Shown: in pieces, positions 1-33,172 of the stretch
Layout of the letters: every line of letters begins with the position of its first letter
Numbering within the stretch: the first letter of the stretch is position 1
Origin: an uncultured Bacilli bacterium
Lineage (GTDB): Bacteria > Bacillota_I > Bacilli_A > RF39 > UBA660
Assembly (NCBI GenBank): GCA_947627925.1
Contig: CANQXW010000011.1
Span: forward strand, 1 to 33,172
Length of the DNA: 33,172 nucleotides
Direction: 5' to 3'
Made by a program: the position numbers and the translations under genes
Notes under the pieces: generated by a model
What the model saw: only the letters and a program-made list of their open reading frames with translations
What the model was told of the DNA's origin: nothing
The model's database searches: none

Positions 1-173
1 TTACGTAAATTATTAATTTCATCATCAGTTAAATCTTTAATTTTCTTTTCTGGATCGACTTTTGCATCTTTACAAATAGTTTTTGCAAGTGGACGACCAA
101 TACCATATATAGCGGTAAGTCCAATGCAAGTATGTTTTTCGTTTGGTAAATCGATATTTTTAATTCTTGCCAT
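1..173 (-). CDS. rpsM: 30S ribosomal protein S13, N-terminal part (cut by window edge)
   Basis: Encodes the first 57 residues of S13, a head protein of the small subunit that contacts the P-site tRNA and the 50S bridge. The start MARIKNIDLPNEKH and the helix-hairpin-helix-like stretch YGIGRPLAKTIC match the family. The rest lies beyond position 1. It follows rpmJ by 10 nt, the usual order at the spc/alpha operon junction in Firmicutes, and is presumably co-transcribed with it. The SD-like GGAGG lies just upstream of the ATG at 173. Confidence 0.95.
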   Translation of the reverse strand, partial: MARIKNIDLPNEKHTCIGLTAIYGIGRPLAKTICKDAKVDPEKKIKDLTDDEINNLR

Positions 174-183
174 CTAAATCCTC

Positions 184-297
184 CTAACCTTGTACTTGTT
201 TATGTTTAGGGTTATCACAAATAACCATAACTTTTCCATTTCTTCTAATAATTTTACATTTTTTACAAATTTTCTTTACTGATGGTCTAACTTTCAT
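184..297 (-). CDS. rpmJ: 50S ribosomal protein L36
   Basis: A 37-residue protein, exactly the family's usual length. It begins [14 protein letters not shown] and ends NPKHKQVQG. The three Cys and one His of the zinc ribbon (CxxC, then C and H) are present, so this is the zinc-binding C+ form. It sits between infA and rpsM as in other Firmicutes, 11 nt downstream of infA. L36 binds 23S rRNA near the GTPase centre of the large subunit. Confidence 0.96.
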
Positions 298-308
298 AAA
301 TAACTCTC

Positions 309-551
309 CTATCTTCTATTCCATGTTATAATCCCACGTGTTAAATCATAAGGCGATAATTGTACTGTAACGGTATCACCTGGTAGAATACGTATCATGT
401 TAATGCGCATTTTACCAGAAACGTAGGCTTTTACAGTATGGCCATTAGCTAGTTCTACTAAATAATCAGAACCTTTTAATACTTCAATGACCTTGCCTTC
501 TACTTCAATTTTATCATTCTTTTTTTGGTCTTTATTTTTGGATTCTGCCAA
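309..551 (-). CDS. infA: Translation initiation factor IF-1
   Basis: IF-1 binds the 30S A site during initiation. The OB-fold is unmistakable: [32 protein letters not shown] and [14 protein letters not shown]. There is no ATG near the N-terminus. A GTG at 560 overlaps the map stop (GTGA), but its spacing to the AGGAG SD is almost nil. A TTG at 551 followed by GCA is about 9 nt from that SD and gives MAESKNKDQ, closer to the family's usual MAKxD start. I therefore choose TTG, giving 80 residues against about 72 usual. The extra residues are a Lys-rich N-terminal extension. A weak start would keep IF-1 yield low or coupled to map. Confidence 0.93.
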
Positions 552-556
552 TTCTC

Positions 557-1300
557 TCACTCTCCTGTTAATATAACAAATCCATCTTTAGTAACTAATA
601 CTGTATGTTCAAAATGGGCACTTGGAAGGCCATCATCGGTTTTAATTGTCCAATCATCATCTTCCATGTATATATCTTCCCTACCCAAATTAAGCATTGG
701 TTCAACAGCAATTACCATGCCTGCCTTTAATCTAGTTGGATCACTAGTATAATAATTTGGAACATCCGGATCTTCATGAACACTGGTACCAACCCCATGT
801 CCTACAAGTTCTCTTACAACTCCTAAATTATTTTTCTTTGCAAAAGTTTCAATTTTGCTTCCGATGGCGCTTATTTTAACACCATCTTTGATAACACTCA
901 ACCCCTCGTATAATGATTTCTTGGTATTTTCAACCAAATCTTCTACTTCCTTAGAAGTATGTCCCACAATATACGTATTGGCTGAATCAGAATGATATCC
1001 TTTATATGAAACACCAATGTCGACGGAAACCACATCTCCTTCTTTAATTTTTCTTTTAGAAGGAATACCATGGACGACTTCGTCATTGATGGAGATACAG
1101 ATACTTGCTGGGTACCCTTCAAATCCTAAGAATGAAGGTTCACAATCATTTTCCAAAATAAACTTATGAGCAATATCATTTAAAGCTTTGGTACTAATAC
1201 CTGGCTTAATATTTTTGGCTACTTCTTGATGCGTTAAATAATTGATATGCCCAGCATGTTTCATTAATTCAATTTCTCTTTCACTTTTTATACTAATCAT
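557..1300 (-). CDS. map: Methionine aminopeptidase, type I
   Basis: Cytosolic dimetal enzyme that removes the initiator Met from nascent proteins. It has 247 residues, the normal length for type Ia without a zinc-finger extension. All expected residues are visible: His77 (EVVHGIP), metal ligands Asp94 (SVDIG), Asp105 (HSDSANTY), His168 ([11 protein letters not shown]), Glu200 (AVEPM) and Glu231 (HFEHTV). It overlaps the end of adk by 8 nt and is followed immediately by infA, the standard secY-adk-map-infA order, which points to translational coupling. It ends in TGA. Confidence 0.97.
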
Positions 1301-1934
1301 TTAAAATTTCCTTAATTCTTTCTGTAATCTTTTCATTTTCTTGCATTGCTTCAATACAATGTAATTTATTTTTTCTTTCATAATATTCTTTAATGGGTTT
1401 CGTATTCGTAATAAAAGATTCAAATCTAACTTTGAATGATTCTTCATTGTCATCACTTCTTTTAACTAACACTCTTCCACATTTATCACAAATTCCCTCT
1501 TTTTGTGGTTTAAATTTGTCATCATAAATGTTATATGTTTCCCCACAAGAACAACTTAGACGACCAAGTGCTCTTTTCATTGCTTCTTCTAAATTTATAT
1601 CCAAATAGATAACTTCATAATTAGTTATTCCTAATTCTTGAAATAAATTATCTAACATTTCGGCTTGCGATAAAGTTCTTGGATACCCATCTAAAATAAA
1701 GGGCATTTTAATATTAGTAAGACAATTTCTAATTAATCCATGAACAAGTTCATCTGAAACTAAATTACCTTTACTAATAATATTCTCAATTTCCTTACCA
1801 AGAGGAGTATCTTTTTTAATTTCTTCTCTTAACATATCTCCAGTGGAAATATGCATGTAACCAAGACTTTCTAATCTTTTGCTATGGGTTCCTTTACCAG
1901 CAGCGGGAGGAGCAATAAAAATCACACTTTTCAT
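1293..1934 (-). CDS. adk: Adenylate kinase, zinc-lid type with altered P-loop
   Basis: Interconverts ATP + AMP and 2 ADP. It has 213 residues, typical of long-form bacterial Adk. The AMP-binding stretch (STGDMLREEI), LDGYPRTLSQAE and the LID domain are present. Two deviations are clear. The P-loop reads APPAAGKGT (residues 8-16) instead of the family's GAPGAGKGT, so the first and fourth positions are Ala and the second is Pro. The first zinc knuckle of the LID is CSCG (Cys128, Cys130), one residue shorter than the usual CxxCG, while the second (Cys149, Cys152) is normal. GKGT is intact, so activity is likely. It sits 2 nt after secY and overlaps map. Confidence 0.95.
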   Translation of the reverse strand: MKSVIFIAPPAAGKGTHSKRLESLGYMHISTGDMLREEIKKDTPLGKEIENIISKGNLVSDELVHGLIRNCLTNIKMPFILDGYPRTLSQAEMLDNLFQELGITNYEVIYLDINLEEAMKRALGRLSCSCGETYNIYDDKFKPQKEGICDKCGRVLVKRSDDNEESFKVRFESFITNTKPIKEYYERKNKLHCIEAMQENEKITERIKEILND

Positions 1935-1936
1935 CT

Positions 1937-3199
1937 TTATCTTAACCTTCTTCTTTTTTCTTTATAACTTCTAGCCATTAAGCTACTTTCCATTTGTTTA
2001 TAAGTTTCAATGGCAACACCAACTACAATTAATAAGCCGGTTCCCCCAATAGTAACTGTACTTGGTAAATTCGTAAATTTACTAATTAATACTGGTAAAA
2101 TAGCAATAATAGTTAGGAATAAACTTCCGACAATTGTAAGTTTACCAATTGATGAAGAGATATATTTTGAAGTCTCTTCTCCAGGTCTAATTCCCGGAAT
2201 ATATCCTCCTCTTTCATTTAAGTTCTTACTCATTTCATCCGGATTCATTATCATAAATGTATAAAAATATCCGAAGAACATAATTAATATTATATAAAGA
2301 ATCAAACCGGTATTAGATGTATAAACAATATATTTATTAATAAAGTTAATAACCGCTTCATTTTTGAATAATGCCGCAATAGTGGAAGGTATTGTTAGTA
2401 ATATTTGAGCAAATATTACGGGAATAACTCCTGCTGCATTAATCTTAATTGGTAAATAACTTTGTTGAGCACCATAAGCACTCGTTGTTCTATTAGAGTA
2501 TTGAATAGGGATTCTTCTTTCCGCAAGTTGCGTATAAATAATTCCTACTAATACTAGTAAATAAACTAAAATGAATATTATAAATAGAACAATTCCTAAA
2601 CCTAATTGATAAGAACCATTGATAAAAGCATTATAAGCTCCAACAAAGACTCTTGGCATACTTTGAATGATACCAGCCATAATGATCATTGATGAACCAT
2701 TACCAATACCTTTTTTAGTAATTTCATCGCCTAACCATAAACAGAAAGCGGTACCCGCTGTCATAACTAAAGCTGATTTAATCATATCTAAAGTACTCAT
2801 ACCATTCATGTAGAATATACATAAAGCATAGGCTTGAATAAAGGCTAAGATAATAGATAAATATCTTGTTATTTTATTCATCTTTTGTCTTCCTGTATAT
2901 CCTTCATCTTTTAATTCACTAAAGTAAGGAATAATATCCATTTGTAATAATTGCGTAATAATAGACGCCGTGATATAAGGAGAAACTCCTAAAGCAAAGA
3001 TTGAAAAGTTTTGAAGTCCACCACCACTCATTAAGTTAAATATTTCTAGGAAACCTAAATCTTGATAAATCCTTGAAGCCCAAGGAATAGTAATTGTTGT
3101 TCCTAAACAAAATATTCCTAAACAAGCAAGAGTGAAGTAGATTCTTTTTCTAACATCTTTATTTGATTTACTAAATAGTCCAGTAAACCCACTAAACAT
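1937..3199 (-). CDS. secY: Protein translocase subunit SecY
   Basis: Channel-forming subunit of the Sec translocon in the cytoplasmic membrane. It has 420 residues, slightly short for the family. It starts with a short cytosolic segment and then a first membrane helix (YFTLACLGIFCLGTTITIPW); about ten hydrophobic segments follow. Family landmarks include GVSPYITASIITQLLQ (TM2), GNGSSMIIMAGI and YGAQQSYLPIKINAAGVIPVI. The start codon abuts the rplO stop. SecE and SecG are not in the window. Confidence 0.97.
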   Translation of the reverse strand: MFSGFTGLFSKSNKDVRKRIYFTLACLGIFCLGTTITIPWASRIYQDLGFLEIFNLMSGGGLQNFSIFALGVSPYITASIITQLLQMDIIPYFSELKDEGYTGRQKMNKITRYLSIILAFIQAYALCIFYMNGMSTLDMIKSALVMTAGTAFCLWLGDEITKKGIGNGSSMIIMAGIIQSMPRVFVGAYNAFINGSYQLGLGIVLFIIFILVYLLVLVGIIYTQLAERRIPIQYSNRTTSAYGAQQSYLPIKINAAGVIPVIFAQILLTIPSTIAALFKNEAVINFINKYIVYTSNTGLILYIILIMFFGYFYTFMIMNPDEMSKNLNERGGYIPGIRPGEETSKYISSSIGKLTIVGSLFLTIIAILPVLISKFTNLPSTVTIGGTGLLIVVGVAIETYKQMESSLMARSYKEKRRRLR

Positions 3200-3643
3200 C
3201 TAGATCACCTCAGCTTTGCCACCGGCTTCTTCGATTTTAGTTACAGCCTTACTTGAAAAACGATGAGCTTTAATTGTTAATTTATGCTCTAAATTACCTG
3301 TACCAAGTACTTTAATACCTGCTAAAGGTTTTTTAATAATTCCTCTTTCCTTTAAAATTTCTGGAGTAACAACATCCCCATCTTTGAAGAATTTATTTAA
3401 ATCACTAAGATTAATTGTTGCATAAACTGTTTCAAATCTTTTGTTATTAAATCCTCTTTTAGGGATTCTTCTATATAATGGAGATTGTCCACCTTGGAAC
3501 CATGCCGGAATACTAGCACCACTTCTAGCCTTTTGGCCTTTTTCGCCACGAGTTGAAGTTTTACCCATTCCTGAACCTGGTCCTCTACCTACTCTTTTTA
3601 TTCCTTTTGTTTCTTTTGATTTTGGTAAATTTTCTAATCTCAT
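3200..3643 (-). CDS. rplO: 50S ribosomal protein L15
   Basis: Large-subunit protein that binds 23S rRNA early in assembly. It has 147 residues, the normal length. The glycine/arginine-rich N-terminus (KRVGRGPGSGMGKTSTRG, GQKARSG) and the YRRIPKRGFNN motif are diagnostic. Its start lies 2 nt after the rpsE stop, leaving no room for rpmD (L30), which normally lies between rpsE and rplO in Firmicutes. Confidence 0.97.
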   Translation of the reverse strand: MRLENLPKSKETKGIKRVGRGPGSGMGKTSTRGEKGQKARSGASIPAWFQGGQSPLYRRIPKRGFNNKRFETVYATINLSDLNKFFKDGDVVTPEILKERGIIKKPLAGIKVLGTGNLEHKLTIKAHRFSSKAVTKIEEAGGKAEVI

Positions 3644-3645
3644 AA

Positions 3646-4164
3646 TTATAATTCCTCCACTTTTTTGCCACGTAATTCTGCAATGTGTTCAGGACTTCTT
3701 TGCGCTTGTAAGCCTAGTAGAGTAGCTTTCGCAACATTAATTTGGGTATTAGCCCCAAGACTTTTAGCAACAATATCTTTAACACCAGCAAGTTCTAAAA
3801 CAGCTCTTGCTGCACCACCAGCAATAATTCCGCGACCTTCTTTAGCAGGTTTAAGTAGAACAACACTACGTCCAACTTTTCCTGTTTCTTCATGTGGAAT
3901 AGTACGATTATCAATTAATGATATTTTTACCACATTTTTATTAGCAGCTTGAATGGCTTTTTTGATAGCTTCAGAAACTTCATTAGCTTTACCAGTTCCA
4001 ATACCTACTAAACCTTTTCTATTTCCGACAGCAACATCAGCTTTGAAACGAAAATGTCTACCACCTTTAGTAACCTTTGTTACTTTAGATATTGAGATAA
4101 CTTTTTCTTCTAATAAGTTTTTCTTGGCATCATTATTTTTTCTTGTAACATTTTTCTTATCCAT
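3646..4164 (-). CDS. rpsE: 30S ribosomal protein S5
   Basis: Small-subunit protein at the mRNA entry channel, involved in decoding accuracy. It has 172 residues, close to the family norm. The double-stranded RNA-binding half ([35 protein letters not shown]) and the C-terminal half ([31 protein letters not shown]) are both present. The first 20 or so residues are a Lys/Asn-rich leader typical of AT-rich genomes. A GGAGG precedes the ATG at a normal distance. Confidence 0.97.
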
Positions 4165-4173
4165 AAAAGCCTC

Positions 4174-4530
4174 CTATATCTCTAATCCTGCTTCTCTAGC
4201 AGCTTCCGCTAGAGCGCTTACCCGACCATGATATAAATATCCACCACGATCGAATACTACTTTATTAATTTTTGCTTTTTTACATTTAGTAGCAATATCT
4301 TTTCCTACTTCTTTAGCAGCATCTATATTACCACCATTTTTAAGTTTTAATTCACGACTTGAAGATGAAACTAAAGTTGTACCTGTTACATCATCGATAA
4401 CTTGTGCATATATTTCAGAATTAGAACGGAAAACATTTAATCTTGGCATTTCTTTAGTACCACTTAAAGTTTTTCTAATTCTTTTATGTCTAATTTCTCT
4501 AGCTGCATTTCTAGATTCTTTTTTTATCAT
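4174..4530 (-). CDS. rplR: 50S ribosomal protein L18
   Basis: 5S rRNA-binding protein of the central protuberance, acting with L5. It has 118 residues, as usual. Recognised by [33 protein letters not shown] and the C-terminal [20 protein letters not shown]. It is placed between rplF and rpsE, 9 nt from rpsE, in the canonical spc order. Confidence 0.97.
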
Positions 4531-4541
4531 ACTTTACCTCC

Positions 4542-5078
4542 TTAAGCCGCTTTCTTTCCTTCTTTACGACGAACAACTTCATCTTTATAACGAATACCTT
4601 TACCTTTATATGGTTCCGGTTCTCTTATCTTCCGAACGTTGGCCGCAAATTCAGATACTTTTTGTTTATCAATACCTTTAATAGTTATTTCTGTAGCACT
4701 CACTAGTTCAGCACTAAGTCCTTCCGGAATTACTACTTCAACTGGATGAGAAAAACCAGCGTTAACAACTATTTTATTGCCTTGAACATTGAAACGATAT
4801 CCAACACCCACAGCTTCTAATCCTTTTTCAAAACCTTTGGATACTCCAATTAACATATTGTTAATTAAAGAATTGCTTGTTCCTTGCATCATATTAGCTT
4901 CTTTGGAAGGATTTTTTTGAATAGTTTTAATACTATCTTCTTCAATTTTTACTTCGATTAAAGGATTAACATTTAATTTAAGTTCTCCTTTAGATCCCTT
5001 AATAGTTACTTCACTACCATTAACACTTGCGGTAACACCTTCAGGGATAACTAATTTTCTTTCACCTATTCTACTCAT
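4542..5078 (-). CDS. rplF: 50S ribosomal protein L6
   Basis: Large-subunit protein near the sarcin-ricin loop and the factor-binding site. It has 178 residues, the normal length, with the duplicated alpha/beta fold. It opens MSRIGERKLVIPEGV, has the mid-region GVSKGFEKGLEAVGVGYRF and ends with EPYKGKGIRYKDEVVRRKEGK, all diagnostic. It is separated from rpsH by 6 nt. Confidence 0.97.
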   Translation of the reverse strand: MSRIGERKLVIPEGVTASVNGSEVTIKGSKGELKLNVNPLIEVKIEEDSIKTIQKNPSKEANMMQGTSNSLINNMLIGVSKGFEKGLEAVGVGYRFNVQGNKIVVNAGFSHPVEVVIPEGLSAELVSATEITIKGIDKQKVSEFAANVRKIREPEPYKGKGIRYKDEVVRRKEGKKAA

Positions 5079-5084
5079 AATTAC

Positions 5085-5483
5085 TTACCAAATATAGGCA
5101 AGGACTTCGCCTCCTAACTTAGCTTTTCTCGCTTCTTTATCAGTCATTAAACCTTTAGAAGTCGAAATTATAGCTATACCTAAGCCGTTAAGAACATGAG
5201 GAATTTCATCTGCTTGGGCATAAACACGTAAACCTGATTTACTAATTCTTTTTAAACCAGTAATAACTCTTTCTTTTTTACTACCATATTTCAAAGTTAA
5301 AGTTAATTTATCGCCTTGAGAACTTTTTTCATATTTAAAGTCTTCAATGTAACCTTCACGTTTTAATATTTCCGCAATTCCTAAAGTCATTTTCGTACCA
5401 ATAACTTCAACTTCTTTGTATCTCATAATATTAGCATTACGAATTCGAGTTAACATATCTGCTATTTTATCTTGTACAAACAT
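5085..5483 (-). CDS. rpsH: 30S ribosomal protein S8
   Basis: Binds the central domain of 16S rRNA and is essential for platform assembly; in E. coli it is the translational repressor of the spc operon. It has 132 residues. Motifs: [28 protein letters not shown], and the C-terminal [19 protein letters not shown] with GGEVLAYIW. The usual order rpsN-rpsH-rplF is kept. Confidence 0.97.
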
Positions 5484-5499
5484 TACTTATTCCTCCTTC

Positions 5500-5685
5500 T
5501 TACCAACTAGATTTCTTGACGCCAGGTATTTGGCCTTTATTAGCAAGTTCTCTAAAACAAATACGACATAATTTGAATTTAGATAATACTGCATGAGGAC
5601 GTCCGCAACGTTCACATCTTGTATATTCACGAGAACTAAATTTTTGCTTTCTATTATTTTTAATAATCATACTTTTCTTAGCCAT
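5500..5685 (-). CDS. rpsN: 30S ribosomal protein S14, zinc-binding short form
   Basis: A 61-residue S14 of the zinc-containing type. The motif [20 protein letters not shown] gives the four zinc ligands (CxxC ... CxxC), and the C-terminus IPGVKKSSW is conserved. Firmicutes often carry this form in the spc operon and a longer zinc-free paralogue elsewhere. It lies between rplE and rpsH. Confidence 0.97.
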
Positions 5686-5693
5686 ATTAACAC

Positions 5694-6233
5694 CTAACCT
5701 TTGAATGGCATTCCAAATGCCTTAAGTAATGCATATGCTTCTTCATTACTCTTTGCCGATGTAACAAAGATGATATCCATACCTCTAATTTTATAAACAT
5801 TATCATATTCAATTTCTGGGAAAATCAATTGTTCTTTAATACCTAGGGTATAATTTCCTTTGCCATCAAAAGCATGAGCTGAAATACCCCTAAAATCTCT
5901 AACTCTTGGAAGACTAACTTTAATTAGTTTTTCCATAAAGTTATACATATTTTCACCTCTTAATGTTACTTTAACACCAACAGGTTGTCCTTCTCTTAAT
6001 TTAAAACCAGCGATTGACTTACGAGCTTTTGTAACTACCGCTTTTTGACCAGCAATTAATTCTAGATCTTTAACAGCAGCTTCAATGAATTTAACATCAT
6101 GACATCCTTCGCCAACACCCATGTTGATAACAATTTTTTCTAGTCTTGGTACTTCCATAATGCTAGAATACTTAAATTCATCTTTTAATTCTTTTTTAAT
6201 TTTTGATTCATATAAATCTTTAAAATTACTCAT
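5694..6233 (-). CDS. rplE: 50S ribosomal protein L5
   Basis: 5S rRNA-binding protein of the central protuberance that contacts P-site tRNA. It has 179 residues, the normal length. Landmarks: [45 protein letters not shown] and a C-terminal [19 protein letters not shown]. The gene is flanked by rplX (7 nt) and rpsN (8 nt). Confidence 0.97.
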
Positions 6234-6240
6234 AACTCAC

Positions 6241-6540
6241 CTACTTACTAGCTTTCTTTGTAGATTTTTTAGTTTCTTTAACTTCTTTTTTTACTTCTTT
6301 CTTAGTTTCTTTAGAAGCCTTACTATCTACTAATTTTACATTTGATACATGAATTGGCATTTCAATATCGAAAATACCACCTTTATCATTATTTGTTCTT
6401 GGTTTTGTATGTCTTTTAGAAATATTTATCCCTTCAACAACAACTTTGTTTTGGGCTTTTAAAGTTTTTAATACTTTACCAGTTTTACCTTTATCTTCAC
6501 CAGTTAAAACTTTAACAGTGTCATTTACTTTAATTTTCAT
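6241..6540 (-). CDS. rplX: 50S ribosomal protein L24 with replaced, Lys-rich C-terminus
   Basis: Assembly initiator of the large subunit, located at the polypeptide exit tunnel. The KOW core is clear in residues 1-70 (DTVKVLTGEDKGKTGKVLK, NISKRHTKP, PIHVSNVKLVD). In typical bacterial L24 the core is followed by about 30 residues with a TRVGYK...GKKVRI motif. Here that part is absent, and residues 72-99 are a low-complexity tail of Lys, Glu, Thr and Ser (KETKKEVKKEVKETKK). Total length, 99 residues, is close to normal, so the change is a replacement rather than a truncation. The stop is followed in 7 nt by rplE. Confidence 0.95.
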   Translation of the reverse strand: MKIKVNDTVKVLTGEDKGKTGKVLKTLKAQNKVVVEGINISKRHTKPRTNNDKGGIFDIEMPIHVSNVKLVDSKASKETKKEVKKEVKETKKSTKKASK

Positions 6541-6549
6541 ATTTCCCTC

Positions 6550-6918
6550 CTATAAAACCTCAGGAGCTAAAGAAACGATCTTCATATAATCTTTTTCTCT
6601 TAATTCTCTAGCTACTGGTCCTAATACTCTAGTACCAATTGGACTTTTATCATCCTTAATTAATACGCAAGCATTATCATCAAATTTAATATAAGAGCCA
6701 TCGGCACGACGTACACCTTCAACTGTTCTAACGATTACTGCTTTAACAACTTTTCCTTTAGGCATATTACTATTAGGAATGGCTTTTTTAACAGTACCAA
6801 CAACAACGTCACCAATGTTGCCACTTTTGACTTTACTGCCACCCATAACCTTAATAACTAATAGTTCACGAGCTCCTGTATTGTCAGCAACTTTTAATCT
6901 TGTTTCTTGCATTACCAT
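6550..6918 (-). CDS. rplN: 50S ribosomal protein L14
   Basis: Large-subunit protein at the 30S interface (bridge B8). It has 122 residues, the exact usual length, so the start [19 protein letters not shown] is retained rather than the internal Met3. Other landmarks are [26 protein letters not shown] and [21 protein letters not shown] at the C-terminus. Confidence 0.97.
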
Positions 6919-6929
6919 AAGAATACCTC

Positions 6930-7187
6930 CTAAAGAACTACAGCTTTAGAAATAACTTCTACTAATTCATACTTTTTAGTTTTTGAAATTGGTTTAGTCA
7001 TTCTAATTCTCACTGTATCTCCTACATTTGCTATATTTTTTTCATCATGTGTTGCATATTTTTTAGAATATTTAACACGTTTATTATATAAAGGATGACG
7101 TTTATAAGTTTCAACTAAAACAGTTATTGTTTTATCATTTTTGCTACTTACAACTTTACCTACTAATTCTTGAACTCTTTTAGCCAT
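6930..7187 (-). CDS. rpsQ: 30S ribosomal protein S17
   Basis: Primary 16S rRNA-binding protein with an OB fold. It has 85 residues. Motifs: [35 protein letters not shown] and [20 protein letters not shown]. Its start codon shares one base with the rpmC stop (TAATG-type overlap), implying translational coupling. Confidence 0.97.
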
Positions 7188-7390
7188 TATTTATGCGCCT
7201 CCTCTAATTCTCTTTCTCTAAGAACAGTTTTCATTTTTGCAACATCACGTCTTAAAATTCTAAGACTACTTGGATTTTCTAAAGTTCCATTTGCTTGTTG
7301 CATTCTTTTTGTGAATAATTCTTCTTTTGTTGCGGTGATTTTTTTCTTTAAATCCGCATCAGATAATTTTCTAATATCTTTAATATCCAC
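7187..7390 (-). CDS. rpmC: 50S ribosomal protein L29
   Basis: Small two-helix protein near the exit tunnel and SRP docking site. It has 67 residues, normal. It shows the family's [13 protein letters not shown] start and the [22 protein letters not shown]-terminal helix. It lies 2 nt after rplP and overlaps rpsQ by one base. Confidence 0.96.
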
Positions 7391-7392
7391 AA

Positions 7393-7806
7393 TTATTCAC
7401 CATCCTTTTTCACAAATTTACATTTGATTGGAAGTTTATGAGAAGCAAGTCTTAAAGCTTCTCTAGCTACTGCTTCTTCAACATCACTTATTTCAAACAT
7501 AATTTTACCTTCCTTAACTACAGCAACATAACCTTCTACGTTACCTTTTCCTTTACCTTGACGAGTTTCTAAAGGTTTTTTAGTTATAGGTAGGTGTGGG
7601 AAAATGTTAATATAAACTTTTCCACCACGTTTCATATAACGAGTCATGGCTATACGAGCCGCTTCAATTTGACGAGAAGAAACCCATGCTCCTTCTAAAG
7701 CCATTAAGCCATATTCTCCTTTAGTTAAAGTTGTATTTCCTCTAGCATGACCATCATATGTTAATCTATGCGACTTTCTATATTTAGTCCTTTTTGGCAT
7801 CAACAT
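7393..7806 (-). CDS. rplP: 50S ribosomal protein L16
   Basis: Large-subunit protein that shapes the A-tRNA site. It has 137 residues. The start [14 protein letters not shown] matches the ML[LM]PKR start of Bacillus relatives, so the first Met is kept. Also visible are [19 protein letters not shown] and [20 protein letters not shown]. It overlaps the end of rpsC by 23 nt, an unusually long overlap for this operon, so its SD lies inside the rpsC coding sequence. Confidence 0.97.
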
Positions 7807-8464
7807 CTGAAGTCGCCTCCTTTATAACTTTTTTCTTACTAGGTAAAATTTCATCTTTGTAAATCCATACTTTAACACCAATTTTACCATAAGTAGTATT
7901 TGCTTCACTTTGCGCATAATCAATATCCGCTCTTATAGTGTGAAGTGGCACTGTACCTTCAGTGTATCCTTCACTACGAGCCATTTCAACACCATTAAGT
8001 CTACCTGATACTAAAGTCTTAATTCCTTTAGCACCAGCTTTCATTGTATCTCTAATTGCTCTTTTTTGAGCAGCTCTAAATGGCGCTCTATTTTCAATTT
8101 GCATTGCTATATTATCGGCTACTAATTTCGCATTTAAATTAGCATTCTTTTCTTCAACTATATTAATATATACTTCTTCATTAACAAGTTTGGAAATATT
8201 TTTTCTTAATTTTTCGATATCTTCACCACCACGACCAATGATTACTCCTGGTTTAGCGGTTCTAATTGTGATATCCGCTCTATTTTTCTTTCTTTCAATA
8301 ATTACAGAAGAAATACCAGCATCTTTAAGATTTTTTAAGATATATTCTCTAATTTTAATATCTTTATTTAAATAATCGGCATAATCTTTTTTAGCATACC
8401 AACGTGAATCCCAGTCTTTATTAACACCTAAACGATATCCAACTGGATTAACCTTTTGTCCCAT
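7784..8464 (-). CDS. rpsC: 30S ribosomal protein S3
   Basis: Head protein of the small subunit at the mRNA entrance, with helicase-like activity together with S4 and S5. It has 226 residues. It starts [20 protein letters not shown], carries the KH domain motif [17 protein letters not shown], and has the C-terminal half [20 protein letters not shown]. It overlaps rplV by one base and rplP by 23 nt. Confidence 0.97.
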
Positions 8465-8817
8465 TATGCTTCACTTCCTTCCATAACATTATCTGTAACA
8501 ACAACTTTAATGTGACTAGTTCTTTTATCATGTCTATCAACATTACCACGACTAGCGAATTGGATTCTTTTTAAAGTTCGTCCTGGATTAACAAAACATT
8601 CTTTAATTACTAAATCTTCTTCTTTAGCTCCGTTATTGTTAACAGCGTTAGCTACTGCAGAATTTAAAACTTTTAAGATTAATCTGCTAGCTTTTGTATT
8701 TGTGGTTTCTAGTATATTACGAGCAGTTTCAACATCTTTACCTCTAACTAAATCCATAGTCATTCTTGCAAGACGAGGTTTAATAATTGCTCCTTTATGA
8801 ATTGCATAAGCTTCCAT
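8464..8817 (-). CDS. rplV: 50S ribosomal protein L22
   Basis: Its extended beta-hairpin lines the exit tunnel and forms part of the macrolide-binding region. It has 117 residues. Motifs: [37 protein letters not shown] and a tunnel loop around [20 protein letters not shown]. It is joined to rpsS and rpsC by one-base overlaps. Confidence 0.97.
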
Positions 8818-9086
8818 TATTTATTACCTCCACCAGCATGACCAGTAAACTTCCGAGTTTGTGAAAATTCACCAAGTTTATGACCAACCATTTCTTCAGT
8901 TATATAAACTGGAATGAAATCTTTACCATTATGAACTGCAATTGTATGTCCTACAAATTCAGGATAAATAGTACTTCTTCTTGACCAAGTTTTAATAACT
9001 GATTTTTTATTTTCTGAATTTAAATTTTGAACCTTTTTTAATAATGATTCTTCAACATAAGGTCCTTTTTTCAAACTTCTTGCCAT
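8817..9086 (-). CDS. rpsS: 30S ribosomal protein S19
   Basis: Head protein that forms a complex with S13 near the A site. It has 89 residues. Diagnostic [39 protein letters not shown] and [16 protein letters not shown]. It lies 9 nt after rplB. Confidence 0.97.
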
Positions 9087-9095
9087 ATTGTCCTC

Positions 9096-9929
9096 CTATT
9101 TGCTCTTCCTACTGATGATTAATTTTTCAGAAGCTTTCTTCGATTTACGAGTTTTATGACCAAGGGCAGGTTTACCCCAAGGAGTCATAGGACTCTTACG
9201 ACCAACAGGTGCTCTTCCTTCTCCACCACCATGTGGGTGATCATTAGGGTTCATTACACTACCTCTATTGGTAGGTCTAATACCCATATGTCTTTTACGT
9301 CCAGCTTTTCCTAAATTAACTAAGTTAGCATCTTCGTTACCAACAACACCAACTGTAGCCATACAAGTACCTAAAATCTTTCTTGTTTCGCCTGATTGTA
9401 AACGAACAATTACATATTTACCATCACGGCCAAGGATTTGGGCACTTGTACCAGCGGCCCGACATAATTCGGCTCCTTTACCAGGTTTTAGTTCAATACA
9501 ATGAATCATTGTACCAACCGGAATATTTTGAATTGGTAGAGCATTACCTACTTTAATATCAGCATTCTCACCATTTTCAATAATCATATTAACTTTTAAA
9601 CCATTTGGAGCAATAATATATTTCTTTTCGCCATCGCGATAATTAATTAAAGCGATGTTAGCATTACGGTTTGGATCATATTCAATTGTTGCAACTCTTC
9701 CCGTAACACCAATTTTATTTCTCTTGTAATCAATAACCCGATACTTTTTAGTAGCGCCACCACCAATGTGACGAACTGTCATCTTACCTTGGTTATTTCT
9801 TCCTCCAGTTTTACGTACCTTCGTAACTAAAGATTTAGTAGGATTATTTTTAGTTGTAATTTCTTCATTAGCAAGTGTTGTCATTCCTCTACGACCATTA
9901 GTTGTAGGTTTATAATGTTTTATTGCCAT
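9096..9929 (-). CDS. rplB: 50S ribosomal protein L2
   Basis: Core large-subunit protein needed for subunit joining and peptidyl transfer. It has 277 residues, the normal length. It contains [40 protein letters not shown] and the C-terminal [20 protein letters not shown], in which the conserved His-rich loop ([10 protein letters not shown]) is intact. The gene is GC-richer than its neighbours, as is usual for rplB in AT-rich genomes. Confidence 0.98.
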
Positions 9930-9941
9930 CTTTTATCCCTC

Positions 9942-10217
9942 CTATAAATCTATTTGAGAGCCGTCTTTTAGAGTAACTATTGCTTTTTTATAAGTTTTAG
10001 TCATTCCAGAATATCTACCAACTCTTCTTCTTTTTGCTTTGGTATTTAGTGTATTAACAGATTTTACACTAACCTTAAATGCATCTTCTACAGCTTTTTT
10101 GATTTCTTCTTTAGTTGCACTTTTTGCAACTTTGAAAATATAAACATTTTCACTTCTTAAAGCCATAGATTTTTCCGTAATAACTGGTGAATAAATAATA
10201 TCACTATAATGTTTCAT
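9942..10217 (-). CDS. rplW: 50S ribosomal protein L23
   Basis: Exit-tunnel protein and docking site for trigger factor and SRP. It has 91 residues. It shows IIYSPVITEKSMALRSENVY, ATKEEIKKAVEDAFKVSVKS and KAKRRRVGRYSGMTKTYKKA. One-base overlap with rplD suggests coupling. Confidence 0.97.
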   Translation of the reverse strand: MKHYSDIIYSPVITEKSMALRSENVYIFKVAKSATKEEIKKAVEDAFKVSVKSVNTLNTKAKRRRVGRYSGMTKTYKKAIVTLKDGSQIDL

Positions 10218-10840
10218 TATTTAAGCACCTCCCCTAATTTATTAACTGCTTCTTCAGTTAAAACTAAATTATCAGCATTAACAATATCATAACAATTTAA
10301 TTCTTCAGCCATTAATACTAAAACATTTCCTAAATTTCTAGAAGCCATATATAAGTCTTCATTTTCATCAACAGTAACAAATAATGTTTTACCATTAAGT
10401 TTTAATGTTTCTAATATTTTAGTAAATTCTTTAGTTTTTAAATTAGCTAATTTGATTTCGTCTAAAACAACTACTTTCTTTTCTTTAGCTTTATCAGTTA
10501 AAGCACTTTTTAAAGCTAAAACTCTTTCTTTACGATTGATTTTAAATGTATAATCGCGGTTATCAACTCCCATAGGGATTCCGCCACCACGCCATTGAGT
10601 AGCTCTAATACTACCTTGACGAGCACGACCAGTACCTTTTTGCTTCCATGGTTTTCTTCCACCACCAGATACTTCGCTTCTACTTTTAGTTTTTCTTGTT
10701 CCTTGACGCATACTATCTAGTTGTAAACGAATCATTTTCTTTAAAGCATCATTATTAACTTCAATATTCCAAATAGTATTTTCTAAAGTGATATCTTTAA
10801 CAGATTCACCTTTAATATTTTTAACACTTATCTTTGTCAT
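10217..10840 (-). CDS. rplD: 50S ribosomal protein L4
   Basis: Exit-tunnel protein; in E. coli it also represses the S10 operon. It has 207 residues. The tunnel-loop region TKSRSEVSGGGRKPWKQKGT followed by GRARQGSIRATQWRGGG is diagnostic, as is the C-terminal Rossmann-like part. Whether it acts on the structured rpsJ leader of this operon cannot be told from sequence; L4-mediated control in this lineage is only a possibility. Confidence 0.97.
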   Translation of the reverse strand: MTKISVKNIKGESVKDITLENTIWNIEVNNDALKKMIRLQLDSMRQGTRKTKSRSEVSGGGRKPWKQKGTGRARQGSIRATQWRGGGIPMGVDNRDYTFKINRKERVLALKSALTDKAKEKKVVVLDEIKLANLKTKEFTKILETLKLNGKTLFVTVDENEDLYMASRNLGNVLVLMAEELNCYDIVNADNLVLTEEAVNKLGEVLK

Positions 10841-10858
10841 TTTTAACCCTCCTCTAGA

Positions 10859-11707
10859 CTAATTATTAGCCTCTTCTGGATTTTCTTCTTTAGTTTCTTC
10901 TGCGGTAGGTTCAGTTGCCTCTTCAGCTGGAGCATCTTCTGTTTGTTCAGAAGCCTCAGTAGTTTCTTCTTCAGCAGGAGTATTTTCAACTTCTTCTACT
11001 GGAGCTTCTTCCTTAACCTCTTCTACACTATCAACAACAGTTTCTACTTCTTCATAAGATAAGATATCTTTAGCATCTTTCTTACGAGAATTTTTAACCG
11101 CTGTCTTAATATAAACTAAAGAATTTTTAGCACCTGGAATATTGCCACTAACTAAAATGTAGTTATCAACTGTATTTACTTCAATAATTTCTAGATTTTG
11201 AATTGTTACAGTTTCAACTCCCATATGTCCTGGAAGTTTTTTACCCTTTAATACTCTTTTTGGTAACATTGTACCTAAAGAACCTGGTCCTCTATGATAA
11301 TGAGATCCATGTCCCATTGGTCCTCTTGATTGATTGTGTCTTTTGATAACACCTTGAGTTCCTTTACCTTTTGTTGTTCCTGTTACATCAACGATTTCTC
11401 CAACTTCAAAGATTGAAGCATCAATTTTATCTCCTATATTATAAGTGGCTTCTACATCTTTAATTTCTTTTAAGAAGCGCTTAGGAGTAGTATTTGCTTT
11501 TTTAGCATGGCCTAATTCAGCCTTATTTGATTTTGACTCTTTTTTGTCAAATACGCCAAGTTGAATTGCATTGTAACCATCTTTTTCCATAGTCTTAACT
11601 TGCATTACTACATTTGGTTCACAAGCTACTACTGTGACAGGAATAAGTTTACCATCTTTGGTAAATACTTGGGTCATTCCAACTTTGCGTCCTAAGATTC
11701 CTTTCAT
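10859..11707 (-). CDS. rplC: 50S ribosomal protein L3 with long acidic C-terminal tail
   Basis: Early-assembly protein near the peptidyl-transferase centre. Residues 1-210 are a complete L3: [15 protein letters not shown], then [30 protein letters not shown] and [20 protein letters not shown]. Bacterial L3 usually ends at about 205-215 residues. Here some 70 residues follow (211-282), made almost wholly of Glu, Ala, Thr, Val and Pro (for example [20 protein letters not shown]), strongly acidic and probably disordered. The extension is in frame up to the stop just before rplD, so it is not a sequencing join. Confidence 0.96.
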
Positions 11708-11725
11708 TTTAATTTCCTTCCTTTA

Positions 11726-12037
11726 CTAATATGTTTTTATTTCGATGTCAACACCACTTGGTAAATCTAAATGAGTTAAAGCATCAATTGTTTCCTTACT
11801 AGGTTTCTTAATATCTACGAGTCTCTTATGAGTTCTTCTTTCGAATTGTTCACGAGAGTCTTTGTATCTGTGTACCGCTCTTAATACTGTAAACTTCTCT
11901 ATTTCTGTTGGAAGTGGTACAGGACCAGATACTTCGCCACCTGTTCTTTTGACAGTTTCGACTATTTTAGAAGCCGCTACATCAAGTAAACGATGATCGT
12001 AGGCTTTTAAATTAATCCTTACTTTACTATTTGACAT
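11726..12037 (-). CDS. rpsJ: 30S ribosomal protein S10
   Basis: First gene of the superoperon; S10 is a head protein that also pairs with NusB in antitermination. The start [19 protein letters not shown] gives 103 residues, the family length. The frame stays open to 12103, but the extra 22 residues do not match S10 and lie in the structured leader; the perfect AAAGGAGG sequence sits 9 nt before the ATG at 12037. The C-terminus is [10 protein letters not shown]. Confidence 0.97.
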
Positions 12038-12165
12038 TTCCCATGTCCTCCTTTCGCCTATATCTAGTATAGACTTGCTCCACCCGAATTCCCTGGAACC
12101 CAAGAAAGATATTTACCAACTCTTCCTAGTGTGTCAGCAACCTCGCGCATCCTCGCAGTCATACG
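12038..12165 (-). promoter_or_regulatory. Structured 5' leader of the S10 operon
   Basis: About 128 nt between the predicted transcription start and rpsJ, noticeably GC-richer and more structured than intergenic DNA here. GACTGC near the 5' end can pair with GCAAGTC about 75 nt downstream with one bulged A, closing a large domain that contains further short pairings. The elements GAGGTTGCTGACACAC and GGGTGGAGCAAGTCTATAC resemble, from memory, sequence conserved upstream of rpsJ in other Firmicutes. A role in ribosomal-protein autoregulation is inferred, and the ligand is unknown. Confidence 0.55.
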
Positions 12166-12171
12166 AATAAC

Positions 12172-12201
12172 ATTATAACACAATAATTATATGAAAAGCA
12201 A
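12172..12201 (-). promoter_or_regulatory. Promoter of the S10-spc operon
   Basis: Perfect -10 TATAAT (12172-12177) and -35-like TTGCTT (12196-12201) separated by 18 bp on the minus strand. The predicted start is near 12165. It lies between the terminator of the upstream gene and the rpsJ leader and is the only strong promoter seen for the 23-gene cluster. Confidence 0.7.
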
Positions 12202-12241
12202 CAGTAAATTTTACAAAAAATTCACAAAAATCTAGACATAC

Positions 12242-12276
12242 AAAAAGAGTTAAACTTAAATACCAGCTTAACTCTT
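12242..12276 (-). terminator. Rho-independent terminator after the exported-protein gene
   Basis: A 9-bp perfect stem, AAGAGTTAA paired with TTAACTCTT (12245-12253 with 12268-12276), with a 14-nt loop and a short T tract on the minus strand. It insulates the S10 operon promoter from the gpmI-vanY-exported protein transcript. Confidence 0.75.
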
Positions 12277-12297
12277 GATATTATTAAATATTTATTT

Positions 12298-13647
12298 TTA
12301 TAAGCCTAAGTTACCACTATTACCCATAATGTCCATTGCTAAACTTAATAGTCCTGGCATTTTAGTTAAATTTTCACTAATAGTATTGTAATCTTCTTCC
12401 GTTAAATCATTTAATTCCACATAATCTTTAACATCATCTATTGAAACATTATTAACTGTTTCTTTTTTTAGATTAATATTCATTGCTAATTTAGTAGAGG
12501 TATTTTCTTCTGAAAGAACAAGGCTTCCAACAATACTATTATCTTTATCTTCTTTTAAATTAAATGTTAAAACATATTCACCGCTATTTATTTCCCCATT
12601 TATATTATCACTAGCTATCTCAAGTTTTAAACTATATGAATCATTGCTTAACTCATAGCCAATAACTTCATCATTAATTTTAAGTTTTCCGATATTTTCA
12701 TCATTTAAATAAATGTTATAATAATCATTATCTAAAACAAATTCTAACTTACTTTCACTAGATGTTATTTCAACTTTTAAGACTTTAGAATTATCCATAT
12801 AAACATTAAATTCTCTTAACTCATCTTGATCTTCAAATAAATCTTGATAATCTTCTGGATCAACTTCATCGCGAGCTTCTTCTAAATTAGCTTTAACTTC
12901 TTTTTCACTAATTCCGAAAATATAACTAAAACTAGAAGTAATATATTCGTTATTTAACATTCCATCTAAGACATTGTATTCAAACTCATAAATCTCTTCA
13001 TTTTTAAAAGTTAATTTATGATTAGTAACATTTACTTCCTTATTATTATAAGTTATTGTTTCCTTAGAAGAAGAAAAATATTCTTCTTTTAAATTGTTTT
13101 TGATAATGGTGGCAATTTCTTGCATTAAATGATTATAAGTATCATCAGATACTAAAGTTATAATTTGGGAAGCATTAAAATCACTTATTTTTATCTTTTT
13201 AGGATACAACTCGCCTAAAGATACAAAAAAGTCTTGATCTTTTACTTCTGTACCCAGTTTTATTAAATTACTATTGTTATAATTTACATTATAATTAGAT
13301 CCAATATAACCTTTTGAAAAATCCATAGTATTTTCAACATCAATTTTTAATTTATTAATAATATTAGCTAAATCTTTTAAAGAACTATCATTAGTTTTTA
13401 AATCAAAAGATATATCTCCACTTATCTTAGTAGGCTTAGCATAATTATTTTGTATAATTTCAATATTATTACCAAAATGATTGGCCACATTATCAATGGC
13501 TTGATAATAAACGTTTTGACCCGCGCCTTTAAAGAAAAAGTAATATACTCCTAGACATCCTAACAAAACAATTAACACGCCAATAACACATAAAGTTACC
13601 ACTAACCCCGGATTCTTTTTAGAACCATTTTGTTCTTCACTACTCAT
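12298..13647 (-). CDS. Membrane-anchored extracellular protein of unknown function
   Basis: 449 residues. A short Lys/Asn/Ser-rich cytosolic start is followed by one hydrophobic helix (residues about 14-40, LVVTLCVIGVLIVLLGCLG), then a long, polar, Asn/Asp/Glu-rich region with alternating hydrophobic residues that suggests beta structure outside the cell. The Cys within the helix is not in a convincing lipobox. I do not recognise a family. It is the last gene of an apparent operon gpmI - VanY-like - this gene (18 nt gap), and a terminator follows. An envelope role is inferred only from the anchor and the carboxypeptidase neighbour. Confidence 0.8.
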   Translation of the reverse strand: MSSEEQNGSKKNPGLVVTLCVIGVLIVLLGCLGVYYFFFKGAGQNVYYQAIDNVANHFGNNIEIIQNNYAKPTKISGDISFDLKTNDSSLKDLANIINKLKIDVENTMDFSKGYIGSNYNVNYNNSNLIKLGTEVKDQDFFVSLGELYPKKIKISDFNASQIITLVSDDTYNHLMQEIATIIKNNLKEEYFSSSKETITYNNKEVNVTNHKLTFKNEEIYEFEYNVLDGMLNNEYITSSFSYIFGISEKEVKANLEEARDEVDPEDYQDLFEDQDELREFNVYMDNSKVLKVEITSSESKLEFVLDNDYYNIYLNDENIGKLKINDEVIGYELSNDSYSLKLEIASDNINGEINSGEYVLTFNLKEDKDNSIVGSLVLSEENTSTKLAMNINLKKETVNNVSIDDVKDYVELNDLTEEDYNTISENLTKMPGLLSLAMDIMGNSGNLGL

Positions 13648-13665
13648 AACTCACACTTCCTATTC

Positions 13666-14214
13666 TTAAATCATTATATCACAATATTCTTCAAATGTAA
13701 TTTTATTTTGATAAATAAAAGTGGCGACAGGTATTCCCACATAACGATAGTGCCATGGTTCATAAATATAACCCGTTACCTTTTCTTTATCTTTAGGATA
13801 TCTTAAAATAAAACCATATTTATAGGCATTATTACATAGCCATATAAATTCCTTTGTATTTTCAAAGTGATCTTTTGTAAAACAGGTATTAATATCTACA
13901 GCAAGACCCGTTTGATGTTCAGATGCCCCTGCTTTAGCTGAGTATTTACGAGCTTTTTCTTCTCCATCTTTTTGAACATAATTTTGATAGATTTTATCTT
14001 GATCTTGATAACTTCGATAAGCTGATACACTGTATAAAGCTAGACCATCATTTAAAGCCGCCAGGACCATTTGTTTAAAATAATCATAAGCCAAAGGATG
14101 CATTTTATTATGAGAACCTTTAGCATATTTTCCTTCTATCAAAACTAAAGGTGGTATATAACTAGAAGATAGTTTATGATTTTTATTTACTAAAATTAAG
14201 ATATCGTTTTTAAT
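13666..14214 (-). CDS. VanY-family D-alanyl-D-alanine carboxypeptidase, non-standard start
   Basis: Zinc peptidase of the M15B (VanY/LdcB-like) family, expected to trim D-Ala from peptidoglycan stem peptides. The zinc site is clear: SEHQTGLAVDIN (SxHxxGxAxD) and EPWHYRYVG. The first standard start in this frame is a TTG at 14142 with no SD, but the frame continues upstream with ILVNKNHKLSSSYIPPLV, which matches the conserved beginning of this domain. The only start with an SD (GAGGGG at 14221-14226) is an ATT at 14212-14214, preceded by ATT and ATA; none of ATG, GTG or TTG is available before the in-frame stop. No signal peptide or membrane segment precedes the domain, unusual for an enzyme acting on the wall. 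Either a non-standard start or loss of a 5' part is implied. Confidence 0.8.
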   Translation of the reverse strand: MKNDILILVNKNHKLSSSYIPPLVLIEGKYAKGSHNKMHPLAYDYFKQMVLAALNDGLALYSVSAYRSYQDQDKIYQNYVQKDGEEKARKYSAKAGASEHQTGLAVDINTCFTKDHFENTKEFIWLCNNAYKYGFILRYPKDKEKVTGYIYEPWHYRYVGIPVATFIYQNKITFEEYCDIMI

Positions 14215-14239
14215 AATTATCCCCTCATTTAATTATACT

Positions 14240-15736
14240 TTATTTTTTCAAAAGAATTTCGGTATCTTTCATTTCTTCTGGTACCGCAATATCCATATAT
14301 TCTAATATAGTTGGAGCCACCATAGTTAAATCCCCAGTTTCTTTTAATTTAACATTCTTATCCATAATAATAAATGGCACTTTACTTAAAGTATGCGTGG
14401 TAACCGGATTTCCTTCTTCATCAATCATAATATCAGCATTGCCATGATCGGCTAAAATAATAACTTTATAAAAATTCTCTTCCGCTTTTTCAATTATTTT
14501 ATCTAAACATAAATCAACAGCCACACACGCTTTAACGGTCGCATCAAAATCTCCCGTATGGCCAACCATATCGGGATTAGCAAAATTAACTAAAATAAAA
14601 TCATAATCTTGCATCATACATTCAATTACCTTTTTTGTAACAGGTACCACGCTCATTTCCGGTTTTAAATTATATGTTGGCACTTGAGGAGATGGAATAT
14701 GAAAGGTACTACATTTATTTATCTTGCCATTATAACCGCCATCAAAGAAATAAGTCACATGAGGGAATTTTTCAGTCTCGGCAATTCTCGCTTGGGTTAA
14801 ATCAAGTTGCTCTAGGTATCTTCCTAAAGGATTAGTAATTACGGGGTCAGAAATAAAGTTTAAAGTTTTAATGTCATCATCTATTGGTAAAAAACTATAG
14901 ACCTCTAATGCATCCATTCTATAAGGATTGAACCCATCAAAATCAGGATTTACAAAAGCAGAAATAATTTGTTTTGCCCGGTCAGACCGATAATTCATCC
15001 AAATCAAAACATCACCATTTTTAATATGACTATTACGATTTACTACAATAGGTCTTATAAATTCATCCGTAATATCTTTCATATACATTTTATCAATAGT
15101 GCCCTTAATATCACTACCATCAATACCTACACTTTTAACAACTAATTCATAATACATTTTTGTCCGGTCATAATGTTTATCTCTATCCATGGCATAATAA
15201 CGGCCACAAAGAGTAGCGATATCCCCAACTTTTTTTGTTCTTATAGCCTCTTCTATCTGACTAATATACTTATAAGCATCATGAACTCCCGTATCTCTTC
15301 CATCTGTAATTAAATGAAAATGAATTTTCTTAAAACCATTTTTAACAAGAATATCAAAAAGTTTTAAAAAATCATCAATACCAGCATGAACATTACCATC
15401 ACTACAAAGACCCATTAAATGAATATCTTTATCTTTACTTAATAATAATTTTTGGAAAGTTTCATTTTCTAAAACATAACTTTTTAAAAACTCATCAACT
15501 AAAGTTTCATTTTGCTTAATTAAACGACCAGCTCCAATCGTAGAATGTCCGGTTTCACTATTGCCAAATTGGCCTTCATGTAAACCTACGGCTTCTTCAG
15601 AGGCTGCTAAAACAGAATGAGGATATTCTTTCCATATTTTATTAAAACATAACATATCGGCTTCTTTAATGGCATTTCCTCTTGCCTCTTCTCTTAAGCC
15701 AAACCCATCTAATATTATCGTTAATATCTTTTTCAT
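14240..15736 (-). CDS. gpmI: 2,3-bisphosphoglycerate-independent phosphoglycerate mutase
   Basis: Converts 3-phosphoglycerate to 2-phosphoglycerate in glycolysis using two metal ions. It has 498 residues from the ATG at 15736, which has an AAGGTGA SD; the longer frame to 15763 is rejected because MKKILTIILDGFG is the family start. The metal-binding Asp10 and the catalytic Ser60 (GQFGNSETGHSTIGAG) are present, as are DGRDTGVH, RYYAMDRD and NFANPDMVGHTGD. It has its own promoter just downstream of the spo0A terminator and is followed after 25 nt by the VanY-like gene. With pgk and gapA it forms a lower-glycolysis cluster interrupted by spo0A; no tpiA or eno is in the window. Confidence 0.97.
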   Translation of the reverse strand: MKKILTIILDGFGLREEARGNAIKEADMLCFNKIWKEYPHSVLAASEEAVGLHEGQFGNSETGHSTIGAGRLIKQNETLVDEFLKSYVLENETFQKLLLSKDKDIHLMGLCSDGNVHAGIDDFLKLFDILVKNGFKKIHFHLITDGRDTGVHDAYKYISQIEEAIRTKKVGDIATLCGRYYAMDRDKHYDRTKMYYELVVKSVGIDGSDIKGTIDKMYMKDITDEFIRPIVVNRNSHIKNGDVLIWMNYRSDRAKQIISAFVNPDFDGFNPYRMDALEVYSFLPIDDDIKTLNFISDPVITNPLGRYLEQLDLTQARIAETEKFPHVTYFFDGGYNGKINKCSTFHIPSPQVPTYNLKPEMSVVPVTKKVIECMMQDYDFILVNFANPDMVGHTGDFDATVKACVAVDLCLDKIIEKAEENFYKVIILADHGNADIMIDEEGNPVTTHTLSKVPFIIMDKNVKLKETGDLTMVAPTILEYMDIAVPEEMKDTEILLKK

Positions 15737-15753
15737 TGTTTCACCTTGCCAAT

Positions 15754-15782
15754 AATATAACACAATCGAAAAAAAATTACAA
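15754..15782 (-). promoter_or_regulatory. Promoter of gpmI
   Basis: Minus-strand -35 TTGTAA (15777-15782), 17-bp spacer, -10 TATATT (15754-15759), with the start expected close to 15747 and a very short leader. The -35 lies inside the hairpin of the spo0A terminator. Confidence 0.6.
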
Positions 15783-15792
15783 TTTCTGTAAT
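15768..15792 (-). terminator. Terminator of spo0A
   Basis: ATTACA/TGTAAT hairpin (15776-15781 with 15787-15792, 5-nt loop) followed on the minus strand by eight T. It begins 4 nt after the spo0A stop and overlaps the gpmI -35 element. Confidence 0.65.
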
Positions 15793-15796
15793 CTTT

Positions 15797-16555
15797 TTAA
15801 TTATAAACTAAATTATTATCTACTTTTAAACGATCTGCTAAAGTTGTAATATATTCAGCATTTGTTGGTTTATCTCGATTTACGTTTAAACTATTACCAA
15901 AAATGCTTTCCATCAAATTTATATCACCCCTATTCCAACTTATCTCGATCGCATGCCGAATGGCTCTTTCTACTCTCGTTGGCGTAGTATGATATTTATG
16001 GGCAATTTGCGGATAAATATCTTTGGTAATATACGCAATAGAATTTTTTTCTTTATAAACCATTAAGACTCCATCTTTAATAAATTGATAACCTCTAATA
16101 TGAGATGGTATTCCTAAATTGTGAAGCATATCTGTAACAATAGCTTCTTGATTAAATAATTTGTTTTGACTATTAGCCTTAAAATTAACATTTAAAATTC
16201 TCTTTTCTAAACTAAGAAAATTCAATGGCTTTAACATGTAATAGTCAACTCCATAAGAATTGGCTTCCTCTAGAATATTTTCTTCTTTAAAAGAAGTAGT
16301 AATAATAATATTCTTTTTAATTTCTCTTTTTTCTAGTTCGCTTAAAATATATAAGCCATCTAGTCTTGGTAGAATTAAGTCCATGACAATTACATCTATA
16401 TTGTTATCATTATTTAAGATGTAATCTAAACCCTCTTCTCCATCATTTTTACAAGCTACTACTTTAATTACTTCATGACTACGGAAATACTTCTCGATGT
16501 CTTTAGTTAATGAAGCATTGCTATCAATAACTAAAACATTAACGTTAGTTTTCAC
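15797..16555 (-). CDS. spo0A: Sporulation master regulator Spo0A
   Basis: Response regulator that, when phosphorylated, starts the sporulation programme. It has 252 residues, close to the family's 260-270. Receiver domain: Asp11, phospho-acceptor Asp59 (VIVMDLILPRLDG), Thr86/Thr87 and Lys109. The acidic pair before the loop is reduced to one Asp (VIDSN instead of the usual DDN). The C-terminal Spo0A DNA-binding domain is unmistakable: VTDMLHNLGIPSHIRGYQF, TTPTRVERAIRHAIEISWNR and KPTNAEYITTLADRL. No kinase or phosphorelay gene is nearby. Upstream sites suggest autoregulation. Confidence 0.97.
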   Translation of the reverse strand: MKTNVNVLVIDSNASLTKDIEKYFRSHEVIKVVACKNDGEEGLDYILNNDNNIDVIVMDLILPRLDGLYILSELEKREIKKNIIITTSFKEENILEEANSYGVDYYMLKPLNFLSLEKRILNVNFKANSQNKLFNQEAIVTDMLHNLGIPSHIRGYQFIKDGVLMVYKEKNSIAYITKDIYPQIAHKYHTTPTRVERAIRHAIEISWNRGDINLMESIFGNSLNVNRDKPTNAEYITTLADRLKVDNNLVYN

Positions 16556-16604
16556 TTTTTCACTCTCTTTCTTTCATTAAAATTTTTGTACTGCTTGTAA
16601 AAAC

Positions 16605-16610
16605 ATTATA
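16605..16610 (-). promoter_or_regulatory. Probable -10 element of the spo0A promoter
   Basis: Perfect TATAAT on the minus strand, about 50 bp before the spo0A start. The -35 region 17 bp upstream (TGGATT) is poor, as expected of a promoter that needs an activator or another sigma factor. A Spo0A-box-like TGTCGGA lies between the two elements. Confidence 0.5.
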
Positions 16611-16618
16611 AAAGATTT

Positions 16619-16680
16619 TCCGACAAAAATCCATAGGAAGTTTTGACAAGTTTTGTCAAACAATGTAAATATTTGTCGAA
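16619..16680. promoter_or_regulatory. Cluster of Spo0A-box-like sites upstream of spo0A
   Basis: The established Spo0A box is TGTCGAA. Within 62 bp there are four matches: TGTCGGA on the minus strand (16619-16625), TGTCAAA on the minus strand (16642-16648), TGTCAAA on the plus strand (16654-16660) and a perfect TGTCGAA on the plus strand (16674-16680). The middle two form an 8-bp inverted repeat, TTTGACAA-GTT-TTGTCAAA. Their position before spo0A implies feedback control of its own gene. Confidence 0.65.
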
Positions 16681-16730
16681 TAATGACGAAAATCTTAGGA
16701 AATTTCTTAAAATTTAGATTTTAGAAATTA

Positions 16731-16751
16731 AAAAATGGCGAAAAAGCCATT
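16731..16751 (-). terminator. Terminator of pgk
   Basis: AATGGC/GCCATT stem (16734-16739 with 16746-16751) with a 6-nt loop, followed on the minus strand by a T run. The hairpin overlaps the pgk stop codon. Confidence 0.7.
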
Positions 16752-17913
16752 AGTTTTGAATCTCATTTTCCATAATAAATTCTAGAGCTTTAAGTTTGCC
16801 ATCAGCCACATATTCTAAAGTAGCACCCCCACCACTAGAAACATAGGCAAATTTATCTTTGTAGTTAAATTTAGCTACTGCTGAAGCGGTATCGCCACCT
16901 CCAACAAAAACTTTGGCCTCACTCTTACTAAGAGTATCGAAAAGATTTTTCGTTCCTTTCGTATATTCTTCTCTTTCATATAGGCCAGGAGTACCGTTTA
17001 AGAAAATAACTTTAGCCGATTCTACTACTTCTTTAACTTTATCATTAATAATATTATCATAAATAATATCATTATCTTTTATATCATGAATATCAACTTC
17101 TAGATTATTATTTCCTCTTTTTACCGTAAACATGGAGCTAAAAACTATTTTAGAAGCGCTTTCTGTTATAATTTTTTTCACACTTTCTAAAACTTCTTCA
17201 TCACTACTAGCTAAACTATCCCCAATAGGATATTTCATAACTTTTAAGAAAGTATTTAAAATGCCTCCCGTTAAAATTAATTTATCACATTTTTTTAGCA
17301 TGCCTTCAATTATTTTTATTTTATCATCTACTTTAGCTCCGCCCATTATAACTACAAAAGGGTAATCATCATTATCGATTAAGGGTTTTAAGCTTTCAAT
17401 TTCTTTTTCCACTAAAAAGCCTAAAAAGGTCGGCAAATATTTAGAAATACCCGCAGTTGAAGAATGAGCACGATGTAAAGAGGCAAAAGCATCAATCACA
17501 AAAGCATCAGCAAAACTAGCCCAATATTTTGCCAGCTCTAAATCATTAGCGCTTTCTCTTTTTTCTGGTACATCAGTGTATCTCGTATTTTCCACTAAAA
17601 ATAACTTTTTAGAACTATTATTTACAACAGTTAAATCTAAAGGATTACTAATAAATTCTAAATCAAAATATTTCTTTAAATATTCATAAACTATTTTTAA
17701 ACTATTTTTAGTTTTATCTTCTTCGCCCTTTACTCTACCAAAATGACTCAATAAAATAACCCTATTATTATTCTTTAATAAATAATTAATCGTATCTAAA
17801 CTTTTAGTTATTTTACTATCGTCACATATGTTACCATCTTTAATTGGTACGTTAAAATCACATCTTAATAATACTTTCTTATTTTCAATTTTTTCTTTAC
17901 TTAAATATTTCAT
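16750..17913 (-). CDS. pgk: Phosphoglycerate kinase
   Basis: Transfers phosphate from 1,3-bisphosphoglycerate to ADP in glycolysis. It has 387 residues, slightly shorter than the usual 390-400. It shows KVLLRCDFNVPIKDG, DAFASLHRAHSSTAGI, VIMGGAKVDDKIKIIEG and the C-terminal FVGGGDTASAVAKF. An AGGAG SD lies 6-7 nt before the ATG at 17913. A 38-codon gene and its antisense promoter lie between it and gapA; readthrough from that region into pgk is possible, and a separate pgk promoter was not identified with confidence. Confidence 0.97.
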   Translation of the reverse strand: MKYLSKEKIENKKVLLRCDFNVPIKDGNICDDSKITKSLDTINYLLKNNNRVILLSHFGRVKGEEDKTKNSLKIVYEYLKKYFDLEFISNPLDLTVVNNSSKKLFLVENTRYTDVPEKRESANDLELAKYWASFADAFVIDAFASLHRAHSSTAGISKYLPTFLGFLVEKEIESLKPLIDNDDYPFVVIMGGAKVDDKIKIIEGMLKKCDKLILTGGILNTFLKVMKYPIGDSLASSDEEVLESVKKIITESASKIVFSSMFTVKRGNNNLEVDIHDIKDNDIIYDNIINDKVKEVVESAKVIFLNGTPGLYEREEYTKGTKNLFDTLSKSEAKVFVGGGDTASAVAKFNYKDKFAYVSSGGGATLEYVADGKLKALEFIMENEIQN

Positions 17914-17944
17914 AATTAACTCCTATTGTCTTTCTATTAATTTC

Positions 17945-17973
17945 TTGTATTATTTACGATATTGTAATATAAT
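17945..17973 (+). promoter_or_regulatory. Plus-strand promoter for an antisense RNA
   Basis: -35 TTGTAT (17945-17950), exactly 17 bp, then a perfect -10 TATAAT (17968-17973). It points away from pgk into the 3' end of the small membrane-peptide gene, and no plus-strand protein gene follows. The start is expected at about 17980. Confidence 0.7.
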
Positions 17974-17979
17974 ATGTAT

Positions 17980-18062
17980 AGGAAGCGTGAATTCACGCCG
18001 CCTACTTATCGTAGTTGACGTTATCTAAATAATATTTCTATTATTTGGACGACGTCTTTTAT
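17980..18062 (+). ncRNA. Candidate antisense RNA to the small hydrophobic peptide gene
   Basis: Defined by the promoter at 17945-17973 and the terminator ending near 18066, giving about 80 nt. It would start with the hairpin GCGTG-AATT-CACGC (17985-17998) and end with a 16-bp imperfect terminator hairpin. It is complementary to the stop codon, the last 13 or so codons and the 3' untranslated region of the minus-strand peptide gene. This layout is that of the antitoxin RNAs of type I toxin-antitoxin systems such as those of B. subtilis txpA and bsrG. Expression is inferred, not shown. Confidence 0.55.
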
Positions 18063-18066
18063 TTTA
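18017..18066 (+). terminator. Terminator of the antisense RNA
   Basis: Outer stem GACGT/ACGTC (18017-18021 with 18052-18056), internal loop TA/CG, inner stem TCTAAATAATA paired with TATTATTTGGA (one G-T pair) with a TTTC loop, then TTTTATTTTA. It is a good Rho-independent terminator on the plus strand only. Confidence 0.7.
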
Positions 18067-18137
18067 TCCACTAACATAGTTAGTAGTAAAAGTAAAATAA
18101 TTAAAACTAATACTCTCGTTAGATTTCTTAATTTCAA
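18021..18137 (-). CDS. Small hydrophobic peptide, candidate type I toxin
   Basis: 38 codons starting at TTG 18137 with an exceptionally strong SD, AAGGAGGTGA, 6 nt upstream. The product has a basic start (MKLRNLTR), one hydrophobic helix (residues about 8-23, VLVLIILLLLLTMLV) and a charged amphipathic end (DKIKDVVQIIEILFR). The frame cannot extend upstream because TGA lies within the SD. It is faced by a convergent promoter and terminator. A 16-codon ATG frame (18152-18202) precedes it, and its TAA touches the SD. I do not recognise a family. Alternatives: a leader peptide of pgk, or a small membrane protein whose overlap with the antisense RNA is accidental. Confidence 0.6.
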   Translation of the reverse strand: MKLRNLTRVLVLIILLLLLTMLVDKIKDVVQIIEILFR

Positions 18138-18151
18138 ATAGCCTCACCTCC

Positions 18152-18202
18152 TTAACCAGAGATTCCCCCTGAAATTTGGTTTTGGCGGCGTCTTTCACTC
18201 AT
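18152..18202 (-). CDS. Possible upstream reading frame of the toxin-like gene
   Basis: ATG at 18202, 16 codons (MSERRRQNQISGGISG), stop TAA directly abutting the SD of the following small gene. Only a weak AGG lies before the ATG. It could couple or attenuate translation of the hydrophobic peptide, or it could be chance; translation is uncertain. Confidence 0.25.
   Translation of the reverse strand: MSERRRQNQISGGISG
18184..18191. repeat. Long-distance inverted repeat flanking the small gene
   Basis: GGCGGCGT here is the exact reverse complement of ACGCCGCC at 17995-18002, about 190 bp away, in otherwise AT-rich DNA. In a minus-strand transcript the 5' and 3' ends could pair through these 8 G/C-rich bases, a feature known from several type I toxin mRNAs. 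Confidence 0.5.
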
Positions 18203-18213
18203 CCTATATTTTC

Positions 18214-18242
18214 ATTTAAACACAATGTTATCTACTTGTAAA
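18214..18242 (-). promoter_or_regulatory. Possible promoter of the small hydrophobic peptide gene
   Basis: Minus-strand TTTACA (18237-18242), 17-bp spacer, TTAAAT (18214-18219). It lies downstream of the gapA terminator, so an independent transcript is plausible. The match is moderate. Confidence 0.4.
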
Positions 18243-18261
18243 GAAAAATATGCGGACATTA

Positions 18262-18285
18262 TAAAAGAAGTTATTGCTAACTTCT
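18262..18285 (-). terminator. Terminator of gapA
   Basis: AGAAGTTA/TAACTTCT stem (18266-18273 with 18278-18285) with a 4-nt loop and TTTTAT on the minus strand, 26 nt after the gapA stop. It separates the gapA transcript from the small gene. Confidence 0.7.
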
Positions 18286-18310
18286 AACTTATATATTTTA
18301 AACTATATTT

Positions 18311-19315
18311 TTACTTAAACATACATTTTGCCGTTCTAAGCATTTGAGCAGTATATCCTAATTCATTATCATACCAAGCTACTATTTTATAAAGTTTTTG
18401 CCCATTTACTTCCACCACATTAGTAAGAAGACCATCGACTAAAGCGCCAACTCTTTTACCAATTATATCACTAGAAACAATTGGATCTTTAGTAAATTTT
18501 AAAGCCTCACTTTGATGGGTCACAAAAGTATTATTAATTTCATCAACGGATGGACTACTTTTTAACTCTAAAGTAACATCAATTAAAGAACCATCGGGAA
18601 CGGGTACTCGGTAAGCAAGACCATCAAGTCTTCCTTCCAGTTCAGGGATAACTTTACCAATGGCTGAGGCAGCCCCCGTTGAAGCGGGAATTATATTTTG
18701 ACTAGAAGCTCTTCCACGTCTAGCATATATTCCTTTTTTATGAGTAATATCTAAAGTTACTTGATCATTCGTAAAAGCATGTACAGTACTCATGAATCCT
18801 TTTTCAATACCATAAGCATCATTAATAACTTTTAAAACGGGGGCTAAACAATTAGTCGTACAACTCGCCGCTGAAACAATGTCTTCACTACCATCAAGAA
18901 TCCCTTCATTAACCCCATAAACTACCGTTTTCATATTACCTTTACCAGGTGCCGAAATTAAAACTTTTTTAGCTCCCGCTGTAATATGCTTTCTAGCATC
19001 TTCTTCTTTCGTAAATGCTCCCGTACATTCTAAAACTAAATCAACATTTAAATCTTTCCATGGCAAATTCAAAGGTTCTCTTTCCGCATAAACTTTAATT
19101 CTTTTGGTATTAGCAATTACCAAAGTATCGCCTTCAAAAGTTATCTCAGATTCATGGAAAGACCGATGAACTGTATCATATTTAAGTAAATGACATAACT
19201 CTTCCGCATTGGAAGTATCATTGATAGCCACAATATCAAAAGCACTATCCGTAATCATTTCCCTAAAAGCAATTCTTCCAATTCTTCCAAAACCATTAAT
19301 CGCAACTCTAATCAT
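18311..19315 (-). CDS. gapA: Glyceraldehyde-3-phosphate dehydrogenase, NAD type
   Basis: Oxidises and phosphorylates glyceraldehyde-3-phosphate with NAD. It has 334 residues, the normal length. Rossmann motif INGFGRIGRIAFRE, Asp33 (AINDTSN) favouring NAD, catalytic Cys152 in SAASCTTNCLAPV, the base His in STVHAFTNDQ, and WYDNELGYTAQM at the C-terminus. It overlaps the end of the nucleoside kinase gene by 8 nt, so the two are probably co-translated. pgk follows after the small hydrophobic gene. Confidence 0.98.
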   Translation of the reverse strand: MIRVAINGFGRIGRIAFREMITDSAFDIVAINDTSNAEELCHLLKYDTVHRSFHESEITFEGDTLVIANTKRIKVYAEREPLNLPWKDLNVDLVLECTGAFTKEEDARKHITAGAKKVLISAPGKGNMKTVVYGVNEGILDGSEDIVSAASCTTNCLAPVLKVINDAYGIEKGFMSTVHAFTNDQVTLDITHKKGIYARRGRASSQNIIPASTGAASAIGKVIPELEGRLDGLAYRVPVPDGSLIDVTLELKSSPSVDEINNTFVTHQSEALKFTKDPIVSSDIIGKRVGALVDGLLTNVVEVNGQKLYKIVAWYDNELGYTAQMLRTAKCMFK

Positions 19316-20954
19316 AATTTCCTCCTATAAATTCTCTTAATATTGAATCATCACTAACGTATTCACCTGGTATGGTATAAAATATCTTTAAAAAATTTAA
19401 TAATCTTCGCGCTTCTTCATAATAATCACTTTCGACACTAATAGATCTAAGTAAAGGTTCGACATAAACTTTTAAAACGCCAATTTCATAAGGCAAAGCT
19501 GTATTAATAATAGTATCGGCTTGATGAATGTAAGGGAAAATATATTTTTCTTCCCCATTTCGCACACTTTGCCAAGCATCAATTGTTTTATGAACATCAT
19601 AATTTCTCGTCCTATTATCTCTTATTATTCTTCTTAGTAATCTTAAATCAACAGTCGAAATATAATTATGTCTATCGATATTTAAAGGAATAAAAGGACT
19701 TAAATATATTTTGTACTTATATTTATTTTCTATACTTGGAAGTAAATCATCATTGATGGCATGTAATCCTTCAATTAAAACAATCGTATTTTCCTTTAAT
19801 TTAACATAATTATCATTAAATTCTTTTTTACCTGTTACAAAATTAAAAGATGGCAAAGAAACTGTTTCTCCATTTAATAGCTTTTGCAAAGTTGTATTAA
19901 ATAAATTTAAATCAATCGCAGTTAAACATTCAAAATCATATTTCCCATTGGCATCTTTGGGAGATTCTTCTCTTTCCAAGAAAAAATCATCAATAGAAAT
20001 TCTAATAGTTTCAAAGCCTTGGGCCATAAGATAAGATGATAATCTCTTGGTCGTTGTTGTTTTACCACTAGAAGAAGGTCCCGCAATCAAAACAAATTTT
20101 ATATCTCTATTAGAAGTTACCGCATTAGCAATTTTCGCAATATTTAAATTAAAGACTAATTCACAAGATTTCATAAAATCTTTAATTTTACCACTACCAA
20201 TAGTCTTATTAATGGAAGATACATACTTCATATTTAAAGTTTCTAACCAATTTTTCCCAATTAAGAAGGAATTAATTATATTATCATAATGAACATACTC
20301 TGGAAGTTCACCATTCGTTCTATTAGTAGGAATTATAAAGACTAATCTATTTCTTCCTAAATAAACTATCTCATATTTCGTAATACTTCCCGTTGAATAT
20401 GGCATATCAGAATAAAAATAATTATAATAACCTTTTAATTCATAAAGAGTAACTACTTTATCCGAAATACTATCAATATTTTCCGCTTTTTCTAATTGGT
20501 GATTTTTCCGATAAAATTCAACTGCCTCTTTTTTCTTAACATTTAATTTATTAAAAACAAGATTATCTGAAATTAAATTAGCCATTTCACTTTTAATCTT
20601 ACCAATTTCTTCTTGGGTTAATATTTTGTCGCCAATTATTTCTCCTAAGAAACCTTTGGGAACACTATGTTGATAAGTTATTTCAAGTGTTGGAAAAACA
20701 GTTTTTAAGGCTATTTCAAAAATAAACTCTAAACCACTTTTATATATTTTGTTTCCGGTTAAATCATTTAAATCAATAAAGGAGATATTAGCATCGCTAC
20801 TAGCTTTTTCTCGCAAATCAAAAAATTCATTATTAATTTTTACACCTAATACATTATTATTCAATTTAAACCCCTTACTAATTTCATAGTAAGTTGTATT
20901 CTTAGGGAAAGTTTTTTCATCACCATTATTTATAGTTATTTTTATTGCTTCCAT
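19308..20954 (-). CDS. Nucleoside (uridine-type) kinase with N-terminal TGS domain
   Basis: 548 residues. The N-terminus (1-60) looks like a TGS domain and residues 60-220 like the second additional domain of threonyl-tRNA synthetase. The C-terminal half is a P-loop kinase: GPSSSGKTTTTKRLSSYL (292 onward), SIDDFFLEREESPKD, IVLIEGLHAINDDLLP. This arrangement is known from a Firmicutes family annotated as uridine kinase or nucleoside kinase; the substrate is not proven by sequence. An SD-like GGGAG precedes the ATG, and a TATAAT at 20991-20996 (minus strand) may be its -10. It forms an operon with gapA. Confidence 0.9.
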   Translation of the reverse strand: MEAIKITINNGDEKTFPKNTTYYEISKGFKLNNNVLGVKINNEFFDLREKASSDANISFIDLNDLTGNKIYKSGLEFIFEIALKTVFPTLEITYQHSVPKGFLGEIIGDKILTQEEIGKIKSEMANLISDNLVFNKLNVKKKEAVEFYRKNHQLEKAENIDSISDKVVTLYELKGYYNYFYSDMPYSTGSITKYEIVYLGRNRLVFIIPTNRTNGELPEYVHYDNIINSFLIGKNWLETLNMKYVSSINKTIGSGKIKDFMKSCELVFNLNIAKIANAVTSNRDIKFVLIAGPSSSGKTTTTKRLSSYLMAQGFETIRISIDDFFLEREESPKDANGKYDFECLTAIDLNLFNTTLQKLLNGETVSLPSFNFVTGKKEFNDNYVKLKENTIVLIEGLHAINDDLLPSIENKYKYKIYLSPFIPLNIDRHNYISTVDLRLLRRIIRDNRTRNYDVHKTIDAWQSVRNGEEKYIFPYIHQADTIINTALPYEIGVLKVYVEPLLRSISVESDYYEEARRLLNFLKIFYTIPGEYVSDDSILREFIGGNYD

Positions 20955-21002
20955 CCTAGTCTCCCTTTACTATAAAATAGTTTAACACAAATTATAGTTT
21001 TT

Positions 21003-21031
21003 TTGAATAAAAACTTACTAATTTTTATATT
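21003..21031 (+). promoter_or_regulatory. Promoter of clpP
   Basis: Plus-strand TTGAAT (21003-21008), 17 bp, TATATT (21026-21031). The leader is very short and carries the SD AGGTGA 6 nt before the ATG at 21051. No repeat resembling a CtsR or HrcA operator is seen in the 96-bp divergent spacer. Confidence 0.5.
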
Positions 21032-21050
21032 ATAATTATAGGTGAAATAA

Positions 21051-21623
21051 ATGAATATAATTCCAACAGTTATTGAAAAAAGTAGTAACAAAGAATATGC
21101 CTATGATTTATATTCCCGACTTCTAAATGATCGAATTGTTTTTATTAATGGCGAAATTAATGATAATGTGGCAAGTATTGTAGTTTCTGAATTATTATAT
21201 TTAGATAGTCAAAATCATAATGACATTTATTTATATATTAACTCTCCTGGAGGTTCAATCACTAGTGGCATGGCCATCTATGACACCATGAATTATATAA
21301 AAAGTGATGTTAAAACTATTTGTCTAGGTCTCGCCGCTTCCATGGGAGCCTTTCTCTTAGCAAATGGCACTAAAGGTAAAAGATGTAGTCTTCCTAATTC
21401 CGAAATAATGATTCATCAACCTCTAGGAGGAACCCAAGGCCAAGCTACCGATATTAAAATTGCGGCCGAAAGAATTATCAAAATTAAAGATAAATTAAAT
21501 AAAATATTAGCTAGTGTTACCAATCAAGATCTAAAAACCATCGAAAAAGATACCGAAAGAGATAATTACATGGACCCGGAGGATGCTTTAAAATATGGCT
21601 TAATTGATGAAATAATTAGTTAG
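21051..21623 (+). CDS. clpP: ATP-dependent Clp protease proteolytic subunit
   Basis: Tetradecameric serine protease that degrades substrates delivered by Clp ATPases. It has 190 residues, typical. The catalytic triad is visible: Ser97 (GLAASMGAF), His122 ([13 protein letters not shown]) and Asp171 ([11 protein letters not shown]). It also has the [18 protein letters not shown] handle. It is transcribed alone on the plus strand, divergent from the kinase-gapA operon. No clear terminator is seen after it. Confidence 0.97.
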
Positions 21624-21726
21624 TACTTTATTATACTACTATATAATGTTCCCCAAACAGTATAATAATTTTAAAATAAGCTCCTTTATTTAAAGCAATT
21701 TATCAATACAGTTTAAATACAATATA

Positions 21727-21755
21727 TTGACAATTAATATTATATATGATATTTT
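21727..21755 (+). promoter_or_regulatory. Promoter of the RelB/YafQ toxin-antitoxin operon
   Basis: Perfect -35 TTGACA (21727-21732), 17 bp, -10 TATTTT (21750-21755), with the start near 21762 and the SD AAAGGAGAG before the antitoxin ATG. The surrounding DNA is rich in short AT palindromes that could hold the operator, but none is clear enough to define one. Confidence 0.6.
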
Positions 21756-21793
21756 ATCTTTATCAGAGAGTGTGTAATATAAAGGAGAGTATT

Positions 21794-22096
21794 ATGGAAA
21801 ATGTATCTAACGCAATTAATATGAGTTTTAGAGTAGATAAAACACTTAAGAAAAATGCAGATATATTGTTTAAAAAACTTGGTCTTAACACAAGTGTAGC
21901 TTTAAATATGTTTTTAAGCCAATGTGTAAGAGAACAAGGACTACCTTTTGTTCCCTCAATGAATACTAGTGAAAGTAATAAACCATCACGGCAACTTATT
22001 AAAGCGGCCAAAGAAGCTGATAAAATTTTATCAGGTGAAAAAAAGGCCAAAGGTTATGATAATGTTGATGAGTTTATTAATGACATGCTAAAGTGA
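21794..22096 (+). CDS. RelB/DinJ-family antitoxin
   Basis: 100 residues from the ATG at 21794, which has a good SD; the frame open to 21746 is rejected because the family starts near this Met. The N-terminal half is a ribbon-helix-helix DNA-binding domain (INMSFRVDKTLKKNADILFK, LGLNTSVALNMFLSQCVREQ, then GLPFVPS), as in DinJ. The C-terminal part, ending VDEFINDMLK, should bind the toxin. Its TGA overlaps the toxin GTG (GTGA), the usual coupling in these modules. It would repress its own operon. Confidence 0.92.
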   Translation: MENVSNAINMSFRVDKTLKKNADILFKKLGLNTSVALNMFLSQCVREQGLPFVPSMNTSESNKPSRQLIKAAKEADKILSGEKKAKGYDNVDEFINDMLK

Positions 22097-22350
22097 TTCA
22101 AACTTTAGAAAAAACAAAATATAAAATTAAGGGAACAACAGATTTTAAAAAGGGTCTCAAAAAAGTCTATAAACAGGGAAAAGATTTAGATAAACTAAAT
22201 TATGTTTTGAAATGTCTAGCAAATGATATTCCATTAGAACATAAATATTTTGACCATGCTTTAGAAGATAGTAAATATTTAAAAAATTGTCGAGAATGTC
22301 ATATTGCCCCTGATTGGATTTTATTTATAGAAAAGATCAAAAGAATTTAA
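22093..22350 (+). pseudogene. YafQ/RelE-family toxin, C-terminus frameshifted
   Basis: mRNA-cleaving toxin of the YafQ type. The open frame runs from GTG 22093 to TAA 22350 (85 residues) and includes the family's DHAL (His55) and ECHIAPDW (His70, Asp74, Trp75). The canonical end, with the catalytic His and Phe equivalent to His87 and Phe91 of E. coli YafQ, is missing from this frame. It is found intact in the -1 frame: K(D)QKNLILILLKTGSHSNIF, running to a TAA at 22398-22400. The switch point is the A run in GAAAAGATC near 22330. Either a one-base deletion inactivated the toxin, or a -1 frameshift at A-AAG makes the full 102-residue protein. The antitoxin is intact. Confidence 0.8.
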
Positions 22351-22398
22351 TTTTAATATTATTAAAGACAGGAAGTCATAGTAATATTTTTGCATTTT

Positions 22399-22421
22399 AA
22401 AAGGACCTCAGTCCTTTTTTT
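22399..22421. terminator. Bidirectional terminator between the toxin and ftsB/divIC
   Basis: AAGGAC/GTCCTT stem (22401-22406 with 22411-22416), CTCA loop, followed on the plus strand by T7; on the minus strand the same hairpin is followed by TTTT. It contains the TGA stop of the convergent ftsB-like gene. Confidence 0.8.
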
Positions 22422-22710
22422 GATTCCATTTAATAATTGTATCGCCATCACTAGATAACATATATTTTTCTTTAGCATATCTAGCTAAATAAGTATCATC
22501 TTGTAATTTAGTTATTTCCGCACTTAATTTTGCTTCTTCATCTAATAAATCCGAATATTGTTTACTAAGTTCACTTTCTAATTTTCGATTGTTAAGAATT
22601 TCTTTCCAATCATTATATACAGTAGCAACTAAAAGAGATAACAAACCAATTATTGTTATAGAAATTAAAAATAGTCTTTTCTTTTCCTTTTTACTCTTTT
22701 TCGTACGCAT
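22408..22710 (-). CDS. divIC: FtsB/DivIC-family cell division protein
   Basis: 100 residues, bitopic: Lys-rich cytosolic start (residues 1-12), one membrane helix (13-32, LFLISITIIGLLSLLVATVY), then an extracellular coiled coil (LESELSKQYSDLLDEEAKLS). The C-terminal DDTYLARYAKEKYMLSSDGD matches the septum formation initiator family, which partners FtsL and DivIB/FtsQ in the divisome. It follows yabP-yabQ as in B. subtilis, where divIC lies just after yabQ, supporting the divIC name. Confidence 0.88.
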   Translation of the reverse strand: MRTKKSKKEKKRLFLISITIIGLLSLLVATVYNDWKEILNNRKLESELSKQYSDLLDEEAKLSAEITKLQDDTYLARYAKEKYMLSSDGDTIIKWNQKKD

Positions 22711-22750
22711 ACAAAAAATCTCCTATTTTCACTCTTGATACTATCACAAC

Positions 22751-22783
22751 AAAAAAGATTTTTCAATTCTTAAAAAATCTTTT
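22751..22783 (-). terminator. Probable terminator of yabPQ
   Basis: A 10-bp AT-rich stem, AAAGATTTTT/AAAAATCTTT (22754-22763 with 22773-22782), ending in a T run on the minus strand. It overlaps the last codons of yabQ. It would keep the sporulation transcript apart from ftsB/divIC. Confidence 0.55.
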
Positions 22784-23065
22784 GACATCAATTTTACTAA
22801 GTAACTTTTTATGAAGAATAAAGCCTACAAAAAAACCTATAAAAACCATCATAATAAAATAAATATGAAAATAGCCTTTATTTAAATGATAGATAATTAT
22901 TATATATATAATAGTCATATCTATAGTATAAATAAATGTTAATATATGTTTAAGATAAACTTTTAAACTTTCAATTAATTTAAAATTAATGATTGTTAAA
23001 AAATAGAAAAATATTCCATAAATAAAAGAAACTAAAAAGGATATTATTTGTAAATTACTTGTCAT
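22763..23065 (-). CDS. yabQ: YabQ-like spore cortex protein
   Basis: 100 residues with four likely membrane segments (for example IISFLVSFIYGIFFYFLTII and IYFIMMVFIGFFVGFILHKK). The start with an early Gln, a YGI motif in the first helix and the overall topology resemble YabQ, a mother-cell membrane protein needed for cortex formation in B. subtilis. Sequence similarity alone is modest; the 4-nt ATGA overlap with a clear yabP and the divIC neighbour make the call convincing. Confidence 0.85.
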   Translation of the reverse strand: MTSNLQIISFLVSFIYGIFFYFLTIINFKLIESLKVYLKHILTFIYTIDMTIIYIIIIYHLNKGYFHIYFIMMVFIGFFVGFILHKKLLSKIDVKRFFKN

Positions 23066-23352
23066 TTAAATAATTTGGTAAGTAAACTTTCTTCTTTATT
23101 TTTTTTCATATTTTCAATATAGGCTAGACTAATTAATTTACCTTTAATTTTCACATTACCATCGTGAGTATCTAGTTTAATTATTTCTAATCCTTCCCCT
23201 TTTAATAGAATAACTCCCATATTAGATTCCATTAAAAATTCTTGATCATCAAAACTACTAATTTTATTTATCCCTGTTAAACTAATAATACTACGATCTA
23301 CTATTTTTATTTCATGACTGCCATAATTATTTCCATCTATAACACTTTCCAT
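23062..23352 (-). CDS. yabP: Sporulation protein YabP
   Basis: 96 residues from the ATG at 23352, chosen because a perfect AGGAGG lies 4 nt upstream; the frame is open to 23400 without an SD. It matches the YabP/YqfC family: SHEIKIVDRSIISLTGINKI, SFDDQEFLMESNMGVILLKG and a C-terminal VKIKGKLISLAYIE. In B. subtilis yabP-yabQ is a sigma-E operon expressed in the mother cell. A sigma-E-like promoter lies immediately upstream here. Confidence 0.92.
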   Translation of the reverse strand: MESVIDGNNYGSHEIKIVDRSIISLTGINKISSFDDQEFLMESNMGVILLKGEGLEIIKLDTHDGNVKIKGKLISLAYIENMKKNKEESLLTKLFK

Positions 23353-23367
23353 AAGTCCTCCTATAAA

Positions 23368-23396
23368 ATGGTATGCTATAGGATTAGAAAATATAA
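23368..23396 (-). promoter_or_regulatory. Sigma-E-like promoter of yabPQ
   Basis: Minus-strand TTATATT (23390-23396), 14-bp spacer, CATACCAT (23368-23375). The Bacillus sigma-E consensus is close to KMATATT-N14/15-CATACAHT, so each element has one mismatch and the spacing is right. No good sigma-A promoter is seen. The -35 lies 4-5 bp from the IS200 end. Confidence 0.6.
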
Positions 23397-23509
23397 CCAA
23401 TAAAAACCACGTCTAAAAGGCGTGGTTTTAACATGGCCTATAAGGCCCTAACATCTACCAACCCGCAAATGGAGGCTGGCTTTCTCTTTGTTCAAGCCCA
23501 GTGTAATGA

Positions 23510-23965
23510 CTACTTTAGCATACCCTTAAAAGGGTTTTCATATTCTTTTTTAGACAATTTGTCTTCCATTATATCTTCATTTTCTTGCTCTCTTATGTAT
23601 TTTCTTATTGTTGCTTCATTTAATCCTACTGTACTTACATAATATCCTGTTGCCCAAAAATTTCTATTTCCAAACTTATATTTTAAATTTGGATTCTTTT
23701 CAAATATCATTAGACTACTTTTTCCTTTCAAGTATCCCATGAAACTTGATACACTTATTCTTGGTGGTATTTCTACTAACAAATGCACATGGTCTGGCAT
23801 CATGTGTCCTTCTATTATTTCTACACCTTTCCATTTACATAAATCTTTTATGTATTTTTGAATCTCTTTTCTTAATTTATTGTATATTATTTTTCTTCTA
23901 TATTTCGGAATAAATACAATATGATACTTGCACATATACTTTGTATGTGCTAAACTTTTAGCCAT
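23510..23965 (-). CDS. tnpA: IS200 family transposase TnpA (HUH, Y1)
   Basis: Single-strand transposase of 151 residues, the family length. The HUH metal site is DHVHLLVEIPP (His59, His61), and the nucleophile is Tyr123 in ATIRKYIREQE with Gln127 behind it. Other family marks are YHIVFIPKYRRK, EIIEGHMMPDHVH and FWATGYYVSTVG. The gene appears intact. The SD GGAGAG is embedded in a long 5' hairpin that should limit translation. Nothing suggests a second copy in the window. Confidence 0.96.
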   Translation of the reverse strand: MAKSLAHTKYMCKYHIVFIPKYRRKIIYNKLRKEIQKYIKDLCKWKGVEIIEGHMMPDHVHLLVEIPPRISVSSFMGYLKGKSSLMIFEKNPNLKYKFGNRNFWATGYYVSTVGLNEATIRKYIREQENEDIMEDKLSKKEYENPFKGMLK

Positions 23966-24030
23966 GACATCTCTCCTTTCGTGCTTTTAATATGGGCTCG
24001 AACGCTCCATATTATAGCACGCGAGATGTC
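23966..24030 (-). promoter_or_regulatory. SD-sequestering hairpin in the tnpA leader
   Basis: Three nested stems in the minus-strand leader: GACATCTC/GAGATGTC (outer, adjoining the start codon and covering part of the SD), CGTGCT/AGCACG, and AATATGG/CCATATT. Translation control by a 5' stem-loop is established for IS200 of enterobacteria; here it is inferred from the structure. Confidence 0.7.
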
Positions 24031-24116
24031 ATGTTACTATAAGTCTTTTAATTCCACTCGTCTAACGAGTGGATTTTTGATGGCTTGCCCATAGCAAGCT
24101 ACACCCTTAAAGGTTA

Positions 24117-24139
24117 TTAAAAAAAGAGCCTAAGCTCTT
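24117..24139 (-). terminator. Terminator of efp
   Basis: AAGAGC/GCTCTT stem (24124-24129 with 24134-24139), with the TAG stop of efp in the 4-nt loop, followed on the minus strand by seven T. The IS200 element begins at or just after the T run. Confidence 0.8.
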
Positions 24140-24690
24140 CCTGCATATTTACCATCTTTAGTTGTAACTAAAATCTTTTCACCTTCATTAATAAATAAAG
24201 GAACTTTGATAACTTTACCTGTTTCAATTTTTGCATCTTTTTGGGCATTAGTAGCGGTGTTACCTTTAACAGCTTCACTAGTTTCTACTACTTCATATTC
24301 CACTTTTTCTGGTAAAGTAATACCTATTATTTCGCCTTCATAAAAATCAATGGAAATATCAATACCTTCTTTAATAAAGTCAGCATCATCGCCAAGGATC
24401 TTTCTTGGTACTTCAACTTGTTCATAAGTATCATTATTCATAAATACTAAATTATCACCACTAGCATATAAATATTGAACTTTACTCTTATCTATATGAG
24501 CTCTAGTGATTTTAATATTCGTGTTAAAAGTTTGTTCAACAATTGAACCAGTTCTTAAGTTTTTTAATTTAATTCTAACAAAAGCTGGTCCTTTACCAGG
24601 TTTTACGTGTTGAAATTCTTGAATTAAACATAGATTACCGTCAATAATAACAGTCATGCCATTTTTTATATCATTAATGTTAATATTCAT
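24130..24690 (-). CDS. efp: Elongation factor P
   Basis: Rescues ribosomes stalled on polyproline stretches. It has 186 residues in three beta domains. The tip loop HVKPGKGPAFVRIKLKNLRT carries the lysine (Lys33) that is modified in many bacteria. Other landmarks: EQTFNTNIKITRAHIDKSKV, QYLYASGD and the C-terminal ETGKVIKVPLFINEGEKILV. It lies 22 nt after rpmG and shares its promoter. Confidence 0.97.
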   Translation of the reverse strand: MNININDIKNGMTVIIDGNLCLIQEFQHVKPGKGPAFVRIKLKNLRTGSIVEQTFNTNIKITRAHIDKSKVQYLYASGDNLVFMNNDTYEQVEVPRKILGDDADFIKEGIDISIDFYEGEIIGITLPEKVEYEVVETSEAVKGNTATNAQKDAKIETGKVIKVPLFINEGEKILVTTKDGKYAGRA

Positions 24691-24712
24691 AATTTACTCC
24701 CTTCCCTAAATT

Positions 24713-24877
24713 CTATTTTTTCTCTTTTGCTACAACAGTTTTACGACATTTAGGACAATATTTTTTAATTTCTAAACGTTCAGGATTATTCTTCTTGTTT
24801 TTACTAGTTGGACGTAATTCAGCACCACATTCTGTGCAACGCATATTAACAAAATTACGATTTTCATTTTTAGCCAT
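24713..24877 (-). CDS. rpmG: 50S ribosomal protein L33, zinc type
   Basis: 54 residues, starting [18 protein letters not shown]. Two CxxC pairs (CTEC and CPKC) form the zinc ribbon, so this is the C+ form. The end [17 protein letters not shown] is typical. A GGAGG precedes the ATG. It follows a class B PBP gene, as does one rpmG copy in B. subtilis near pbpA, and is co-transcribed with efp. Confidence 0.95.
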
Positions 24878-24904
24878 TTAAAATCCTCCTCACTTAACCA
24901 CCCT

Positions 24905-24932
24905 ATTATATCAAACTTTTACGCATTTTCAA
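24905..24932 (-). promoter_or_regulatory. Promoter of rpmG-efp
   Basis: Minus-strand TTGAAA (24927-24932), 16 bp, perfect TATAAT (24905-24910). The -35 and much of the spacer lie inside the last codons of the PBP gene. Confidence 0.7.
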
Positions 24933-26856
24933 AGAGAAAGTTCATAATACTTTTCGAAATATACCTCGTAATATAAACTTTACTATAATTATATTCTCTA
25001 GAAACATAAATATTTGGAGCTAAAACCACAATGCTATATTCGGGATTATCATAAGGAGCAAAGCCCACAAAAGCAATCGATGTTGTTTTCGTATCCATCG
25101 CCCCATCATCATTAGTATCAATAAAAGTTTCACTTGTTCCTGTTTTGCCAGCCGGATTATAGGTTGCTTCAATGTAGCCTCTTGCGGTTCCACTAGTTGT
25201 TGCTAAATGCATGGCTTCTTTTAATCTTTCTAAGTATTTAGCATCTAAACTAATATGATTTATAATCGGATAATCATTTTGCCAAACTATTTCTTCTTCA
25301 TTTTGAACCATTTTTAAAAGTTTAGGACTTCTTCTATCACCAGTACTGGCTAATGTATTAACATATTGAAATAATTGCATGGGCGTATAAGTATCATATT
25401 GACCAATACTTAAATTTAAAAGTAAATCGCTAGAAGTAAGGCTACCCGTAATACCTAATACTTCATTTGGAAGATCAACTCCAGTTGCATTTCCTAGGCC
25501 ATATTCTTTAAACATTCCTCTAAATTTATTAAAGTCTTCTTCATTAGTATTCAAAATCATATTGTATTTATACTTTTGATTAGTAAGACCAATCGCAATA
25601 TTAAATTGATAATAATTACTACTTCTACTAATAGCGGTTAAATCATTAACTTTTCCTAAACTTTTATAACTACATTTAATGGGTACTTGATATAGCTTAA
25701 TGCAACCGTCAGTTACGGAAGAGCCAATATCAATAACGCCATATTTATAACCCGTACTTAAAGTAGCCATTTTGACAACTGACCCCACGGTATAAGATGT
25801 ACTAATTAAATTAGTATTAGCACTCGTAAATTCCTCTGTTTTAGGATCAATTAACTTTTGCCCACTTAAGGCAATAATTTCGCCTGTTTTGGGACTTCCC
25901 ACAATGCTATAACTTTCTTTAAAATAATCGGTATTACTTCTTTTTTTAGCATTAAGAATATTTTCTCTTAAGACTCTTTCTAATTCTAATTGGACATCAA
26001 TATCAAGAGATAATATTAAATCATTCCCCTTTTTTCCCTCTTTTACTTTCGTTAAAGTATTATCTCTATTTACTTTATATAAATCTTTTTCGCCTTTTAA
26101 ATAATCCTCATACTCTTTTTCTAAATAACTTAACCCCACTATATCATCTAAATTGTAATCTTTTTTTAAATATTCATCTTTTTCTTCTTCCGGAATATAT
26201 CCAATAGATCCAAAAATATCTTTTAAAGTATCCCCATAATTATATACTCTCTCCCAAGTAAGTTCCGTCGTAATTCCTTTAATATTTTCATCAATTAAAA
26301 GACTATATTCTTCATCACTAATTCCTTTTAGAATTAATTTTTTTTGATAAGAATAACCTTTATTCATTAAATCATAGATCGTCGCACTTTCCTTTTCTTC
26401 TTCACTTAAACTATTTAAATCTTCTTCCGTTATTCTTTCATCTTTTAATTTCTTTAAATCATCACTACTTAATTTTCTTTCTTTATATTTTTCATATTCT
26501 TCTTCTGTTATTAAATCATCCCCATTATTATGAGTAACTAAATAATATTTTTTTAAACTATTTTCATTGATCGCGATATCAATAATACTTGCTAACTTAC
26601 GCGCAATATTTAATTCATCTTTTAAAGAAATATCTTTTAACTTCGTATAAAAAACGGTTTTTATACCCGTATTATCAACCAGTATTCTTCCCTTACGGTC
26701 AATTATTCTTCCCCGAGGTGCACTAGATCCTTCTACATAGTTAATCGTTTTATTTTCCAGTTTTTTCACATAATTATCTTTTTTATAAATATTTAAATAT
26801 ATTACTCTTCCTAAGAGAAGACTAAATATTATAATTATTCCTAAATACTTTTTCAT
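24919..26856 (-). CDS. Class B penicillin-binding protein (transpeptidase)
   Basis: Cross-links peptidoglycan; anchored by one N-terminal helix (residues 3-22). It has 645 residues. The dimerisation domain has SAPRGRIIDRKGRILVDN. Transpeptidase motifs: GSVVK (Ser359, Lys362), SSN (412-414) and KTGT (571-574). A long charged insertion (about 105-180, rich in Lys, Glu and Asp) interrupts the N-terminal domain. No PASTA domain is present. This fits a PBP2 (elongation) or FtsI/SpoVD-like enzyme; sequence alone does not decide. An SD-like AAGGGTGG precedes the ATG. Confidence 0.93.
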   Translation of the reverse strand: MKKYLGIIIIFSLLLGRVIYLNIYKKDNYVKKLENKTINYVEGSSAPRGRIIDRKGRILVDNTGIKTVFYTKLKDISLKDELNIARKLASIIDIAINENSLKKYYLVTHNNGDDLITEEEYEKYKERKLSSDDLKKLKDERITEEDLNSLSEEEKESATIYDLMNKGYSYQKKLILKGISDEEYSLLIDENIKGITTELTWERVYNYGDTLKDIFGSIGYIPEEEKDEYLKKDYNLDDIVGLSYLEKEYEDYLKGEKDLYKVNRDNTLTKVKEGKKGNDLILSLDIDVQLELERVLRENILNAKKRSNTDYFKESYSIVGSPKTGEIIALSGQKLIDPKTEEFTSANTNLISTSYTVGSVVKMATLSTGYKYGVIDIGSSVTDGCIKLYQVPIKCSYKSLGKVNDLTAISRSSNYYQFNIAIGLTNQKYKYNMILNTNEEDFNKFRGMFKEYGLGNATGVDLPNEVLGITGSLTSSDLLLNLSIGQYDTYTPMQLFQYVNTLASTGDRRSPKLLKMVQNEEEIVWQNDYPIINHISLDAKYLERLKEAMHLATTSGTARGYIEATYNPAGKTGTSETFIDTNDDGAMDTKTTSIAFVGFAPYDNPEYSIVVLAPNIYVSREYNYSKVYITRYISKSIMNFLFENA

Positions 26857-26939
26857 TATTCCACCCTTATTAGTATGGAATCACCCTTAAATAGTATTCA
26901 TTTTTCCTCATTTCACATAAAATATAACAGGTGACGTTT

Positions 26940-27200
26940 ATGTTTAACATTATTGAAAGATATGTGCAAAAATTAACTAAGGAAGATATTAGAACTTTTG
27001 CCCTTAGTAAAAATATTACTTTAAGTGAGGAAGAACTCCAATTTACTTATGATTTTGTGAAAAAGAATTATCAAAACATTTTAAAAAATCCCCAATTATT
27101 TGATATCAACCGTTATAAAAGCCATTATACTGAAGAAAACTTTAGCAAAATCACTAAAGTTTTCAATGAATACAACCAAAGATATAGTTCTTATTTATAA
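26940..27200 (+). CDS. Small DUF2624-like protein
   Basis: 86 residues from the ATG at 26940 (SD AGGTGA 5-6 nt upstream; a GTG at 26931 is part of that SD and is rejected). It is soluble, mostly helical and charged: IIERYVQKLTKEDIRTFALS, then KNITLSEEELQFTYDFVKKN. Size, pattern and position next to nfo recall the YqfT (DUF2624) family, whose gene neighbours nfo in B. subtilis. The function is unknown. It is convergent with nfo, and the two reading frames overlap by 10 nt at their ends. Confidence 0.7.
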   Translation: MFNIIERYVQKLTKEDIRTFALSKNITLSEEELQFTYDFVKKNYQNILKNPQLFDINRYKSHYTEENFSKITKVFNEYNQRYSSYL

Positions 27201-28093
27201 TACTCTCTAATATCTTCAAGCAAGTGATGATTAAATTCTCCTTTTTTAATCATAGCTATTTCAAACTTATAAGGAGGATAAACCAAAGTCTTTTCATCAT
27301 CACTTTGACTAATATAAGGTGTTTCTAAAATTTTAGGAACATCTTTTAATTTTTCATGATTAATTATTTTTAAAATATTTTCAAAACCTAAAGTGCCATA
27401 ACCAATATTAGCATGGCGATCTTTATGACTTCCTAAAGGATTTTTGCTATCATTAATATGAAGACACTTTATTCTATCTAAACCGATTAAAGTATCAAAT
27501 TTATTTAAGAAAGTATCAAAATCACTCATATCATAGCCAGCATCATTTAAGTGGCAAGTATCTAGGCAAACCCCAATATTAGAACTTTTAACTCCCTCTA
27601 AAATAGTTTTAATTTCCTCAAGTGTTTTACCACACTCACTACCTTTACCCGCCATAGTCTCTAAAATAATCATACATTTACTATCATCTTTAACAATAAA
27701 ATTTAAAGCCTCAATAATATTGTTAATTCCTTCTTCTAAAGTATGCTTAACACTACTACCTGGATGCAGAACAATATATTTAATGCCTAGTTCTTCACAT
27801 CTTTTAATCTCTTGATTTAAAAAACCAATCGAAAAATTCCAAGAATCTATTTTTTCTTTATTAGCTAAATTAATGATATAAGGAGCATGACAAATAACAT
27901 TATCGATACTTAACCCTTCTTCTTTCATTTTGGTTAAAGCCTCTTTAACATATTCACTTTTTATTTTACTTCGCATTGTATTTTGGGGCGCTCCTGTATA
28001 TAACATAAAAGCATTAGCGTCATAACTTAAAGCTTCTTCTAAAGACCCAAGAAGTTGAGTTTCACCAAAATGCACATGACTCCCAATTATCAT
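27191..28093 (-). CDS. nfo: Endonuclease IV (AP endonuclease)
   Basis: Zinc-dependent DNA repair enzyme that cleaves at abasic sites. It has 300 residues from the ATG at 28093 (SD AGGAAG); the TTG one codon upstream is less likely. The TIM-barrel metal ligands are recognisable: IGSHVHFG, YIVLHPGSS, IILETMAGKGSE, GVCLDTCHLNDAGYD, KCLHINDSKNPLGSHKDRH and the late ILETP. It is complete. Confidence 0.97.
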   Translation of the reverse strand: MIIGSHVHFGETQLLGSLEEALSYDANAFMLYTGAPQNTMRSKIKSEYVKEALTKMKEEGLSIDNVICHAPYIINLANKEKIDSWNFSIGFLNQEIKRCEELGIKYIVLHPGSSVKHTLEEGINNIIEALNFIVKDDSKCMIILETMAGKGSECGKTLEEIKTILEGVKSSNIGVCLDTCHLNDAGYDMSDFDTFLNKFDTLIGLDRIKCLHINDSKNPLGSHKDRHANIGYGTLGFENILKIINHEKLKDVPKILETPYISQSDDEKTLVYPPYKFEIAMIKKGEFNHHLLEDIREYYK

Positions 28094-28146
28094 CAAACCA
28101 CTTCCTAATTAAAATTATCTCAAAAAAAAATATTAAAATCAATTAC

Positions 28147-28176
28147 AAAAAAAATAACTAAGTCATCTTAGTTATT
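28147..28176 (-). terminator. Terminator of the pilin-like operon
   Basis: A 10-bp perfect stem AATAACTAAG/CTTAGTTATT (28153-28162 with 28167-28176), 4-nt loop, then eight T on the minus strand. It overlaps the stop of the last pilin-like gene. Confidence 0.85.
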
Positions 28177-28663
28177 CAGTAGCCTCAAAATTTGCACAAC
28201 TTTCATAATTTGTACTCCATGAACCATTATTTAAAGTGGCATCACTGAAATTTCTTCCTGTTTCATTAATTAATGTAAATTCAGCATTTTTCTTTAAAAA
28301 TATAGTATAAGTACTTTGTTTATCACTTTTGTCAATTATAACCCGTCCCGTATAAGCTTCTTTATCAGCATCAAAAGCTCCAGCATCAATTAAAGTTGCA
28401 ATAGTCATACAAGCTTTTTTAGTTTCGCTATCATATTTACTTTTGATACCATCACTATCAAAAGTAAATTCACCTAAAGTATATAAATTCATAACATAAT
28501 CAGCAGCATTAACAGCATTAGCAGCTTCCACTTTAAAAGCATCTTCCCTTGCATTACCCATATAAGGTAAAATTGTTGATGTTGCTAAAACGGTAACAAT
28601 TGCTAAAACTACAATAACCGCTAAAAGTTCAATTAAGGTAAAACCATTTCTTTTTTTCATCAT
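28172..28663 (-). CDS. Prepilin-like protein A (type IV / competence pseudopilin class)
   Basis: 163 residues. A type III signal is clear: KKRNG followed by FTLIELLAVIVVLAIVTVLA, with cleavage expected after Gly7 and Glu at +5. After the hydrophobic helix (about residues 8-30) comes a small soluble domain with two Cys (one in KKACMTIATL, one in YESCANFE) that could form a disulfide. It could be a major pilin or pseudopilin; no assembly ATPase, platform protein or prepilin peptidase is in the window. Its first 85 bp after the signal start are nearly identical to the next gene. Confidence 0.88.
   Translation of the reverse strand: MMKKRNGFTLIELLAVIVVLAIVTVLATSTILPYMGNAREDAFKVEAANAVNAADYVMNLYTLGEFTFDSDGIKSKYDSETKKACMTIATLIDAGAFDADKEAYTGRVIIDKSDKQSTYTIFLKKNAEFTLINETGRNFSDATLNNGSWSTNYESCANFEATE
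28561..28645 (-). repeat. Near-identical 85-bp repeat, copy 1
   Basis: Codes the pilin signal helix of protein A. It differs from copy 2 (29111-29195) at only three bases, all synonymous, while the rest of the two genes has diverged widely. Confidence 0.9.
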
Positions 28664-28673
28664 AATCTACCTT

Positions 28674-29219
28674 TTAAGAACAAGAAAATGTTTCTCCCTT
28701 TGTTTCAGCATCTAAATCTTTAATTTCTTGTTCAGCCTCACTTTTACTTTTATCGTATTTTACATCTCCATCAGCACTATGGACATATAAAGACGTATTA
28801 CGCATTTTAATTTCATAAGTATAAGCTTTACTATCTTCACTAATATTTACTTTAACATAGCCTTCATAGCCGTCACGTTTATCTGGATCACTTGCAGCAA
28901 GTTCTTTTTCATCTTTTTCCCATAATCCTAATTCAACTAATTTAGATAATGAGAAACAATAATAATCATCACTTTTCTTATACTTTGTTGTATCGCCTTC
29001 TAAATCTTCATTAGTAATTGAGCCAATTGAAATAAGACTCATTGCTCTACTAGCGGCTTCAATGGCTTCATTTGCTTCATCAGCAATAGCTTGTTTTCTA
29101 ACATCAGCAATATAAGGTAAAATTGTCGATGTTGCTAAAACAGTAACAATTGCTAAAACTACAATAACTGCTAAAAGTTCAATTAAGGTAAAACCTTTTT
29201 TATTTTTAAAAGTCTTCAT
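28674..29219 (-). CDS. Prepilin-like protein B, tandem paralogue of A
   Basis: 181 residues from the ATG at 29219, SD AGAGGTGA; the GTG at 29228 belongs to the SD. The signal is KKG-FTLIELLAVIVVLAIVTV, identical through the membrane helix to the following paralogue. The soluble part is different in sequence but similar in plan, with two Cys (YYCFSLSKLVELGLWEKDE and the terminal SCS). Ten nt separate it from gene A, so they are co-transcribed. Confidence 0.88.
   Translation of the reverse strand: MKTFKNKKGFTLIELLAVIVVLAIVTVLATSTILPYIADVRKQAIADEANEAIEAASRAMSLISIGSITNEDLEGDTTKYKKSDDYYCFSLSKLVELGLWEKDEKELAASDPDKRDGYEGYVKVNISEDSKAYTYEIKMRNTSLYVHSADGDVKYDKSKSEAEQEIKDLDAETKGETFSCS
29111..29195 (-). 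repeat. Near-identical 85-bp repeat, copy 2
   Basis: Codes the pilin signal helix of protein B. Three synonymous differences from copy 1 indicate recent duplication or ongoing gene conversion of the 5' end. Confidence 0.9.
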
Positions 29220-29288
29220 AACTTTCACCTCTTATATCCTCTAAGATAATCTTACAATAATTAAGTATTAATGTCAATTATAAAGCAT

Positions 29289-30272
29289 TTAATTTTCAGC
29301 ATTATTAGACGTTTCAATATTATCAATTAAAATATTTTCACTCGCAATATTTCCTACTTTATCTTTAACACATATTAAATAATTTCCCATCTGAGATATT
29401 GTAAATTTATTATCGCTAATCCACTCTTTAACATTAGCACAACTACTTTCATTATAACCAATAAAGTAACCTAAAATACCGGAACCTCTTCCATCATTCG
29501 CAATTATCTCAATATTTTTAGTTAATGTATTTTGATAAGGATCAGTAATAGTCTTTTTGGTATCTTCTAATTTTATTGTTGGTCTTTCATTATCTATTTT
29601 AACATTTATACTTTCTTTGTATCTTTTTACTCCTTCACTAGTTTCATAAGTTATTTGAAAATTATATAAAGAATTAATTAATTCGGAATTACTCGTAATA
29701 TTTATTTTAGAAGTAGTACTAGATATTCCACTACTAGAAGACCATATACATTTATTATTAGTGCAATCAATATTTAGATTACTACTAATGGCCTCCAAGG
29801 TTATATTATCTCCCTTTAACCATTCTTTATTATCTACAACTATTTCTTCTCCCTTTTTTAAAACTAAAGTAATTTCTTTAGTCTTTTCTTCTAATTTAGT
29901 TAAATCACAACTATGATCTTCTAAAGGGTAATTTTCTTGAGTTAACTTGGCTTCATAATAATCACTTACTTTATTCATCGATACAATATAACAATTCATG
30001 ACTTCTTCATTTTCCGGATTTAAAATTAAATCATCTTCTCTATCACTAGTAAGATATCCTTCTTTAATTAAAGTATCGACATAAACTACTTCTTCTTTAG
30101 TATCAAAAGCATATTTAGAAGCCGCGACTTCAATATTCTTAACCATATTTTTATAATGATTCCTCTCAATTGTATCTGCCACATTATTAATCGTTGGAAC
30201 CGCAATTAAAATAATAGTTGAAAGTATCACTATTGAAGCTAATAACTCTAGTAATGTAAACCCTTTATTCAT
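29289..30272 (-). CDS. Large prepilin-like protein with Ig-like C-terminal part
   Basis: 327 residues. It starts MNKGFTLLELLASIVILSTI, a type III signal with a very short leader (cleavage after Gly4). A helical stretch (about 30-65) is followed by a long beta-rich region. The middle (IVDNKEWLKGDNITLEAISS) and the end (VKIDNERPTIKLEDTKK, YFIGYNESSCANV, YLICVKDKVGNIASENI) look like bacterial Ig-like repeats. It may be a tip or minor pilin or adhesin of the same apparatus as A and B. It lies 69 nt upstream of B. Confidence 0.8.
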   Translation of the reverse strand: MNKGFTLLELLASIVILSTIILIAVPTINNVADTIERNHYKNMVKNIEVAASKYAFDTKEEVVYVDTLIKEGYLTSDREDDLILNPENEEVMNCYIVSMNKVSDYYEAKLTQENYPLEDHSCDLTKLEEKTKEITLVLKKGEEIVVDNKEWLKGDNITLEAISSNLNIDCTNNKCIWSSSSGISSTTSKINITSNSELINSLYNFQITYETSEGVKRYKESINVKIDNERPTIKLEDTKKTITDPYQNTLTKNIEIIANDGRGSGILGYFIGYNESSCANVKEWISDNKFTISQMGNYLICVKDKVGNIASENILIDNIETSNNAEN

Positions 30273-30302
30273 ATCTCCACCTATTATAATTTTACCATAA
30301 AT

Positions 30303-31112
30303 TTAACTAAATGCTACATCTAACATCATCATGATGACAAATCCTAACATCGTAAAAAAAGACATTAAATTTTTATGTTTATTACTTTGACTTTCTGGAA
30401 TAAGTTCACTTACAGCAACATAAATCATAGCACCCGCTGCAAATGCTAAAAAGAAAGGCAAAATATTTTCGACATATATAACTAAAAAACAGCCAATAAT
30501 TCCCGCGATAGGTTCAACTATGCCACTAAGCATCCCATAAATAAAAGATTTTAAACGACTCATATTTTCTCTTCGAAGAGGAAGACTAACCGCTGTTCCT
30601 TCCGGAAAGTTTTGAATACCTACACCAACGGCTAACATAAAAGCCGCTGCTAAAGTAGCTTCTTCAGCGCCACTCGCAATAGAACCAAAGGCCACTCCAA
30701 TTGCAAGTCCTTCAGGAATATTATGAAGAGTTATAGAAAATATTAACATTAAACTTCTTTTAATTCCTTTTATATTAGGATTTTTCTTTTTGCTTAAAAA
30801 TTTACCAAACATTATATCACTAAATATTAAAATTATACAACCAATTAAAAAGCCTAAAGATACTACTAACCAAGATACCATTCCTAAAGAATTAGCCGTA
30901 TTAATCGCCGGATTTAAAAGGGACCAAAAAGAAGCAGAAACCATTACCCCAGCAGAAAGGCCCATCATCGCATCTAAGACAACGCCATTTACTTTTTTAA
31001 AGAAAAAAACCAAGGCTGCTCCTAAAGCTGTTATACCCCAAGTCATCAGTGTTGCTAAAAGTACTTGAATATATACATTTGCATTAATATAAAAATTTAT
31101 CAATTTAAACAC
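30303..31112 (-). CDS. ZIP family metal transporter (GufA/ZupT-like)
   Basis: Divalent metal (zinc class) importer or exchanger with eight likely membrane helices, 269 residues. The ZIP signature pair is present: HNIPEGLAIGVAFG (TM4) and NFPEGTAVSLPLRRE (TM5), then the late GIVEPIAGIIGCF typical of the GufA branch. The start is uncertain: GTG at 31112 lacks an SD, whereas TTG at 31103 has AGGGTG 6 nt upstream. A TATAAT lies at 31116-31121, so the leader is very short. Substrate is inferred from the family. Confidence 0.93.
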   Translation of the reverse strand: MFKLINFYINANVYIQVLLATLMTWGITALGAALVFFFKKVNGVVLDAMMGLSAGVMVSASFWSLLNPAINTANSLGMVSWLVVSLGFLIGCIILIFSDIMFGKFLSKKKNPNIKGIKRSLMLIFSITLHNIPEGLAIGVAFGSIASGAEEATLAAAFMLAVGVGIQNFPEGTAVSLPLRRENMSRLKSFIYGMLSGIVEPIAGIIGCFLVIYVENILPFFLAFAAGAMIYVAVSELIPESQSNKHKNLMSFFTMLGFVIMMMLDVAFS

Positions 31113-31130
31113 CCTATTATAATATAGATA

Positions 31131-31174
31131 AATTTTTGCCTAAAAGTGTAGGCAAAAAAGAACCATTAAGGTTC
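31131..31174. terminator. Tandem hairpins upstream of the ZIP gene
   Basis: First, TTTTTGCCTA/TAGGCAAAAA with a 6-nt loop (about 31133-31158), strong in both directions. Next to it, GAACC/GGTTC (about 31160-31174), followed on the minus strand by six T. They end transcription arriving from the decayed gene and the secreted-protein genes. Confidence 0.7.
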
Positions 31175-31189
31175 AATAATTTTATTTTT

Positions 31190-31434
31190 TCACAAAATTC
31201 CCCAGTGGTAAAAATATAATGTTGTATATGTAGCAACTAAATAATTTTGAATACTTTCTGTATTAGCTAAATATAAAGCCAATTTATCAGTTCCATTAAT
31301 ATATCTGAACCCAACTTATTAGTTGTTATTACTGCAGCCATTTTCGTATTTTCTTTATATATTAGTTGAAAAATAATCAAAATTGCTGCAACAATTACGA
31401 TTATTAACATTATATTCTTTTTATTAAGCAGCAA
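31190..31434 (-). pseudogene. Remnant of a small membrane protein gene
   Basis: In the 470-bp stretch between the ZIP gene and the secreted-protein genes, a frame from TTG 31434 codes 55 residues: a Lys-rich start, one hydrophobic helix (NIMLIIVIVAAILIIFQLIY) and a short polar end, stopping at 31267. A second frame then continues for 36 codons to 31190 with protein-like content (INGTDKLALYLANTESIQNY), as if a frameshift split one gene. No SD precedes the TTG. I do not recognise it; the lower part may be chance. Confidence 0.35.
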
Positions 31435-31521
31435 TGTAAGTCTTATTTTCTAGACACTATTATTAACTAAATTATTATCTATCTATAAATATTTCTTGAG
31501 TTATAAATTTTAATAATAATT

Positions 31522-31550
31522 AAAAAAGCAATGAAATTTTAATTCATTAC
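31522..31550 (-). terminator. Terminator of the secreted-protein pair
   Basis: GTAATGAA/TTCATTGC stem (one G-T pair) with a 7-nt loop, followed by six T on the minus strand, 40 nt after the stop of the second paralogue. Confidence 0.65.
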
Positions 31551-31589
31551 CTCTTAAATGTTTAAAAAATTTAGATGTGCATCATAGTT

Positions 31590-32285
31590 TTAAGCACCTG
31601 CTTTTTTGATTGTACATGCTTTAGCGCTAACAGCTGCTGATAATTGGATATTTACATCTTTTAAATAGTTTTGAGCTACACCAGTATTTGTCAATTTTAA
31701 TGAAACTTGAACAGTTTTTGACGTATCTTCACTTGTTAGAGTAATTGTTCCGGTCTTTGAAACATTTTCGGCTCCATTGGATATTTCAGTTAAGTCAACT
31801 TCTGTACTAGATCCGGATTCAATTTTATCAGCATAAATTGTTAAAACTAAATCTCCCTTTACTAGTTGAGTAAAGTTTACTAAACCTTCAAGTGGTGTAA
31901 CTGTTACAGTATAAGGACATTCATAAGTAACACCTGCTGCTCCATCTTTTAATTCGGCAGTAGCAATTGTATGCTTTACTTCTGTATCACTATATGCTGT
32001 TGCATCATTAGTGTGTGCGTCTCCCACATTACTTACAGCATAATAAGGTTTTTTAGTTGCTACGTCATCAGTCATTTGCGCAGCTCCAACTTTTAAAAGT
32101 AATTGTTGATCTGTTCCTTTTATAGATATAGAACCTGGATTAGCTACCGTAACATTAGCAGATGTATTTGTTGGGTTACCAGAAACACTCAATGAAAAAT
32201 ATGCAAAGGTTGCTCCGACCACAGCCACAAGTAATGTCGCTACTGCTATTACTGTTAGTAACATTGTGTTCTTCTTTTCCATCAT
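31590..32285 (-). CDS. Secreted protein with TasA/camelysin-like signal region, paralogue 2
   Basis: 231 residues (first of two Met codons; SD GAGGAGG). N-terminus MEKKNTMLLTVIAVATLLVA then VVGATFAYFSLSVSGN: a signal helix ending in the ATFAYFS pattern seen in TasA/camelysin-type proteins cleaved by SipW. The mature part is beta-rich, Thr/Ser/Val-rich, with Cys in YECPYTVTV and KACTIKK. A matrix or surface fibre role is inferred from the signal and fold type. No sipW-like peptidase gene is in the window. Confidence 0.8.
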   Translation of the reverse strand: MMEKKNTMLLTVIAVATLLVAVVGATFAYFSLSVSGNPTNTSANVTVANPGSISIKGTDQQLLLKVGAAQMTDDVATKKPYYAVSNVGDAHTNDATAYSDTEVKHTIATAELKDGAAGVTYECPYTVTVTPLEGLVNFTQLVKGDLVLTIYADKIESGSSTEVDLTEISNGAENVSKTGTITLTSEDTSKTVQVSLKLTNTGVAQNYLKDVNIQLSAAVSAKACTIKKAGA

Positions 32286-32334
32286 TATTTCCTCCTCTCA
32301 ATTTTGAATTTTATTTTAGATTATATTAATTTTA

Positions 32335-33030
32335 TTATCCTTCTTGATGTAATTGACAATCTCCTCCTGTCACAACTACTGTTGCATCTAAAGTTTTTCC
32401 CGCTAATTTATTTTGTCCTGTATCTCTATTTTCTAAATATAACTCGGTAGTTACTTTTTTAGTTTCTCCACTTGCTATAGTAATTGATCCATTAATCACA
32501 TCTTCATAATTCTCAGCTTTTAATGTTGATAAGTCTAATTCTTTTTTACCTTCTTCGCCAATACCATCACCTTTAATAGTTAAAACTAAATCACCAGAAA
32601 CTAAACTACCGGTTTCAGCTAAAACCGCTTTTAGATTTGTTCCTGCTGTAACTGTAACAGTATAGGCACAAGTATATTTTACGCTAGATTCTCCGTTTTG
32701 GACAGTAAACTCAGCTATTTCATAAGGCTTAACTTCATTATAAGAAAATTTTTCTCCTTCACCAGCTTCGGTATAGTCAGTATTGTCTAACGCATAATAT
32801 TTACCTTGAGCATCTGATGCCATTTGGGCAACGCCTAAATCCATTTTTAAACTAACTTTTTTGTCAGTTAAAAGGACAGTACTAGGGTTAGTGGCTTTAA
32901 CTTGAGCTTTGGTTGCTGTACTTTGATTATCTACTGTTAAACTAAAATATGCAAACGTTGCGCCTACTACTGCTACTAATAATGTTGCTACTGCTATCAC
33001 TGTCAATAACATCGTGTTCTTCTTTTCCAT
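32335..33030 (-). CDS. Secreted protein with TasA/camelysin-like signal region, paralogue 1
   Basis: 231 residues, the same length as the downstream paralogue. Residues 1-31 are identical to it (from MEKKN through AYFSL), while the DNA there differs at many synonymous sites, so the signal is under selection and the duplication is old. The mature regions share layout (AQM, YYA, CxYTVTV, GDLVLTI) but only moderate identity. SD GGGAGG before the ATG. It is the first gene of the pair. Confidence 0.8.
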   Translation of the reverse strand: MEKKNTMLLTVIAVATLLVAVVGATFAYFSLTVDNQSTATKAQVKATNPSTVLLTDKKVSLKMDLGVAQMASDAQGKYYALDNTDYTEAGEGEKFSYNEVKPYEIAEFTVQNGESSVKYTCAYTVTVTAGTNLKAVLAETGSLVSGDLVLTIKGDGIGEEGKKELDLSTLKAENYEDVINGSITIASGETKKVTTELYLENRDTGQNKLAGKTLDATVVVTGGDCQLHQEG

Positions 33031-33138
33031 CTTCCTTCCCTCCCTTCTTCCTTTTTCCCAGAAATATCTTTCTCTTCTATATTTCTTTCCTCCCCCCTCC
33101 GCGGGGCACCCTATTATTCCATCCTTCTCCCACGCATC
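33031..33138 (-). promoter_or_regulatory. Purine-rich, GC-clamped leader of the secreted-protein pair
   Basis: On the minus strand about 100 nt precede the ATG. Almost all bases after 33100 are purines, with several GGAGG/GGGAGG-like runs. A short GC-rich hairpin, CCCC-GCGGA-GGGG (33091-33104 region), stands out in this AT-rich genome. A weak TTGATG-18-TAATAG promoter may lie near 33110-33140. The function is unknown; structured control of translation is possible. Confidence 0.35.
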
Positions 33139-33161
33139 AAAAAAAGAAAGGTCTCCCTTTC
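33139..33161 (-). terminator. Terminator of an upstream gene outside the window
   Basis: GAAAGG/CCTTTC stem (33146-33151 with 33156-33161), 4-nt loop, followed by seven T on the minus strand. It would end a transcript entering from beyond position 33172. Confidence 0.75.
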
Positions 33162-33172
33162 CCCTTCTTTTG

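What the first reader, a model, noticed from the sequence alone, without database searches (positions are those of the whole stretch)
16605..16680. Spo0A-box-like cluster in front of spo0A, including a paired inverted repeat
Four TGTCRAA-like sites lie in 62 bp, one of them a perfect TGTCGAA and two forming TTTGACAA-GTT-TTGTCAAA. One site lies between the -10 and the poor -35. Autoregulation of spo0A is established in Bacillus, but this tight set with opposed boxes could allow both activation and repression.
Basis: partly seen in the sequence, partly recalled or inferred. Interest (0 to 1): 0.55.

Follow-up and report, generated by a model that had tools for sequence, protein, structure and literature searches.

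The report
Conserved Spo0A self-control promoter array
In a small-genome gut bacterium related to Bacillus, the switch gene for spore formation carries a tightly spaced, evolutionarily preserved row of binding sites for its own protein, so it almost certainly regulates itself, and the same site layout recurs in front of other genes, including toxin-like small-peptide genes.

Summary
Five TGTCGAA-like sites with at most one mismatch lie in 72 bp before spo0A. None of 500 shuffles of the window reaches five. Read towards spo0A, four boxes sit head-to-tail at exact 10-bp steps. A convergent box follows (GACA-N5-TGTC), then a conserved ACTTCCTATGG where a -35 should be, then a box in the spacer, then TATAAT. 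The block is 83.5% identical among relatives, against 46.7% at fourfold-degenerate sites of the same genes. Relatives repeat the 10-bp register relative to TATAAT, and the triple array is unique in this genome. The Spo0A recognition helix matches B. subtilis. The sigF operon keeps TTTGTCGAA or TTTGTCGGA in 20 of 20 genomes examined. Spo0A autoregulation is therefore well supported by comparison. Whether the boxes activate, repress or both is untested. Dual 0A-box control of spo0A is known in B. subtilis, so this is a new variant of a known kind: a compact grammar without a visible sigma-H promoter. By-product: the same convergent pair plus CTATGG precedes multi-copy, type-I-toxin-like small-peptide loci.

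The parts
15797..16555 (-). spo0A, 252 aa from GTG: receiver domain plus Spo0A_C DNA-binding domain
   Evidence: Pfam PF08769 E=2.8e-38 and PF00072 E=5.2e-17; the only Spo0A_C gene in the genome
16588..16598 (-). ACAAGCAGTAC at the inferred start of the transcript (+1 to +11); conserved, role unknown
   Evidence: GNNGTA present in 28/28 close and 25/27 family-wide anchored promoters (the anchoring itself required a GTA downstream, so this count is partly built in); aligned letters
16605..16610 (-). -10 element TATAAT of the inferred sigma-A-type promoter
   Evidence: conserved in the close set; no sigma-H match better than shuffles
16619..16625 (-). box 5, TGTCGGA (TGTCAAA in most relatives), inside the spacer, about -27 to -21
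   Evidence: TGTC at -15 from TATAAT in 25/28 close promoters but 9/27 family-wide
16631..16641 (-). ACTTCCTATGG, conserved sequence covering the place of a -35 element
   Evidence: strongly conserved in close relatives; shared with the small-peptide loci
16642..16648 (-). box 4, TGTCAAA, convergent with box 3 (GACA-N5-TGTC), about -50 to -44
   Evidence: TGTC at -38 from TATAAT in 26/28; N5 is the only spacing found in own-genome stretches
16654..16660 (+). box 3, TGTCAAA (TTTGACA read towards spo0A), about -62 to -56
   Evidence: GACA at -47 from TATAAT in 26/28 close promoters
   Evidence: slot holds TTACA in 21 and GACA in 6 of 28 close promoters
16674..16680 (+). box 2, perfect TGTCGAA, about -82 to -76
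   Evidence: GACA at -67 from TATAAT in 27/28 close promoters
   Evidence: sequence; kept as TTCGTCA in several relatives
16734..16751 (-). terminator-like hairpin ending pgk, which separates spo0A from upstream transcription

Best explanation
The region is a Spo0A-bound autoregulatory promoter. Shown by sequence and comparison: up to four 0A boxes lie head-to-tail on one face of the helix (10-bp steps), the last of them is paired with an opposed box at N5, and all stand at a fixed distance from a TATAAT that lacks a recognisable -35. Inferred: phosphorylated Spo0A dimers fill the array cooperatively from the perfect box (16674-16680). The proximal pair (-62 to -44) then helps RNA polymerase with the housekeeping sigma factor, giving positive feedback as sporulation starts. 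The weaker box in the spacer (-27 to -21), inside the polymerase footprint, would fill last and cap transcription. Spo0A binding and autoregulation is about 0.9 likely; net activation by the upstream array about 0.6; a capping role for the spacer box about 0.45. The confidence given is for Spo0A autoregulation through this array, whatever its sign.
For: Cluster beyond chance. Block identity 0.835 against 0.467 at fourfold sites of the same genes, where composition alone gives 0.361. GACA cores at -67, -57 and -47 from TATAAT (and -77, -37 in some) and TGTC at -38 and -15. The GACA-N6-GACA-N6-GACA array is found once in 1.16 Mb, at spo0A, with none for the reversed control. 3.3 boxes per spo0A upstream region in close relatives, 1.7 family-wide, 1.9 in other Bacilli families, about 0.26 in shuffles. 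DNA-binding domain matches B. subtilis Spo0A-C (1lq1) with RVERAIRHAIE identical and this helix nearly invariant in the relatives. sigF operon upstream TTTGTCGAA or TTTGTCGGA in 20 of 20 genomes. The genome has spoIVA, spoIIGA-sigE, sigF and spoVA genes. Poor -35 suits an activator-dependent promoter.
Against: No binding or expression data exist. In B. subtilis a fitted model finds the 0A boxes of spo0A mostly repressive (PMC12090719), and its 0A4 box, which overlaps the Ps -10, has almost no effect, so box 5 here may also be silent. Box 5 is not kept in most of the wider family (9/27). The conserved ACTTCCTATGG and ACAAGCAGTAC are not explained by Spo0A boxes and may mean a second factor. The promoter was inferred from conservation, not from a mapped transcript.
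Confidence: 0.85

Rival explanations
1. Spo0A binds, but the whole array is repressive: pure negative autoregulation that keeps Spo0A low, by occluding or slowing the polymerase. (This shares Spo0A binding with the best explanation and differs in the sign.)
For: B. subtilis modelling found the net effect of 0A1-3 repressive (PMC12090719). Box 5 lies inside the polymerase footprint.
Against: Most boxes lie upstream of -44, where repression is less usual, and the -35 is poor, which would leave little basal activity to repress. Box 5, the clearest repressor site, is the least conserved.
Confidence: 0.25
2. Another regulator owns part of the array: an OmpR/PhoP/WalR-like protein on the direct repeats, or a dimeric repressor on TTTGACA-N5-TGTCAAA.
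For: TTTACA resembles a WalR half-site (from memory); the N5 inverted repeat is a clean dyad that also stands before PDDEXK_2 and small-peptide genes.
Against: PhoP-type repeats step by 11 bp (7-bp motif plus 4-bp spacer, M. tuberculosis PhoP, PMC4832192 abstract), while these step by 10. The outer boxes are perfect TGTCGAA. The N5 pair also stands before the sigF operon in several relatives. Other Bacilli families keep TTCGACA...TGTCGAA before spo0A.
Confidence: 0.08
3. Coincidence of AT-rich sequence.
For: Single one-mismatch sites are no commoner than chance in the window.
Against: Shuffles, conservation against fourfold sites and the phase across species.
Confidence: 0.01

Closest known systems
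Bacillus subtilis spo0A promoter region (Pv, Ps and boxes 0A1-0A4)
   Same: Several 0A boxes before spo0A; Spo0A~P acts on its own gene; individual boxes activate or repress (PMC12090719).
   Different: B. subtilis has two promoters, sigma-A Pv and sigma-H Ps, with 0A1-3 between them. Here one TATAAT promoter, no detectable sigma-H site, boxes at 10-bp steps, a convergent N5 pair and a box in the spacer.
Clostridioides difficile spo0A upstream region
   Same: Consensus 0A box at -75 from the start codon; Spo0A-DBD bound this DNA with the highest affinity seen for any C. difficile DNA tested, with several shifted species (PMC3485338).
   Different: Array geometry is not described in the passages read.
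Bacillus subtilis abrB operator (tandem 0A boxes)
   Different: At abrB the boxes lie downstream of the promoter and repress (PMC12090719); here they lie upstream of the -10.

Membership tests
Spo0A-regulated (0A-box) promoter | core TGTCGAA with G2, C4, G5 contacts | tested here: met
   one perfect box and four one-mismatch boxes that keep G2 and C4; the box definition is from PMC3485338
Spo0A-regulated (0A-box) promoter | boxes in head-to-tail pairs at a 10-bp step | tested here: met
   16674 and 16684 in the same orientation; 10-bp register across species
Spo0A-regulated (0A-box) promoter | genome encodes a Spo0A with a conserved recognition helix | tested here: met
Spo0A-regulated (0A-box) promoter | sites under selection across species | tested here: met
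Spo0A-regulated (0A-box) promoter | Spo0A binds the DNA and changes expression | not testable with these tools
   needs gel shift and reporter
B. subtilis-type spo0A control (Pv plus sigma-H Ps) | a sigma-H promoter (RNAGGAWWW / RNNGAATWW) before spo0A | tested here: not met
   best match has 3 mismatches, the commonest value in shuffles; a divergent sigma-H-like protein exists, below the curated cut-off, so its site could differ
B. subtilis-type spo0A control (Pv plus sigma-H Ps) | several 0A boxes before spo0A | tested here: met
Type I toxin-antitoxin (by-product: multi-copy small-peptide loci) | short hydrophobic peptide | tested here: met
   31-35 aa ORFs judged by eye, clearest in L186/L187
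Type I toxin-antitoxin (by-product: multi-copy small-peptide loci) | structured mRNA with 5'-3' pairing | tested here: met
   fold z-scores -9.9, -7.2 and -9.4; both-sided changes at 12 of 74 pairs among five copies
Type I toxin-antitoxin (by-product: multi-copy small-peptide loci) | antisense RNA over the toxin mRNA | tested here: inconclusive
   antisense promoter-like site, 10-11 of 12 matches, in all 7 copies; single shuffled stretches reach 10 or more in 13% (94 of 700)
Type I toxin-antitoxin (by-product: multi-copy small-peptide loci) | peptide is toxic and neutralised by the RNA | not testable with these tools
   needs expression test

The most novel reading that the evidence does not exclude
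This lineage uses its own Spo0A operator grammar: reverse boxes at 10-bp steps, a convergent box at exactly N5, and TCCTATGG in place of a -35. The grammar controls both spo0A and dispersed type-I-toxin-like small-peptide loci with antisense promoters, so that entry into sporulation would also switch on small membrane peptides in these tiny-genome gut bacteria.
Probability: 0.3. Interest if true: 0.75.

Novelty: new variant of a known kind. Interest (0 to 1): 0.5.

Why it matters
Relatives such as RF39 are uncultured and are predicted to sporulate with a reduced gene set, largely without spoIIAB and spoIIE (PMC10868615). A conserved Spo0A operator grammar gives a concrete, testable handle on how sporulation could be started in such genomes. 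It also yields a search pattern (convergent boxes at N5, 10-bp array) that finds candidate targets where single-box counts fail.

Tried and rejected
Single-box counts over the genome gave no usable enrichment, so geometry was used instead. A degenerate pattern for the order-wide search was badly built, matched nothing, not even this genome, and means nothing. Repeats with TGTCGAA in several contigs were first taken for IS ends; they are upstream regions of a multi-copy PDDEXK_2 gene family; the notebook entry that calls them IS-like is superseded. A sigma-H promoter was sought and not found. spoIIGA was considered as a target, but its TACGACA...TGCCGTA also reads as the ftsZ terminator, so it is left open. 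spoIVA has weak box-like sites only. No Rfam family for the promoter region beyond one chance-level hit or for the small-peptide RNA; no relative of the latter in phages or plasmids, and an exact pattern in viral contigs found nothing. The exact abrB operator letters could not be confirmed in the paper library. The whole genome was not available as a file; targeted stretches were used.

Full report
What is there. The window is contig 11 of a 1.16-Mb, 88% complete genome. Its nearest named relatives are uncultured Bacilli, mostly from rabbit gut. I take the group to be order RF39 from its gene content and from PMC10868615; no taxon name was shown for the genome itself. spo0A (15797-16555, minus strand) lies between pgk, which ends in a terminator-like hairpin, and gpmI. 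The full set, read towards spo0A, is TTCGTCA, TTCGACA, ATTTACA and TTTGACA at starts exactly 10 bp apart, then TGTCAAA (GACA-N5-TGTC), ACTTCCTATGG, TGTCGGA, TATAAT and ACAAGCAGTAC.

Chance. One-mismatch sites are not enriched over the window (67 against 64), but five in 72 bp is not reached in 500 shuffles. The triple GACA-N6-GACA-N6-GACA with one mismatch allowed occurs once in the whole assembly, here, and the reversed control not at all.

Conservation. Thirty relatives with 68-96% identical Spo0A carry the same block. Mean pairwise identity of the block is 0.835, against 0.467 at fourfold-degenerate codon positions of the same genes, where base composition alone gives 0.361. Anchored on TATAAT, GACA starts at -67 in 27, -57 in 6 (with TTACA in 21 more) and -47 in 26 of 28 close relatives; TGTC starts at -38 in 26 and -15 in 25. 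In 27 family-wide promoters the peaks are -67, -57, -47 and -37, that is, the same 10-bp ladder. There the last rung often continues the ladder in the same orientation; in the window's clade that rung is an inverted box about 2 bp away. The spacer box is kept in only 9 of 27 there. Other Bacilli families keep a looser TTCGACA ... TGTCGAA arrangement before spo0A.

The protein. The Spo0A_C domain aligns end to end with the B. subtilis Spo0A-C/DNA structure 1lq1, with RVERAIRHAIE identical, and this helix is nearly invariant in the relatives, so the same DNA letters should be read.

Other targets. Upstream of spoIIAA-sigF, TTTGTCGAA (TTTGTCGGA in two) is kept in 20 of 20 genomes, the window's own included, several with TTTGACA at N5. 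In about 340 kb of own-genome stretches the convergent pair TYGACA-Nn-TGTCRA occurs 12 times, always at n = 5. Those stretches were fetched partly because they hold TTGTCGAA, and several hits are copies of one family, so independent contexts number about five: spo0A, a putative surface-protein gene (L068), the PDDEXK_2 family, a small-peptide family, and one inside a gene (L123). In relatives n = 5 is the shortest spacing and as frequent as n = 25 (24 each); 15 and 25 are its 10-bp ladder echoes at the same promoters.

The small-peptide family. Five own-genome copies (C5, C6 twice, C10, C22) and two relatives share the promoter grammar, with TCCTATGG or a near variant after the pair. They encode 31-35-aa peptides in RNAs that fold far better than shuffles (z -9.9, -7.2, -9.4), with both-sided changes at 12 of 74 pairs among the five copies. 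All seven have an antisense promoter-like site of 10-11/12, a score single shuffled stretches reach in 13%. This resembles type I toxin-antitoxin loci; toxicity and control by Spo0A are not shown.

Mechanism. Shown: conserved sites, geometry, distance to TATAAT, poor -35 (3 of 6), no sigma-H match beyond chance. Inferred: cooperative filling of the array by Spo0A~P, help to sigma-A polymerase from the proximal pair, and a possible cap by the spacer box. B. subtilis offers precedent for both signs of control and for a box overlapping a promoter element with little effect (PMC12090719). C. difficile Spo0A-DBD bound its own spo0A region with the highest affinity seen for any C. difficile DNA tested (PMC3485338).

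Limits. No binding or transcript data; promoter inferred; the assembly is incomplete; relatives are not independent, so counts of species overstate independent events. The abrB comparison rests on memory.

Noticed in passing
L139, L140, L077, L254, L255 (G000 contigs C6, C6, C22, C10, C5); L186 and L187 in relatives G368 and G374: Multi-copy small-peptide loci with a 5'-3' fold-back RNA, antisense promoter-like site and a promoter like that of spo0A; type-I-toxin-like, no Rfam match.
   Followed up: partly
L063, L065, L066, L069, L070, L071, L075: Upstream regions of a multi-copy PDDEXK_2 (Rpn-like) gene family carry tandem and convergent TGTCGAA boxes; they confound genome-wide box counts.
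   Followed up: partly
L104:12322-15145: spoIIAA-sigF-spoVAC-spoVAD and a spoVAE-like gene in a row with no spoIIAB between spoIIAA and sigF, in line with reduced spoIIAB reported for RF39 (PMC10868615).
   Followed up: partly
window 15797-16555 and L032-L061: Spo0A of this clade reads VIDSN or VIDNN where most other RF39 Spo0A proteins read DDN: one acidic-pocket residue is replaced.
   Followed up: partly
window 16588-16598: Conserved ACAAGCAGTAC (GCAGTA-like family-wide) at the inferred transcript start, role unknown.
   Followed up: partly
L121 (G000:C2 about 22.95 kb): TTTGTCGAA with flanks like those of spoIIAA stands upstream of a short ORF and a DivIVA-family gene.
   Followed up: partly
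L068 (G000:C15 about 23.4 kb): TTCGTCA-TTCGACA-N5-TGTCAAA, a short form of the spo0A array, before a putative surface-protein gene with no Pfam match.
   Followed up: partly
G299, G351, G354, G356 sigF matches: sigF matches contain one or two in-frame TGA codons in four related genomes.
   Followed up: no
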